Source: an uncultured Flammeovirgaceae bacterium (GTDB lineage: Bacteria; Bacteroidota; Bacteroidia; Cytophagales; Cyclobacteriaceae). Taken from it: DNA of 58,388 bases. The DNA is taken from contig CAKZYA010000027.1 in NCBI GenBank assembly GCA_937883755.1, forward strand, positions 1-58,388, given 5' to 3'. Below are positions 1-58,388 of this stretch, one piece after another; the stretch's first letter is position 1; each line of letters begins with the position of its first letter. The position numbers and the translations under genes are program-made. The notes under the pieces were generated by a model, which worked only from the letters and a program-made list of their open reading frames with translations, searched no databases and was not told where the DNA came from.

Positions 1-62
1 TGATGATTGATGATTGATGATTGATGATTGATGATTGATGATTGATGATTGATGATTGATGA
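1..62. repeat. Tandem 7-bp repeat (TGATTGA)n
   Basis: About eight head-to-tail copies of the heptamer TGATTGA open the window, and the array may continue outside it. At 108-139 a looser tract of TCATCAATCA-type sequence runs in the opposite sense, so the two could pair. A similar pair of tracts lies at 49141-49235 and 49325-49366. Both pairs sit immediately 3' of a minus-strand gene. Confidence 0.9.
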
Positions 63-140
63 GGAACGCTTTTCCTGAACAAGAGTTGTATTTCGATCTT
101 CCATTCTTCATCAATCACTAATCATTATTCATTAACAATG

Positions 141-779
141 CTAATTGGGCACCATAATGCCGAGAGCTTCTAGTAGCTGGGGATCGTCTTTGAGTGCCAT
201 CTTGGCAACCCGGCTGAACTCCTGCTGCCAAGTACGCAAATCAGCTAATGCCTGGTTACGTTTTTGCGTAGACGATTCCGCTGCACCTTTACACTGAAGG
301 CGTCGCTCACGTAACTGAACGAGGGTACTAACCATTGCTTTAGCTTGATTAAGCTCATCAGCTTTAACACCCAGCTTGGCCATTTCTTTACCTTCCCCTA
401 GCTCTTGGTAAAAATCTTCTGCCTGATCTAAAATATCATTAATCCGCTTCGGCAACGCCTGGCTTAGTCGTAAACGCTCTAGGGTGGCGGGGTCTTTACG
501 GAAAATGGCTTTGGCTACTGCCCGGTGCTCGGCGTACTGCTGCTGAAAAGCTGCCCAATCGCTGCGCCACTGGCGGTCTACATCCCGCTTAGCCAAGTAA
601 TCTTGCTTTTTGGTTTGCTGGGCTAGTTGGGTGTTATTTAGTAGAGCTTCAGCCTCGTTAATTTTCTGAGGCGAGTACCCCCACTCCGTTAGCTTCTGCT
701 GAATAATTGAGCTACTCTTAGCATTGCGGATCATTGCCTGCGATCCCTTCAACTGATTGTTAATTGACTGATTTTTCAT
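141..779 (-). CDS. Hypothetical coiled-coil protein, 212 aa
   Basis: The function is not recognised. The protein has no signal peptide or membrane segment, is rich in Q, A, K, E and L, and looks almost wholly alpha-helical with several heptad-like stretches. It therefore seems to be a soluble cytoplasmic helical protein. The C-terminal block, about residues 175-210 (LADLRTWQQEF, then LKDDPQLLEALGI), is shared with a decayed fragment at 42289-42484, so this is one member of a family with at least two copies in the window. The start at 779 has AGAGGAT upstream, a plausible ribosome binding site. It stands alone between a tandem repeat and a 720-bp gene-poor stretch. Confidence 0.7.
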   Translation of the reverse strand: MKNQSINNQLKGSQAMIRNAKSSSIIQQKLTEWGYSPQKINEAEALLNNTQLAQQTKKQDYLAKRDVDRQWRSDWAAFQQQYAEHRAVAKAIFRKDPATLERLRLSQALPKRINDILDQAEDFYQELGEGKEMAKLGVKADELNQAKAMVSTLVQLRERRLQCKGAAESSTQKRNQALADLRTWQQEFSRVAKMALKDDPQLLEALGIMVPN

Positions 780-830
780 TATCCTCTGTGGTTTTTGTTA
801 ATAAATAGTAAATCAAGTCTAAGTTCAAAC

Positions 831-933
831 CGTCATTGCGAACGGAACGTAGTGCAGAGAAGCAATCTCCTTCATAAAACCACTATGATACTATGTGGGA
901 GACTGCCTCGTCGCTTTGCTTCTCGCAGTGACG
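831..933. repeat. Dispersed palindromic repeat, copy 1
   Basis: The element opens with CGTCATTGCGAAC and closes with CGCAGTGACG. The ends are imperfect reverse complements, so the transcript would fold into a long hairpin. It contains GAAGCAATCTC and GCTTTGCTTCTCG. A second copy is at 4537-4617. Repeats of this CGTCATTGCGA type are common between genes in Bacteroidota. The two copies differ in their centres and keep their arms, as expected if the folded form is what is maintained. Confidence 0.8.
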
Positions 934-1073
934 TGAAAATAAAATGAGGTTACAATATTAGCCGATACAACTACCCGAAGACACTTAATTTGCAGCGGAG
1001 CATTACCCTTGTAAGTTTAATTTATATGACCGGGAAGTAAGGTTAAAAAAACCGCTAGCTTTTGTGGTTACCC

Positions 1074-1148
1074 GCCCCGCATTGCACCACTTTTTCGGTC
1101 AAGTGGGCATAACCGACGCTAATAAATAGGTGATGATTTATGCGGGGC
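1074..1148. repeat. Inverted repeat GCCCCGCAT / ATGCGGGGC
   Basis: A perfect 9-bp inverted repeat lies at 1074-1082 and 1140-1148, with a 57-base spacer that itself holds GGTTACCC-like and GGGCATAACC-like partners. It could be a remnant recombination site or a hairpin. I see no gene it would serve as a terminator for. Confidence 0.4.
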
Positions 1149-1501
1149 AGCACTTCAGAAGCAAACTGACGTATTACCCCAGCTGGGGCAATGCTTCAGC
1201 ACCAGATTTATTACCTCTCCAGTACAGAGCAATGCTTCAGCCGCCAGATTTCTTACATATCCTTAGTGAATCACTACTCTATCTATTGGATAGAACGTTA
1301 GTCTTAATTAAACTACTATTTCAGCATTTCGATAAAGTATGACTCCATTTACTCCAGTGCTGTTCTCGCTAGATAAAGAAGCAAGTAGCTTTTTTCTATT
1401 ATGGTAGTTATTTTCTAGCAAAGCTTTAGGAAGGTTTAGGTTGTATTTTGTAAGTTGTCATTATGCATTATTCAGTAAATCATTTATTATGACCACATAA
1501 A

Positions 1502-3946
1502 ATGGATAATTTTAATTACAAAGACTGGGGAGAAGTATCTGAGAAGTACTCAGAAATTCAAAAATCTGCATTCAATAGAAAGTTAGCAAATAAGTCAGAG
1601 GCACAGACTAGGTTTGATGTGATTGACAGAATAATCAGAGAGGTGCTTCAATGGAATCATGGACAAATCAGCGTTGAAGAGTTCAATCACGGTACAAGAG
1701 CAGGGTTCATTGATTACAAACTTCTGTCAGCCGATTACACAATTATAATTGAAGCAAAGAAAGTAGATGCATCATTCCCATCTCCCACAAAAAATAAGAA
1801 ACTTAAACTTGATGGTTCAGTCTTAGGGTCTGGTGACATCTCAAAAGCACTCAAACAAGCTGAAGATTACGCAATTGGTAAGAATGCGGACATAGTTGTG
1901 GCAACAAATGGCAACTGCTGGTGTTTCTACCCACTTAGGTATGAGAAAAAAGAGGATGTTTATGCGACACTTCTTTTTCCCTTTGACGATGTAAGAGATG
2001 CAGAAACGCTATTTGATTTTTTTGCCTGTCATAATGTGGAAAACGACAGCCTTCTCGAGCTCACTTCTGAGAAACCATTCGTTCACGAAAATAGAATACT
2101 AGAAACCGTTCAGGATGCTGACGCACGAATTGATAGAAATAATATAGCAGACTTTATTGCGCCTGCATTAGATAATGCTCTTTATGCAGAAACCCTACTG
2201 AATGATCCAGATAAGATGGAGCGTTGCTTTGTGACAACAGAAGCTAGAACTAAATTTGATACAGTATTAAATATGCATTTAGCAGATGCAAAACCTATAA
2301 CAGTTCAACCCGCTAAAAGAATTAGAAAGGGGAAAGAATCTGGTGGTATAGAAGAAATAGTTAAACAAACTCAAAGCTTTAAATCAAGCCCTGTTACACT
2401 GGTTATTGGTCCTGTAGGAGCTGGAAAAACTACATACCTAAAACATTTTGAGTTAATTAAAGGCAAAGATTTAATCTCGAAAGAGAAATCCCACTGGGTA
2501 TATATTGATTTTGAAGAAATGGGAAAAGAAGGAAATCCTAGAAGCTTCATTTACGAGAAGTTAAATTCCTACCTCCTTGCAGAACATCCTGATAATCCAA
2601 CAGATTATGCGACTGTTATTGAACCTGCATATGAGTCGGAAATAAAAGCATTGGCTCGAGGCCCCTATGCCAAAATTTTTACCAATAAAACATTATTCAA
2701 TGAAAAAGTTAATGAGCTAATTCACCAAGATTTCATAAAGAAAGAGCCATACGTAGAAAAAGTATTCAAATATATAGGGTCAGTTAGTCTGTGTGTTATT
2801 GTTTTAGATAATGTTGATTTATACGAGGACGATAAACTTGAAACATCCGTTTTCTCGGAATCAGTAGCCATTTCAAAAAAAATTGGATGCAATATTCTCG
2901 TATCAATTAGAGACACAACATTTGTAAAGCACAGAAATGATTCAATTTTTGATGCTTACGAACTCAAGAAATTATGGCTTGACCCGCCCCCCTTCAAAGA
3001 CGTCTTATCCAAAAGGTTATCTTACTCAAGGCATATTCTTTCTAATCAAAAGGCTAGGCTCAACTTACCAAACTCTACTACCCTACATATTCCAGACCTA
3101 GGAGTTTTTTTCGATATTGTTCAAAGTAGTATTCTAAATCCTCAAAATGGTAAATTTTTAGAGTCCCTGAGTGACAGAAACATAAGAAAAGGTATAACGC
3201 TTGTTAGAAATTTTCTTACTTCTGGACATATACAGGCGGATAAGGGAATTAAAAATTACATACAGGGGGATGCTACCTTCAAGTTCCCGTATCATGAGTT
3301 GTTTAAGGGTTCAATGCTTGGACAATGGAAACATTTTAAAGAAGAGAGGTCCGAAGCTATCAACATCTATGATGCGAGGTTTGGGTCTCGCAATTTACTA
3401 CTCATTAGACTTCACTTACTTAAGTTTCTTTATTTCAAAGCTTTGGATGATAAGACTGTAGAAGTAAAGGTAGAAGAGCTAGTAGAAAAGTTTTCTAGCC
3501 TTGGTGCTTCAGAAAATGCTCTAATTCAGTCTTTAAAAGAATTAAATCAGAGTATGCTTATTAATAGTAATGACTCATCCGAGATAACTAATAGTTCTGT
3601 AGTTTATTTAACCTCTTCAGGAGGGTATTATGTCACAATTCTTTCGCACAGGTTTGTTTACTTGGAAGCTGTACTTCACGATACAGCAATATTTGATTCA
3701 TCAGTTTGGAGCAATATGGTCGAACTTTCTCAACAAGTTGAGAGCGAGTATGATATCGCAACCAGACTTGAGCTAAGGATTCAAAGAATTGATGTTTTTA
3801 TGGATTATCTATTAAAAATAGAAACTGATAATTTAAAGCGCTTAAGTAATCTCGGATTTTTAAAGCACTTACATAAAGTAAAGGAGACAGTTGGGAAGCA
3901 GATGAAGAAAGGATTACGGAATGCTAGAAAAAGGTATAGTCAATAG
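1502..3946 (+). CDS. Nuclease-NTPase fusion, putative single-gene defence protein
   Basis: An 814-aa cytoplasmic protein. Residues 30-150 resemble the N-terminal PD-(D/E)xK nuclease of type I restriction HsdR subunits: E33, D71, E84-A85-K86, a QAEDYA helix at about 119-124 and a TNG motif at 135-137. Residues 290-475 form a P-loop ATPase: Walker A GPVGAGKT (303-310), Walker B VIVLDNVD (432-439), and a sensor-like ILVSIRD (465-471). The remainder is helical and looks like winged-helix or sensor domains of the STAND/KAP type, without obvious repeats. Nuclease plus STAND-like NTPase is an architecture known from anti-phage proteins, so phage sensing followed by DNA cleavage is the likely role. 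That role is inference. The gene stands alone and is AT-richer than the surrounding housekeeping genes, which suggests transfer. Confidence 0.75.
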   Translation: MDNFNYKDWGEVSEKYSEIQKSAFNRKLANKSEAQTRFDVIDRIIREVLQWNHGQISVEEFNHGTRAGFIDYKLLSADYTIIIEAKKVDASFPSPTKNKKLKLDGSVLGSGDISKALKQAEDYAIGKNADIVVATNGNCWCFYPLRYEKKEDVYATLLFPFDDVRDAETLFDFFACHNVENDSLLELTSEKPFVHENRILETVQDADARIDRNNIADFIAPALDNALYAETLLNDPDKMERCFVTTEARTKFDTVLNMHLADAKPITVQPAKRIRKGKESGGIEEIVKQTQSFKSSPVTLVIGPVGAGKTTYLKHFELIKGKDLISKEKSHWVYIDFEEMGKEGNPRSFIYEKLNSYLLAEHPDNPTDYATVIEPAYESEIKALARGPYAKIFTNKTLFNEKVNELIHQDFIKKEPYVEKVFKYIGSVSLCVIVLDNVDLYEDDKLETSVFSESVAISKKIGCNILVSIRDTTFVKHRNDSIFDAYELKKLWLDPPPFKDVLSKRLSYSRHILSNQKARLNLPNSTTLHIPDLGVFFDIVQSSILNPQNGKFLESLSDRNIRKGITLVRNFLTSGHIQADKGIKNYIQGDATFKFPYHELFKGSMLGQWKHFKEERSEAINIYDARFGSRNLLLIRLHLLKFLYFKALDDKTVEVKVEELVEKFSSLGASENALIQSLKELNQSMLINSNDSSEITNSSVVYLTSSGGYYVTILSHRFVYLEAVLHDTAIFDSSVWSNMVELSQQVESEYDIATRLELRIQRIDVFMDYLLKIETDNLKRLSNLGFLKHLHKVKETVGKQMKKGLRNARKRYSQ

Positions 3947-4056
3947 AATATCTCGCTGCTTAATATGTTTAGATAACTCATCCTAAACTATTAATTAATA
4001 AAGACTTGATCCCAATAATTTATCACTATCAGTTTGGGCTAGATATAGATACGATA

Positions 4057-4227
4057 AAGTGATTTAAACTTTTTAGAGAATATTTATGCTAAAGCTTTGA
4101 TTTTCAATTCATTAAAACGAATAATTTGCTCAGCTTTTGATACAATTTATGCTATACTTTGTATCACTTAAACTTACTGAGTATGAAGCTATTCCTATGA
4201 ATCTAATACCAAAAGTTTAAATCACTT
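4057..4227. mobile_element. MITE-like element with 17-bp terminal inverted repeats
   Basis: A perfect 17-bp inverted repeat bounds the element: AAGTGATTTAAACTTTT at 4057-4073 and its exact reverse complement at 4211-4227. It is flanked on both sides by the direct repeat CGATA (4052-4056 and 4228-4232), as expected for a 5-bp target-site duplication. The 171-bp body has no coding capacity. These are the marks of a non-autonomous transposon. The right-hand target duplication supplies the A of the ATG of the next gene. Confidence 0.75.
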
Positions 4228-4231
4228 CGAT

Positions 4232-4522
4232 ATGAAAATCACTGAGCAATTTACCGAACAGCAAAAGCAAGAAAGTCTCTCTATCACCCAAGCCAATTAT
4301 ATTGGTGATTTTGCTATCCGTTTATTCTTTAGCAATGGATACCAAAAGCTGGTAGATTTTAAACCCTTTCTAGAGCAAGCCACACATCCGGCTATCAAGA
4401 AATACTTAGACAAAACGCTATTTAAAACCTACCAAATAAAGGACGGCAACCTAGATTGGAATGATTTTGACCTGTGCTTTCCGCTGGAAGACCTTTATAC
4501 GAACAACCTGATTACACTGTAA
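4232..4522 (+). CDS. DUF2442 family protein
   Basis: A 96-aa soluble protein. It matches the DUF2442 pattern: a short beta strand with RLFFSNGYQKLVDFKPFL (about residues 29-46), a PAIKKYLDKTLF helix, then YQIKDGNLDWNDFDLCFPLEDLY near the end. The family is often encoded beside a DUF4160 partner in toxin-antitoxin-like pairs, but no partner is visible here. The start codon directly abuts a MITE-like element, so its original promoter may have been displaced or replaced. The first 20 residues do not look like the family's usual start and may have been remodelled. Function unknown. Confidence 0.75.
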   Translation: MKITEQFTEQQKQESLSITQANYIGDFAIRLFFSNGYQKLVDFKPFLEQATHPAIKKYLDKTLFKTYQIKDGNLDWNDFDLCFPLEDLYTNNLITL

Positions 4523-4536
4523 AGTAAATAAATTAA

Positions 4537-4617
4537 CGTCATTGCGAACGAGGAACGAGTGAAGCAATCTCCTCATCGGGAGGGAGATAGCTTCGTCCTA
4601 CCGTCCTCGCTATGACG
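4537..4617. repeat. Dispersed palindromic repeat, copy 2
   Basis: This copy starts CGTCATTGCGAACGAGG and ends CCTCGCTATGACG, with GAAGCAATCTC inside. It is the shorter relative of the element at 831-933. It lies 14 bases after the DUF2442 stop codon and could act as a transcript-end hairpin. Confidence 0.8.
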
Positions 4618-4806
4618 AGGCAAAATGTGAATAAACTTACTTTACAGAGTACTGATAAAGAATAAAGAAGTAACTATAAATGCTGATTAGCTACCTGTGG
4701 TACTTTGAAAGTTGTTCTAATAATTTGTCATGAGAAGAGCGAGATTGCATCTATACACCACACTTCTTAGCTTTAACCCTGCAATCGATTTATCATTAAA
4801 GCGACT

Positions 4807-5856
4807 ATGAAGTTGATTCGTTTTATACTACTCTTTCTACTGTTAATGGCCTTAGCTTTAGGGGGAGGCTATTTTTGGTTGCAGCAAGCCATAAATAATC
4901 CGGTAGCGCACGATTATTCTTCCGAGTACATTACCATTGAGCAGGGAATGGCGTCTAACCGTATCTTGAGAGAGCTGGAAAAGTACCAAATCTTACAAGA
5001 ACCACTGGCGACCAAACTTTACCTACGGTTCTTAGCTACCGATCTTCGATTAGAAGCGGGGGATTACCGTTTTCCTTCGCCCATCAGCCCTAAGGAAGTA
5101 TTGAATGAGTTAGAGAATGGGAGAAAACGCTCTAAAGCACTGACCATTCCTGAAGGATGGTCGAGATTTGAGATGGCAGAACGCATTGCGGCTCAGTTTC
5201 CGGTAGAACCTGCCCTGACGTCAGAAGAGGTGTTAGCCCTGATGAATGATACTAGCCTCATTCACGATTTTGATCCCCAAGCCACCAATCTGGAAGGTTA
5301 CCTCTACCCTACTACCTACGATTTTGAAATGGACACTCACCCAGAAGCTGTCGTTGAGCGTATGGTTCAGCAGTTTAAAAGCATTTGGCAACCTGAGTGG
5401 GATCAACTGGCTCAGAACCTCGGTAGAACGAAGCAGGAAATTGTTACTATTGCCAGTCTGATTGAAAACGAATCTCAGGTAGACAGCGAACGCGCTTTAG
5501 TCGCTTCGGTAATTTATAATCGGCTGGAGAAACGAATTCCCCTGGGCATTGATGCCACTAATGTATATATCGCCAAGTTACTCAATCGCTGGGATGGAAT
5601 CATCCACAAAAGCGACGTTGAAGTAGATCACCCCTACAATACTCGGAGGATACAAGGGCTACCTCCCGGACCAATATGCTCGCCCAGTAAATCAGCTTTA
5701 GAAGCCGCCCTAAATCCAGCATCGACCGATTATTTGTACTACGTGCTAAATGTGGAAGTAGGAGATGGTTCCCATAACTTCTACGCCGACGCGGCAGGTT
5801 TTGCCCGAGGAAAAGCCGAATATCAACGTTGGCTATCTCGGCAACGGAAGAACTGA
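4807..5856 (+). CDS. mltG: Endolytic murein transglycosylase MltG
   Basis: MltG is an inner-membrane enzyme that cleaves nascent glycan strands and so sets peptidoglycan chain length. The protein has 349 aa, the usual family size. One N-terminal membrane helix spans about residues 4-25, followed by a LysM-like module (about 40-110) and the YceG catalytic domain. The catalytic glutamate is E220 in IASLIENES, followed by VIYNRLEKRIPLGIDA and by YNTRRIQGLPPGPICSP (about 277-293), all family hallmarks. The DPTVIY box of other bacteria is replaced by DATNVY. It is transcribed alone and there is no cell-wall operon around it. Confidence 0.93.
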   Translation: MKLIRFILLFLLLMALALGGGYFWLQQAINNPVAHDYSSEYITIEQGMASNRILRELEKYQILQEPLATKLYLRFLATDLRLEAGDYRFPSPISPKEVLNELENGRKRSKALTIPEGWSRFEMAERIAAQFPVEPALTSEEVLALMNDTSLIHDFDPQATNLEGYLYPTTYDFEMDTHPEAVVERMVQQFKSIWQPEWDQLAQNLGRTKQEIVTIASLIENESQVDSERALVASVIYNRLEKRIPLGIDATNVYIAKLLNRWDGIIHKSDVEVDHPYNTRRIQGLPPGPICSPSKSALEAALNPASTDYLYYVLNVEVGDGSHNFYADAAGFARGKAEYQRWLSRQRKN

Positions 5857-5973
5857 TCTAAGTCCTATTTGGCATATTACAACTTTGTATGACTTTCATC
5901 CGACTGTTAAGGGGATACTAAAAGGTGAATGAAAGACGCGTCACCAATTTATTGGCAGTAAGCAAGAAAAGAG

Positions 5974-5995
5974 TACCCCTGACGGAAAATGTCAT
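5974..5995. promoter_or_regulatory. Putative operator 1 for the WYL regulator
   Basis: TACCCCTGAC, seven bases, then GTCAT. The half-sites TGAC and GTCA form an inverted repeat with a 7-base spacer. The same arrangement, including the preceding TACCCC, recurs at 6710-6731 in front of the next gene. Binding by the WYL protein encoded between them is inference. Confidence 0.6.
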
Positions 5996-6000
5996 GCTCA

Positions 6001-6018
6001 GTTGGTAACTTTACCAAC
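6001..6018. promoter_or_regulatory. 18-bp palindrome at the regulator leader
   Basis: GTTGGTAA-CT-TTACCAAC, with perfect 8-bp arms, ends 8 bases before the chosen ATG of the regulator gene. It could be a second operator, or an RNA hairpin that covers the ribosome binding region. Confidence 0.5.
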
Positions 6019-6025
6019 AAAAACC

Positions 6026-6718
6026 ATGAATCATCTGGCGAGACTTCTATCCATTCTAACCATACTGAAGTCAAAAAGAATAACCACTGGGGGTGAGTTA
6101 GCCAAGAAGTTTGATGTAAGCCTAAGAACCATTTACCGCGACATCAAAAAACTAGAAGAGTCAGGGGTTCCCATCATCACGATTGAAGGAAGAGGTTACT
6201 CCATCATGGATGGCTATAGCGTAGCCCCCATCATGTTTGACGAAGCTGAAGTGAATGCCTTGATTACAGCGGAACAATTGATTGCCAAGACCAACGACGA
6301 CTCACTGATTAAACACTTCGAACAAACATTACAGAAAATAAAATCGGTGTTTAAGAGTACTTTACAGTCGCAGGGAGAAATGCTAAGTAGCAAAATGTTG
6401 GTGGTGAAAAGTAAGGCTGATGAAGTAAAAACCACCTCGCTTTCGTACATACAAATGGCAATCGTTAACTTTAGAGTCACTGAGCTGAACTATAAAGATA
6501 AACATCAGGCAACTACTCGTCGCAAGATAGAACCACTAGCAATTTTTTGTTACGACGAAATGTGGATCGTGGTAGGATGGTGCCGCTTACGACAAGATTA
6601 CCGATCGTTCCGATTAGATAGAATCCAGCACTTCAAAATCTTAGAAGAAACGTTTGAAGACAGGCGTTTTGATTTAGGAAAGTTTCTATCCTGCGACGAA
6701 TTTAATCACTACCCCTGA
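6026..6718 (+). CDS. YafY-type HTH/WYL transcriptional regulator
   Basis: A 230-aa cytoplasmic regulator. An N-terminal winged helix-turn-helix (about residues 1-60, with TTGGELAKKFDVSLRTIYRD) is followed by a helical linker and a C-terminal WYL domain. The WYL domain shows the usual RRKIEPLAIFCYDEMWIVVG and the closing FRLDRIQ. WYL domains usually sense small ligands or nucleic acids. The ATG at 6026 is preferred over an upstream TTG at 6002, because the latter would lie inside the 18-bp palindrome. Similar inverted repeats stand upstream of this gene and across its stop codon, which points to autoregulation and to control of the SnoaL-like gene 62 bases downstream. Confidence 0.85.
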   Translation: MNHLARLLSILTILKSKRITTGGELAKKFDVSLRTIYRDIKKLEESGVPIITIEGRGYSIMDGYSVAPIMFDEAEVNALITAEQLIAKTNDDSLIKHFEQTLQKIKSVFKSTLQSQGEMLSSKMLVVKSKADEVKTTSLSYIQMAIVNFRVTELNYKDKHQATTRRKIEPLAIFCYDEMWIVVGWCRLRQDYRSFRLDRIQHFKILEETFEDRRFDLGKFLSCDEFNHYP

Positions 6719-6731
6719 CATGTTCTGTCAT
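6710..6731. promoter_or_regulatory. Putative operator 2, upstream of the SnoaL-like gene
   Basis: TACCCCTGAC, seven bases, then GTCAT. It has the same sequence pattern and spacing as the site at 5974-5995. The first TGA is also the stop codon of the regulator gene. A CACCCC extension follows. The site lies about 50 bases before the next ATG, where it could control that promoter. Confidence 0.6.
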
Positions 6732-6780
6732 TCACCCCCTCTACCTTTGGGGTATTATCTAACTTAAAACACTATCACGT

Positions 6781-7149
6781 ATGTCAACACAAGAAATTGC
6801 CAACAAATGGGCTGAGTACTGCCGCCAGGGTCAGTGGGGTAAAGCGCAGGAAGAATTATACGATGCTAATTGCGTCAGCCTAGAAATGGAAGGTGCTCAA
6901 GTTTCCGCTCAAAAAGTAGAGGGGCTAGAAGCCATTAGAAAGAAAGAACAGCAATGGAGCAACATGGTAGAAGAACTTCATGGTGTAGAAATTGGAGGGC
7001 CAATAGTAGCGGGCGATCATTTTACGGCTTCCATGAAAATGGACATCACGATGCAAGGGCGACCGAGAAACACTGATGAAGAAGTGGGAGTATTCCGAGT
7101 AGAAAATGGTAAAATCGTTTCCGAACAATTCTTTTACGCTGTAGACTAA
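6781..7149 (+). CDS. SnoaL-like / NTF2-fold protein
   Basis: A 122-aa soluble protein with the SnoaL-like cone fold: an N-terminal helix with WAEYCRQGQWGKAQEELYDANCVSLEME, then the strand pattern ending EEVGVFRVENGKIVSEQFFY. The family includes small isomerases, cyclases and many binding proteins, and the substrate here cannot be told. It follows the WYL regulator and shares its operator-like motif, so it is probably that regulator's target. A hairpin follows 20 bases after the stop. Confidence 0.82.
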   Translation: MSTQEIANKWAEYCRQGQWGKAQEELYDANCVSLEMEGAQVSAQKVEGLEAIRKKEQQWSNMVEELHGVEIGGPIVAGDHFTASMKMDITMQGRPRNTDEEVGVFRVENGKIVSEQFFYAVD

Positions 7150-7169
7150 TCAATTTGTGTCCTCACTCG

Positions 7170-7196
7170 TGGTAGTGCTCTCAAGGGGCACTACCA
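7170..7196. terminator. Hairpin after the SnoaL-like gene
   Basis: TGGTAGTGC and GCACTACCA form a perfect 9-bp stem around a 9-base loop. No run of T follows, so it is either a weak intrinsic terminator or a 3'-end stabilising hairpin. Confidence 0.55.
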
Positions 7197-7329
7197 TCAG
7201 CTTAGAACTGAGAAAGTGACGGTGAGTATAGATTAGCTGCTTGGCGCATTCCTCATCTGGATTTTCAGATTCTCACTTATTGTGCGATATTTATTAGACA
7301 GTACTCTTATCTAATAACTATCCAGCTTT

Positions 7330-7710
7330 ATGACCGAGCACCCTACCGAAAATCCACTGTTAGAAACCACCGATCGTCAGGCTCAGAAGCTGCGGCTCAT
7401 CATGAGCTGGATTGTCATTATTATTCTTACCAGCTTCGGAGTATTTGCCCTAATGGGATTGACCTCCGTACACAAAACCGAAGGCGATTACTGGCAAACC
7501 CTAATTCGCGAGCAGTTCCCGGTGCTGGTTGCTTTACCTATGGCAGGGCTGGGCTCCTTATTCGTCACGTTGATCCTGAGAATCTCTACCGGAGAAATGG
7601 AGTTTGAAATTGCTGGCCTTAAGTTTAAAGGTGGAGCCGCTCCCATCGTCTTTTGGGTTCTTTGCTTCTTAAGCGTAGTGGTCTCTATCAAGTTGCTGTG
7701 GCAGAACTAA
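7330..7710 (+). CDS. Small membrane protein, 126 aa
   Basis: Not recognised. Three hydrophobic segments are visible: about residues 23-45 (MSWIVIIILTSFGVFALMGL), 61-81 (LVALPMAGLGSLFVTLIL) and 101-123 (PIVFWVLCFLSVVVSIKLL). The loop EMEFEIAGLKFKGGAAP lies between the second and third. The N-terminus is charged and likely cytoplasmic. It resembles small inner-membrane proteins of unknown role. It converges with the LarA-family gene, with nine bases between the two stops. Confidence 0.7.
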   Translation: MTEHPTENPLLETTDRQAQKLRLIMSWIVIIILTSFGVFALMGLTSVHKTEGDYWQTLIREQFPVLVALPMAGLGSLFVTLILRISTGEMEFEIAGLKFKGGAAPIVFWVLCFLSVVVSIKLLWQN

Positions 7711-7719
7711 CTGAGAAGC

Positions 7720-9102
7720 CTATTTAATTACTTCAGGAATACCGTAGGGACCATCTTTCAGTAGCACGATAGACGGATTAGGTACGTTGACAGATACAAT
7801 AGCGCGTTGGATAGCCTCCTCGGTTATTCGAGTGATCTTTTCTTCGTCAGTAAGATTCTGCCTTTCAGACTGGTCTAGTAGTTTAAAGCCCGCAACACCC
7901 GGTAGATGTTCGTACTCAGCATCGGGAATTTCCAGAGCACAGTAAATCAGGTTTTCCTCACGCTCAATGCGAGTGAGCACCTTGCTCCACATCTGCACCT
8001 GCCACTGCTCCTGAATCATCTCCCACTTCGGGTCGCTAATCATTCGCAGAAAATCTTCTTTACCGTGCTTCGCCAGTAGTTGTAGGGATTGCTTGTAGCC
8101 TTGTCCCCCTACCGGATCAGTATCAGTATTTTTGGCAACGATGATGATTTGCCCACTAGGTTTTACCGCCCGGGCAGCTTCAATAGCTGCTTTTCCGGCT
8201 TGGTAATGATTAATCCCTACAAAACCCGCCGGGATAATTACAATATCATAGTGCTGCTCCAACGGAACTACCACGTACTCCCGTATTTTTTGCACCGCGG
8301 CCTGATGGGCTTCTACCAGATCACCGGCGTATACTCCGGTTATTCGTTTTTCAGCATCCAGAGTGGTATTCACCAGAAAATCACAACCCGCCATCTGGGC
8401 GACCTCTAGCGATTCATCGTTGAGAGGATTGCCTTCCAGTACCAAGTCAGCCGCTTTAGCCGAGCTCAGAAACTTGGCTCCATGAAATATCTTGAGTGTT
8501 TTGATACCCACAACACCCGGACAAATACCTTTGCGCCCACCGGATGCTCCGGCCATAAAGTGGCTTTCTACCAACCCGGTTACAATCTTCAGATCAGCTT
8601 CGTAGTACTGTTTATTAATGGTTACCTCCGAGCCGCGAGAGGTAGTTCCCAGATAGATTAGATGATCGTCGTTATCATACTCGTGGTTGGTAATGTTCAC
8701 CTCACCTAATTCCGATTCCTGTAAGCCCAGCATGGCTTCAATTTCATCTGCCTCCATATTACGATGTGAACCCGCCCCAATAATTACCGTAATTTGCGGC
8801 TGAGTAAACCCGGCATCGAGCAAAGTACGGATGATATAACGCATGATTCCGTGTTCACCTCGGTAGGGAACCGGACGGGTATTATCTGATACCACAATCA
8901 CGGCCCGGGCATCAGTACTCGCAGCAATTTTCTGCTTGCCAATTTGCAGTAATGAAGGAGAATTGATAGGATTCTCTAAAGCACTGGTAATTCCTTCCGG
9001 TAGCGCTATCGCCTCTGGATTTCCCACCATCCCCCGTACATCTACTGGATATTTGCAGTTGACATCAATGAATCCGGTACCGTATTCTATTTTTAGTTGC
9101 AT
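7720..9102 (-). CDS. LarA-family nickel-pincer-type racemase/epimerase
   Basis: A 460-aa protein of the LarA (DUF2088) family. The founding member racemises lactate using a covalently bound nickel-pincer nucleotide. Family motifs are intact: SDNTRP (72-77), H113 in GAGSH, H181 in VESHFMAG, K191 in SGGRKGICPG and H207 in FHGAK. The spacing H181-K191-H207 equals that of the characterised enzyme (174-184-200), so the pincer lysine and nickel ligands are present. The cofactor genes larB, larC and larE are not in this window. The substrate is open, because many LarA homologues act on other 2-hydroxyacids or sugar acids. The start at 9102 gives the expected N-terminus. Confidence 0.85.
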   Translation of the reverse strand: MQLKIEYGTGFIDVNCKYPVDVRGMVGNPEAIALPEGITSALENPINSPSLLQIGKQKIAASTDARAVIVVSDNTRPVPYRGEHGIMRYIIRTLLDAGFTQPQITVIIGAGSHRNMEADEIEAMLGLQESELGEVNITNHEYDNDDHLIYLGTTSRGSEVTINKQYYEADLKIVTGLVESHFMAGASGGRKGICPGVVGIKTLKIFHGAKFLSSAKAADLVLEGNPLNDESLEVAQMAGCDFLVNTTLDAEKRITGVYAGDLVEAHQAAVQKIREYVVVPLEQHYDIVIIPAGFVGINHYQAGKAAIEAARAVKPSGQIIIVAKNTDTDPVGGQGYKQSLQLLAKHGKEDFLRMISDPKWEMIQEQWQVQMWSKVLTRIEREENLIYCALEIPDAEYEHLPGVAGFKLLDQSERQNLTDEEKITRITEEAIQRAIVSVNVPNPSIVLLKDGPYGIPEVIK

Positions 9103-9386
9103 GTTATGATTATTCTTTATTCTTATTTTAAGTCGTTCTTAGCAGCTTTCAAATCATCGGTTTGCAAATAGAGCAGATTTAGCCAGAATCTATAAGACTA
9201 AGGGGGACGAAAATTTCTTGAGAGTCATAATCATGAATAAATAAACTAAAACAAGCTATGAAATCGATTAAAAACAGTAATCCAAAATTACCTCATATAA
9301 CTTTTACTCAGTGTCATGAGATTATTCAATATCTATAGAAGGAGCAGACAGGCTCAATATCCTACAAAGACTCGCAGGTGAATGAA

Positions 9387-10715
9387 ATGACTTTTACCCT
9401 GAATAAAGTTGAAAGGAAAAAGTTCTCTCTATTTTTTGAGTCAGTAGATCCCCATCTAACTGTCGGCGAGAATGATGCGGAAAAAGAAATTAAGTTCAAT
9501 CTACATAATGCACCATTTAATAGTATAAGCCAATTGTATGGCGGAAGATTTTTTATTTCTAATCGGTCAATGAATGTAAGTAGTGACTCAATGTCAGCAA
9601 CTATCATTGCAAGTGTTGATAGATTGACGAACGAAGAACATCGGCAATATAAGACCGCTTTTCACAGGGCCGTTAAACTAATAGATAAGCCACTGAATCT
9701 TCGAGACTGCATTCAGACTAATAACATAACAATATTGTTTGATAATAGAGTTAGTAAAAACAGTTCTATATCCGTCAAACTAGGTACAAATAGTTTTGAC
9801 TTAACTAGTTTCCAGGTATATAACTCAAATTATCTACTAATTGAGAGCTACGATAAATTGCAATGGGAAGATTTTAGAGATTGTGTGTATGCAATTATGA
9901 AGGGGTATGCATTAATTTCTGGGTTTTTGGCATTTGAAGACCTCTACTACTTTTCATATTCTACTACCAAAAAAGATACTATTGAAGGCTTTGCGTACTA
10001 CTCTGAGAGAGGAGATATTTATTCTCATTTTCCAATAATTACTACCAACCCCTATTCCAAAGTACAAAATCAGTCTATTCACGACGAGTCTTTTAACAAA
10101 ATGAAGCCTGTTAGCTCTGAAATATTTTCAGAGTTATGCCTTAAATCAATGGCGATTTCTGAATTTGAAACGGCCATTTTGACTTATGTAGAGGCTTCAA
10201 CTGCAACGCTATTATTACGTGTACAAAGTTATTTCGTGATTTTAGAAACCTTAGCTAACCTATTCAAAGAGAGTAAAAAACAACAGAAGAGCAGTCTTAA
10301 ACTTAAAAAGAAAGTGCTTCGTGAACTGAGAAAGACAATACAGTCTACTGATTTAGATGGCGAAGGAAAGTCTTTCTTTGAGAAGAAAATTGACAATTTA
10401 AATCAACAGCCAAATTCTGAAAGGCTAGAAGATGTGTTTTCTCATATAGGTATTGAGTTATTAGAAGAAGATAAAGAAATTATCAAAAGAAGAAATGACT
10501 ATTTGCATGGGCGCCTGTACAAACTTGAAGATACGAGAGAGAATCGCGAGGAAAATGATCGTGACCTTTTATACGTTACCATGCGGATGTGCACTATTTT
10601 AGCCGCGTTAATGATAAAAGCTGTAGGCTACTCAGGATGGATTATAAATCACCCCAAAATCTGGGAGGTACAAACAAAAAAGTTTATAGACGAAAAGCAT
10701 TTCAGAAAAATCTAA
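9387..10715 (+). CDS. Hypothetical protein with HEPN-like C-terminus
   Basis: A 442-aa soluble protein from the ATG at 9387. A GTG three codons earlier is possible, but the AGGTGA there serves better as a ribosome binding site. The first 300 residues are not recognised. The C-terminal third is helical and carries R372-NDYL-H377, the Rx4H motif of HEPN ribonucleases, in a KRRNDYLHGR context. HEPN proteins cleave RNA and are common in abortive infection and toxin systems. The gene is AT-rich, stands alone, and its stop overlaps that of the convergent phosphotriesterase homologue by three bases. A role in defence is inference from the motif and the codon use only. Confidence 0.6.
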   Translation: MTFTLNKVERKKFSLFFESVDPHLTVGENDAEKEIKFNLHNAPFNSISQLYGGRFFISNRSMNVSSDSMSATIIASVDRLTNEEHRQYKTAFHRAVKLIDKPLNLRDCIQTNNITILFDNRVSKNSSISVKLGTNSFDLTSFQVYNSNYLLIESYDKLQWEDFRDCVYAIMKGYALISGFLAFEDLYYFSYSTTKKDTIEGFAYYSERGDIYSHFPIITTNPYSKVQNQSIHDESFNKMKPVSSEIFSELCLKSMAISEFETAILTYVEASTATLLLRVQSYFVILETLANLFKESKKQQKSSLKLKKKVLRELRKTIQSTDLDGEGKSFFEKKIDNLNQQPNSERLEDVFSHIGIELLEEDKEIIKRRNDYLHGRLYKLEDTRENREENDRDLLYVTMRMCTILAALMIKAVGYSGWIINHPKIWEVQTKKFIDEKHFRKI

Positions 10716-11737
10716 ACCAATCGCTTCCGAATAGGAAATGTATCAGCAGGATTCTTCACCAGCAATTGATCAATATCCTCCTTGCTAAAGCCTAGCTTCT
10801 TTAGTTCGGGTACAAATTTATTGAACAATACGGCATAGCCACGGTACTCACCGCCGTTGGGTTCGCCTACGTGGTACCAACCGGCATCGCAGGAAACGAG
10901 TATTCGGTTCAGGAATCCGGCTTCTTTTAGGTCACGTACTTGCTGGGCGTGGTTGGCGTAGTTGCTTTCGCTGATACCGTCAATCTCTATCCAAGCTCCC
11001 TGCTCAGCCGCTTTCAAGTGGTTGTTGTAACCTCTGTTCTGCGCGTGTACCCAAATAAATGCACTTGGGTGAACTCCAGTATCCTGAACAATCTCTATTT
11101 CTTCCAAAGCTGCGGCTGCATCGCCCGTATGAGCGGCAATGGTCAACCCCGTTTCCCGATGCGTAAGGGCAGCAGCTTTTACCAGCTTTCGGTCGTAGTC
11201 CACCAGCGGGCCATCGTTCACCCCAATCTTGATAAATCCGGGATGAATATCTGTTCCGTCAATACCGTCTTCAAACTCCTTAATCCAACGTTGCGCCAAT
11301 TGTTCGGGTGTTTCCTGGGCTACGTAGTCGGGAAGGAAAACACCATTTCGGGCACCGTAAAGTCCAGTGTTAGTAAGTATTTGCAGCCCGGTAGCTTCGG
11401 CTAGACGTTGCAGCAAGCGAACATCACGCCCCAAATAATTGGGAGTACACTCCACGAAGGTCCGGCAGCCTAAACGCTGAATTTCTTGCAAGTAAGGAAG
11501 TATCTTATCAAATGCTTCGTCGGCATCGTAGCGATCTGGACTGACCTGATCAGCACCCACGAAATCCACTAGAACGTGCTCATGCGCTAACGTCACTCCC
11601 ATTTGGGCGGGAGTGATCTTCTGCCGAACGGTCTGCACCGTAACTTCATCGGTACAGGAGAATGAACGCGGATACGTAAATCCAGCTATTCCAGCGATAG
11701 AAGATGTCTTAAGAAAACCTCGGCGAGAAAGATGCAT
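10712..11737 (-). CDS. Phosphotriesterase-family metallohydrolase, Tat-exported
   Basis: A 341-aa protein. It begins with a twin-arginine signal (SRRGFLK followed by a hydrophobic stretch to about residue 28), so it is exported folded. The TIM-barrel amidohydrolase ligands are in place: H52xH54 in LAHEHVL, the bridging K170 in GFIKIG, H203 in AAHTGD, H231 in WVHAQ and D284 in SCDAGW. Family members hydrolyse lactones, phosphotriesters or related esters, and the substrate here is unknown. It is divergent from the cytochrome b5-like gene and may share a control region with it. Confidence 0.85.
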   Translation of the reverse strand: MHLSRRGFLKTSSIAGIAGFTYPRSFSCTDEVTVQTVRQKITPAQMGVTLAHEHVLVDFVGADQVSPDRYDADEAFDKILPYLQEIQRLGCRTFVECTPNYLGRDVRLLQRLAEATGLQILTNTGLYGARNGVFLPDYVAQETPEQLAQRWIKEFEDGIDGTDIHPGFIKIGVNDGPLVDYDRKLVKAAALTHRETGLTIAAHTGDAAAALEEIEIVQDTGVHPSAFIWVHAQNRGYNNHLKAAEQGAWIEIDGISESNYANHAQQVRDLKEAGFLNRILVSCDAGWYHVGEPNGGEYRGYAVLFNKFVPELKKLGFSKEDIDQLLVKNPADTFPIRKRLV

Positions 11738-11798
11738 ACACGAATCTGATTTTTACAACGTTCAAATTATTGCTTTCTTCGCACAATCGCTAACTAAG

Positions 11799-12044
11799 AT
11801 GAATACCCTACCTGAGTACACCCCTCACCAATTAGCCCTCCGTAACGGACAGGATCGGGAGGAGGTATGGTGCGCTTATCAGGGGGTGATTTACGATGTC
11901 AGCAAATCGCGATTGTGGAGAACAGGTAAGCACTACGAACACTGGGCCGGACAGGATTTGACGCACGAATTGGCTGATGCCCCGCATACTGATTCCGTTT
12001 TTAGCCGTTTCAGTGCAGTAGGCAAACTCAAAACTTCAAGCTGA
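11799..12044 (+). CDS. Cytochrome b5-like heme/steroid-binding protein
   Basis: An 81-aa protein from the ATG at 11799; an in-frame open stretch back to 11613 lies over the neighbouring gene and is not used. It shows the small cytochrome b5-like domain: YTPHQLALRNGQ, VIYDVSKS, then GKHYEHWAGQDLTHEL and APHTDS, with H45 and H63 as possible heme ligands. No signal peptide is present, so it is probably cytoplasmic. The stop overlaps the ATG of the next gene (TGATG), which indicates translational coupling. Confidence 0.85.
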   Translation: MNTLPEYTPHQLALRNGQDREEVWCAYQGVIYDVSKSRLWRTGKHYEHWAGQDLTHELADAPHTDSVFSRFSAVGKLKTSS

Positions 12045-12673
12045 TGCGGTTACGACGACTCATTGCGCTAGTTTTACTGCTAGGCATACCTTTTTTTATC
12101 GGCTACCATTGGAAAAGCTGGACTAGCCCCATCGTACCAGAACTCTCCGAAGTTGAGATTAAAACGATGTTGATAACCGAAATCGAGGCTCTGGGCAAAA
12201 TAGAGTTGGTGAAGTACCAGTTTCAGGAAGTAACCGAAGTAAAAGAGCTGAGTCCGGAGTTTCTGAATATTCTAAAATTAGATACAGATGATAAAGCTAT
12301 TCTGATTACCCAGGGAGAAGCAGTGGGTTGTTTAGATCTGTTGAAGATCAGTGCTAATGATGTAGAAGTTACCGAGGACACGATTTGGATGCAGATACCC
12401 GAATCGGAAATCTGCTACTACAAACTGGATTTGGAAAAGACGAAGCTTTATTCAGTAGAAACCGGATTTTTTACCGACCGAGATCAGTTTATTTCCCGAG
12501 CTTACCGTCAGGCCGAACGCCAGATCCGCGAGGCCGCTAATAATTCCGGAATTTTAGAACAAACCGAAGTAAATGCTCACCGTATTCTCCGCCCCATGCT
12601 AGAAGAGCTTTCCGGTAAGACCATCATTTTCACGGAAAAACTTCCCCCGACACGAATTGCTCCGGCTAATTAA
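12044..12673 (+). CDS. DUF4230 membrane-anchored protein
   Basis: A 209-aa protein with one N-terminal membrane segment (about residues 5-21) and a periplasmic-facing remainder. The body fits DUF4230: a strand with ELVKYQFQEVTEVKEL, later QGEAVGCLDLLKI, IWMQIPESEICYYKLD, and a helix with DQFISRAYRQAERQIREAA. The function of the family is not known. It is coupled to the upstream cytochrome b5-like gene by a one-base overlap, so the two are probably made together. Confidence 0.75.
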   Translation: MRLRRLIALVLLLGIPFFIGYHWKSWTSPIVPELSEVEIKTMLITEIEALGKIELVKYQFQEVTEVKELSPEFLNILKLDTDDKAILITQGEAVGCLDLLKISANDVEVTEDTIWMQIPESEICYYKLDLEKTKLYSVETGFFTDRDQFISRAYRQAERQIREAANNSGILEQTEVNAHRILRPMLEELSGKTIIFTEKLPPTRIAPAN

Positions 12674-12784
12674 AGACTGTTACTCAACTAATTGCAGATT
12701 ACTTCAGCATTTTCTGTTGCTCTTAAGTTTACTTTTCCCCTCCTGAGAGTACTAAGCGGTACACAGCTTAACCAAAGTTTTATT

Positions 12785-13567
12785 ATGTACCCTTATTTGA
12801 AAAAAGGAAATCGTCTGCCTACCGTCACTGCCACTCAGATTTTACTAAACCGAGCTTTACGGCGAGGCGAAACCATTGCGGTAGATGGCGATTTCGGACG
12901 AAGAACCCGCGAAGCGGTTATCGCATTTCAACAGAATCACCGTTTAAAAGATGACGGAATCATTGGAAAAAATACTTGGGCAGCTCTGGTTCGTGGGCAA
13001 GGTTTGCAAGTAATTGATACAGTTGATGTAGCCAAAGCAGCTGATATCGGCTACGAAGATCGAGACATTCGTGATGCTGGAGGTGACCCCATTGTTAACC
13101 ACGGTATGAGTGGAGGATTACGGGTAGTACTCGATCAGATCCTAGCCCGAGGGCAACGCGGTCGCGTGGTATTACTGCGTTTTCACGGACATGGTTCACC
13201 AGGAAATATGGGACTATCAGCTGGTACTCGATCCGACGTACCTTCTTCCGAGTTTACCGCCGATTACTTTAACAACGAACGCTTTCGGAACTTTCTAACT
13301 CGCCTCGCTCCTCTTTTCTGCCCATTTGGCAGCGTAGAATTTCACGGCTGCCGAGTAGGCGGTGGGCAAGCTGGAAAACAGTTTGTGCAAGGATTTGCTA
13401 AGGCACTTAAAGTACCAGCAACGGCTGGGAAACAAACCCAATACGGTGGTGGTCGCTCTACTTTTCGCTTTGAGGGAGTTACCCGTACTGCTTTTCCCGG
13501 AGGGAAAACTTTAAAAAGTTGGTCGGCCTCACAGGCTGAAGCCGGACAGATGTCAGTTTATCGCTAG
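12785..13567 (+). CDS. Peptidoglycan-binding plus caspase-fold (DUF4347-like) protein
   Basis: A 260-aa protein from the ATG at 12785; the open frame extends to a TTG at 12692 that is not convincing. Residues 7-70 are a PG_binding_1 domain (AVDGDFGRRTREAVIAFQQ, DGIIGKNTWAAL). Residues 100-245 resemble DUF4347, a caspase-like fold: FHGHGSPG with H134/H136, FHGCRVGGG with C189, then GKQFVQGFAKALKVPATA. A His/Cys dyad is therefore present, so a cysteine peptidase is possible. No signal peptide is visible, which is odd for a wall-binding domain. It follows the DUF4230 gene by about 110 bases and could be co-transcribed. Confidence 0.7.
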   Translation: MYPYLKKGNRLPTVTATQILLNRALRRGETIAVDGDFGRRTREAVIAFQQNHRLKDDGIIGKNTWAALVRGQGLQVIDTVDVAKAADIGYEDRDIRDAGGDPIVNHGMSGGLRVVLDQILARGQRGRVVLLRFHGHGSPGNMGLSAGTRSDVPSSEFTADYFNNERFRNFLTRLAPLFCPFGSVEFHGCRVGGGQAGKQFVQGFAKALKVPATAGKQTQYGGGRSTFRFEGVTRTAFPGGKTLKSWSASQAEAGQMSVYR

Positions 13568-13616
13568 ATTTGGTTGAGAGTCGTTCTTTCACTTATCTGT
13601 GAAAACTACCAATACA

Positions 13617-14369
13617 CTAGTTCTTATCCTGCTTGGAAAAATCAGTATAACAGCGGTTGATAGCTAAAGCCAGATCATACTGACTAGAACGTTCAATAAA
13701 GTCTTCTTCAAAGCGGCAGAAGATCATAAAATCATCCAGCGATTCGTCAGTCAATCCAGTAATTTCACCAACCATTTCGCGATTGTACTTACGAGAAAGT
13801 TGCCGTCGCCGGTCATAATCCTGCTTGGCTTCCCTAGCCATGCGCTCATACTTGGCTCGGCGGCTAAACTGACTGGCAATAAATGATACCGGGTTGAGCG
13901 GACTGGCTTTAGGTTCGCGACGAGGACCGTCGTAGGAGCCGGGCACCGTCACCTTAGGAGATTCTTCCGGTAAGTCTTCTAGTGCCAGCACTGCTCGCTT
14001 GAAAGATTCTACGTCTTTAAAGGCAAACACCGTAACATTTTCTAGCTCGTAGGTTTGTTCGCTCATCCGAATTTGCAGATCGTAATTGTTGGCTTGGGCG
14101 GTATCACCAAAATGAATGAAAGCCGACTCAAAGCCTACCGACGAAATTCGGATAGTATCCTCGCGCTGAAACGTTAGATAAAAAAATCCATCTTCATCGC
14201 TAATCACCCCAGTTTCAGTAGCTAGATTCGTAACTGTGGCAAAAGATAGTGGCTCATCTTGATCATTAATAATATTACCCGAAAGCTGAATACTTCCTTC
14301 CGGCACACTTTGGGCGCTAACCCAAGAGGCTAGTGAGCAAAAACCAATAATTAAGAAAAAAGATTGCAT
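13617..14369 (-). CDS. Secreted carboxypeptidase-regulatory-like domain protein
   Basis: A 250-aa protein with a signal peptide (about residues 1-19, ending VSAQ). Residues 28-110 form a CarboxypepD_reg-like beta-sandwich (GNIINDQDEPLSFATVTN, GVISDEDGFFYLTF, IRISSVGFESAFI), the domain that also precedes many TonB-dependent receptors. Here no barrel follows. The remainder is basic and helical (about 165-205) and ends with an acidic stretch and two cysteines. It is probably periplasmic or on the outer membrane; its role is unknown. It is transcribed towards the caspase-fold gene. Confidence 0.75.
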   Translation of the reverse strand: MQSFFLIIGFCSLASWVSAQSVPEGSIQLSGNIINDQDEPLSFATVTNLATETGVISDEDGFFYLTFQREDTIRISSVGFESAFIHFGDTAQANNYDLQIRMSEQTYELENVTVFAFKDVESFKRAVLALEDLPEESPKVTVPGSYDGPRREPKASPLNPVSFIASQFSRRAKYERMAREAKQDYDRRRQLSRKYNREMVGEITGLTDESLDDFMIFCRFEEDFIERSSQYDLALAINRCYTDFSKQDKN

Positions 14370-14561
14370 AATTAAACTTCTAAATTACTGAAAATCCACA
14401 CGACACACTAGTAGTTAACATTTTTTAACTTCAGAAACTGTCCTCAATAACAGAGAAGACGACTGCACGGATAATTATCAATTATCCATTTTCAATTATC
14501 CCCTTCATTTAATACTTTACTCTTCCTAACTGATAAACCTGAAAAAAGATACGACAACCTC

Positions 14562-15962
14562 ATGACAAAACGCAACCTAAAATTCCTCTGCTCAGTAGCT
14601 GTTTTGCTACTTTCCAATCTGAGCATTTACGCTCAATCACCCTCAAACCCGCCAAATATTGTAATCATCTACGCCGATGACATGGGCTACGGCGATGTGG
14701 GCTGCTACGGAGCTGAGGATATCAAGACACCCAATATTGATCAGATCGCTCAAAACGGAGTCAAGTTTACCGAGTTTTACTCAATCTCCCCAGTTTGTAG
14801 CCCCTCCCGCTACGGACTCATGACAGGGCGTTACCCCGCCCGAGATGGTATTCATGGAGTGTTTTTTCCTGAAAGCTGGACCGGAATGGACACTGCCGAA
14901 GTTACAATGGCAAATATGCTCAAGGAAGTCGGTTACGCTACTGGAGTAGTCGGAAAGTGGCACCTAGGCCATCGGCACGAATATTTGCCATTACAACGTG
15001 GTTTTGACTACTATTTCGGCATTCCGTATAGTAATGACATGGAAGCCGTGGTTTACCTTGAAGGCAATGAGTTGGCCGAAGAAGATGTGGATCAGCACTA
15101 CACTACCCGAACTTACGCTGAAAAAGCAGTGCAGTTTATTGAAGAGCATCAGGATGAACCCTTTTTCCTATATATGCCCCACTCTATGCCACACGTACCG
15201 CTGTATGTATCCGAAAAGTTTGATGGCTCATCCGATCGGGGCTTATATGGTGATGTGATTCAGGAACTGGATTGGAGTGTGGGCGAGGTACTAAAAAAGT
15301 TGCAAGAGGTGGGAGTGGATGAAAACACTGTTGTAGTGGTATCCAGTGATAACGGTCCTTGGCTTACCATGATCGACCACGGCGGTTCGGCAGGACCACT
15401 CCGCTGTGGTAAACAAACTACCTTTGAAGGTGGCATGCGCGTGCCCTGCGTAATGCAATGGAAAGCCCAAGTAGAAGCTGGGCAAACCATTGATGGGATG
15501 CACAACATGATGGACTGGTTTCCTACTTTAGCGACTATTACCGGAGCCTCTGTACCCCAAGACCACCCTATCGATGGGGAGAATATCACTCCAGTTTTGC
15601 TAGAAGGCAAAGAGCGGCAGGGTGATCAACTCATGTATTACTCGCATCGTACCAACGATATAGCGGCTTACCGGAAAGGTGACTGGAAACTCAAACTACC
15701 CATGGAAAACCCGTATCGGGGGCGTTACCTTTACAAAGGTGAGGAACCGCACGGGATGCTGCTTTTCAACTTAGCCGAAGACCCCGGTGAGCAGAATAAC
15801 TTAGTTGATCAACACCCGGAAAAAGTAGCCCAGATGCAACAAGAAATTGAAGTGTTCAAGCAAAACCTGGGCGAAACCCGCGAGACTCATCGCTTTAAGC
15901 CTCCAGCAGATCGCAGTCACGAGGAGTATTTGAAGAAAACCTACGGAAACAGCCAACGATGA
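14562..15962 (+). CDS. Type I sulfatase (arylsulfatase family)
   Basis: A 466-aa exported protein with a signal peptide (about 1-25, ending YAQ). It belongs to the alkaline-phosphatase-fold sulfatases. D39 and D40 in IYADDMGYGDVG bind calcium. C79 in VCSPSR is the residue converted to formylglycine by an anaerobic or FGE-type maturase. GKWHLG and VSSDNGPW complete the active site. It hydrolyses sulfate esters, probably on a polysaccharide or oligosaccharide. Its stop overlaps the ATG of the second sulfatase by four bases (ATGA), so the pair is translationally coupled and likely acts on the same substrate. Confidence 0.92.
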   Translation: MTKRNLKFLCSVAVLLLSNLSIYAQSPSNPPNIVIIYADDMGYGDVGCYGAEDIKTPNIDQIAQNGVKFTEFYSISPVCSPSRYGLMTGRYPARDGIHGVFFPESWTGMDTAEVTMANMLKEVGYATGVVGKWHLGHRHEYLPLQRGFDYYFGIPYSNDMEAVVYLEGNELAEEDVDQHYTTRTYAEKAVQFIEEHQDEPFFLYMPHSMPHVPLYVSEKFDGSSDRGLYGDVIQELDWSVGEVLKKLQEVGVDENTVVVVSSDNGPWLTMIDHGGSAGPLRCGKQTTFEGGMRVPCVMQWKAQVEAGQTIDGMHNMMDWFPTLATITGASVPQDHPIDGENITPVLLEGKERQGDQLMYYSHRTNDIAAYRKGDWKLKLPMENPYRGRYLYKGEEPHGMLLFNLAEDPGEQNNLVDQHPEKVAQMQQEIEVFKQNLGETRETHRFKPPADRSHEEYLKKTYGNSQR

Positions 15963-17533
15963 TTCGGGTTGCTACTGCACTTTACCTACTAAGTCTGCTG
16001 GCTTGCCAATCTGTATCTGAACCCGATGAGGAAGCAAGACCAAACATTATCATCATCATGGCCGATGATATGGGCTATACTGACCTGGGCTGTTTTGGTT
16101 CTGAGATCAACACACCTAATATTGACCGACTGGCTAACAATGGGCTTATTATGACCCAGTTTTATAATACCGGTCGGTGCTGTCCCACCCGAGCTTCATT
16201 GCTCACTGGGTTATATCAACACCAAGCGGGGATTGGTTATATGGTTCGTGATATGGGCCGTCCAGCTTACCAAGGTTACCTCAACCAACGGTGTGTCACT
16301 ATCGCCGAAGTACTTAAAGAGGCAGGTTACAGCACACTTATGACCGGAAAATGGCACGTGGGTAGTGCCCGGGAATACTGGCCGCTCCAGCGAGGATTTG
16401 ATCGGTTTTACGGAATTCCTCAAGGCGGTGGAATGTATTATTATCCATTTAATAATCGGAAAGGGCGGTTCGTAGTACTGGATAGTACTCAGGTAGAACT
16501 AGATAGTGCTAATTTTTACTCCACCGTAGCCTTTAACGAATATGCGGTTCGGTTTCTGGAAGAACAGCGCAATTCACCTAACCCGTTCTTCTTGTACGTA
16601 GCTCACATTGCCCCTCACTTTCCGCTGATGGCTCCTGATTCGGCAATTGCCAAATACCGAGGTAAGTACCGAGCAGGTTTTGAGGAGATTCGGCAGAACC
16701 GTTACCAAAAAGCGCAGGAGCTTGGCATTATTCCCGAAGAATTAGCAATATCGCCACCGGATAGTCTAGTGTGGGAATGGGAGAACTTGACTCCGGCTCA
16801 ACAGGATACAATGGGTCTGAAGATGGCCGTTTACGCGGCTCAGGTGGATATAATGGATCAGGGCATTGGTGATATTATTAATAAGCTTGAAGAGTTAGGT
16901 GAGTTAGAGAATACTGTCATTATGTTTCTCTCTGATAACGGGGCTACGCGGGAACATATAGACCGTACCTCTAGTCCAGCCGATACGGCAGCCATCGGTA
17001 CCCGCTTCAGTTGGGCTTCTTACACTGCCTCCTGGGCTAACGTTAGTAACGTCCCGTTCCGGCTATACAAAAGCTGGGTACACGAAGGTGGTATTGCCAC
17101 TCCATTCGTCCTTCATTACCCTCGCCAGATAAAGCAGCAGCGCATCGACCGACAGGTAGGCCACGTCATTGATTTAATGGCTACCTGCGCGGATTTAGCC
17201 CAAACCGACTATCCTCAGCAGTATCAAAATCAGAAAATAAAACCTACCGAAGGCATTAGCCTCGTTCCAGTTATCCAAGGTGATTTTATTAATCGTAGTC
17301 AGCCTTTGTTTTGGGAGCACATGGGCAACCGGGCTATCCGGGATGAAGATTGGAAACTAACCGCTCCTGGCCCGAATGAGGCATGGGAGTTATACAATAT
17401 CGCAACTGACCGCTCCGAAACTCAGAACCTAGCTGAGCAGTATCCTGAAAAAGCAGAAGAATTAGCTCAAAAATGGCAGAATTGGGCCGATAGAGTTGGA
17501 GTAGTTGCTTGGGAAGAATTAACTAACCGTTAG
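15959..17533 (+). CDS. Lipoprotein sulfatase (arylsulfatase family)
   Basis: A 524-aa lipoprotein with lipobox LLAC (C16), so it is attached to a membrane, probably the outer one. Sulfatase motifs: MADDMGYTDLG (calcium aspartates), formylglycine site C74 in CCPTR, GKWHVG, FLSDNGAT and a late HEGGIATP. It is longer than its upstream partner through extra sequence between about residues 225 and 270. Together with the coupled gene before it, it would remove sulfate from a glycan at the cell surface. The substrate cannot be read from the sequence. Confidence 0.92.
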   Translation: MIRVATALYLLSLLACQSVSEPDEEARPNIIIIMADDMGYTDLGCFGSEINTPNIDRLANNGLIMTQFYNTGRCCPTRASLLTGLYQHQAGIGYMVRDMGRPAYQGYLNQRCVTIAEVLKEAGYSTLMTGKWHVGSAREYWPLQRGFDRFYGIPQGGGMYYYPFNNRKGRFVVLDSTQVELDSANFYSTVAFNEYAVRFLEEQRNSPNPFFLYVAHIAPHFPLMAPDSAIAKYRGKYRAGFEEIRQNRYQKAQELGIIPEELAISPPDSLVWEWENLTPAQQDTMGLKMAVYAAQVDIMDQGIGDIINKLEELGELENTVIMFLSDNGATREHIDRTSSPADTAAIGTRFSWASYTASWANVSNVPFRLYKSWVHEGGIATPFVLHYPRQIKQQRIDRQVGHVIDLMATCADLAQTDYPQQYQNQKIKPTEGISLVPVIQGDFINRSQPLFWEHMGNRAIRDEDWKLTAPGPNEAWELYNIATDRSETQNLAEQYPEKAEELAQKWQNWADRVGVVAWEELTNR

Positions 17534-17614
17534 AGATGGTGTTATGGTGCGTAGTTTTATTGTGTTCTGAGTTTGGAAATATTGAATGCAGATACTGTAA
17601 CACTTCAATACACT

Positions 17615-17641
17615 AACACCGCGCGACGGTCGCCAGAACAC
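17615..17641. repeat. GC-rich hairpin repeat, copy 1
   Basis: AACACC, then GCGCGACGGTCGCC, then a GAACAC-type flank. The GC-rich core contains GCGA-CGG-TCGC, a 4-bp stem with a 3-base loop. Almost the same sequence stands at 52898-52924. It lies between the sulfatase pair and dnaK. Confidence 0.65.
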
Positions 17642-17741
17642 ACTTGAGTATTCTGACAATCTGTCATAGCATTATGGCTTGGCATGCCCATTGATGATAT
17701 AGAGTTGATAACTTAGAACTCCAACTTTATAAAACATATTT

Positions 17742-19685
17742 ATGGGAAAAGTAATAGGCATAGACTTAGGAACCACCAACTCTTGTGTGGCAGTGATGGA
17801 GGGTAACGAACCCGTCGTCATTCCCAACAGTGAGGGTGGTCGGACTACTCCTTCTATTGTAGCCTTCCTGGATAATGGAAACGGCGAGCGTAAGGTAGGA
17901 AGTCCAGCAAAACGACAAGCAATCACGAACCCACAGAACACGATCAGTTCGGTGAAGCGGTTTATGGGTAAGAAGCACTCTGAAGTCTCTGAAGAGATGA
18001 AAAATATTTCTTACCAGATAGAAAAAGGAAATAATGACACAGTAAGAGTGAAAATTGGCGATCGCCTATACACTCCGCAGGAACTCTCGGCCATGATTCT
18101 TCAGAAGATGAAATCTACTGCTGAAGATTATCTAGGAACGACTGTAAACGAAGCCGTAGTAACTGTACCAGCGTACTTCAACGATGCTGAACGACAAGCT
18201 ACTAAAGAAGCTGGACAGATTGCTGGATTGGAGGTAAAACGGATTATCAACGAGCCAACTGCGGCGGCATTAGCTTACGGTCTTGACAAGAAAAATCAGG
18301 ACATGACTATTGTGGTTTATGACTTGGGCGGAGGAACATTTGATGTTTCTGTTCTTGAATTAGGCGATGGAGTATTTGAGGTGAAATCTACCAACGGTGA
18401 TGTCCACTTAGGTGGTGATGATTTTGACGCCCGCATTATCAATTGGTTAGCTGATGAGTTTGAAAAAGAGAATGGCATTGATCTGCGAAAAGACCCAATG
18501 GCATTGCAACGCCTGAAGGAAGCCGCTGAAAAGGCTAAGATTGAATTATCTAGTGCTACTAGCACTGAGATCAATCTACCCTACATTATGCCAGTTGATG
18601 GTATCCCCAAGCACTTGGTGCGTAGCTTGAGCCGCTCAAAGTTTGAGCAATTGGTAGATGACTTAGTACAGAGAACGTTAGAGCCTTGCAAGCAAGCACT
18701 GAAAGATGCTGGAATATCTGCATCAGAAATTAATGAAGTAATTCTAGTGGGGGGTTCTACCCGTATCCCTAAAATTCAGGAAGAAGCTGAAAAATTCTTC
18801 GGTAAAAAGCCTTCTAAGGGTGTAAACCCCGACGAGGTAGTAGCAGTAGGTGCAGCGATTCAGGGTGGAGTATTCAGTGGCGATGTAAAAGACGTACTAT
18901 TATTAGACGTAACCCCACTATCATTAGGTATTGAAACCATGGGTGGTGTATTCACTAAGCTAATTGAGTCTAATACGACTATTCCTACCAAGAAATCAGA
19001 AACATTCTCAACGGCTTCTGATAATCAGCCTTCGGTAGAAATCCACGTACTACAAGGTGAACGACCAATGGCAAAAGATAATCGCACTATCGGTCGTTTC
19101 CATTTGTCAGACATACCACCAGCACCTCGGGGTGTACCGCAAATTGAAGTAACCTTTGATATTGATGCCAACGGTATCATGAACGTATCGGCCAAGGATA
19201 AAGGTACTGGCAAAGAGCAGAAAATCCGCATTGAGGCTTCTTCTGGGCTTACCGATGAGGAAATCGAAAAAATGCGACAAGAGGCAGAAGCTAACGCTGA
19301 AACCGATAAGCAAGAACGAGAGAAGATTGAGAAGGTGAATGCTGCTGACTCTCTGATTTTCCAAACAGAGAAACAACTTAAGGAATTTGGCGACAAGTTG
19401 TCGGAAGGTAATAAGAAACCTATTGAGGACGCCCTTGCCGAGTTGAAAACAGCCCATCAGTCACAAGATTTAACTGCGATTGATGCGGCTATGGAGAAAT
19501 TGAACGCTGCCTGGCAAAATGCTTCTCAGGAGATGTATCAGGCTGCTGGTGCTGATGCTGCCGGCGCAGGTGCTGATCCTAATGCAGGTGCAGCTAGCGA
19601 TGAACAAGCTAGTACCGATAGCTCCGGTGATGCCGATGTCTCTGATGTAGAGTACGAAGAAGTAGATGATAAAGACAAGCAATAA
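17742..19685 (+). CDS. dnaK: Chaperone protein DnaK (Hsp70)
   Basis: A 647-aa ATP-dependent chaperone, the usual family length. The nucleotide-binding domain starts with [13 protein letters not shown], followed by [27 protein letters not shown] and [14 protein letters not shown]. The interdomain linker is [16 protein letters not shown]. The substrate-binding domain and helical lid follow, with an acidic tail ending [12 protein letters not shown]. An Ala/Gly/Asp-rich stretch lies before the tail. There is no grpE or dnaJ beside it, so the gene stands alone, closed by a strong intrinsic terminator. No CIRCE element is visible upstream. Confidence 0.98.
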
Positions 19686-19706
19686 AGATTTCTTATTCTC
19701 AATTTT

Positions 19707-19732
19707 AAAGCCCCAATTGGGGCTTTTTTTAT
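19707..19732 (+). terminator. Intrinsic terminator of dnaK
   Basis: AAAGCCCC-AATT-GGGGCTTT followed by a T run: an 8-bp stem, 4-base loop and U-tract, 22 bases after the dnaK stop codon. Confidence 0.95.
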
Positions 19733-20255
19733 TACTGTTTTTTCACTCTTCTACTATTTCTTACACATTTCCATCAGAAGAAATATAACTAGCAGTTTTG
19801 TGAAATTATATTCTTGTATAGTACAAAATACGCTGATACTATTTTTCTCAAACTCAATAATTCTTTCGTTTTCCATTATTTTATTGTCATGTAATGAAAT
19901 AAGGTATTTGCACCATTTTTTTTACCCATCATTATATAGCTTGAGAAGTAAATATTAATCCGACCATTTATCGGAAATAGTTACATTTCTGGCGGAAATA
20001 TTCAGGTAAGAATACTTAGATTGTGTGAAATAATGTACAGCAACTTATCTCTCATTATCACTGATATATATAAAGCACATGAGAGAGTAACCGTGAGTGA
20101 TCACGTAAGATAAATGACTGTTTAATCAATATTGAGTAACGACAACTTAACTAATATTTATTTTTTCTTTTTTTCTGACATAAGTATAATACGAAACCTA
20201 CTATTAGCACTGCTATTTGAACGTTAGATAGTTTCAATAGAAAGTACGCGACATT
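19733..20255. other. AT-rich spacer before the histidine kinase
   Basis: About 520 bases, strongly AT-rich, with no open frame that looks like a gene. It presumably contains the kinase promoter. I see no repeat, RNA gene or clear operator. Confidence 0.5.
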
Positions 20256-22742
20256 ATGAACACGATTTTAACTACTCTGCCAAGACTATTCAACAGCGAA
20301 GAAATTGCCCCTCTTGGTCAATCTTTCTCTTGGCTGTCTAGCATAACTTGGTCATCTAGCCTATCTGAAGGAATTATCAGTATTATGTACTTGATCATTC
20401 CACTTGCCTTTTCCTACTACAGCGGAAAATACCAGAGCACTTTGTATACAAAGAAAGTATTCTGGCTATTTTTGCTTTTCATTCTGTCCTGCGGAACCAC
20501 CCTACTCACCGAGATACTTACCATTTGGCAGCCTGATTACCAGGCACCTACATGGTTTAAACTGATTAATGTAATCGTTCTACTAGCTACTGCTATTACC
20601 ATTTGGCCCTACATTACCAAACTAATTCAGAATTCTTCTAACGCAGCTCTAGCCACTGAAGATCAGACAGACAGCACTAAGGAGCAAGAACTTCAATTAC
20701 GTGAAGATAACCTAGAGCAACTAATAAATGACCGTACCAAAGATTTAGAGAACACCCTACTCCAACTCAAGTACGAAGCCCGTGATCGGCAACGGGCACA
20801 AAAACAGGTAAAGTTTCAGGCCTCTTTACTAGATCAGGTAGATGGTAGTATTATTGCCACTGATACTGACCGTAAGATCGTATACTGGAATCAGTACGCT
20901 GAACAACTCTTTGGCTGGACAAAAGAAGAAGCCATTGGTAAAAAAACTGCGGAGCTATTGTTGCCAAAAAATAAGAAGGTAAAAAGCGAAATCCGCTACC
21001 AGGAGCTTATCCAAAATAACCATTGGGAAGGTGAAATCATAATGCGGGACCGTAGTAGCAAGCTATTTCCCGTGTATACCAGTGCAGCAGCCTTGACTAA
21101 TGAAAACGGTGAACCTATTGGGTACTCAATGGTGTGTTTTGATATGACCAATCAAGCTAGAAAAGCTAGTAGGTTGCTCCGCGACAAAGAGAAAGCCGAA
21201 CGGGCTGCCCTAGCAAAACAAGACTTCTTGTCTACGATGAGCCACGAAATTCGCACGCCCCTGAACGTGGTAGTGAATATGGCTCGATTGCTAATGGATG
21301 AGAGTCCTCGGAATGATCAATTAGAATACATGAAAAGCCTACAATTCTCGGCGAATCATCTTCTTGTTATTATCAATGACATACTAGACTTTGCCAAGAT
21401 TGAAGCTGGCAAGATAAAATTAGAAGAAATCAGCTTCAGTCCGCGGGAGGTAGCCGAAGGTATCACCAAAGCATTTCAGTTTCGGGCTAAGGAAAAGAAT
21501 ATTAGCCTCCGTCTAGATTGGGACTCTAGCATTCCCGAACACGTATTAGGCGACGAAGTACGTCTTACTCAGATTCTCAACAATCTGGTTGGAAACGCTA
21601 TTAAGTTCACGGAAAAGGGATTTGTGTCCGTACATACTGAGCTTCTTAGTAAGCAGCAAGACAAGTACAAAATCAAATTTGAGGTACGAGATACAGGAAT
21701 TGGTATTCCAGCTGACCGAATAAAATCAATCTTTCAGGATTATACACAAGGTGGCGATGATACTACCCGTAAGTTCGGTGGCACTGGATTAGGCCTGACC
21801 ATTTGCAAACGCCTAGTAGATATGCAAAATGGCGAATTATCGGTACGTAGTAAGGAAGGTTGGGGTAGTAATTTCAGTATTGTACTTACCTATAAACACA
21901 ATGCTACATCTAGTCTGTTAACTTCATCAAAGACCAAACTTGATACTAGTAAGTTAAACGATATCAAACTTTTACTAGTTGAGGATAACCCATCGAACCG
22001 AATGGTAGCCACCAGCTTTCTCGAGAAAGTGGGTATTCAGGTATCTACGGCTGAAAATGGCAAGCAAGCAATAGAAGAGGTACAGCAAGGTCAGTTTGAT
22101 ATTGTTCTAATGGATCTTCAAATGCCCATTATGAATGGCTGTGAAGCATCTAAGGCGATCCGAGATTTAGGGGAAGCTTATCAGAAATTACCAATCATCG
22201 CCCTTACGGCTGACGTTGTGCAGGGAGTAAAAGATCGGGTACGCGAATGTGGCATGAGTGATTACTTATCCAAGCCTTTCAATCCCGATGAATTGCACTA
22301 CAAAATAGCCCTCAACCTTGGTCTAATTTCTTCTAAGGACACAAAATTCACGATTACCGAAGAGAAAAATGATATAGTACAGTTGCATCGTCTGATTGAT
22401 CAATACAATGATGACGTTAAGTTCGTGACGAATTTACTGGATTCTCTACGGCGAAGTTTCCAATTACTTACTGAACAGGTGGCTAGCTCAGCCGATCAGA
22501 AGGATGTGTATGAGTTACGACGTCTCACTCATAAACTACTACCATCTATCAAGATGGTAGGTAATCACGAGTTGCATACTCACCTCAATGGACTCAAGGA
22601 AGCTCTTATACACGAGAAGATCGATGAAGCTGAGATTGCCCTACTTATTAAGAAGATTCGAAAATCATCTACCCAGTCTATTAACTATATAGATAAGTTG
22701 GTGACAGATGTAAGAGAGCACAAGGGGCAACTTACTTCTTAG
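20256..22742 (+). CDS. Hybrid histidine kinase with ethylene-receptor-like membrane domain
   Basis: An 828-aa membrane protein. Domains in order: three membrane helices (about 36-58, 67-90, 100-122), a coiled coil (about 140-185), PAS (190-300), HisKA with H330 in STMSHEIRTPLN, HATPase with NNLVGNAIKF (442-451) and GGTGLGL (508-514), a receiver domain with phospho-acceptor D620 and K673, and an HPt-like helix bundle with H759 in LTHKLLPS. The membrane part resembles the ethylene-binding fold: E38, Y45, I48-P49 and C79-G80 fall at the spacing of Asp25, Tyr32, Ile35-Pro36 and Cys65 of plant ETR1. The copper-binding histidine four residues after the cysteine is replaced by leucine (L83). It is a complete phosphorelay in one chain; the signal and final target are unknown. 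Confidence 0.88.
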   Translation: MNTILTTLPRLFNSEEIAPLGQSFSWLSSITWSSSLSEGIISIMYLIIPLAFSYYSGKYQSTLYTKKVFWLFLLFILSCGTTLLTEILTIWQPDYQAPTWFKLINVIVLLATAITIWPYITKLIQNSSNAALATEDQTDSTKEQELQLREDNLEQLINDRTKDLENTLLQLKYEARDRQRAQKQVKFQASLLDQVDGSIIATDTDRKIVYWNQYAEQLFGWTKEEAIGKKTAELLLPKNKKVKSEIRYQELIQNNHWEGEIIMRDRSSKLFPVYTSAAALTNENGEPIGYSMVCFDMTNQARKASRLLRDKEKAERAALAKQDFLSTMSHEIRTPLNVVVNMARLLMDESPRNDQLEYMKSLQFSANHLLVIINDILDFAKIEAGKIKLEEISFSPREVAEGITKAFQFRAKEKNISLRLDWDSSIPEHVLGDEVRLTQILNNLVGNAIKFTEKGFVSVHTELLSKQQDKYKIKFEVRDTGIGIPADRIKSIFQDYTQGGDDTTRKFGGTGLGLTICKRLVDMQNGELSVRSKEGWGSNFSIVLTYKHNATSSLLTSSKTKLDTSKLNDIKLLLVEDNPSNRMVATSFLEKVGIQVSTAENGKQAIEEVQQGQFDIVLMDLQMPIMNGCEASKAIRDLGEAYQKLPIIALTADVVQGVKDRVRECGMSDYLSKPFNPDELHYKIALNLGLISSKDTKFTITEEKNDIVQLHRLIDQYNDDVKFVTNLLDSLRRSFQLLTEQVASSADQKDVYELRRLTHKLLPSIKMVGNHELHTHLNGLKEALIHEKIDEAEIALLIKKIRKSSTQSINYIDKLVTDVREHKGQLTS

Positions 22743-22812
22743 CAAGAAACCATACGCACTTCGGTTCCGCCTTTAGTAGTATTTTCGTAGATTAGCGAAA
22801 ATCACTACACCT

Positions 22813-23628
22813 ATGAACCGAACGTTTATCTTTTATTTTTTAGCATTTATATTTTGCGTCGCTTGTACCTCCGAAAAAGCAACAGAACAAGCTAGTGAGG
22901 TTGCAAGTATTGAACTGGCTTACGGGAACCCTCCTGCCGACGGATTCAATGAAGCTGCTTCTGATGAACAAGCGATAGCCATCGCTGACAGTGTAATGCA
23001 GGCCATGGGAGGCCGCAAAGCCTGGGATACTACCCAATACGTAAGCTGGAATTTCTTCGGTGCTCGAACTTTACTTTGGGACAAACAGTCGGGTGATGTG
23101 CGGATTGAAGTACCCCGCGATTCAGCTATCTATCTTATTAACGTTAATTCTGATCAGGGAAAAGTAGCGATGGGTGGTGAAGAAATTACTAACGCTGATT
23201 CACTGACAAAGTACGTAGAGCGGGGGAAAAGCATCTGGATTAACGATAGTTACTGGCTGTTCATGCCCTTCAAATTGAAAGACTCCGGCGTAACGCTGAC
23301 CTATGTTGGAGAAGACACTATTCAGGGAGGTGAATCTGCTGAGGTGCTAGAACTACGTTTCGCCGGCGTAGGCGTTACCCCGCAAAACAAATATCGGGTA
23401 TACGTAGACCCTAACGACTACATGGTGACCCAGTGGGCATTTTACCCTACCGCAGAAATGGACACCCCCCGCTTTATGACTCCCTGGGCTGAATACGAAA
23501 AACACGGATCACTGATGCTTTCCGGCGATCGGGGCGAGCGAGATATTACGGATATTGAAGTAATGGAGACCGTACCCGAAGGTACATTTACCAACTTGGA
23601 AGATTTTCAGTTGTTGAAATCATCCTGA
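22813..23628 (+). CDS. Lipoprotein, DUF6503/LolA-like
   Basis: A 271-aa lipoprotein with lipobox CVAC (C18). The body is beta-rich. Residues 55-230 carry an AMGGRKAWDTTQYVSWNFFG opening, a LLWDKQSGDVRI strand, WLFMPFKLKDSGV and a late RVYVDPNDYMVTQWAFY, which resembles the LolA-like sheet of DUF6503 proteins. These are probably periplasmic or outer-membrane lipid- or ligand-binding proteins. The assignment is by eye and uncertain. Its 3' end overlaps the convergent HTH protein gene by 22 bases. Confidence 0.6.
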   Translation: MNRTFIFYFLAFIFCVACTSEKATEQASEVASIELAYGNPPADGFNEAASDEQAIAIADSVMQAMGGRKAWDTTQYVSWNFFGARTLLWDKQSGDVRIEVPRDSAIYLINVNSDQGKVAMGGEEITNADSLTKYVERGKSIWINDSYWLFMPFKLKDSGVTLTYVGEDTIQGGESAEVLELRFAGVGVTPQNKYRVYVDPNDYMVTQWAFYPTAEMDTPRFMTPWAEYEKHGSLMLSGDRGERDITDIEVMETVPEGTFTNLEDFQLLKSS

Positions 23629-24890
23629 AACACTATCTCTTGATTTTCATCCAGTAGCCGAACGTAATCTACTGAACCCGCACCTTGAAATCGGTATCGA
23701 ATTCCGGCTACTTTTCCGGCATCTTCTTCAAGAATAGTTTGAAAAATTAGTTGCTCATTGCGGTAGACCGACAGTTGTTGTTGCTTAACTGTCAAGCGGA
23801 TATGCTGCCACTCAGAAAGATCGCAACCGAAAGCTGATAAATCCGCCGTCTGTCCGTCAAGATACTGTTCGCTAGCAGCCAAGTAAAGTTTTCCCACACA
23901 ACCAGGTACTGACCAAGGAATAGCAATACGCCCTTTCGCACAAAGCACTGACACTTGGCTCTCCTGGCATATGGCTTCTCCCTTACTGTAATCGCTTCTG
24001 ATCGAAGTTTCCAGTGTAAAGTCACCAGACGATAATTCGCCAAAGTCTTGCACATTATAGTACGCTAGCCCAGGTGCCAATTCTTCATTCAGAAAACCTA
24101 ACTGCTGTAATCGTTCAGGAGAAACAGTGAGCGCACCATTTTGCTGAATTGGCTCGTCCAGATAGTGCGGAGTGGGTTCATCCTCTACCAGAGCTAGCCA
24201 TCCATCGGAGGTAACATATACATCGTGCTCTTTCACAACCTGCTCTTCTACTAGCAGTTTAGCCCGAAAGTAACCCGGATAGTAGTAGGTGGTAGTAAAA
24301 ACCTGGTTCGCCTTATCTACTGCCTGGCGCAATCGCGAATCCCACGACTGTTGTATTTCTACCTGATCATAAGGAAGTTTGGATACATCGTAGTGAAAGA
24401 TCACCGTATTGGGCACTCCTTCAGCAACTGGCTCGCTGGAGAATGTAACTTGCGAAGCATCTATCTCCAACGGACGATTGACCCAACGGTTAAACCCCAG
24501 TAACACCAGCACTAAAACCGGAATCATCAGTAAGATAGCCCGTTTTTTACTGATCGTCGAAGGTGTCGCTTTTTGCTTCGTGAGTTCTTTTTCAGTGGTA
24601 TGAGAAACGTAAGATTGGCTTCCAACAAAGTCGCGCCAGTGCTCGTAGCCAGCAAACTGGGCTAAAGCATTCAAGGTGTTGGTAGTAGGCTGGCTTTGGT
24701 AATTTACTTTGCCCCACAACCGCTTCAGGGTAGTAGCACTAAGCTTGGTTTGGGTTTTCTGCCAGATACGCTCACTCAGTTGCTCAAAGTCCTGATGCGT
24801 CCACTCCTGACTATCGCCCCAGGCAACCTCATTTTCAATGATTTGCTTGAGAAATTCTATCTGAGTTGTTTCTTTGTTAGTCGCCTCCAT
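23607..24890 (-). CDS. Membrane-tethered HTH-like protein with lectin-fold sensor
   Basis: A 427-aa protein. The first 100 residues are cytoplasmic and helical (LSERIWQKT, LSATTLKRLWGKV, TLNALAQFAGYEHWRDFVG) and look like a DNA-binding helix-turn-helix module. One membrane helix follows (about 116-134). The rest would be periplasmic: a PKD-like sandwich (about 145-230) and a concanavalin-like fold (about 260-425, with FTLETSIRSDYSKGEAICQ and WQHIRLTVKQQQLSVYRNEQ). This layout suggests a regulator that reads an external signal directly. It sits next to the DUF2911 gene, both on the minus strand, with 147 bases between. Whether it binds DNA is inference. Confidence 0.65.
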   Translation of the reverse strand: MEATNKETTQIEFLKQIIENEVAWGDSQEWTHQDFEQLSERIWQKTQTKLSATTLKRLWGKVNYQSQPTTNTLNALAQFAGYEHWRDFVGSQSYVSHTTEKELTKQKATPSTISKKRAILLMIPVLVLVLLGFNRWVNRPLEIDASQVTFSSEPVAEGVPNTVIFHYDVSKLPYDQVEIQQSWDSRLRQAVDKANQVFTTTYYYPGYFRAKLLVEEQVVKEHDVYVTSDGWLALVEDEPTPHYLDEPIQQNGALTVSPERLQQLGFLNEELAPGLAYYNVQDFGELSSGDFTLETSIRSDYSKGEAICQESQVSVLCAKGRIAIPWSVPGCVGKLYLAASEQYLDGQTADLSAFGCDLSEWQHIRLTVKQQQLSVYRNEQLIFQTILEEDAGKVAGIRYRFQGAGSVDYVRLLDENQEIVFQDDFNN

Positions 24891-25036
24891 GATACTTGGC
24901 TATATCACGAAGATAACGACTTTTTGCCTATTCTTTGATAAAGATGAGAGGCTTCCTTTCCCACTAAATAGCATAGAGGTAAATTATACCTCTATGTCTA
25001 CTCAACGGGTAAGTTTCAAAAAAGCTTTGCCGTAAA

Positions 25037-25582
25037 CTAGTTACTAGCCTGTCCGGCACTGGCTACGTTGAAAGAAAGTTTGGTGTCAGCCCACATGAAA
25101 GTTACCTCACCGGATTCGGCAATATCAAATGTTAGCTTCTCGGTCATCGACTCAGATTTCTCAGGACTTACTTGCACTCGAAGAGCATCTTCAGATTCGT
25201 CATAGTCATAGGCCCCCCACTGTTCAGCCGTCTTATTAAAGATAACTGTCCAGTCTTCGTTTTCCTGAGGAATAGTGAATAATGCGTACTTTCCTTTGGG
25301 TAACGCTTGGCCTTCAACAGTTACATCGCTGCTTACCTCAAAGGTAGTGGCTTCGTTAGCTCCGGTACGCCATACTTTTCCGTAGGGTTCTAACTCCCCG
25401 AATATTTTTCGTCCCTTCACCGAAGGTTGGCTGTAGTCGATAATAACGGTTGTGCCGTCTACGGTTGCTTCCGCTTGAGCGGGAGGGCTAGGTCGGTTGG
25501 CTTTATCATCCTGAGCGTATGCTCCTAGAGTAGTAGCCGCCGCGATAAATAAGGTGAAAATAGATTGTGTGAGATGGTTCAT
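25037..25582 (-). CDS. DUF2911 secreted protein
   Basis: A 181-aa protein from the ATG at 25582, which begins a proper signal peptide (about 1-22, ending AYAQ); an in-frame extension to 25657 would bury it. The DUF2911 core is clear: VIIDYSQPSVKGRKIFGELEP, VWRTGANEATTFE, LPKGKYALFTIP and WTVIFNKTAEQWG. The function of the family is unknown, and members are periplasmic in Bacteroidota. A second DUF2911 protein lies at 47249-48088. The intergenic region to the divergent lectin-fold gene carries an inverted repeat that could control both. Confidence 0.85.
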   Translation of the reverse strand: MNHLTQSIFTLFIAAATTLGAYAQDDKANRPSPPAQAEATVDGTTVIIDYSQPSVKGRKIFGELEPYGKVWRTGANEATTFEVSSDVTVEGQALPKGKYALFTIPQENEDWTVIFNKTAEQWGAYDYDESEDALRVQVSPEKSESMTEKLTFDIAESGEVTFMWADTKLSFNVASAGQASN

Positions 25583-25654
25583 AATAAAAAGTTTAGAATG
25601 TGAAACATTAGTAAAGTAACGTAGCCCAATAGAAAACGGTTGTTCATACTCGTT

Positions 25655-25799
25655 CAAGTTGGTGCAACTTGCTCTAGATTTGACTATTTAGCCACTTGAC
25701 TTAGTTGTTATACCTTTTGCAAAGTCTGACGACCAGACTGAATCTATAGACAAGCTCGTAATAGTCTTGTAACAACTTGTACCGCTTTGCACCAACTTG
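25655..25799. promoter_or_regulatory. Paired operator-like repeats between divergent genes
   Basis: CAAGTTGGTGCAA at 25655-25667 and its exact reverse complement at 25787-25799. Each lies about 75 bases before the ATG of its gene. The first is also internally symmetrical (CAAGTTG-GTG-CAACTTG). Further CAACTTG or CACTTG words lie between them. The symmetry suggests one regulator acting on both promoters. Confidence 0.6.
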
Positions 25800-25875
25800 G
25801 ACAAGGTAAAACACAGCATTCCACTCCTTTTGATCGTGTATTAGGCAGTATTTTTAATCATTTTAATCCAACAGT

Positions 25876-26982
25876 ATGAAAATTTCTGCAATTCTTAATT
25901 TATTTATTTTTACTACAACTTTAACCTTTGCCCAATCACCAGAGGTAGTTCCCTTTTCCTCTGACCGCTGGGAATTTTCTGGCGAGCACGCACTGGAAGA
26001 ATATAAAGGGCAACCAGCAGTAAGATTGACAGATAGTCAAGCTTATCTGTCCGATGTCTCACTTGAGAACGGAATTATTGAGTACGACATCGCCTTTACT
26101 AGCGACCGAGGTTTTGTAGGAGCGATGTTCCGGATGCAAGACCAGGAGAATTACGAGGAATACTACATGCGAGCCCACCAGTCGGGTAATCCCGACGCCA
26201 TGCAGTATACTCCGGTTTATAACGGAATGGCTGGCTGGCAACTGTACTACGGAGAAGGCCACGGTACTCCTCACTTCTATCGTTTCCAGGAATGGATGCA
26301 CGTGAAGTTAGTTATTGCTGATCAGCAGATGGAAGTTTACATTGATAATATGAACGTGCCGGTGCTACATGCTTTTGAACTGAAACGAAAGGCTAAAGCT
26401 GGGTTTGTGGGAATTTACACCGCCATGAAGGACGCTTACTTCGCAAATTTCAGCTTTCAGTCTATGGAAAATCCGCCAATCAAGAGTTCTCCCAAATCGT
26501 TTCCGGCACCGGAAGAAGGAACCATTATGCAGTGGCAGATCTCTGATGCTTTTGGCAGTAAACAACTTGAAAATCAGACTGAGCTATCTAAAGGTTTCAA
26601 GAGCGGACTAAATTGGCAAACACTGGCAAGTGAGTCATCAGGTACGGTCAACCTGGGACAAATCAGTGAAGTAGCAGAAGAGACCAATACGGTTGTGGCT
26701 AAATTTACGGTTGATTCTGATCAAAAGCAGATAAAGCCACTGCTTATTGGCTACTCTGATATGGTAACGGTATATGTGAACGGTAAAGCAGTCTACGGTG
26801 GTCAACGCAACTTCCGCTCCCGCGACTATCGCTACCTGGGAACCATTGGTTACTTTGATACTATCTACTTACCGCTTGACAAAGGAGACAACGAAATCTG
26901 GTTTGCCGTAACTGAGAACTTCGGCGGATGGGGAGTTTGTGCCCGTTTTCCTACTCTAGAGAATATTTCTTTAGCTGAATAG
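25876..26982 (+). CDS. Secreted lectin-fold protein, DUF1080-like
   Basis: A 368-aa exported protein with a signal peptide (about 1-19, ending FAQ). Residues 30-200 look like the concanavalin-type fold of 3-keto-disaccharide hydrolase (DUF1080) proteins: VGAMFRMQDQENYEEYYMR, FQEWMHVKLVIADQQMEVYID and GFVGIYTAMKDAYFANF. The second half (about 215-365) is another beta-sandwich with MVTVYVNGKAVYGG and NEIWFAVTENFGGWG. It may bind or cleave a carbohydrate; no catalytic residue can be named. It is divergent from DUF2911 and converges on rhaM with six bases between. Confidence 0.6.
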   Translation: MKISAILNLFIFTTTLTFAQSPEVVPFSSDRWEFSGEHALEEYKGQPAVRLTDSQAYLSDVSLENGIIEYDIAFTSDRGFVGAMFRMQDQENYEEYYMRAHQSGNPDAMQYTPVYNGMAGWQLYYGEGHGTPHFYRFQEWMHVKLVIADQQMEVYIDNMNVPVLHAFELKRKAKAGFVGIYTAMKDAYFANFSFQSMENPPIKSSPKSFPAPEEGTIMQWQISDAFGSKQLENQTELSKGFKSGLNWQTLASESSGTVNLGQISEVAEETNTVVAKFTVDSDQKQIKPLLIGYSDMVTVYVNGKAVYGGQRNFRSRDYRYLGTIGYFDTIYLPLDKGDNEIWFAVTENFGGWGVCARFPTLENISLAE

Positions 26983-26988
26983 GTGAAG

Positions 26989-27303
26989 CTATTTCATAAA
27001 GAAAACTTCCTCTAGTGGTTTACTAATAGGAGAATTGTCTTCGTGGGTTTCCATGATGTCTTTCATGTAAGCCCACCATTTTTTCATGACCTCTTCCTGA
27101 TCTAGTCGGTCTACCTTGTGATCATCAGCTAGTACGTAAGTAGCAAATAATTCGTGCGTATCCGGATCGTGAAAAATATGATAATCGCTAATACCACTTT
27201 GATGGAGTAAATCCACCAGTTCCGGCCAAATAGCATCGTGCCGCTTCTGATATTCTTCCGCATATTCCGGAAGCAACTGCATTTTGAAGGCAACTCTTTT
27301 CAT
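26989..27303 (-). CDS. rhaM: L-rhamnose mutarotase
   Basis: A 104-aa enzyme that interconverts alpha and beta anomers of L-rhamnose in the cytoplasm. It is full length for the family. Conserved residues are visible: Y18, H22 in KRHDAIWPEL, Y41 in GISDYHIF, and W76-W77 in KKWWAYM. No other rhamnose catabolic gene is in the window, so it may serve a rhamnose pathway encoded elsewhere. It fits the polysaccharide theme of the neighbouring lectin-fold gene and sulfatases. Confidence 0.93.
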   Translation of the reverse strand: MKRVAFKMQLLPEYAEEYQKRHDAIWPELVDLLHQSGISDYHIFHDPDTHELFATYVLADDHKVDRLDQEEVMKKWWAYMKDIMETHEDNSPISKPLEEVFFMK

Positions 27304-27416
27304 AAACTTAAATACTCAGATGAAAACTCTTTCATTATTTCCCCGGATTATTCCGGTCGACACCCTAACGAGGTATTCCTCCTAGATATGCGGGAGATGC
27401 CAGAATTCGCTATCGC

Positions 27417-27590
27417 TCATCCGGCAAGTATATCACGATTACTTAAAAAAATTACAAAGAGCGAAAGCTTATAATCCAACTGATGGTCGTTATAGGTAAT
27501 CGGTCTATCTTTATCAAATGGCAAAAAATCAAGTGCTTTGCCAAATTTACCTTCTGATAGATAGTTTGATACTACCTCGAGTAATCTCAA
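27417..27590 (-). CDS. Possible small gene or gene fragment, 57 codons
   Basis: This frame runs from a TTG at 27590 to a stop at 27417 and reads like real protein (LLEVVSNYLSEGKFGKALDF, then an aromatic and charged stretch). AGAGAGG stands 17-23 bases before the TTG. It follows the zinc-ribbon gene by 26 bases on the same strand. Either it is a short third gene of that cluster with an unusual start, or it is the remnant of a longer one. I know no homologue. Confidence 0.35.
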   Translation of the reverse strand: MRLLEVVSNYLSEGKFGKALDFLPFDKDRPITYNDHQLDYKLSLFVIFLSNRDILAG

Positions 27591-27616
27591 TGGATCCTAT
27601 TTATTTCCTCTCTTAA

Positions 27617-27862
27617 TTATGTATAGCTTTTTATCGATTCAATCTTATTACAGGTCGAGCACCACCAATATTCCTTCTCATCATCTTTCAGTCTTGATTC
27701 TGTTCTATTTTCACATCTTGAACAATTCCGTTCATTCGATTCATCTTCAAGAGCTCGATATGAACAAGCGTAACACCCCCAAATAGTTAAATCAGATATT
27801 TCATCATCCACGCTCCAAGTGAATGAGTTTTCCAGACAGTTTGGACAAATTTGATTCGCCAT
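27617..27862 (-). CDS. Double zinc-ribbon protein, 81 aa
   Basis: Four CxxC pairs (CPNC, CYAC, CSRC, CSTC) are spaced for two zinc ribbons. It is otherwise polar and acidic, hence a small cytoplasmic zinc protein. The ATG at 27862 overlaps the stop of the upstream gene by one base (TGATG), so the two are coupled. An upstream TTG would add one residue and is not preferred. It is AT-rich relative to the neighbouring PSD1 and sulfatase genes. Function unknown; it might act with its partner as a small accessory or immunity-type module. Confidence 0.65.
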   Translation of the reverse strand: MANQICPNCLENSFTWSVDDEISDLTIWGCYACSYRALEDESNERNCSRCENRTESRLKDDEKEYWWCSTCNKIESIKSYT

Positions 27863-28149
27863 CAACCCAGTATTCTAGTGGTCGAGTTCCACCATTCCAC
27901 TATATCACTCGCCACTTCTTTAGTACTATCTTCATCAACTGAAAGCCCATAAGTTACAGTTAATTCGCTATCCAAAATACGAGCAATTTTGTTAAAATCA
28001 GCTCCCTTGTATAGATAACTTAATATTTGATGATTTAATCCATCGAACTCATCTCTTGGTGACCCAGGAATCAATCCCCAAGAGTTTAAAATTTTTCTTA
28101 GCTCAAAAAACTTTTCTCTAAACTCTTTCTTAATATTTTCTTTATCCAT
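27862..28149 (-). CDS. DUF1871-like small protein, 95 aa
   Basis: A helical acidic protein. The stretch ILNSWGLIPGSPRDEFDGLN (about 20-39), followed by a LSYLYKGADFNKIARIL helix, resembles DUF1871. Proteins of that kind occur among putative immunity or toxin-associated genes of unknown mechanism. It is coupled to the downstream zinc-ribbon gene by a TGATG overlap. The start ATG follows 25 bases after the stop of the DUF1501 gene in transcript order, on the same strand, so it might be read through from that operon. Confidence 0.55.
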   Translation of the reverse strand: MDKENIKKEFREKFFELRKILNSWGLIPGSPRDEFDGLNHQILSYLYKGADFNKIARILDSELTVTYGLSVDEDSTKEVASDIVEWWNSTTRILG

Positions 28150-28174
28150 CCAAATTACAACTGATAATTAACCG

Positions 28175-29623
<1,449 letters not shown>

Positions 29624-29627
29624 GGAT

Positions 29628-30090
29628 CTATGGTTCGATTGTTCGAGGGTTATGTATAGTTTTAGTTTATATTTTGAGGGTAAGGTTTGTGTATTTGATG
29701 AGTTGGTTGATCAGTAGTGGTAGCTGCTGTAGTTCGGTAAAAATATTTTCGTAGGTATTCTGAGAGATTAGTTTTCTAACTCTAGCTTTTTCATTCCAGT
29801 CGAGGCGTTCTTTGAGTGATCCATTCGCGTAACGGTAAAACTTAATTTTGTCTTTTTTCCCGTAGCGTCCAAATCCTTCAGCAATGTTGGCTGAAACACT
29901 ATCTATCGCTCTCACGAACTGTTTTCCTACAGTATGCCTCGCAAAATGATCCCATCGAACTACCTCTTCCCAAATAAGATTACTCAGATGAAAAGCCACC
30001 CGATAGGCGTCTATATCATTAAGCTGTAAGTACCTCTTATCATTCATATATACCGCTTAACAATTGAGCCATTGAGCAATCGAGCCATCG
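29628..30090. repeat. Imperfect inverted tracts flanking the four-helix-bundle gene
   Basis: CTATGGTTCGATTGTTC at 29628-29644 matches the reverse complement of 30074-30090 (CGATGGCTCGATTGCTC) at 14 of 17 positions. The right-hand tract continues as an iterated CAATTGAGCCATTGAG pattern. The two enclose the gene at 29667-30047, which suggests that the gene arrived as a unit between DUF1501 and its partner. Confidence 0.5.
29667..30047 (-). CDS. Four-helix-bundle protein (23S rRNA-intervening-sequence type)
   Basis: A 126-aa protein of the S23/four-helix-bundle family. It shows the family's AYRVAFHLSNLIWEEV first helix, GKQFVRAIDSVSANIAEGFGRY at the second, and FYRYANGSLKE. In other bacteria such genes lie in intervening sequences of 23S rRNA genes, and free-standing copies are frequent in Bacteroidota as probable mobile passengers. 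The biochemical role is unknown. Here it is inserted between the two genes of a PSD1-DUF1501 pair and bounded by imperfect inverted tracts. Confidence 0.88.
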   Translation of the reverse strand: MNDKRYLQLNDIDAYRVAFHLSNLIWEEVVRWDHFARHTVGKQFVRAIDSVSANIAEGFGRYGKKDKIKFYRYANGSLKERLDWNEKARVRKLISQNTYENIFTELQQLPLLINQLIKYTNLTLKI

Positions 30091-30092
30091 TT

Positions 30093-33000
30093 TTACCTTT
30101 TGTACACCGCCTCATCATAATTGACTAATGTATTCGCCACTACGGTCAAAGCGGCTAGCTGATCCCTGGGAATAGATGAGTTGTGGGGATATTCGCCTAC
30201 TTGTAGTAAGCTGTCTGCACTCATAGGTTCTCCTTCAAATACTGATTTCTCTTCTTGGTACAACCGTTTTAACAAGGCTAGCTCCCTTGAGTCAGGCTCA
30301 CGACTAGTTAGGGTTTTAAAGCCAAAGCGTATTTGATCGTCCAGATTTTCGCCGCCTTCGTTAACCATTCGTTCGGCTAGCATTCGGGCAGCTTCTACGT
30401 ACTGCGGGTCGTTCAGTAGCACCAGAGCTTGCAACGGCGTATTCGTTTTTTGCCGCTGCACAGTGCAGAGGTATTTATCGGCGGCATCAAAGCTAATCAT
30501 AGATGGAGGTGGCGAGCTACGCTTCCAGATGGTATATAATCCCCGACGGTACAAATCCAAGCCAGTATCCTGAATATATTCAGTAACGTTTCGGGTAGCC
30601 AGCTCTTTCCATAACCCTGGTGGTTGGTAGGGCTTTACGCTGGGGCCACCGATAGAATCATTTAGCAAACCACTGGCCGCTAAAGCGTTATCACGGATCA
30701 TTTCGGCAGGCATTCGGTAGCTAGGTCCACGGGCGAGCCAAACATTGGCTTTATCTTTTTCCAGTAATTCGGGCGAAGTAACTGATGACTGCTGATAGGT
30801 AGCGGACGTAACTAGTAACCGCACCAAAGCTTTCACATCCCAACCTGATTCCCGAAATTGGATTGCCAACCAATCTAATAACTCCGGGTGCGAAGGTAAT
30901 TCGCCTTGATTTCCAAAGTCATTGGAAGTGTTCACCAGTCCTCGCCCAAATAACATTTGCCAGTAGCGATTTACCGCCACCCGAGCAGTGAGTGGATTAT
31001 CTTCGTGAATCAGCCACTTGGCTAACCCTAACCGATTGGTCGGTAGGTCTTCAGGAAACTCCATAACTGAAGTAGGAGTAGTCGGATCTACCCGTTTGGT
31101 AGGAGCATCGTAAGCTCCGCGGTCGAGAATAAAGGTTGGACGAGGTCTGTCCAGTTCTTTCATTACCATTACCTCGGGTAAAACACTCAGAATATCATTT
31201 TCTTCGCCCCGTAAGTCTGTGAGTTTGGCTAGTGTAGTCTGATAGGGCTGATCGTAGTTTTGCAGATAATAATCCAGCAGTGGCTGCTGATCTTCTGACT
31301 CTAGGAATTTTACAATTGGCTGAGGTTCACCGTACAGTTCAGCCACCCCTACCGCACTCAGCTTTTGGCCAAACACCTGAAATTCATCTACTTCAATATC
31401 TTCAATCGTTTCATCGTGCAATTTACCAATGCGTAGATTACCCATGCCGCCCCAGCTTTCTTGGTCTTTACCGTAAGTGATTATGCTTCGCCTCAGATGA
31501 TCAGTAACGATCCGATGGCGCATTGGCTGACCGTTGAGATATACTGCTAAACCACTCGCTTGACTTGAGCCGTCGTAGATCATCACCAAGTGACACCACT
31601 CATCCACTGGAAGCTTTTCTTCGGTATGAATCTCAATGCTATTGGCGGGTGCCGTATGGTTTAAACTAACCGAGAGGGTACGATCCGGACGAAGCCAGAA
31701 GACGTAACCCCGATTACCATTGAACAGCCCACCCGAGCGGGTAAAGACTGGCCCCTCGATACTGTCTTTCAGCGCTTTATACCATAAGCTGATTGAGAAC
31801 GGCTCATTGCGTTCAAAGTAACCAATTTCCTTCCCCATATCGACGTAACTGTCCCCTACCAGCCGTAGTGCTTTCCCAAACTTACCATCTACAATTTCCG
31901 GTTCCTTGTCTTGCTGGCTCACCACCATTGTGGCGGGTTGCTTCGGTGCTGCCAGATTACGAAACTTATTATCTACTGGATTATTTAGCGGATAGTGTCC
32001 AATTCTACTCGCGAAACGCACCTGATGATTGGCCGGATTTTCCTTCACTTTCTCTAGCCACTGGGTAAAACGTTGCTGGTAATCAACCTGACTATAATCC
32101 GCTTTTTCTGCCTGTTCTTGAATTTTTGCCTCCAGAAAACCTAGTTGCTCCTCAGCTTCATCATCGGTTAAGATCACCGTCGGACTAGCTTCACCCATGT
32201 AAGGGATTTGCCCAGTTTCGTTAATACTGTTGAAGAAAGCGTAGAGCGAAAAATAATCTTCTTGGGAAATGGGGTCATACTTATGGTCGTGGCAACGAGC
32301 GCATTCTACGGTCAGTCCCAGAAATGCAGTTCCCAACGTATTCGCCCGATCAGCTACGTATTCCACCCGATACTCTTCCGAGACAATACCTCCTTCCTGA
32401 CTTTGCAAGTGATTTCGATTAAATCCACTCGCCAGTTTTTGTTCCTGCGTGGCATCGGGTAGCATATCGCCCGCCAATTGCCAGGTGATAAACTGGTCGT
32501 AGGGCATGTTTTGATTAAACGACTCAATCACCCAATCACGCCAGGGCCACATATTCCGCATCCCGTCGTCCTGGTAGCCGTGGGAATCCGCGTAGCGAGC
32601 CACATCCAGCCATTCGGTAGCCATACGCTCTCCGTAGCGAGGCGATTGTAGCAATCGGTCAACTAACTTCTCGTAAGCGTCAGATGAGTTATCAGCCACA
32701 AACGCTTCTACTTCTTCAATGGTAGGCGGCAAGCCGGTTAGATCGAAAGTAACCCGACGAATAAGTTTTTCTTTAGTAGCCTGATCACTAGGTTCAAAGC
32801 CTTTTTCTTCCAACTTGGCTAGTACAAATCGGTCAATATCATTATTCGCCCAGCCTTTTTGTTGCACTTCTGGTACTTCGGGCTTTTCGGGTTTGATAAA
32901 CGACCAGTGAGGTTCGTATTCAGCTCCTTCCTCTATCCAGCGTGTGAGCACTGCTTTTTCGTATTCCGTCAAGGTAAGATTTGACTCCGGCGGAGGCATC

Positions 33001-33314
33001 ACCGTTTCGGGGTCATCCGAAAAAATACGATCTACCAATCCACTCCGATGTGGTTTACCTGGAACAATCGCGTGTTCGCCACTTTCCAGTTTGGCGAAGG
33101 CTAAGGCTTTATCGCTTAAACTTAGCCCAGACTCAATAGCCGCTTTATCCGGTCCGTGGCAGGCAAAACAGCGATCCGATAGAATTGGCTTGACATGAAA
33201 ATTATAGCTAATCTCCTCGGGTAACTGCTGGGCAATCTCTGGATCGATATTTCCGCTCTGATTGCAGCTCCATAGTATAAAAATCAACAAAAAAAATATA
33301 AGACTTCGAGTCAT
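30093..33314 (-). CDS. PSD1 / DUF1549 / LamG / DUF1553 cytochrome lipoprotein
   Basis: A 1073-aa lipoprotein (lipobox LWSC, C17). Domains in order: PSD1 c-type cytochrome-like domain with C49-FA-C52-H53 and the later VMPPPESNLT methionine region; DUF1549 (about 150-360) with a second heme-like motif CARCHDHKYDPI near residue 340; a LamG/concanavalin insert (about 490-660); DUF1553 (about 755-1040). It would attach covalent heme outside the cytoplasm. Homologues are abundant in Planctomycetes and marine Bacteroidota next to DUF1501 genes and sulfatases; their function is unproven. The LamG insert is absent from the second copy in this window and suggests glycan binding. It diverges from that copy across 192 bases. 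Confidence 0.9.
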   Translation of the reverse strand: MTRSLIFFLLIFILWSCNQSGNIDPEIAQQLPEEISYNFHVKPILSDRCFACHGPDKAAIESGLSLSDKALAFAKLESGEHAIVPGKPHRSGLVDRIFSDDPETVMPPPESNLTLTEYEKAVLTRWIEEGAEYEPHWSFIKPEKPEVPEVQQKGWANNDIDRFVLAKLEEKGFEPSDQATKEKLIRRVTFDLTGLPPTIEEVEAFVADNSSDAYEKLVDRLLQSPRYGERMATEWLDVARYADSHGYQDDGMRNMWPWRDWVIESFNQNMPYDQFITWQLAGDMLPDATQEQKLASGFNRNHLQSQEGGIVSEEYRVEYVADRANTLGTAFLGLTVECARCHDHKYDPISQEDYFSLYAFFNSINETGQIPYMGEASPTVILTDDEAEEQLGFLEAKIQEQAEKADYSQVDYQQRFTQWLEKVKENPANHQVRFASRIGHYPLNNPVDNKFRNLAAPKQPATMVVSQQDKEPEIVDGKFGKALRLVGDSYVDMGKEIGYFERNEPFSISLWYKALKDSIEGPVFTRSGGLFNGNRGYVFWLRPDRTLSVSLNHTAPANSIEIHTEEKLPVDEWCHLVMIYDGSSQASGLAVYLNGQPMRHRIVTDHLRRSIITYGKDQESWGGMGNLRIGKLHDETIEDIEVDEFQVFGQKLSAVGVAELYGEPQPIVKFLESEDQQPLLDYYLQNYDQPYQTTLAKLTDLRGEENDILSVLPEVMVMKELDRPRPTFILDRGAYDAPTKRVDPTTPTSVMEFPEDLPTNRLGLAKWLIHEDNPLTARVAVNRYWQMLFGRGLVNTSNDFGNQGELPSHPELLDWLAIQFRESGWDVKALVRLLVTSATYQQSSVTSPELLEKDKANVWLARGPSYRMPAEMIRDNALAASGLLNDSIGGPSVKPYQPPGLWKELATRNVTEYIQDTGLDLYRRGLYTIWKRSSPPPSMISFDAADKYLCTVQRQKTNTPLQALVLLNDPQYVEAARMLAERMVNEGGENLDDQIRFGFKTLTSREPDSRELALLKRLYQEEKSVFEGEPMSADSLLQVGEYPHNSSIPRDQLAALTVVANTLVNYDEAVYKR

Positions 33315-33506
33315 AGAGGAAGGTGTTGCATTGAGTCAATAATTTACAAAATTGCTAGCAATTGTCGCTTAATTAACCTGACTCGCAGAATATTAGTTTC
33401 CTGCGGTTCAATGCCCCAAACAAGTAGTATTCAGGTAAATTGAGAAAGTATCAGCCAGATTTCTTATCTTAACGAAACACCAAAAAATTAATCAACAGTA
33501 GCTTTT
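33315..33506. promoter_or_regulatory. Divergent promoter region of the two PSD1 loci
   Basis: 192 bases separate the two PSD1 genes, which run away from each other. The region must hold both promoters. It is AT-rich near each start. No symmetrical operator is evident by eye, so joint control is only suggested by the arrangement. Confidence 0.45.
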
Positions 33507-36287
33507 ATGAACTCGAGAAGTTGGTTCATTGGGTTGGGGATTGTCTCGCTAATTGTAGTGACGTTCTTTTCACTGCAAAAAACTAGTGAACCGATTAGCT
33601 ACAATGAGCATATCCGTCCGATCATCAACAGTAAGTGTATTGCTTGCCACGGGGGAGTTAAAAAGTCGGCCGGAGTGAGTTTCCTGTTTCGGGCGGAAGC
33701 CCTAGACACGGCCGAGTCGGGCATTCCGGCTATTGTTCCAGGTGACGCAGAAAACAGTGGTATGTTCCAACGAATCGTTCACCACGACTCGGAGTATCGA
33801 ATGCCCCTGGAGAAAGAACCCCTTAGCAAAGAAGAAATTAAACTGATTGGGCAGTGGATTGACGAGGGGGCGAAATGGGAAGACCATTGGGCGTATATTC
33901 CCCCTGAGAAAGACATCAGACCACCGAAAGTAGAAAACAGTAGCATTCGTAATAATATCGACCGCTTCGTTTACACTAAGTTACTAGCAAATGATCTAAC
34001 TCCAGCTTCGGAAGCAGAAAAGGAAGTGTTGCTACGCCGATTGTACTTAGACCTGATTGGTCTGCCTCCTACTCCCGAAGAGGCGGAAGGCTTTCTCAAT
34101 GATTCCCGCGAAGATGCTTACGAAAAATTAGTAGATCACTTACTAGCTTCTCCTCACTTTGGCGAACGCTGGGCGGCTATGTGGCTCGATTTGGCTCGCT
34201 ACGCCGATACCAAAGGCTACGAAAAAGACCTCAACCGATCCATCTGGAAATATCGCGACTGGGTGATTAACGCCTTCAATCAGGATGTGCCCTTCGATCA
34301 ATTTACAGTAGAGCAACTGGCGGGCGACCTGTTGTCTGACCCAACCCAAGACCAGTTGATTGCTACTGCCTTTCACCGAAATACGATGGCAAACGACGAA
34401 GGAGGTACTGATAACGAAGAGTTTCGGGTAGCGGCAGTGGTAGAGCGAGTGGGAACTACTTTCGAAGTATGGCAAAGCACGACGATGGCCTGCGTACAAT
34501 GCCATAGCCACCCCTATGATCCTATCCGCCACGAAGAATTTTATCGCTTCATGGCCTTCTTCAACAACACCGAAGACCGCGATATCTACAACGAGCAGCC
34601 TAACCTGTTTACCTACGAAGAAAATGCTGAAGAAGTACGAACTATCCTTACGTGGGTTGAAGAACATCTTCAGTCTGAAGATGCTTACCTGTCGTCTAAA
34701 AATCGATTCTTACACCAGCAGAAAGAAGAATTACTTTACAAACTAGGTTATCGCAAGGTAGAGGCTGAACAGTACCAGGCATCTAGCAAACTGATTGAAC
34801 TATTAGCGCCTGAGCAGGATGTAGTGTGGCAAGTACAGGACAGTTCTTGGATTATGTTTGAAGATGTAGATTTAAGTGAAGTAGAAAAAATCTCTTTTCG
34901 CTGTGCAACCACGATCTCGGGAGGTTTTATTGAAGTGAGGTTAGATTCGCTAAACGGAAAGAAGATTGGGCAGACCGAGGTAACTACCACCGGGCAATGG
35001 AACCGCTGGGCTATGACCAAACCGGAGGCTACTGGATGGAAAGAATTCACTACAGCCATCACTCCGGTGAGCAGCAAACATGATGTTTACTATCTCTTTA
35101 GAAAGAATCGCGATCTACAACAGCATCTGTTTCACCTGGACTGGATTTACTACCACGAAAAAAATCCACCCAAGCAGAAATATGGTAAAAAGTTTAATCA
35201 ACAACTAGCACGGCTGGCCTCAGTACAGCCCATGGCTACTCCCATTATGCAGGATTTGCCACCCGAAAAAAGCCGGAACACCCACGTGTTTGAACGAGGC
35301 AACTGGGTGACACTAGGACAGCAAGTGAATGCCGATGTGCCAGAAGCTCTAGGTAACATACCCGATGGCTTACCAAATAATCGGTTAGGGATGGCTCGCT
35401 GGCTGGTTCACGAGAACAATCCACTCACCGCTCGGGTAGCGGTGAACCGCTTTTGGAAAGAGCTCTTCGGAACGGGAATTATTGAGACGATGGAGGAGTT
35501 TGGCTCACAGGGTAATCCTCCATCTCACGCTGAACTGCTCGACTGGTTAGCAGTACAGTTTCAAGATGAACATCAGTGGAGCATTAAGAGCCTAATTAAA
35601 CAAATTGTGATGTCCGCTACCTATCGGCAGAGTTCACAAGCTACTCCCGAAAAGGTTGAGAAAGACCCGCGTAATCGCTTGCTTTCCCGTGGGCCTAGAG
35701 TAAGGCTATCTGCCGAACAGGTTCGTGATCAGGTGCTAGCGGTGAGTGGTCTGCTTAATCGGAATATGTACGGCCCCAGTGTAAAACCACCCCGCCCCGA
35801 TGCTACCTCCAGCATTTGGAGCAACTGGATTGCCGATACTACCTCCGAGCAGTACCGCCGTTCGCTGTATATTTTTACCAAACGAATTAGTCCGCACCCG
35901 ATGCTTACCACTTTTGATGGAACTGGGCGTAACGTTTGTGTTTCCCGCCGAATACGAACCAATACGCCGCTGCAAGCTTTAACGCTGCTCAACGATTCTA
36001 CTTTCTACCTAGCAGCTTACGAACTTGCCCAAGCGATGAATCGTGTTAGCCCTGCGGATGTACAGCAAAGTTTAGCTGAGGGCTACCGGCAAATAATGTT
36101 GCGTTCTCCTGATAATGAGAAGCTTGAGGTTTTATTAGCTTTGTATCAAAATGCGTACTCGCACTACCAAAAGAGTAACCCAATTCAGCAAGCAGCGAGC
36201 ACTGAAAATGACCCGATTCGGCTAAAAGCCTTAACCCTAGTAGCCAATGCCATGTTGAATCTGGATGAATTTGTCACAAAGAACTAA
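33507..36287 (+). CDS. PSD1 / DUF1549 / DUF1553 cytochrome protein
   Basis: A 926-aa protein with an N-terminal membrane anchor or signal (about 6-23). PSD1 heme motif C44-IA-C47-H48 is followed by [16 protein letters not shown]1549 (about 145-360) carries C329-VQ-C332-H333 in [12 protein letters not shown]; the middle stretch (about 430-560) is a beta-sandwich rather than the LamG domain of its neighbour; DUF1553 (about 610-915) has [20 protein letters not shown] and [16 protein letters not shown]. It is exported and probably binds two hemes. Five bases separate it from its DUF1501 partner, so they form an operon. Role unknown, by context in polysaccharide use. Confidence 0.9.
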
Positions 36288-36292
36288 GCGGC

Positions 36293-37765
36293 ATGAAGAC
36301 TATTATCACCGAAGCCCAGCATCGCATTGCTAAATACAACACCCGACGGCACTTTCTGCAAAAGTGCATGTCAGGACTGGGAGCAGTCGCCCTGAATTCA
36401 CTAGCGGGTTGTGGTGGTTCTTCTGGTAGCAAAGCCAACATTGCAAAAACTGACATTTCTTCCGGTATCCTAAAGCCACACTTTCCAGGCAAAGCCAAGA
36501 ATATTATCTTCCTGCATATGGCGGGTGCTCCTTCCCAACTGGAGCTATTTGATTATAAACCCGTACTCAACCAGTTAGACGGTAAAGATTGTCCCCAATC
36601 ATTGCTAGAAGGAAAAAAGTTTGCCTTTATTAAAGGTGTGCCTCAAATGTTGGGAACGCAAGCGAAGTTTAAGCAGCACGGGCAGTCCGGAGCTTATGTG
36701 TCAGATTATTTGCCGCACTTCTCCCAAATGGTAGATGAGGTAACGTTTCTGAAGGCAGTACATACTGATGAGTTCAATCACGCTCCGGCCCAACTATTTA
36801 TGCATACTGGCTCGCCCCGCCTCGGTCGGCCAAGTATGGGTTCTTGGATTACCTACGGCTTAGGGTCAGATAATCAGAATCTGCCCAGCTTTGTGGTACT
36901 AGTTTCTGGCTCGGAACCCAGTGCGGGAAAAAGTGCCTGGGGCAGTGGGTTTTTACCTACCGTTTATCAGGGAGTGCAGTGCCGCTCCAAAGGCGATCCG
37001 GTGCTTTATCTTTCCAACCCCGGCGAGGTTGATCCCTACTTACGGAAACAGTCTATTGATGCGATCAACGCGATTAATGAGCAAGAATATCAGGAAGCTC
37101 ACGATCCCGAAATACTGACGCGAATCTCGCAGTACGAACTAGCCTACCGTATGCAAACCTCAGTACCCGAGGTAATGAACATCAATGACGAACCCGAGTG
37201 GGTACATCAGATGTACGGAACCGAACCGGGCAAAGCCTCCTTTGCGAATAACTGCCTGCTCGCCCGCCGATTGGTAGAAAACGGAGTACGCTTTGTACAA
37301 CTATTCGACCGCCGCTGGGATACCCACGGGGCTGGCCCGAACAATGGGGTAGACGGCGCCCTAAAGAATGCTTGTAAATCAGTTGACCAGCCCATGAGTG
37401 CGTTGCTGCTAGATTTAGAACAACGAGGACTACTGGACGAAACGCTGGTGGTTTGGGGCGGCGAGTTCGGACGCACGCCTATGATGGAAGCCCGTTCGGG
37501 TGCCGACTTTAAAGGCCGTGACCACCACGGTGATGCCTTTACTATGTGGATGGCCGGAGGAGGCATTAAAAAAGGCTTTACCCACGGCGAAACCGACGAG
37601 ATTGGCTTTTCTGGCATCAGCGGGAGAGTATATATCCACGATTTACAAGCCACCATTCTGCACCAGCTGGGTCTTGACCACGAAAGACTGACCTACCAAT
37701 TTCAGGGGCGCGATTTCCGCCTGACAGACGTCCACGGTAAGGTAGTGAAGGAGGTTATCGCTTAG
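36293..37765 (+). CDS. DUF1501 protein with Tat signal
   Basis: A 490-aa exported protein. The leader has RRHFLQK followed by GLGAVALNSLAGC, either a twin-arginine signal or a Tat lipoprotein signal with C47. DUF1501 motifs: LHMAGAPSQLELFDY, VVWGGEFGRTPM, GRDHHGDAFTMWMAGGG and the closing FRLTDVHGKVVKEVIA. It lies five bases after its PSD1 partner. Compared with the copy at 28175-29623 it has the same length and order of motifs but differs at many positions, so the duplication is old. A 3' fragment of yet another copy is at 40274-40345. Confidence 0.9.
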   Translation: MKTIITEAQHRIAKYNTRRHFLQKCMSGLGAVALNSLAGCGGSSGSKANIAKTDISSGILKPHFPGKAKNIIFLHMAGAPSQLELFDYKPVLNQLDGKDCPQSLLEGKKFAFIKGVPQMLGTQAKFKQHGQSGAYVSDYLPHFSQMVDEVTFLKAVHTDEFNHAPAQLFMHTGSPRLGRPSMGSWITYGLGSDNQNLPSFVVLVSGSEPSAGKSAWGSGFLPTVYQGVQCRSKGDPVLYLSNPGEVDPYLRKQSIDAINAINEQEYQEAHDPEILTRISQYELAYRMQTSVPEVMNINDEPEWVHQMYGTEPGKASFANNCLLARRLVENGVRFVQLFDRRWDTHGAGPNNGVDGALKNACKSVDQPMSALLLDLEQRGLLDETLVVWGGEFGRTPMMEARSGADFKGRDHHGDAFTMWMAGGGIKKGFTHGETDEIGFSGISGRVYIHDLQATILHQLGLDHERLTYQFQGRDFRLTDVHGKVVKEVIA

Positions 37766-37869
37766 CTCCCTCGTGCTATATAAATTGTACCGAAGATAAA
37801 CGTAATGCCATCGTGCCACAATGGGGTTGGCTTAAGCCAAGCATGTTAATTATTCTCGTCCGCAGTTGA

Positions 37870-38445
37870 TTATAAAGTGTCTAAAGGACTTTTGATTCTT
37901 GATTTTGCAATATCAGTAACATGCGTGTAAATCTCAGTAGTTCTGATAGAATTGTGCCCTAGTAGTTCTTGTACATAGCGAATGTCGGTTCCACCTTCTA
38001 TCAAGTGAGTGGCAAAACTATGCCTCAGAATGTGGGGAGTAACTGGACAAGTAATTTTGGCTTTTTGAGCGGCTTGTTTTACTATATTTTGCACACTTTT
38101 AGCCGAATATTGAGCCTTACGCTGCCCCTCAAACAGATATACTTTCGGACGATACTGCTTAAAATACTCCCGTAATGTTTCAAGTAATTTTGCGGAAAGC
38201 ATGACACTTCTATCTTTTTTGCCTTTGGCATTTCTGATGTGTATAAGAAGGTTGTCGGAATCTATGTCTTTTATTTGAAGAGCTAGCAACTCCGAAAGCC
38301 GTAGCCCAGCGCCGTACAGTAGTTGTAGAATGCACTGATGCTTAAGGTTGCTGGTAGCTTCAAACATACGTTTTGCTTCGCTTTTACTGATGAACTTGGG
38401 TAATGTATTTCGTTTCCGTTTCGGATATAAATGGGCTAGTACTAG
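37870..38445 (-). pseudogene. Tyrosine recombinase fragment (catalytic domain only)
   Basis: The catalytic domain of a site-specific integrase, about 190 residues. R65 in YGAGLRLSE, K93 in GKKDR, H154-xx-R157 in HILRHSF, H180 in LLGHNS and Y189 in EIYTHV (numbered in the 207-codon open frame from 38493) are all present. The N-terminal core-binding domain is missing. The open frame continues into 38446-38493, but those codons are the end of the IS3-family element. The rest of the integrase is not found beyond the IS at 39763. The fragment is therefore probably inactive, unless the hybrid N-terminus is tolerated. Confidence 0.75.
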
Positions 38446-38660
38446 TGACCCTTTACTGAATTTCGGACCGCGGAAAAGTAGAAAATCGGCCATTATTTTT
38501 ATGCGTAATGCACCTCATCAGGTGTTTTGTAATCAATAGAACTATGGGGTCTAAACTGATTATATTCTTGTCGCCAGGCTTCGATCTTTTCCTGGGCATC
38601 TTCCAATGACAAAAACCAATTGACGTTTAGACATTCATCACGAAAGCTGCCATTGAATGA

Positions 38661-38676
38661 CCGCGGCGGCGGACCG
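38661..38676. repeat. Micro-insertion 1 in IS3 orfB (16 bp)
   Basis: CCGCGGCGGCGGACCG on the plus strand. It splits the codons for PYIE and SFNG. It can fold as CCGC-GGCG-GCGG with an ACCG tail and is close to insertion 4. Confidence 0.8.
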
Positions 38677-38773
38677 CTCAATATACGGATTATCGGTCGG
38701 TTTTCCTGGTCTTGAGAAATCTAGCATGACTTTATTATCGTAGGCCCATTTATCCAAGGCTTTTGAGATGAAT

Positions 38774-38787
38774 CCGACATGGAATGT
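38774..38787. repeat. Micro-insertion 2 in IS3 orfB (14 bp)
   Basis: CCGACATGGAATGT. It splits VDNGSE and FISKAL. ACAT-GGA-ATGT forms a 4-bp stem with a 3-base loop. It is the same as insertion 6 except for one exchanged base pair. Confidence 0.85.
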
Positions 38788-38926
38788 TCACTTCCGTTAT
38801 CTACCTGAATACGATTGGGCCTAGCTTTATTAAGGCAAGTGACATGTTTGATAAAAGAAACAACATCTTCCCCCTTTATGGATTTGTCCGGATAAATACC
38901 CAGACATTTTCTACTAAAATTATCTA

Positions 38927-38940
38927 CCGGGCCACGGCGG
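38927..38940. repeat. Micro-insertion 3 in IS3 orfB (14 bp)
   Basis: CCGGGCCACGGCGG. It splits RALTV and VDNFS. The fold is weaker (GCC-AC-GGC). The end point is uncertain by one base because the flanking base repeats. Confidence 0.8.
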
Positions 38941-38994
38941 CTACAGTTAAAGCCCGAAACCTGCTTCCATCAAATAGCTGATCAGCTACGAAAT

Positions 38995-39008
38995 CCGCGC
39001 GGCGGCCG
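38995..39008. repeat. Micro-insertion 4 in IS3 orfB (14 bp)
   Basis: CCGCGCGGCGGCCG. It splits QCWSM and DFVAD. CCGC-GCG-GCGG forms a 4-bp stem with a 3-base loop and a CCG tail. Ends are uncertain by one or two bases. Confidence 0.8.
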
Positions 39009-39369
39009 CCATGCTCCAGCACTGATTAATACTGGAAAGCTCAATCCGATCCAAACGATGGGAACAGCTTCTATTTCTTCTAGGTCTTTTACTGCGCAAA
39101 TTCAATCCTTCCAGCTTATAGAGCCTGTAAACCCGGTTGCGCGAATCCCTCCAGCCTTCTCGGCGAAGTAGAACATGAATCCTATCTAAACCATATCGCA
39201 CTCTCGTCATAGCTATCTCTCGCATGCGCCTACGGATGGCCTGCTCATCTCTGGCTTGCGATTGATAATACCACATGGATCGGTGTAGTAATACCAATTT
39301 ACACGCACGTCGTATCGGAATCCTGTAATCATTCATCATTTGCTCAGCTAATTCCTTTGACTTAGCAGG

Positions 39370-39383
39370 CTTGGGCAGCCCCG
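39370..39383. repeat. Micro-insertion 5 at the orfA/orfB junction (14 bp)
   Basis: CTTGGGCAGCCCCG. It splits KKALK and PAKSKELAEQ in the frameshifted product. GGG-CAG-CCC can pair. The placement can slide by up to three bases. Confidence 0.75.
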
Positions 39384-39633
39384 CTTCAGAGCTTTTTTTT
39401 GATCACATCTTGGAGCATTTGCTTGTCAAGGCTTAAGTCAGCAACTAACTTCTTTAGTTGGGCATTTTCTTCTTTCAGTTGCCTGAGCTCGCGTAGTTCG
39501 CTCGTACCAAGTCCCCCATACTTTTTCTTCCAGTTGTAAAAGGTCGCCTCGCTGATCCCTAACTTCCGACATACTTCATCTACTTTCGTCCCGGTCTCGG
39601 CTTGCTTCAAAGCAAATACAATTTGTGACTCTG

Positions 39634-39647
39634 CCGTCATGGAATGA
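39634..39647. repeat. Micro-insertion 6 in IS3 orfA (14 bp)
   Basis: CCGTCATGGAATGA. It splits the codons for SKFT and ESQIV. TCAT-GGA-ATGA forms the same hairpin as insertion 2, with the outer A-T pair turned to T-A. Confidence 0.85.
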
Positions 39648-39658
39648 TGAACTTGGAC

Positions 39659-39673
39659 TGGCCGGCAACCCGG
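39659..39673. repeat. Micro-insertion 7 near the orfA start (15 bp)
   Basis: TGGCCGGCAACCCGG. It follows the first codons of orfA. CCGG-CAAC-CCGG pairs. This insertion is in frame and so the least certain of the set. Confidence 0.6.
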
Positions 39674-39849
39674 TTTTTCATCGTTTTGCTATTTAGTTAA
39701 TACTACGATTTAAAAGCCAATTTTCTCTAATTTACACTGTCCGATTTTTTGGTAAGAGGTCAGTAAGGCTACAATATCTTGTCCAGATACTTCGTATCTT
39801 CCCAAAATCCGAGCTCTAGCCACGCTCCCGTTGTACTTCATAAGGAATA

Positions 39850-40230
39850 ATGAAAATTGAAATAAAAAAATATGATCATTCAAGAGATTATGATAATCTT
39901 TTGAAAATAATAAAATCCGAAGGTGAAGAATGGAAGGATTATCTTAACTCAAAATATCAAGAAGCCTTAAAACAGTCAATTACCTATGTCGCTTATGCTG
40001 ACAATGAATTATGTGGATACTCAAGGTCAATCGATGATTTTGGATTATATGTATGGGTAGCTGACTTGTTGGTTGATAATAGGTATAGAGGCCATTCAAT
40101 TGGAAAAAAATTAGTGGAATGTCTTTTAACTGACTACCCAAATCAGGATGTTTTCGTGATGTCAGATGTTGATGAGTATTACAAAAAGCTTGGATATAGA
40201 AAAGAAGGCTCAATATTTAAAATTGAATAA
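39850..40230 (+). CDS. GNAT-family N-acetyltransferase
   Basis: A 126-aa cytoplasmic acetyltransferase of the GNAT fold. The acetyl-CoA loop is RYRGHSIGKKLVE (about residues 78-90), after the strand LYVWVADLLVDN. The C-terminal DEYYKKLGYRKEGSIFKI closes the fold. The substrate is unknown; a small amine or a protein N-terminus is possible. The gene is AT-rich, unlike its neighbours, and is followed after 13 bases by a perfect hairpin that recurs after the TPR gene at 44221. That suggests arrival as a mobile passenger. Confidence 0.88.
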   Translation: MKIEIKKYDHSRDYDNLLKIIKSEGEEWKDYLNSKYQEALKQSITYVAYADNELCGYSRSIDDFGLYVWVADLLVDNRYRGHSIGKKLVECLLTDYPNQDVFVMSDVDEYYKKLGYRKEGSIFKIE

Positions 40231-40242
40231 TAAAATACGAAA

Positions 40243-40272
40243 GTACAACACTGTGTAAAATGCATTTTACAC
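40243..40272. repeat. Cassette-type hairpin after the GNAT gene
   Basis: ACAACACT, then the perfect 20-bp palindrome GTGTAAAATGCATTTTACAC, then TAACC. A related sequence with ACAACA, GTGTAAAA and GCATTTTATAC follows the stop of the TPR gene on the opposite strand (44170-44217). It could be a terminator, but the shared flanks suggest a recombination site. Confidence 0.6.
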
Positions 40273-40273
40273 T

Positions 40274-40345
40274 AACCATTACCAGTTTCAGAGAAGTGGC
40301 TTCCGTCTTAACAATGTGCATGGTAAGGTAGTAAAGAAAGTTTAG
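40274..40345 (+). pseudogene. 3' fragment of a third DUF1501 gene
   Basis: The last 23 codons of a DUF1501 gene, reading YQFQRSGFRLNNVHGKVVKKV and then stop. The intact genes end YQFQGRDFRLTDVHGKVVKEVIA. Nothing of the rest of the gene precedes it: upstream lie the cassette hairpin and GNAT gene. It marks the edge of an old insertion or deletion. Confidence 0.85.
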
Positions 40346-40376
40346 CAGAAGATGTTTAGATCATGATACAAAGGCG

Positions 40377-40895
40377 CTACCTTTCTATACTATCAGTCTT
40401 TAGGTCGTACTCAATAGAGAAAATACAATTGCTCGCCGGGCACATGGCGAAGGTATCTTCTAGCTTCATGTTGCAGGAGCCACCTTCCTCGGGGCAGTCA
40501 ATCATTCCAATAAAGTGCAGGGTTTCGGTTCGTTTTTCTTCTCCACATGTAATGTCGGCTACGGCTTGTAAGCGAAGACAAACATCGTTAAGTATCTCAC
40601 CACTCCACTGAGTAAGCTTGTTGCGTTTGAATAACCCATTCTTATCTTTCCGAAACTCTTCCACGGTAAGAGCCTTATTTTTTGAATTGACGCCTATGAC
40701 TAGTTTCACATCCAAAGGTTCTTCCGAAGCAGTACAGCTACCTACCTGAAAAAACTGGACTGTGCCCACAAACTCAACCTCTTGCTTTTTCTGAGCGTGG
40801 GTAAATGAGCAACATGTTATTAAAAATGAAAGAGATAGCATCATTCGTCGCAATATATTCTCGTAGCATTTTAGAGATTGGTTTACATGGTTCAT
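40377..40895 (-). CDS. Secreted hypothetical protein
   Basis: Not recognised. The open frame has 172 codons. The signal peptide fits better from the internal ATG at residue 18 (MMLSLSFLITCCSFTHA), which would place the start at 40844. The mature part of about 135 residues has a beta-rich look and several cysteines (GSCTA, NDVCLR, DITCGEE, IDCPEEGGSC, MCPASNCIF), which could form disulfides outside the cytoplasm. It lies in the patchwork region after the DUF1501 fragment, on the same strand as the next small secreted proteins. Confidence 0.6.
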   Translation of the reverse strand: MNHVNQSLKCYENILRRMMLSLSFLITCCSFTHAQKKQEVEFVGTVQFFQVGSCTASEEPLDVKLVIGVNSKNKALTVEEFRKDKNGLFKRNKLTQWSGEILNDVCLRLQAVADITCGEEKRTETLHFIGMIDCPEEGGSCNMKLEDTFAMCPASNCIFSIEYDLKTDSIER

Positions 40896-41018
40896 TATTA
40901 TATCTTCTGCAATTTTTAAAATAAGTAGCCTTTAGTAGGCAAACGATTTTGTAGATGATTACCAGTACGAAAAGTAAGCCGATGTAAACAGTGAGTTGAG
41001 ACTGGTTTGCCAGAGTGA

Positions 41019-41435
41019 CTATTCCATATTTTCAGGCAACTGCCATATCATTTCATGGTTGGTGATCTCCGAAAATTCTACTCCTAGCTCAATAAATTCT
41101 TTCGCCATCTCGAGCATCTCTTTCATTTCTGCCATTTGCATAGCATCCTCTCTAGTTTCCCACAGACTTACATTGGTAATAGATTTTTTCTCCTTATCTA
41201 TAGCCACAAAATAGTGAATGTTACCATTCAGCTTTTTCACCGCTGGCATTATTTTCTCTTTGAAAACAGTCTCAAGCTTTTCTTCTACAGCTGCCTCTTG
41301 CTCTGGTGGGTAATAACCAATCGATACTCGTACAATAGCATTGTCTGGTATTTTATTCATTGTAGTTTCTTTACAGTTAGAAAACAGAGACAGTACTGCT
41401 AGGCAAAGTAACGTTGGTTTAAACAGATTTTTCAT
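41019..41435 (-). CDS. Lipoprotein with ABM-like dimeric alpha/beta-barrel domain
   Basis: A 138-aa lipoprotein from the ATG at 41435 (lipobox FSNC, C21); the open frame extends 21 codons upstream, but this would bury the signal. The mature part has the ferredoxin-like pattern of antibiotic-biosynthesis-monooxygenase-type domains: VRVSIGYYPPEQEAAVEEKL, NIHYFVAIDKEKKSITNVSLWE and a long EDAMQMAEMKEMLEMAKEF helix. No catalytic residue is evident. It follows the DUF6503-like gene on the same strand by 73 bases. Confidence 0.65.
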   Translation of the reverse strand: MKNLFKPTLLCLAVLSLFSNCKETTMNKIPDNAIVRVSIGYYPPEQEAAVEEKLETVFKEKIMPAVKKLNGNIHYFVAIDKEKKSITNVSLWETREDAMQMAEMKEMLEMAKEFIELGVEFSEITNHEMIWQLPENME

Positions 41436-41508
41436 AGGTAGCAAATTTGGTTGAGAATATATCCTACACTGCTGATAGTAGCAAAATATCCCAACCAAAA
41501 TAGCCTAT

Positions 41509-42231
41509 TTATCCTTCAACTAAAGTATCAGTGGCTAAGTATTGATTGCCCTTATTGTAGTACCAAGCTCGTACTTTAGGCATTTTTATGCCATTCACCG
41601 TTTCTTCTTCGGAGAGTAAAATATATTCGCCACTGTCAGGAATCATCTGACCATCGTCATCAGCTTTGTAGAATTGGTAGACCTCCATCGCATAGGTTTC
41701 CGGGTTGAAATAGAAGTACCAGATATCGCTACCCACGACAGCATCGTAAGTGGCTTTCAATACTAGATACTGCTTTCCCTGAAACTCTTTTTTCTCTACC
41801 GGATAGTTAATATTGGTTCCGGGGTCTCGCAACTTCATGGGTAGGCCGTACAGATAGGTATAATAGTTTTTGTACATATTCCCTCGCTCGCAACTCATAT
41901 CCACGGAACCGCTAGAGGCAGCATCAATGGGTTGCTCTTGGTAAAACATCTGACAATCACCCTTGTCAATAATATACTGGGTAGTAACCGTATCGCGTTG
42001 CGCTTTTAGGCTAAAGTATTCTTGCGGCAGATTAATAGTAATCAGACTTTCTCGTTGAGGATTATCGGGTCGGGTCATAATCACCGTAAACGTCTCATTG
42101 AACGTACCCCACTGGCTATTCGGATCATGGTAAGCGATGGCTTTTTCTAGAAGCTCGGTGCCAGTTAAGCTCTGAGCAATAGTGAAGGAAGTGATTGTAA
42201 AGGTTAGTAAAAACGTAAATATAGGTTTCAT
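41509..42231 (-). CDS. DUF6503-like secreted protein
   Basis: A 240-aa protein with a signal peptide (about 1-19, ending IAQ). It opens with LTGTELLEKAIAYHDPNSQW, the hallmark start of DUF6503 proteins, and continues as a LolA-like sheet (FNETFTVIM, YLVLKATYDAVVGSDIWYFYFNPE, TVNGIKMPKVRAWYY). It probably resides in the periplasm or at the outer membrane; function unknown. A possible distant relative is the lipoprotein at 22813-23628. Confidence 0.7.
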   Translation of the reverse strand: MKPIFTFLLTFTITSFTIAQSLTGTELLEKAIAYHDPNSQWGTFNETFTVIMTRPDNPQRESLITINLPQEYFSLKAQRDTVTTQYIIDKGDCQMFYQEQPIDAASSGSVDMSCERGNMYKNYYTYLYGLPMKLRDPGTNINYPVEKKEFQGKQYLVLKATYDAVVGSDIWYFYFNPETYAMEVYQFYKADDDGQMIPDSGEYILLSEEETVNGIKMPKVRAWYYNKGNQYLATDTLVEG

Positions 42232-42288
42232 GGCGTAGGTATTTAAGGCGAAAATACCGCAGCTTAGGATAAGATTACCTATGAAGCC

Positions 42289-42484
42289 TTAATTTTTATA
42301 GTAAGCTTTCACCACAATACCTAAAGTTTCTTGCCATTGCGGATTACCCTTCATAGCAATACGGACAATTTGCCGGAACTCTACCATCCAATCGTCTAGT
42401 GCCTTCATGGCCTGCGCTGTAATTGGGTTTCCCGACTCTTTCTAAGCGCGTCTAATTGCGATTGAGCCGATTTATCATCTGCCA
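42289..42484 (-). pseudogene. Decayed relative of the coiled-coil gene at 141-779
   Basis: Two frames are needed. The 5' part reads ADDKSAQSQLDALRKS; after a frameshift near 42440 the rest reads ITAQAMKALDDWMVEF, RQIVRIAMKGNPQW, QETLGIVVKAYYKN and stop. The second part matches LADLRTWQQEFSRVAKMALK and DDPQLLEALGIMV of the first gene of the window. Only about 65 codons remain, so the 5' two-thirds are lost. It abuts the stop of the cyclophilin gene. Confidence 0.75.
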
Positions 42485-43093
42485 CTATGAGTCTTTTTTT
42501 AGCTCAAAGCCATTTTCTTTTAACTGCGCCTCAGTAAGTTCAATGATATTCACATCCAAACTGACCATTTCAAGGGGGGCATCTAGTGAATCGGTTTCTA
42601 AAGTGGCAATTTTATCTAGTGTTTCTAGACCTTTAAACACTTGACCAAATACTGTATAATTTCCATCTAAGCGAGGGATTCCTTCCTTGTCGTGAACGAT
42701 ATAGAATTGACAGCCAGCGGATAATTTTTCTGGGTTATTATCTCTTCCCGCTCCGACTGCCCCGTAAACATGTTTTAGATCTTCTTTGAATTCTGGACTT
42801 AGCAAATACGGAGAATCGCCAAACCCTTCGGGTGTGTCGGGGCAACCTCCCTGAATGACAAAACCCTCTATTACCCGGTTAAAACTCAAACTATCCCAAT
42901 AGCTGGCACCCGCTAACTCTACGAAACTTGACTTATGGGTTGGCGTTTCGTCATATAACCAAATTAACATTTCTCCGTGGGGCGTAATGATCTGCCCAAC
43001 TTTATAGGTAGATACTTCCTTTGGTGAAGTGGTACACGAAGCAATTATTATGATTATCGAGGCTATTAAAGGTTTGGTCATCATTTTGCTCAT
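42485..43093 (-). CDS. Cyclophilin-type peptidylprolyl isomerase, lipoprotein
   Basis: A 202-aa lipoprotein (lipobox IASC, C20). It isomerises X-Pro bonds in exported proteins. Cyclophilin motifs: SFNRVIEGFVIQGGCPDTPEGFG, AGCQFYIVHD in place of the usual GSQFFI, and LDGNYTVFGQVFKGLETLDKIA. The arginine of FNRV and the QF pair needed for catalysis are present. The start could also be at the second or third methionine (residues 4-5). It is the last intact gene before the decayed fragment downstream. Confidence 0.9.
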   Translation of the reverse strand: MSKMMTKPLIASIIIIIASCTTSPKEVSTYKVGQIITPHGEMLIWLYDETPTHKSSFVELAGASYWDSLSFNRVIEGFVIQGGCPDTPEGFGDSPYLLSPEFKEDLKHVYGAVGAGRDNNPEKLSAGCQFYIVHDKEGIPRLDGNYTVFGQVFKGLETLDKIATLETDSLDAPLEMVSLDVNIIELTEAQLKENGFELKKDS

Positions 43094-43115
43094 TGAAGAT
43101 CATGTATGGTAATGA

Positions 43116-43166
43116 ATTGGCTATGTGATCATACCTCCCTATCGGTCGGTAAGGCACATAGCCAAT
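43116..43166. repeat. 12-bp inverted repeat after the DinB gene
   Basis: ATTGGCTATGTG at 43116-43127 and CACATAGCCAAT at 43155-43166 form perfect 12-bp arms around 27 bases. GTTAGCA follows directly on the plus strand. It stands between the cyclophilin and DinB genes and is downstream of DinB in its transcript. Confidence 0.7.
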
Positions 43167-43205
43167 GTTAGCAATAGGGTTTGAGCTTTAAAATTAATCT
43201 GCCAT

Positions 43206-43727
43206 TTATTTGTCCAAAGGAATATATCTTTCTTTTATTATGTTAAAATGATGTATTTGATGCGCCGCTACTGTCAATCCAATAGTGTATAAAGGCATTT
43301 CATATTCAAAAAACACACAATTTGTTTCAAGAATTTTTTTGTTAAAAGATTCAAACATCATTATTGTTGATTGGCGTACAATTCGAAGTTCATTGACCAA
43401 TTGTTCAATTGACAGTTCATCTGCGTTTGAATTTTGGCCCATTATTTCCTGGTCATGTGCATCCGGGATGCTTCCTTCACCACGAGCAAAAATGATAGCT
43501 CTAAAACACCAAATTCTTTCCCAATCAATGAGATGCTGTAATATTTTATGAATTGTCCATTTATCTTTTTTATAAGTTTTCAAACCAATTCTGTTTAATT
43601 GAGCGATATCAATTTCATTGATTTTTTTCAAACTTAGTTCGAGAGCATCTGTGAGTTCAATACCCTCATTTAACTTATATACATATTCTAAAAACTCCGG
43701 ATTCTTTTTGACTTCTTGATTTTTCAT
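43206..43727 (-). CDS. DinB-family protein
   Basis: A 173-aa protein from the ATG at 43727; a TTG two codons earlier is not preferred. It shows the DinB four-helix bundle with metal ligands: ILQHLIDWERIW (first histidine) and AAHQIHHFNIIKERY (last pair). Family members are metal-dependent thiol transferases or hydrolases with diverse substrates, and the older link to DNA damage does not predict function. The gene is AT-rich and flanked by gene-poor DNA and hairpins, like a transferred passenger. Confidence 0.85.
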   Translation of the reverse strand: MKNQEVKKNPEFLEYVYKLNEGIELTDALELSLKKINEIDIAQLNRIGLKTYKKDKWTIHKILQHLIDWERIWCFRAIIFARGEGSIPDAHDQEIMGQNSNADELSIEQLVNELRIVRQSTIMMFESFNKKILETNCVFFEYEMPLYTIGLTVAAHQIHHFNIIKERYIPLDK

Positions 43728-44220
43728 AAACAATTATATGTTGTGCTTAATTGATGTACGATTCGTATGTGATAGCAGGTCAAACCCTGCTAATTCAAAG
43801 CTGGTCATCCTTAGTGCTAAAGCATATGGATAACTAAACTGAAAAGCCTCAACGGCCATTATCAGTGCTAATAAAACAACACACGAAAAGTTGATAAAAG
43901 GAAAATGGGTTCGGAAGAATATCCGAACAAAGAGTTATTAGCCTTAGGATTTAATGGCTAATAATTAAGCTACTATAAGTTTCAGAATCACTCTCACAAT
44001 ATGAATTATTTATGTGTAGTAAATATATACAATTTTGTGCAGTAAAACGATGAATGAAACCAAATTCGTTACTGATCACAGAATCTTTATTGTGAAATAG
44101 TGTATTTTCTTAATTGATGCCAAGAACCTTATTGATTGAATTATGATCTTCAATTGTTGCAGACGTTTTGTATAAAATGCGTTTTCAATGCTTTTTTACA
44201 CTTTGTTGTGGTTAGTATTT
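43728..44220. other. Gene-poor stretch between DinB and TPR genes
   Basis: About 490 AT-rich bases without a credible gene. The only structure I see is the hairpin next to the TPR stop codon at 44170-44217. The DinB promoter must lie near 43730-43800. Confidence 0.5.
44170..44217. repeat. Cassette-type hairpin after the TPR gene
   Basis: In the gene's sense: CTAACCACAACAAA, then GTGTAAAA, AAGC, a 9-base loop, GC, and a closing TTTTATAC arm. It starts a few bases after the TPR stop and shares ACAACA, GTGTAAAA, GCATT and the TTTTA-AC closing with the hairpin after the GNAT gene. Confidence 0.6.
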
Positions 44221-44859
44221 TTAGTTCAGCTCATTAAATTTTGGTCTTTTTCTCTTTCCAGCCGCAACGGCATTTATTAGTGAGTAAGCATTTTTATTTA
44301 TTTCATCACTAGGTTTCATTTCCATAGCCCTTTCAATATAAGTTTTGGCTTCATCATCATTTCCTAAAACCATCAAGTTCACAGCGTGATTGCAATAAAG
44401 TCCAGCGTCATTCGGTTCACGATTGATTGCTTCTTGAGAGTATTCCGCTGCTAATTTTACATTTCCCAAATCCATTGCAGAAATAGAAGCTTCACGCGGT
44501 AAGTCAGGATTTATTTTTTCTATTTTAACTGCTATTTCAAAATGCTCTAAAGCTTTTTTATTCTCAGACATTGCTTGATAAACCTTGGCAATTAACCAAT
44601 TCGTTTGCCAATGATTGGGTATTATAGCCAAACATTCAGAATAATGTTTGATTGCTTTCTTAGCTTTTCTTTTATTCCAAAATCCTAAGCTAGGATTTCC
44701 TTGCCCTTTAATTATCGTCAAACCATCTGCTAATTCATTTCCTTTTTCAAAATTTGAATTGAAAATCGGGATTTTATCTTCTGGTAATTCGTATTCCATT
44801 CGGTTATTGAACATTAAATACAACAACTGTATAAACGCACCGGTGCGTTTATTTGTCAT
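44221..44859 (-). CDS. TPR protein
   Basis: A 212-aa protein of tetratricopeptide repeats. At least four helical pairs are visible from about residue 65: KKAIKHYSECLAIIPNHWQT, KKALEHFEIAVKIEKINPDL, KLAAEYSQEAINREPNDAGL and DEAKTYIERAMEMKPSDEIN. It is probably a cytoplasmic scaffold. The first 20 codons are doubtful: a perfect 22-bp palindrome lies in codons 3-10, and internal ATGs at residues 16 and 21 (MEYELPEDKIP) would give a more natural start at 44814 or 44799. The gene is AT-rich and followed by a cassette-type hairpin. Confidence 0.8.
   Translation of the reverse strand: MTNKRTGAFIQLLYLMFNNRMEYELPEDKIPIFNSNFEKGNELADGLTIIKGQGNPSLGFWNKRKAKKAIKHYSECLAIIPNHWQTNWLIAKVYQAMSENKKALEHFEIAVKIEKINPDLPREASISAMDLGNVKLAAEYSQEAINREPNDAGLYCNHAVNLMVLGNDDEAKTYIERAMEMKPSDEINKNAYSLINAVAAGKRKRPKFNELN
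44831..44852. repeat. 22-bp perfect palindrome at the TPR gene start
   Basis: The arm ATAAACGCACC is followed directly by its exact reverse complement, with no spacer. It is GC-rich at the centre in otherwise AT-rich DNA. It could be an operator, a terminator for something upstream, or an insertion point. Confidence 0.85.
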
Positions 44860-45387
44860 ATATCTTGAGGGCTGAATTTAGTTCGTATGAATGGATTTTG
44901 AAAATAGGCTGTATCTCAATCAGTCGTTCACAGATCATTTTTATAACGCTTAGTACTGAGTAGTTTTTGCTACCCTGCTAACAGTTCAAAATGACGCTAG
45001 ACAGTTGAAAAGCAAAATGCTCCTGTAGAATTAAACGTATAATATACGGTTACAAACAACTAACCCGTCACCCATACTCACAGAAAAAGATACATTAGCC
45101 ATTTGGCTAAAAATTGCATCTCCTCCTTTTTTCTGTTTTCGTTCATTTACAAAAGAATAACCTACCCAATTAGTGCGTCAAGAAAATGCTACATATACGC
45201 CCTCTCAAGCGGGTCTCAAGAACTAGTGGTACACCGATACTACATTCCGCCGGCAAAAATTTATGAAATAAGCGGATACTACGTCCGCATACCGTATTAA
45301 GACCTATGAGCCCTTTGATTTATTGGTGTTTCGGTGGTCTGAAAATAGATTTGTAGCCATTAGTTCACCGAAACATTTAACTAGAAA
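44860..45387. other. Gene-poor stretch before the AraC operon
   Basis: About 530 bases without a credible gene. It contains the small palindrome CGTATA-A-TATACG near 45037-45050 and a direct repeat around GATACTAC at 45237-45244 and 45275-45282, the second inside an inverted GCGGA/TCCGC pair. The operon promoter probably lies in the last 100 bases. Confidence 0.5.
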
Positions 45388-46092
45388 ATGAAAAAGAGTT
45401 TTTTACATATGGTTCTCGGATTAGCCATCTCTCTCATATCAAGTCATCAAATCTATAGTCAATCTACCACCAAAACCGTGGCTTTAAAGAAGGGTGAGGT
45501 TTTGGATATTTTGCTGTTAAGCCAAAACCCTGATACTGAAGCAGATTTAAAATCTTACTTTCAAACGGCTTTTCCGGTAGCAAAGCTAATGTCTTATCAA
45601 CCCTTGCCAGGATTTAAAATACTGGAACATACGCAAGGAAATCATCAACCATCAAGTTTGATTTTAGGAAAATGGTCGGATATAAAAACCCGAGAAGCCT
45701 TTTTAACCCAAATCCTTAAAGAAGTGCCCGACTTTCATGAACGAAGACGAAAGGTTTGGTCGTATTTTGGTTTGGGTTATTTTGAAACCCAAGAAGACCT
45801 GTCTTTTAAGATTGACCGTGACAAATACCACGTTGCTACTGCCTACTGGTTGAAGAAAGAAGATGACTCTGCTAAGTTTTATGAGAAGTGGATCAAGAGC
45901 ATTGATACGATGGGTGGCGAAATTCTAGTCTCTCTAGAAGATGGCACTTCCCCTTTTGGTTATAAGTATGACCCTGACTATTTAGTGATTACCTCCTGGG
46001 AAGATGAGGGAGCCTTTGAAGCCTTTCGGGAAGAGGTCTCACAAATGAAGACCGATAATATTCAGCATGTCAATGAGTTTATTTTAGAGTAA
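45388..46092 (+). CDS. Secreted protein with two ABM-like modules
   Basis: A 234-aa exported protein with a signal peptide (about 1-25, ending IYSQ). The mature part looks like two ferredoxin-like modules (about 35-130 and 140-233): EVLDILLLSQNPDTEADLKS with SSLILGKWSDIKTREAFLTQ, then KYHVATAYWLKKEDDSAKFY with DYLVITSWEDEGAFEAFREE. Such folds are found in monooxygenase-like and stress-response barrel proteins. No catalytic residue can be named. It is first of three genes with short gaps, so it is probably controlled by the AraC-type protein next to it. Confidence 0.6.
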   Translation: MKKSFLHMVLGLAISLISSHQIYSQSTTKTVALKKGEVLDILLLSQNPDTEADLKSYFQTAFPVAKLMSYQPLPGFKILEHTQGNHQPSSLILGKWSDIKTREAFLTQILKEVPDFHERRRKVWSYFGLGYFETQEDLSFKIDRDKYHVATAYWLKKEDDSAKFYEKWIKSIDTMGGEILVSLEDGTSPFGYKYDPDYLVITSWEDEGAFEAFREEVSQMKTDNIQHVNEFILE

Positions 46093-46108
46093 CCTGTTTA
46101 CGTTTTTG

Positions 46109-47209
46109 ATGACCAGCATCTTACATCAATTTACCCTCTTTGCTTTCTTTCAAAGTTTATTCCTGATTATCATCATTATGATTTCGGTCACTAAACGTCA
46201 GCAAATCAATATCTACCTTTTGATTTTAGTAGCTGTGCTGATGGTTGGTTTGATCGGAAATATTGGGCAATTCTCCTTAGGCTGGCAAAGACAAATGAAG
46301 GGGTTTTCAGAATTTGCTATTCTGTTCTTTGGCCCTACGGTATATCTGTTTATCCAGTCAACTCTTTCGGAAAAGCGTTTTTCAAGGTCTGATTTGTTTC
46401 ATTATATCCTGGGAGTAATTTATAGTTTGATCATCACATTTTACTATATCACTGCCTCAAATGAAACTATCCGAGAACGGGTCGAGAGTGGTGAGTTGTT
46501 TCGGGTCGTTCGTATTTTAGTTGGGATAGGGCTTACCGTAAACATCACTTATTTTGTTCTAGGGGTCTTAAAATTTAGGGAGTTAAAAGAGTCCCTGCAA
46601 GAGGAAGTAAGCTATATTTTGAACATTAGCTTTGCAAAAAATTTCCTGATTGCTATTGGAACGTGTTTGCTACTGTGGCTAACAGTATATCTGATCAGTT
46701 TTGGTAATAACTATGAGCTTGAGATTAATACTCGCGGATTTATCTGGATAGCGGTTGTCTTAATTGTTCTGTTCATCGCTTATTACCAGATGGTTTCTCC
46801 CGCTGTTTTTCAATTTGAACTGATATCAAAAGAAACCAAGTACGCCCAATCTAAATTTTCTCAGGTAGACTTAGATCGATTGAAATTGGAATTGACTGCA
46901 ATCATGGAGGAAAAGAAACCTTACCTAAATTCCAAATTACTCAAATCTGAATTGGCCGCCATGATGAGCATCAACGCCCCTGAACTATCCCGACTACTGA
47001 ATAAACGTATAGGAATGAGCTTTTTTGAATACGTCAATTATCACCGTATTCATGAGTTTATCCGATTAGCAAAATCACCTTTAATCGAACAGAAAACCTT
47101 ACTAGGATTAGCCCAAGAAGCAGGGTTCCAATCCAAGTCCACCTTTAACAAATCCTTCAAACAGATTATGGGTTGCCCCCCTTCCGAATATCTCAAAAGG
47201 CCGATTTGA
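46109..47209 (+). CDS. Membrane-bound AraC-family transcriptional regulator
   Basis: A 366-aa protein from the ATG at 46109; a TTG directly before it is not preferred. The first 235 residues contain about seven membrane helices. The cytoplasmic C-terminus (about 260-366) is an AraC DNA-binding domain with two helix-turn-helix units (LLKSELAAMMSINAPELSRLLNKR; GLAQEAGFQSKSTFNKSFKQIMGCPPSEYLK). This fusion is frequent in Bacteroidota and is thought to sense a membrane or external signal. It lies 16 bases after the secreted-protein gene and 39 before the DUF2911 gene. Confidence 0.88.
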   Translation: MTSILHQFTLFAFFQSLFLIIIIMISVTKRQQINIYLLILVAVLMVGLIGNIGQFSLGWQRQMKGFSEFAILFFGPTVYLFIQSTLSEKRFSRSDLFHYILGVIYSLIITFYYITASNETIRERVESGELFRVVRILVGIGLTVNITYFVLGVLKFRELKESLQEEVSYILNISFAKNFLIAIGTCLLLWLTVYLISFGNNYELEINTRGFIWIAVVLIVLFIAYYQMVSPAVFQFELISKETKYAQSKFSQVDLDRLKLELTAIMEEKKPYLNSKLLKSELAAMMSINAPELSRLLNKRIGMSFFEYVNYHRIHEFIRLAKSPLIEQKTLLGLAQEAGFQSKSTFNKSFKQIMGCPPSEYLKRPI

Positions 47210-47248
47210 CAATAGAGTCTTTCTTGATCAACTTATAAAGAATGAACC

Positions 47249-48088
47249 ATGATAAAATTTATTTTCATTGCTCTGGCGTTTTGCGTCAGCCTAACAACTA
47301 GTGCCCAAATCAAACTACCCGCTGTAAGTCCGGCGATAGAAATAACGCAACAAATTGGGTTGACCACTGCTACCTTATCCTATTCCAGACCAAGTTTACG
47401 TGGGCGTAAATTATTCGGCGAAGAAGGTATTCTCGTCCTAGGAAAAAAATGGCGGACTGGGGCTAATGCTACCACCAAAGTAGCGTTTTCAAACGATATT
47501 GAAATTAATAGCCAAAAATTACCAAAAGGAGTCTACGCTTTGCTAACTACCCCTCAGGAAAAAGCCTGGACTTTTCATTTTTACCCTTACGAAAAAATAC
47601 CTTACACCGAATTCTTAGATAAGGAAGCTATACTTGAATTTACAGTTGCATCTCAAAAAACTTCCTGCGCTACCGAGACACTTTCACTGCATTTTGATGC
47701 GCTAACTATCAACTCTGCCAATCTGGTGCTACAATGGGGAAACTACCGAGTAGAGGTCCCCATCAAGATCAATGAACACGAGAAAATCTTGGCTAATATC
47801 GAGCAGGAATTAAGCGGCCCTTCAAGTTTTGACTACTTTCAGGCAGCACTTTATTTACACGAAACACAAACAGACTTACTACTTGCCTTAAACTACATTC
47901 AAAAAGTTACTCAAGATGATGCTGCCTTATTTTTCCAGGTATATCGAGAGGCACTAATTTTAAAAGATTTAAATAGAAAAAAGGAAGCAGTTGAAGCGGC
48001 CAAACGCTCTATGGAATTGTCAGAAAAAGCGGGGAATGATGACTTGGTGAGATTGAGTAAGCAAATTATTGAAAGCTTGTCTGAGTAA
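47249..48088 (+). CDS. DUF2911 protein with TPR-like tail
   Basis: A 279-aa exported protein with a signal peptide (about 1-19, ending SAQ). DUF2911 covers about 25-170: LSYSRPSLRGRKLFGEEGI, KKWRTGANATTKVAFSN and LPKGVYALLTTP. A helical tail (about 180-275) resembles TPR units (FQAALYLHETQTDLLLALNY, KDLNRKKEAVEAAKRSMELS). Function unknown. It is the last gene of the AraC unit and converges on the VOC fragment. Confidence 0.85.
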   Translation: MIKFIFIALAFCVSLTTSAQIKLPAVSPAIEITQQIGLTTATLSYSRPSLRGRKLFGEEGILVLGKKWRTGANATTKVAFSNDIEINSQKLPKGVYALLTTPQEKAWTFHFYPYEKIPYTEFLDKEAILEFTVASQKTSCATETLSLHFDALTINSANLVLQWGNYRVEVPIKINEHEKILANIEQELSGPSSFDYFQAALYLHETQTDLLLALNYIQKVTQDDAALFFQVYREALILKDLNRKKEAVEAAKRSMELSEKAGNDDLVRLSKQIIESLSE

Positions 48089-48098
48089 TTCCGCTCCG

Positions 48099-48302
48099 TT
48101 AAAACTCAAAATTTGGAATCGGCGACGAGACATCCACTAATGCGCCATTCGGGTCTTTTAGCAGCAACCTTCTTTGCCCGTAAAATGTATCGGTCGGTTC
48201 ACTTAAAACCTCAAAGCCTTCAGTTTTAGCTATTTTAAACACTTCATCCGTATTATCGACCACGAACATGGTGTAAAACCCGTTCGTTACCAACTGTATC
48301 AA
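48099..48302 (-). pseudogene. VOC/glyoxalase-like C-terminal fragment
   Basis: About 65 codons with the second half of a VOC-fold protein: NGFYTMFVVDNTDEVFKIAK, TDTFYGQRRLLLKDPNGALV and DVSS. A complete protein of this group has about 120 residues, so the N-terminal half with its metal ligand is missing. The only start is a TTG at 48302, within the stop region of the phosphoesterase gene. It is probably a deletion remnant. Confidence 0.75.
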
Positions 48303-49138
48303 CCCAAAGCTAATTCCCGAGAATCTTCCCGCCCGAAGCCCTGCACTTGCAGATGATCAGCATAAACGTGTACAGCAGCGAAAGTATTTTGGTCAGGGGT
48401 GTCTACCATACCTTTGAAATTGAGATAGTGAATATCTTTCTTATGTCCGTAGTTTCCGGCGTGGTTGTGCCCGTTGAAGTAGGCTACTACGTTTCCCGAT
48501 TGCTCCAGAGCCATAATTACCTGCTCAGCATTCCATAAATTATGTGGATTCTCGGGGTAGAGAGGGTAATGGCTCATCACAATTACTTTTTGATTGGTTC
48601 GACGGGCTTTTTTGAGCCGTTGCTCTAACCAACGTAGCTGCTGGTTGCTCACTCCCGCATTCCAGGGCTTAGCCCAAGATTTACCTTCTTTTTCTAGTTC
48701 TTCCATCAGCTTCTCCGCCTGCTGAGAGGCTTTGCTGCCCGGCGGATGGGTGTAAGTGCTCACTTCTGTACCATTAAGCACGATAAAGCGCCAGTTTTCA
48801 TGTACAAAATCATAGTAGCCTGCCGGGGGTAGCCCAATCCGCGCTGGAACCTCAGCTAATTGGTCTGGCTCTACCGAATAATCGTGATTACCCAATGTAC
48901 GGTAAACCTGGGCTTTTGCCTGCTGATATTCTTGCAGAATAGTATCAAAACTGTTGTAATCACGATCAATCAAGTCCCCTACGTCTAAGATAAATGCTAA
49001 GTTCTGCTGATTCAGTGTCTCCAGGCACTCCTGAAGCTTATCAGTTGATTTTCGGTAAAAACGCACCTCGGTAGGAGTACAATCACAGTACTGCACATCC
49101 GCAATGACTCCGAAGGAAAATAAAGGTTCTGCTGCCAA
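48299..49138 (-). CDS. Metallophosphoesterase, ADP-ribose/CDP-alcohol diphosphatase-like
   Basis: A 279-aa calcineurin-like phosphoesterase without signal peptide. Metal motifs: D14-V-Q16 in FGVIADVQYCD, GD 54-55 in ILDVGDLID, GNHD 83-86, MSHYPLYPE and FNGHNHAGNYG. The order and wording (ADVQY, NAGVSNQQLRWLEQRL, YLNFKGMVDTPDQNTFAAVHVYAD) are close to the manganese-dependent ADP-ribose/CDP-alcohol diphosphatase ADPRM known from animals and plants, so hydrolysis of ADP-ribose-like compounds is a fair guess. It overlaps the downstream VOC fragment by four bases. Confidence 0.8.
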   Translation of the reverse strand: MAAEPLFSFGVIADVQYCDCTPTEVRFYRKSTDKLQECLETLNQQNLAFILDVGDLIDRDYNSFDTILQEYQQAKAQVYRTLGNHDYSVEPDQLAEVPARIGLPPAGYYDFVHENWRFIVLNGTEVSTYTHPPGSKASQQAEKLMEELEKEGKSWAKPWNAGVSNQQLRWLEQRLKKARRTNQKVIVMSHYPLYPENPHNLWNAEQVIMALEQSGNVVAYFNGHNHAGNYGHKKDIHYLNFKGMVDTPDQNTFAAVHVYADHLQVQGFGREDSRELALG

Positions 49139-49140
49139 CT

Positions 49141-49235
49141 TATTGATGATTGATGACTAATGATTGATGAAGGTAGCGAATAATGATGAATGAATAGTGA
49201 ATGATGAAACCAATGGTTAGTAATTAATGAGTTCA
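49141..49235. repeat. TGATTGATGA low-complexity tract
   Basis: A degenerate run of ATTGATGATTGATGA and AATGATGAATGAATAGTG words upstream of the phosphoesterase gene, with an oppositely oriented TCATCAATCATTATC tract at about 49325-49366 ahead of the TrmH stop codon. It resembles the tandem array at the start of the window. Confidence 0.7.
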
Positions 49236-49353
49236 GGGAGTGATGGTTGTTCACGGATGTTCGCGTTTACAACACGAAAAAGTGAGTGGTGAATGGGCAT
49301 AGCACCTCATAATTATTAGCAGCGCGTTTTGATTAATCATTCGTCATTATTCA

Positions 49354-50034
49354 TCAATCATTATCAAAGTATCGTTCTAGTATCTTTTCCACATTCAGAA
49401 TACTTTTTTTCGCCCAATCAATTCGTAATTCGGCTTTTTCGGCTTCGCTTAACTGCCAATCAATACCTTCCGACTGATGCAGGCGAACAGTAAGTTCGTA
49501 TAAGAGTAAGGCGGCGGCTACTGACACATTATAGCTTTCGGTAAAGCCGTAGGTGGGCACCGCAATATACTGGTCAGCTCGTTGTAGCACTTCCTCTGAT
49601 AAACCATATTTCTCGTGCCCGAAAAAGAAAGCGGTTCGCTTTTGAATATCAAAGGTTTGAGGCGTTTGCTGATTATATTCTGGCGATGCGGCGGCAATTT
49701 GATACCCCAACTTATTTAATTGATCTAGGCAGGCCGTTACACTATTGGTTAGCGGTGGTTCAGAGTAATAATGAACATTCACCCATTTTTCCGCGCCCCG
49801 AGCCATGCCTTTCGCGAGTATAAACTCATTGCCTCGCTCTACGATATGAATATCCTGAATACCCAGACAGTCACAAGTACGAATGATGGCACTAGCATTG
49901 TGTTGTTGATAAATATCTTCCACTGCTACTGTAAAATGCCTCGTTCGCCACTGCAAAACATCCTCAAACCGTTGCATCCGCGATTCAGACAGGAATTCAG
50001 ATAAATATTGATATAGTCTTTCTGAATCATTCAT
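49354..50034 (-). CDS. TrmH-family tRNA/rRNA 2'-O-methyltransferase
   Basis: A 226-aa SPOUT methyltransferase. Motif 1: N46-ASAIIR52-TCDCLGI. Motif 2: FFFGHEKYGLSEEVL with E141. Motif 3: TESYNVSVAAALLLYEL with S167 and N169. These form the knotted S-adenosylmethionine site. Overall length and the opening helices fit TrmH, which methylates G18 of tRNA, but rRNA targets cannot be excluded. Its ATG overlaps the stop of the sulfatase gene by four bases, an unexpected coupling of an RNA enzyme to a secreted hydrolase. Confidence 0.88.
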   Translation of the reverse strand: MNDSERLYQYLSEFLSESRMQRFEDVLQWRTRHFTVAVEDIYQQHNASAIIRTCDCLGIQDIHIVERGNEFILAKGMARGAEKWVNVHYYSEPPLTNSVTACLDQLNKLGYQIAAASPEYNQQTPQTFDIQKRTAFFFGHEKYGLSEEVLQRADQYIAVPTYGFTESYNVSVAAALLLYELTVRLHQSEGIDWQLSEAEKAELRIDWAKKSILNVEKILERYFDND

Positions 50035-51524
50035 AAGTGATTCTGAGCTTTCTGCCGAATTGCTTCCAATTTCTCTCTCATTGCTTCTAGCATTGATCGT
50101 ACCGCTGGGTCATTCACCAAATTATGATGTTCTTGGGGGTCATCGGCATGGTTGTATAGCTCTTCATTATCTTGGTTGGCTTGGTCTCCCCAACGGGTGT
50201 AACGCCACGTTCCTGACTTCAATGAAGCCGCCGTTCCCCCGTAAGATACAGTATATGCGTCGTATTTTTCCCCCGATTGATACGAACTATTTTCTAACCA
50301 CGGCACTAGGCTTTTTCCTTGTAAAATGTCCGGCTGCTGCTCGGCGTAGCCTGATAAACCCAGCAGTGTGGGATATAAATCAATTAGTTCTACAGTCGTT
50401 TCGCAGGTGGTGCCGTAACTGGCCTGAAACCGCTTGCCCGGTGCTGAAATAATCATCGGAACCCGAACACTACCTTCCCAAAGACTCACCTTTGACCAGC
50501 AATCGTGTTCCCCTAAATTATACCCATGATCAGACACAAATACTACAATCGTATTCTCTCGTAAACCTAAGTTATCCAATGTGCTTAATAGTCGACCTAC
50601 CTGCTCATCCATAAATTGCACACTAGCCATGTAAGCGGCAATGGTTTCCTTCTGCTGCTGCTCATTCATGCCCCAGACTTTATTATTCTGCCGAGTAAGT
50701 GCTCGAGGAGGAACATCATTCAACCCAACTATTTCGGGTAACGTAACTTCTTGGGTGGGATAAGGCACAAAGTTCCGCTCGGGAGCAATAAGAGGTACGT
50801 GAGGCCGCACTAAGCCTACTGCTAAAAAGAAGGGCGCATCCGGCTTCAATTTTACTTTATTTTTGGCACCTTCTGCTACCGAAGCTGCTCGACTCTCCAG
50901 AATAGCGATGGCCTGACTAGCTGCCAGATAATCGGTTTGGGTAAAGTCTAACGAGTCAGGTAGTACCATTTTAGAGAAGTTACCACCGTAATGTAGGTTC
51001 TTGGGAGATAGCAATTCCAGCTTACCTTGACTCAAGGTTTCTGGCCCCATCACATTGTAGGCATAATCCCAGGAGTCAGGCTCATCGCCCCCAGCAGCAC
51101 CCTGCTCAATGCCACCGGGCACTCCCATATGAAATATTTTTGAAACCCGAGACGTAAAGTAGCCCTGCTCTCTAAAAAAGCCCGCAATGGTTGGATGATC
51201 AGATAATTGAGGGTTATCTACCCGATAGCTACCTAGTTGGTCGTTGTTATTCAGCGTCCCGTTGGTTTCGGGATACAGGCCACTCATCATTGAGGCTCGT
51301 GATGGGCCACAGAGCGGAAATTGGCAGTACGCTTCACTAAATTTCACTCCCCTTTTCGCCAATTGATTCAAATTAGGAGTGTGATTTTCAATATTGGTAT
51401 ACGGACCGATCTGAGTGTTTAAATCATCGGAAATAATAAACAGAAAATTCGGTTGCTGGGCGTATCCCGAAATAGCAGAAAAAAGCAGTAGTAAGAAGGT
51501 TCGTAAAGAAGCAGATTTTTTCAT
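50031..51524 (-). CDS. Sulfatase, iduronate-2-sulfatase-like
   Basis: A 497-aa exported sulfatase with a signal peptide (about 1-23, ending YAQ). FIISDDLNTQIG gives the calcium aspartates, C72 in LCGPSR is the formylglycine site, and FVSDHGYNLGEHDCWSK is the motif typical of the iduronate-2-sulfatase subgroup, as is the VGLVRPHVPL stretch. It removes 2-O-sulfate from a uronic acid or similar sugar, by family analogy. Together with the pair at 14562-17533 the window encodes three sulfatases of different subgroups. It is coupled to the downstream TrmH gene by an ATGA overlap. Confidence 0.9.
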   Translation of the reverse strand: MKKSASLRTFLLLLFSAISGYAQQPNFLFIISDDLNTQIGPYTNIENHTPNLNQLAKRGVKFSEAYCQFPLCGPSRASMMSGLYPETNGTLNNNDQLGSYRVDNPQLSDHPTIAGFFREQGYFTSRVSKIFHMGVPGGIEQGAAGGDEPDSWDYAYNVMGPETLSQGKLELLSPKNLHYGGNFSKMVLPDSLDFTQTDYLAASQAIAILESRAASVAEGAKNKVKLKPDAPFFLAVGLVRPHVPLIAPERNFVPYPTQEVTLPEIVGLNDVPPRALTRQNNKVWGMNEQQQKETIAAYMASVQFMDEQVGRLLSTLDNLGLRENTIVVFVSDHGYNLGEHDCWSKVSLWEGSVRVPMIISAPGKRFQASYGTTCETTVELIDLYPTLLGLSGYAEQQPDILQGKSLVPWLENSSYQSGEKYDAYTVSYGGTAASLKSGTWRYTRWGDQANQDNEELYNHADDPQEHHNLVNDPAVRSMLEAMREKLEAIRQKAQNHL

Positions 51525-51611
51525 TATATTTTTATCAATAATTTCTTTTATATCTTCTTACTCAATATTTTATTCTGTAATTTTATTTCAAATAAGAATA
51601 AAATATTATTA

Positions 51612-52814
51612 ATGATTGATCGACGTTCATTTCTCCGAAAATCGGCAATAGCTGGAACTACTCTAGGAATAGCTTCTTGTACTCCCTCAGCACTTCGGAT
51701 AGCTGAAAAGCAGCTTAATATACAATATTCTTCACTATACCTGCCGAAGCTACGCATCTCCCTCGATCGAGTAGTGAAAGAAACGGTAGGCTTACGTCCG
51801 TATCGAACCATCGGACCCCGCATTGAGAAAGAAGAACTGGGAAGTAAAACTCTGGTGCACAACTACGGGCACGGCGGTAGTGGCTGGTCACTTTCTTGGG
51901 GGTCGGCTGAATTAGCGGCTAACTTAGTAGATGAATCCTGGAGTCCGAAAGCTCCATTGGCTTCAACGGCTGCTAATACCTTAGTTCTACCAACAAGTAC
52001 TGCTCAAAAAGTAGCAGTGATTGGCTGCGGAGTTATTGGGTTAACTACCGCCCGCACTCTGCAACGGCGAGGCTACGAAGTGACGATTTATACCAAAGAA
52101 ATGGCACCGGATATTACCTCTAGCAAAGCCACCGGTACCTGGTCGCCTACTCATCGCCTGATTGATTCTGATAAGAAAACTGATACATTTTTTGAGCAGT
52201 TCAAGCAAATGCATCAAACCTCCTTTCTGACATATCAGAATATGTTGGGATTAGGTGACAAAGTAGTCTGGACTGATACTTACGATGTCCGTCAGGATTT
52301 ACGTGCTCACGGTGACTTTTCCCGGGACGATAAGTATACGCTTATGCGTGTATTGCCTAAGTCTCAGTTACTAAACAAAAAGGAACACCCGTTTAAGGCG
52401 CCTACCGTATATCGTAGCACTAGCATGGTTTTTAACATACCATCCTTACTTAAAATGTACACCAACGATTTTCTGCGGTTTGGCGGAACGGTAAAAATTC
52501 AGGAATTTAAACGTATGGAAGATTTTGATGCCCTACCTGAGAAGTATATTGTCAACTGTACGGGAATTGGCGCGAAAGAAATCACGGGTGATGAGTATTT
52601 GACGCCCATCTCAGGGCAACTAGCGTTTGTAATTCCTCAGCAAGAAGTGAATTACCGCATTGCTACCAAAAACGCCTACACCATTAACCGTAAAGATGGT
52701 ATCGTCGTCGGTGGTACCCACAAAATGGGCAGTTGGGATACTACCCCCTCCCGCGAAGATACCGAACGCATGGTACTCGCCATTAAAGAAGTAGCTGATG
52801 CGATGTATACATGA
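51612..52814 (+). CDS. Circularly permuted D-amino-acid-oxidase-like flavoprotein, Tat-exported
   Basis: A 400-aa protein with a twin-arginine signal (RRSFLRK then hydrophobic, possible lipid Cys at C23). In ordinary D-amino-acid oxidases the FAD motif is N-terminal and the signature GLRP to HNYGHGGxG is C-terminal. Here the order is reversed: G60-LRPYR, then H83-NYGHGGSG with SWGSAELA, followed by the dinucleotide motif GCGVIG (138-143), and the chain ends where the missing C-terminal signature would start. It should still bind FAD and oxidise a D-amino acid or similar amine in the periplasm. It is followed by a class V aminotransferase-like Tat protein, perhaps in the same pathway. Confidence 0.82.
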   Translation: MIDRRSFLRKSAIAGTTLGIASCTPSALRIAEKQLNIQYSSLYLPKLRISLDRVVKETVGLRPYRTIGPRIEKEELGSKTLVHNYGHGGSGWSLSWGSAELAANLVDESWSPKAPLASTAANTLVLPTSTAQKVAVIGCGVIGLTTARTLQRRGYEVTIYTKEMAPDITSSKATGTWSPTHRLIDSDKKTDTFFEQFKQMHQTSFLTYQNMLGLGDKVVWTDTYDVRQDLRAHGDFSRDDKYTLMRVLPKSQLLNKKEHPFKAPTVYRSTSMVFNIPSLLKMYTNDFLRFGGTVKIQEFKRMEDFDALPEKYIVNCTGIGAKEITGDEYLTPISGQLAFVIPQQEVNYRIATKNAYTINRKDGIVVGGTHKMGSWDTTPSREDTERMVLAIKEVADAMYT

Positions 52815-52817
52815 AAA

Positions 52818-52865
52818 AGTGTTCAAGTGTTCAAGTGTTCAAGTGTTCAAGTGTTCAAGTGTTCA
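52818..52865. repeat. Tandem 8-bp repeat (AGTGTTCA)x6
   Basis: Six perfect copies of AGTGTTCA start three bases after the stop of the oxidase gene. They are followed by GAATAC, GAACAC and ATGAACAC words that partly complement the unit, interrupted by GC-rich hairpins. Confidence 0.9.
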
Positions 52866-52897
52866 AAATTACATGAATACCGCGCCACGTAGGCACG

Positions 52898-52924
52898 AAC
52901 ACCGTGCGACGGTCGCCTGAAAAC
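52898..52924. repeat. GC-rich hairpin repeat, copy 2
   Basis: AACACC, then GTGCGACGGTCGCC, then TGAAAAC. It differs from the copy at 17615-17641 by a few bases and keeps the GCGA-CGG-TCGC fold. A second GC-rich unit (CGCGCCACGTAGGCACG, 52881-52897) stands directly before it. Confidence 0.65.
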
Positions 52925-52967
52925 ATGAACACTTATAAAACTAAAGCCTAAAACCCAATCGCCAAAA

Positions 52968-54281
52968 ATGACCAACCTAAGACGATCTTTCCTGAAAAAA
53001 CTAGCTGGAGCGGGTAGTGCCTTATCACTAAGTCCGCTAGTTACCTATTTACACGCTGAAGAGCTATCCGAGTCGTTATTAGAACTTAATCGGCTTTCGC
53101 CCGAAGCGGCTGCTTCAGATGAAGATTTGTGGCGAAGTGTGCAGCAGGCCTACACGGTTTCACCGAATATTATCAATCTGAACAATGGCGGAGTAAGTCC
53201 GCAACCTAAGATTGTGCAAGATGCCGTTGACCGCTACTATCATCTTTCAAATGAAGCTCCCTCCTACTACATGTGGCGTATTCTGGATCAAGGTCGGGAA
53301 TCGCTGCGGATGAAGCTAGCTGACGTTGCCGGATGTTCATCGGAAGAGGTTGCCATAAACCGTAATGCTACCGAAGCCCTGGATACTATCATTTTCGGGT
53401 TGGATTTAAAAAAAGGCGATGAAGTAGTTCTCAGCAAGTACGACTATCCCAACATGATTAATGCTTACAAGCAGCGGGCTAAGCGGGATGGAATTAAGCT
53501 CAACTGGATCACGCTGGATGTTGGCATGGAAGATGAAGACGAAATTGTCAACCGTTATCTAAACGCGATTACGCCTAACACTAAGCTGATTCATATCACT
53601 CAATTAGTTAATTGGTCGGGACAGGTTGTGTTACCGCAAAAAATTTGCACTGAAGCTCGAAAACGAGGCATCAAGACGGTAGTTGATGGTGCTCACGCCT
53701 TTGCCCATGTTGATTCTAATGTTCCCGAGCTAGGTTGTGATTATTACGGTACCAGCTTACACAAGTGGCTTTGTGCCCCCTTCGGTACGGGCATGATTTA
53801 CGTTAAAAAGGAGAATATTGCCGACCTTTGGCCGCTAATCCCTGACCATGAACCCGAACGGGACGATATCAGAAAGTTTGAAAGCCTAGGAACCCGTTCC
53901 TTTGCACCCGAGCAAGCTATCGGTCAAGCTATTGATTTTCATAATGCGATTGGTGCCGAGCGAAAACGAGCCCGTTTGCATTACCTGAAACGTTATTGGG
54001 TAGATAAAGTGAAAGACCATCCTCACATCCGAATCAACACCCCTCTATCAGCTGAATTTTCGGGTGCACTTTGCAACGTCGGTATTGAAGGTATGGATGC
54101 ATCGGATATCAATAATCGGCTCTTCAAAGAATACAAGATTCACGCAACTCCAGTAAAGTGGGAAGCCCTAAATGGCGTCCGTATTACTCCCCATGTTTAC
54201 ACTAAGTTAAAAGATTTAGATCGGCTAGTAACTGCTTTGTTGGCCTTTGCTGACGAATCTTCTAAGCAAACAATGCGGTAA
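52968..54281 (+). CDS. Class V aminotransferase-like PLP protein, Tat-exported
   Basis: A 437-aa protein with a twin-arginine signal (RRSFLKK, then a hydrophobic stretch to about residue 30). It has the fold type I PLP domain of isopenicillin-N-epimerase-like proteins: NRNATEALD, VVDGAHAFAHVD with D240, and the Schiff-base lysine K266 in GTSLHKWLCAPFGTG. Members act as racemases, epimerases, desulfurases or lyases on amino-acid-type substrates. Its location behind the D-amino-acid-oxidase-like gene, with both proteins exported by Tat, suggests a common periplasmic route on D- or unusual amino acids. That link is inference. Confidence 0.87.
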   Translation: MTNLRRSFLKKLAGAGSALSLSPLVTYLHAEELSESLLELNRLSPEAAASDEDLWRSVQQAYTVSPNIINLNNGGVSPQPKIVQDAVDRYYHLSNEAPSYYMWRILDQGRESLRMKLADVAGCSSEEVAINRNATEALDTIIFGLDLKKGDEVVLSKYDYPNMINAYKQRAKRDGIKLNWITLDVGMEDEDEIVNRYLNAITPNTKLIHITQLVNWSGQVVLPQKICTEARKRGIKTVVDGAHAFAHVDSNVPELGCDYYGTSLHKWLCAPFGTGMIYVKKENIADLWPLIPDHEPERDDIRKFESLGTRSFAPEQAIGQAIDFHNAIGAERKRARLHYLKRYWVDKVKDHPHIRINTPLSAEFSGALCNVGIEGMDASDINNRLFKEYKIHATPVKWEALNGVRITPHVYTKLKDLDRLVTALLAFADESSKQTMR

Positions 54282-54341
54282 AAACAGTCTGGTTTGGCGC
54301 ACTTTTGGCATAGGTTTATCCACTAATCATCCAACTATGTC

Positions 54342-55547
54342 ATGAAAGTTGCTTATTATTCCTTATTAGCGATACTAATAGCCATTTCGGTGCAATGCTC
54401 ATCTAGCAAGCGATTGCTAGAACGAGGCAATTATTATCAAGCCGTAATGGAAGCCACCGATAAACTGAGGAGAAGCCCCAAAAATAAGAAAGCCCAAGCC
54501 GCTTTACATCAGGCATACCCTCTGGCCGTAGAGCAACTACTCAATGATGTTGATCAGGCCAAGAGTACCCGAGCAGCTTTCCAATGGAGTATAGCCGCTG
54601 ATAGTTATCGGTCGCTGAATACCATGTTCGATGCGATTAAAACATCTCCGGCAGCTCGAGGAGTAATTGCCCATCCGAAGGACTTTCATCAGCAGTACGG
54701 ACAGGTAAGAAATAAAGCAGCCGAAGAACAGTATCAAGCGGGCGAGCAGGCTATGCGGGAAAATACCATTGAAAGTGCCCGCCAAGCCTATTTCCACTAT
54801 CAGCAAGCAGGGGAATATGTGGCAAATTATAAAGATGCCAACCAAAAAATGATTGAAGCTCAAGAGGCAGGAACGCTGAAAGTACTGGTAGAAGCTCAAC
54901 CTGTACCTTCTCGCTACTATCAGGTGAGTGGCGGTTTTTTCTACGACCAGGTAGATGATTTTTTGAGAAACTACCAGCAACGCAACCAATTCATTGCTTT
55001 TTATACCCCGCAAGAATTGCAGCGGCAAGGGTCGGTTCCTCCTGACCATGTACTACGGTTACGGTTTGAGGACTTTGTAGTGGGTCAATCCCGCACGCTG
55101 GTGAAGGAGAAAACCGTAACTGCCGACAGTGTAAAAGTGGGCGAAGTAGAAGTAGCTCAACAGCGTCCTAAAACTCGGACGCTATCCCGCGATGTTACTC
55201 AGGTTAGCACATCAGGCAAAACAGTAAAAAAACCGGTCTACGGAACGGTGAGTGCCAAACTTATCACCACCCGCATGGAAATTACCTCAGGAGGCATTTT
55301 GGGAGTGTTGATCACGGATACCAACCAGCGCCGGCTATTGCAAGATGACCTACAGGGCGAACACATTTGGTTTGCCGAGTGGGGACGTTTTCAGGGCGAT
55401 GAACGAGCTCTTAACGAAGAAGAGCTAGCCCTTTGTAATTTACCCGAGGCCGTTCCTCCCCCACCTCAGCAGTTATTTGTAGAATTTACTAAGCCGTTGT
55501 ACGATCAGCTTACTGACCGATTAAATCGCTTCTATCAGAATTACTAA
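54342..55547 (+). CDS. Hypothetical lipoprotein with TPR-like N-terminus
   Basis: A 401-aa lipoprotein (lipobox SVQC, C19). Residues 25-180 are helical and TPR-like (LLERGNYYQAVMEATDKLRRSPKN, QYQAGEQAMRENTIESARQAYFHYQQAG). The second half is beta-rich with no domain I can name (VLRLRFEDFVVGQSRTLVKE, VYGTVSAKLITTRMEITSGG). It is presumably on the periplasmic face of the outer membrane. It stands 60 bases behind the PLP gene and converges on the subtilase. Confidence 0.7.
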   Translation: MKVAYYSLLAILIAISVQCSSSKRLLERGNYYQAVMEATDKLRRSPKNKKAQAALHQAYPLAVEQLLNDVDQAKSTRAAFQWSIAADSYRSLNTMFDAIKTSPAARGVIAHPKDFHQQYGQVRNKAAEEQYQAGEQAMRENTIESARQAYFHYQQAGEYVANYKDANQKMIEAQEAGTLKVLVEAQPVPSRYYQVSGGFFYDQVDDFLRNYQQRNQFIAFYTPQELQRQGSVPPDHVLRLRFEDFVVGQSRTLVKEKTVTADSVKVGEVEVAQQRPKTRTLSRDVTQVSTSGKTVKKPVYGTVSAKLITTRMEITSGGILGVLITDTNQRRLLQDDLQGEHIWFAEWGRFQGDERALNEEELALCNLPEAVPPPPQQLFVEFTKPLYDQLTDRLNRFYQNY

Positions 55548-55548
55548 C

Positions 55549-58388
55549 CTACTTTTTGATGAATTGCTTGCGATAGGCCTTACCTTGCTGAGTTAGTACC
55601 ATTAGGGAATATATTCCATTAGGTAAATCAGCTACTGAGAGCTGTACTTCATCAGCCAGTTGGTTAGCTACCTCGCGGTATAATTTTCCCTGAGCATCAT
55701 ATATTCTGATTGCTTGAAGCTGCGGATGCTCCACGGTTACCCAGTTAGTTGTCGGATTCGGATATATACTAAACTTCTCTTCCAGCAATAAGGAAGAAAC
55801 AGCAGTTACCTGATCTACCCTCAGAGAGAATGATACAGATACTTGATTATCTGCCTCATCTTGCACTAATAGTCGTATAATCGTTTCCCCAGGGGTTTGG
55901 GCAATTATTTGCAGCGAATCCGATTTAAGATCAACCTTGGCTATTTCCGGGTTTTCTATCTCAACCTGAAATTGAAGTGTGTCTTCTTCCGGATCATCAA
56001 AGAGTGGCAAAAGACTGATTACCCACCGTTGATCTTCTACCAAAAACTGATTATCCAATTGCTGTACCAGCAACGGCGGTTGATTAGGTTCCAATACTGA
56101 GATAATTAACGTGAAGCTAGAATAATTGCCCGCTGGATCATAAGCATACACTAGGGTCTCTTTCTCTCCTAGCTCGTTGGCTTGTCCTATCAACAAATGG
56201 TCCTGAATTCTAAGATTTGCCACAGAACTTTCCAGTATATCTAAATCAATTGAAGAGAACGAAGGGCGAGAAAAACTGTAGGTAAGTGAATCCCGGTCAG
56301 GATCAATAAAGAGTGAATCAAGGTTTAGTTCAACAGGGTTATCTGACAATCGGATTTCTACAATCAATGTATCTTGAACAGGTTGTGGCGGCTGGTTTTC
56401 CGATAGCACGGTTAGTACCAAAGGAACTGCTACTTGATTGCCCGCCTGATCTTTAGCACTAATTATTCCCTGTGATGTGCCCTCTCGTTGAGGAACAATT
56501 GACAAATCACTGCCTAGCACCCGCGCCGTTGCCCGAGTTTCCCCCGTCCAGCGAAAACTAAACTGCAACGAGTCATTCTCCGGGTCAGTTATCAGGCTCT
56601 TTAAATCAACTTGAGCTTCAGCATTATTGATCGCCACCGACAGGCTAATTAACGAGTCCGACCAAACCGGAGGTAGGTTTGGTTCAACCACCACCATAGT
56701 TACCGGAAGAATTGCCAAGGAGTCCTCAGAAACCTGCAATTGAACTTGAGCTTCATACTGACCCACCTCTTGGTTCTCGGCACTCAGCTCAAACCGGAAG
56801 TTACTCGATGCCCGGGGTGATAGGTTTCCGATGGAATCTAACGGAACCAGCCATTTGGGCAATTCACCACTCAATGCCCAGCTCAACGTTTGCGTAAAAC
56901 TGGTATTTTGCAGACGAACTTGTCGGGTGAGCGTACTATCCTGTACTACTTCGCTGGTTACTTTAGGCTGACTAATGAGCAAGAGCGGTGGCTCTAACCC
57001 TATTCCTCTTAAGGGTACGGTGGTTTCAGACTGCTGAGGATCGTCACTAACAATAAGTATTTCTCCAAGCTGCTCACCTAAAGATTCGGGTGAGAAGATA
57101 ACGTCAAATCTGTATCTTTCCTCCGGAGCAATTGTTACTCGCTCGGTTTCTACTGTAAACAACCTATTGTCCGACGCTACAGATTCTATAGTTAATGTAT
57201 CGGTCCCCCGGTTTTGTACCGTGAGTCTTCTCTTTCGAGAAAATGTACGGTACACATCCCCAAAAGCTAGTTGCTCGCTTGTAAGATATAGTTTAGGTTG
57301 CCCCGTAATAGTAAGATTTACCGGAATTTCGGTAACTGGATTATCAGGATCGTCACTAGCTACTTGTAGTATTCCTTCCAGATTACTAGCGTACCGGTCA
57401 CGGGCATTCCAGGAAAAAAGCACTTCTAGAGCAGCTCCAGCTGCTACAGTACCCGAGTCAACCATTAACTGAATCCATTCTTCCGAAGCGGCCGTACTAT
57501 CTAGCGATAACTGAAACATAAGAGGACTTTCTCCCAATTTATTGTCGATAATAATGGTATCTGTTCTCAATTGCCCTGATTCTACCGTAGCCGCTATTGT
57601 TTTGGGACGTAACTGAATACGGGGGGGCTCAGCAGTAGTAGCTTTCACTACATTTGACCAAGGCGAGGAATTCCCTAGCAAGTCTATTGCCCGTAGAGAA
57701 ATATAGTAAGATGTAGCGTATTTCAAGCCCTCCACCACTATAAGATCGGTAGTTCCAGCGGTAGCAGGTAACTTAGGCAAAACTCGCGAAGGCTTACTGA
57801 TTTCGTCCCGCTTTATCTCTTTATCTGATAAATAAATTTCATAGTAGGCAGCAGCGCCCTTCAGCCCATCCGCCCCAGTAGCTGCACCACTAAGGCTTAC
57901 TGAATGAAAGGTGATTTGGGCGACCGAAAGATCAGTGATTGCTGATGGGGGCTTCTCAGTATCTAACGATAAAGCACGGTAAGCATTTACTCTTCCTGCT
58001 CCCAATTCATCTTCATGAGAGGAGTTGGCAGCATCAATATTATCCGTCTGATTTAGCAGTATCTGGCGAAGATGCTGAGCGGAAAACCCCTGACGTTGAA
58101 AGCGAGAGATAACCAGAGATGCTACTCCCGATACGTGCGGACAGGCCATAGAAGTACCAGATAAGTAACCATAGCTATTTCCGGGGAATGTACTTAATAT
58201 CTCTGAACCCGGTGCTGCAATATCAACCCACTCCCCGTAATTGGAAAAGTCTGACTTCACATCATTATGATCAAGCGAAGCTACGGCCATTACTGACTCC
58301 AGTGAAGCAGGATACGCCGCTTTCGCCCGATTTGTTTTATTGTTACCAGCCGCAAATACTACCAAGCCACCCGCCATGGGTCCAATCT
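55549..58388 (-). CDS. Subtilisin-like serine protease with T9SS sorting domain, 5' end outside window
   Basis: The frame is open to the window edge, so the N-terminal part with the signal peptide and the catalytic Asp and His lies outside. About 946 codons are seen. Numbered from the first ATG (58377): oxyanion-hole N12 in AAGNN and nucleophile S76 in GTSMACPHVSG. Then follow a fibronectin-III-like domain (about 135-245), two or three Ig-like domains of the HYDIN/ASPM type (about 260-560), cadherin-like repeats with NQPP openings, and a type IX sorting domain (IYPNPTTNWVTVEH to KQFIKK). It is therefore exported by the type IX system and anchored or released at the surface. Confidence 0.92.
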   Translation of the reverse strand, partial: IGPMAGGLVVFAAGNNKTNRAKAAYPASLESVMAVASLDHNDVKSDFSNYGEWVDIAAPGSEILSTFPGNSYGYLSGTSMACPHVSGVASLVISRFQRQGFSAQHLRQILLNQTDNIDAANSSHEDELGAGRVNAYRALSLDTEKPPSAITDLSVAQITFHSVSLSGAATGADGLKGAAAYYEIYLSDKEIKRDEISKPSRVLPKLPATAGTTDLIVVEGLKYATSYYISLRAIDLLGNSSPWSNVVKATTAEPPRIQLRPKTIAATVESGQLRTDTIIIDNKLGESPLMFQLSLDSTAASEEWIQLMVDSGTVAAGAALEVLFSWNARDRYASNLEGILQVASDDPDNPVTEIPVNLTITGQPKLYLTSEQLAFGDVYRTFSRKRRLTVQNRGTDTLTIESVASDNRLFTVETERVTIAPEERYRFDVIFSPESLGEQLGEILIVSDDPQQSETTVPLRGIGLEPPLLLISQPKVTSEVVQDSTLTRQVRLQNTSFTQTLSWALSGELPKWLVPLDSIGNLSPRASSNFRFELSAENQEVGQYEAQVQLQVSEDSLAILPVTMVVVEPNLPPVWSDSLISLSVAINNAEAQVDLKSLITDPENDSLQFSFRWTGETRATARVLGSDLSIVPQREGTSQGIISAKDQAGNQVAVPLVLTVLSENQPPQPVQDTLIVEIRLSDNPVELNLDSLFIDPDRDSLTYSFSRPSFSSIDLDILESSVANLRIQDHLLIGQANELGEKETLVYAYDPAGNYSSFTLIISVLEPNQPPLLVQQLDNQFLVEDQRWVISLLPLFDDPEEDTLQFQVEIENPEIAKVDLKSDSLQIIAQTPGETIIRLLVQDEADNQVSVSFSLRVDQVTAVSSLLLEEKFSIYPNPTTNWVTVEHPQLQAIRIYDAQGKLYREVANQLADEVQLSVADLPNGIYSLMVLTQQGKAYRKQFIKK

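Follow-up and report, generated by a model that had tools for sequence, protein, structure and literature searches.

The seven short inserts that break the transposase frames of an IS3-family element in an uncultured Flammeovirgaceae bacterium are very probably copies of very small mobile elements conserved in structure, namely tailed hairpins of 14-17 nt. The element lies in a window (the whole stretch of DNA that was analysed) of 58,388 nucleotides. A mobile micro-hairpin was among the candidates proposed in a first, sequence-only reading of this DNA. That candidate is now well supported: precise presence and absence at filled and empty sites, dispersal over genera, nesting and stem covariation are all observed directly, as is the reuse of sites. 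The unit has a 4-bp stem, a 3-4-base loop and a 3-5-base tail, 14-17 nt in all, and several sequence types coexist in the Cytophagales. The units are found where harm is small: transposase genes and short tandem repeats between genes hold them, and a few are in frame within a host protein.

In the literature searched (open-licence papers), no earlier description of such elements in Bacteroidota was found. If confirmed, they would be mobile elements near the lower size limit for carrying a recognisable structure. Since there are several types, recurrent sites in unrelated transposases and exact empty sites, the movement of such tiny repeats is directly testable with regard to intermediate, enzyme and target. 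A caution also follows for annotation: where such genomes show a frameshifted transposase, inserts and not decay may have broken it.

The IS3-Family Element and Its Seven Inserts

In the labels used here, G stands for a genome (G000 is the bacterium's own), C for a contig and L for a locus, and L001 is the window copy. Besides the window copy, the own genome has two full-length copies, L003 (contig C23) and L002 (C16). L003 is intact: its two open frames encode 88 and 276 aa and its rve integrase core scores above the cut-off, and so it has the two frames and the integrase domain of the IS3 family; the rve match of the window copy is below the cut-off. The copy in a sister species (L005) aligns with L003 with zero gaps, and its protein has a 72% match in Cesiribacter sp. 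SM1 (Cytophagales, Bacteroidota).

The window copy is 1317 bp long, and L003 and L005 are 1218 bp each. Alignment with these two gives exactly seven insertions in the window copy, of 15, 14, 14, 14, 14, 14 and 16 bp (Table 1), which bears out the number, positions and strand given by the sequence-only reading. The sizes it gave also stand, except that one insert is 15 bp long and therefore keeps the frame there. Most inserts are GC-rich as claimed, but two of the seven have only 50% GC. The claimed 4-bp stem with a 3-4-base loop is perfect in five of the seven; one needs a G-T pair and one has a mismatch. Otherwise the window copy differs from the L003 frames only in the divergent C-terminal tail, by one stop and one 2-base gap.

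Table 1. The IS3-family element of the window and its inserts
Feature	Length and form	Position	Strand	Remarks
IS3-family element	transposase frames broken by seven inserts	38446..39762	-	based on copies L003, L002 and L005 and the rve match
Insert 1	15 bp, CCGG-GTTG-CCGG-CCA	39659..39673	-	missing from L002, L003 and L005
Insert 2	14 bp, TCAT-TCC-ATGA-CGG	39634..39647	-	14-mer five times in own genome, five times in G003
Insert 3	14 bp, imperfect stem	39369..39382	-	boundaries ambiguous by up to 4 bases
Insert 4	14 bp, GCGG-CCG-CCGC-GCG	38996..39009	-	letter-identical in IS3 gene L076 of G030
Insert 5	14 bp, GCCG-CCG-TGGC-CCG, one G-T pair	38928..38941	-	letter-identical in IS110-type gene L121 of G122
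Insert 6	14 bp, ACAT-TCC-ATGT-CGG	38774..38787	-	present in L002; related units at the site in L008 and L010
Insert 7	16 bp, or 17 if the base that follows is counted, GCGG-TCCG-CCGC-CGCG-(G)	38662..38677	-	present in L002; widely dispersed type

L002 carries two of the seven inserts at the same sites and with identical letters, plus a 1-base gap in the tail. The proposed comparison of copies from the same genome and from relatives did find both states, with sites filled in L001 and (two) in L002 and empty in L003 and L005. The window copy and L002 differ by 146.5 synonymous and 39.5 nonsynonymous differences, and the four compared IS copies are under strong purifying selection. The window copy, which has been struck seven times, is presumably now dead.

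Three side observations concern the window. A tyrosine-recombinase (Phage_integrase) frame at 37870-38493 on the minus strand starts inside the IS and probably belongs to an integrase that was disrupted when the IS inserted. At 17620-17633 on the same strand, between two reading frames, is GCGACCGTCGCGCG, a hairpin shaped like insert 4; this 14-mer also occurs in L045 of the own genome. Finally, insert 2 and its counterpart in L049 each supply an ATG in frame with the remainder of the first transposase frame, in both IS3 lineages.

Inserts in Other IS Copies

In other genomes, four IS copies have like inserts. One is L006 (G030), another is L008 (G001), and the remaining two, A and B, are both in G033, the assembly of which is a single contig of 6.67 Mb. 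A degraded remnant in G033 (L010) has at least one insert. Copies A and B are 97.8% identical along their length, have different flanks and by hand reading share at least eight inserts; A has an additional 14-bp unit nested in one of these. A third copy of this type (L141) matches positions 1-1049 of the 1321 of A and is empty at all of the seven sites, out of eight, that it covers. A composite of two nested 14-nt units was also noted in identical form, at different places, in G033, G125 and G030 (L081, L137, L142).

The sequence-only reading asked that an assembly or sequencing artefact be excluded first, and the window genome is indeed a draft of 75 contigs. However, the same units occur in independent assemblies, including the one-contig G033, and they are recurrent sequences with covarying stems, so that an artefact is for practical purposes excluded.

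Translational bypass had also been suggested, and in that reading, or in one with splicing, the inserts would be left out as the transposase is produced. In its favour, the hairpins have precise boundaries with conserved protein on either side, and insert-laden copies have multiplied in G033. However, A and B differ by four synonymous and seven nonsynonymous changes, one change outside and three single-base gaps, and this divergence, although from few numbers, looks like that expected without selection, which speaks against bypass. Intact copies coexist with the broken ones, and a unit in the miaB gene of G505 is in frame and translatable as is. Bypass is therefore highly improbable.

Dispersal across Genomes

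Of the 118 family genomes, 11 have the 16-mer of the insert 7 type, with 36 matches in all (none for the reversed control). The 17-mer occurs in two of 395 genomes in the phylum sample, twice in the own genome and 29 times in G505, which belongs to the same order (control, one match). The pattern of inserts 2 and 6 has 12 matches in the two genomes of the same genus, the own one and G003, against one for the control; in the other 116 family genomes it has seven against eight, and so it is no better than chance there. A scan of viral contigs with the 17-mer returned 46 stretches, which have no chance estimate and are unused as evidence.

The 14-mer of insert 2, TCATTCCATGACGG, has five copies in the own genome, located in the window IS, at an N-terminal site of a different IS3 lineage (L049, C34) and in three intergenic repeat arrays. 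Of its five copies in G003, two are in IS66 genes, two in intergenic arrays and one in a place that is unclassified. In intergenic repeats of a CCTGAACA-like unit (L309, L310 and L311 in G000; L304 and L308 in G003), TCATTCCATGACGG directly follows CCTGAACA or CCCGAACA.

The transposases that host such units, some of them letter-identical across genomes, are of the IS3, IS66, IS110, Mutator and Y1 types. For example, the Y1 gene adjoining L121 in G122 starts with a 15-mer identical to one in L006, and a Mutator-type transposase gene of G125 has a 16-mer near its start. Units are dispersed in both orientations. Filled and empty sites stand side by side within genomes, as in the IS copies of the own genome, L141 of G033 and a repeat in G127, in which one of the four filled copies has a second unit. 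Some G505 units form inverted pairs about 50-95 bp apart (L162, L164, L197, L204), which recall REP doublets, and contig C2 of G505 stops two bases past a 17-nt unit (L161).

Structure of the Units

The anatomy was studied with 23 inserts read by hand from several IS copies (21 distinct sequences); the set omits one decayed insert of L008 and further doubtful inserts of L010. Twelve are 14 bp long, four 15 bp and seven 16 bp. Perfect 4-bp stems with loops of 3-4 bases are present in 17 of the 23, whereas inserts with shuffled letters averaged 6.9 and never exceeded 15 (2000 trials), and four of the six non-perfect inserts come from L008 and L010, both of which look decayed.

The 16-bp type is GCGG-TCCG-CCGC-YGCG. 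Its next base is G in every row of one listing, and with a looser 16-mer definition it is G in 39 and A in four of 43 distinct sites. A repeat in G127 has four filled copies, which read CTTTTTG, then 17 nt, then TTCG or the like, and two empty copies that read CTTTTTG-T-TTC; G035 has one empty copy of this repeat type, also CTTTTTG-T-TTC. By these filled and empty repeats, the unit is probably 17 nt long and replaces one base. Evidence for the replacement comes from three empty copies of a single repeat, and in a fourth, L218, the junction differs.

Conservation of the stem was examined in 1.19 Mb of G505 by fixing the loop (TNCG) and the tail (NGCGG) and leaving the stem free, with two scrambled controls. 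Perfect 4-bp stems occur at 24 of 254 such anchors, versus 0 of 227 and 0 of 215 in the controls. Part of this sample had been selected around known matches; in the 800 kb that were not, the count is 7 of 169, versus 0 of 165 and 0 of 155, and two units there with the unusual stems CCGC and CTCA may be due to chance. The same test gave 7 of 43 in G033 and 2 of 25 in the own genome, counts that are partly circular because all of the own cases and at least six of those in G033 are known inserts.

The G505 stems GCGG, CCGG, TCGG and ACGG, each with its complement, vary only in the outer pair, which in this commonest type occurs in all four Watson-Crick forms (G-C, C-G, T-A and A-T). The stem thus covaries and is conserved by structure. 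The loops TCCG, TTCG and TACG, which are of the UNCG class, are a hint at RNA. However, other loops, GCCG, GTTG and AGCG, are also present, and the closing pair is G-C.

Two other definitions were set aside. The 14-nt class with loop TCC and tail CGG is not over-represented in G505 (4 of 667 versus 4 of 502 and 6 of 1069 in the controls); its counts were 2 of 143 in G033, where the controls gave 0 of 71 and 0 of 332, and 5 of 179 in a sample of the own genome, three of these being known inserts, so that as a general class its excess is weak or absent. Plain GC-rich hairpins with a 4-bp stem, counted over 453 kb of own-genome sequence, are in slight excess (338 versus 293 in one model sequence), and this measure was replaced by the loop-plus-tail anchors.

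Target Sites and Reuse of Sites

Merging near-identical flanks reduced 54 sites of the 16-mer type to 43 distinct ones, and the flanks of these were compared. The unit is preceded by A in 22, G in 15, T in six and C in none, and the second base after it is T in 28 of the 43. Flanking 7-mers are alike at a 7-base period (2.86 versus 2.0 matches, p = 0.0005); offsets 1 and 2 give nothing, and offsets 3 to 5 give a weak excess. The junctions of the inserts are ambiguous by 0-4 bases, inconsistently, with no consistent target-site duplication.

The same sites are used repeatedly. Among five IS lineages, the site lists of which were entered by hand and are in some cases accurate to a few bases, nine lineage-site pairs are shared, versus 0.16 expected under random placement; if the eligible sites are limited to 120, the probability is 0.0001. 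For example, the insert 6 site is occupied in L001, L002, L008 and L010.

Sites filled in several lineages, such as that of insert 6, might indicate that the inserts are ancestral and were inherited within IS lineages. The sequence-only reading had named this finding, the same inserts as an ancestral feature of other species, as one that would refute it. Sites are indeed common to species, but each type compared has insert-free relatives (L003, L005, L141). Moreover, around the two inserts common to the window copy and L002, dS is 0.39, 0.60 and 0.60, while all 30 insert bases are identical. These observations point to inserts that were gained repeatedly and not handed down. We consequently rejected long-term inheritance of the inserts that copies share as unlikely, and the ancestral explanation as a whole is quite improbable. 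The inserts common to the window copy and L002 would instead be separate gains at the same sites, or shared sites could have spread by very short gene conversion tracts.

Units outside Transposases

Called frames make up 91% of the G505 sample, yet 15 of its 24 units are outside them. Two of the nine units inside frames were checked closely. One, of 17 nt, is in frame in a variable linker of the miaB gene (UPF0004, Radical_SAM, TRAM; L157:17861-17877) and would be translated as part of the linker; in eight miaB orthologues the linker is different or shorter at this position. The other, a related unit, keeps the reading frame of a gene for a class IV aminotransferase. Some of the remaining units are at gene ends or may be due to chance.

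This distribution bears on another proposal, which is that a host or rival-element system silences transposons by writing short hairpins preferentially into transposase genes at conserved positions. The window copy, with its seven inserts, has no other disabling lesion in its conserved frames, at least eight inserts are common to two G033 copies, and five transposase types are hit, with the same codon sites used in divergent transposases. However, the units are common in intergenic repeats, which hold five of the ten TCATTCCATGACGG copies in the own genome and G003 (one more being unclassified), and most of the G505 units are outside called frames. Inserts do outnumber ordinary lesions in some IS copies, which speaks for the proposal, but with such units also lying between genes, targeted silencing is unlikely. 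Because the window copy has seven inserts without another lesion in the conserved frames, we keep a transposase-directed process as a minority reading, and preferential writing into transposases is possible.

A more specific version has a small but real chance of being right. It would have a structure-recognising system that uses an RNA copy and preferentially writes the 14-17-nt elements into transposase genes at conserved codons, thereby disabling transposons in Cytophagales. The RNA copy is considered probable in this version since most loops of the commonest type fall in the UNCG class and the stem shows covariation.

How the Units Might Move

As small mobile elements, the units would insert into short preferred sites without a consistent target-site duplication. 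The 16/17-nt type would usually take a site where it has a purine to its left and GT to its right, and it probably replaces one base. We predict that a folded single strand, either RNA or ssDNA, is inserted by an enzyme acting in trans.

Two partners were considered. Among 118 family genomes, Y1 transposases show no significant association with the 16-mer (9 of 11 carriers versus 86 of 107 others), and the carriers G030 and G123 are without any Y1 transposase. Reverse transcriptases likewise show no association in these genomes (7 of 11 carriers versus 48 of 107 others, p = 0.34). Neither Y1/RAYT nor reverse transcriptase was therefore accepted as a necessary partner.

Comparison with Known Small Elements

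Rickettsia palindromic elements, given in the excerpts of PMC10969869 as about 150 bp and in frame in a host protein, resemble the G505 miaB unit in the latter respect, whereas the units here have 16-17 nt. The byp elements of Magnusiomyces capitatus mitochondria, for which the excerpts of PMC5009743 report frame-restoring translation, are likewise many short inserts that interrupt conserved proteins; unlike what those excerpts describe, the insert-bearing copies here decay and intact copies exist. The GC clusters of yeast mitochondria are, in the excerpts of PMC4478555, mobile GC-rich palindromes (GC42 has 42 nt) with a putative target duplication. As far as those excerpts go, they share with our units the GC-rich palindrome, mobility, merging or nesting and a suspected RNA route, but they are longer and mitochondrial, and here the junctions are ambiguous by 0-4 bases and one base is apparently replaced.

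REPs and REPINs with their RAYT transposases are described in the excerpts of PMC3116915 and PMC3733652 as dispersed palindromes, one end of which bears an unpaired tag, GTAG or CGTC. Our units are likewise dispersed and palindromic, have an unpaired tail and in some cases form inverted pairs. However, compared with those excerpts they are about half the length, the tail of the 16/17-nt type is NGCG(G) and not GTAG or CGTC, and two carriers (G030 and G123) have no Y1 transposase. Identity with REPs thus fails on tag and partner gene, and identity with GC clusters on target duplication, while identity with bypass elements appears unlikely on present evidence.

The small dispersed repeats (SDRs) of Nostoc and its relatives, reportedly described by Elhai et al. 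2008, are said to be 21-27 nt long and to be predicted hairpins with compensatory changes, embedded in short tandem repeats. The inserts here are shorter (14-16 bp, one type probably 17 nt), occur in Bacteroidota and are frequent in transposase genes. They do share the hairpin with compensatory changes (the G505 stems) and the tandem-repeat setting (the 7-base flank period and the repeat arrays). One SDR, SDR5, has an exact insertion site in HIP1 according to the excerpts of PMC4390886. In this respect too, as far as the excerpts allow, the two kinds are alike, as they are in being very small, dispersed and nested. Because length and host group differ, and because SDRs were compared by description, we do not class the Bacteroidota elements as SDRs; nevertheless, by those descriptions, SDRs would be the nearest known kind, and the elements here would work similarly.
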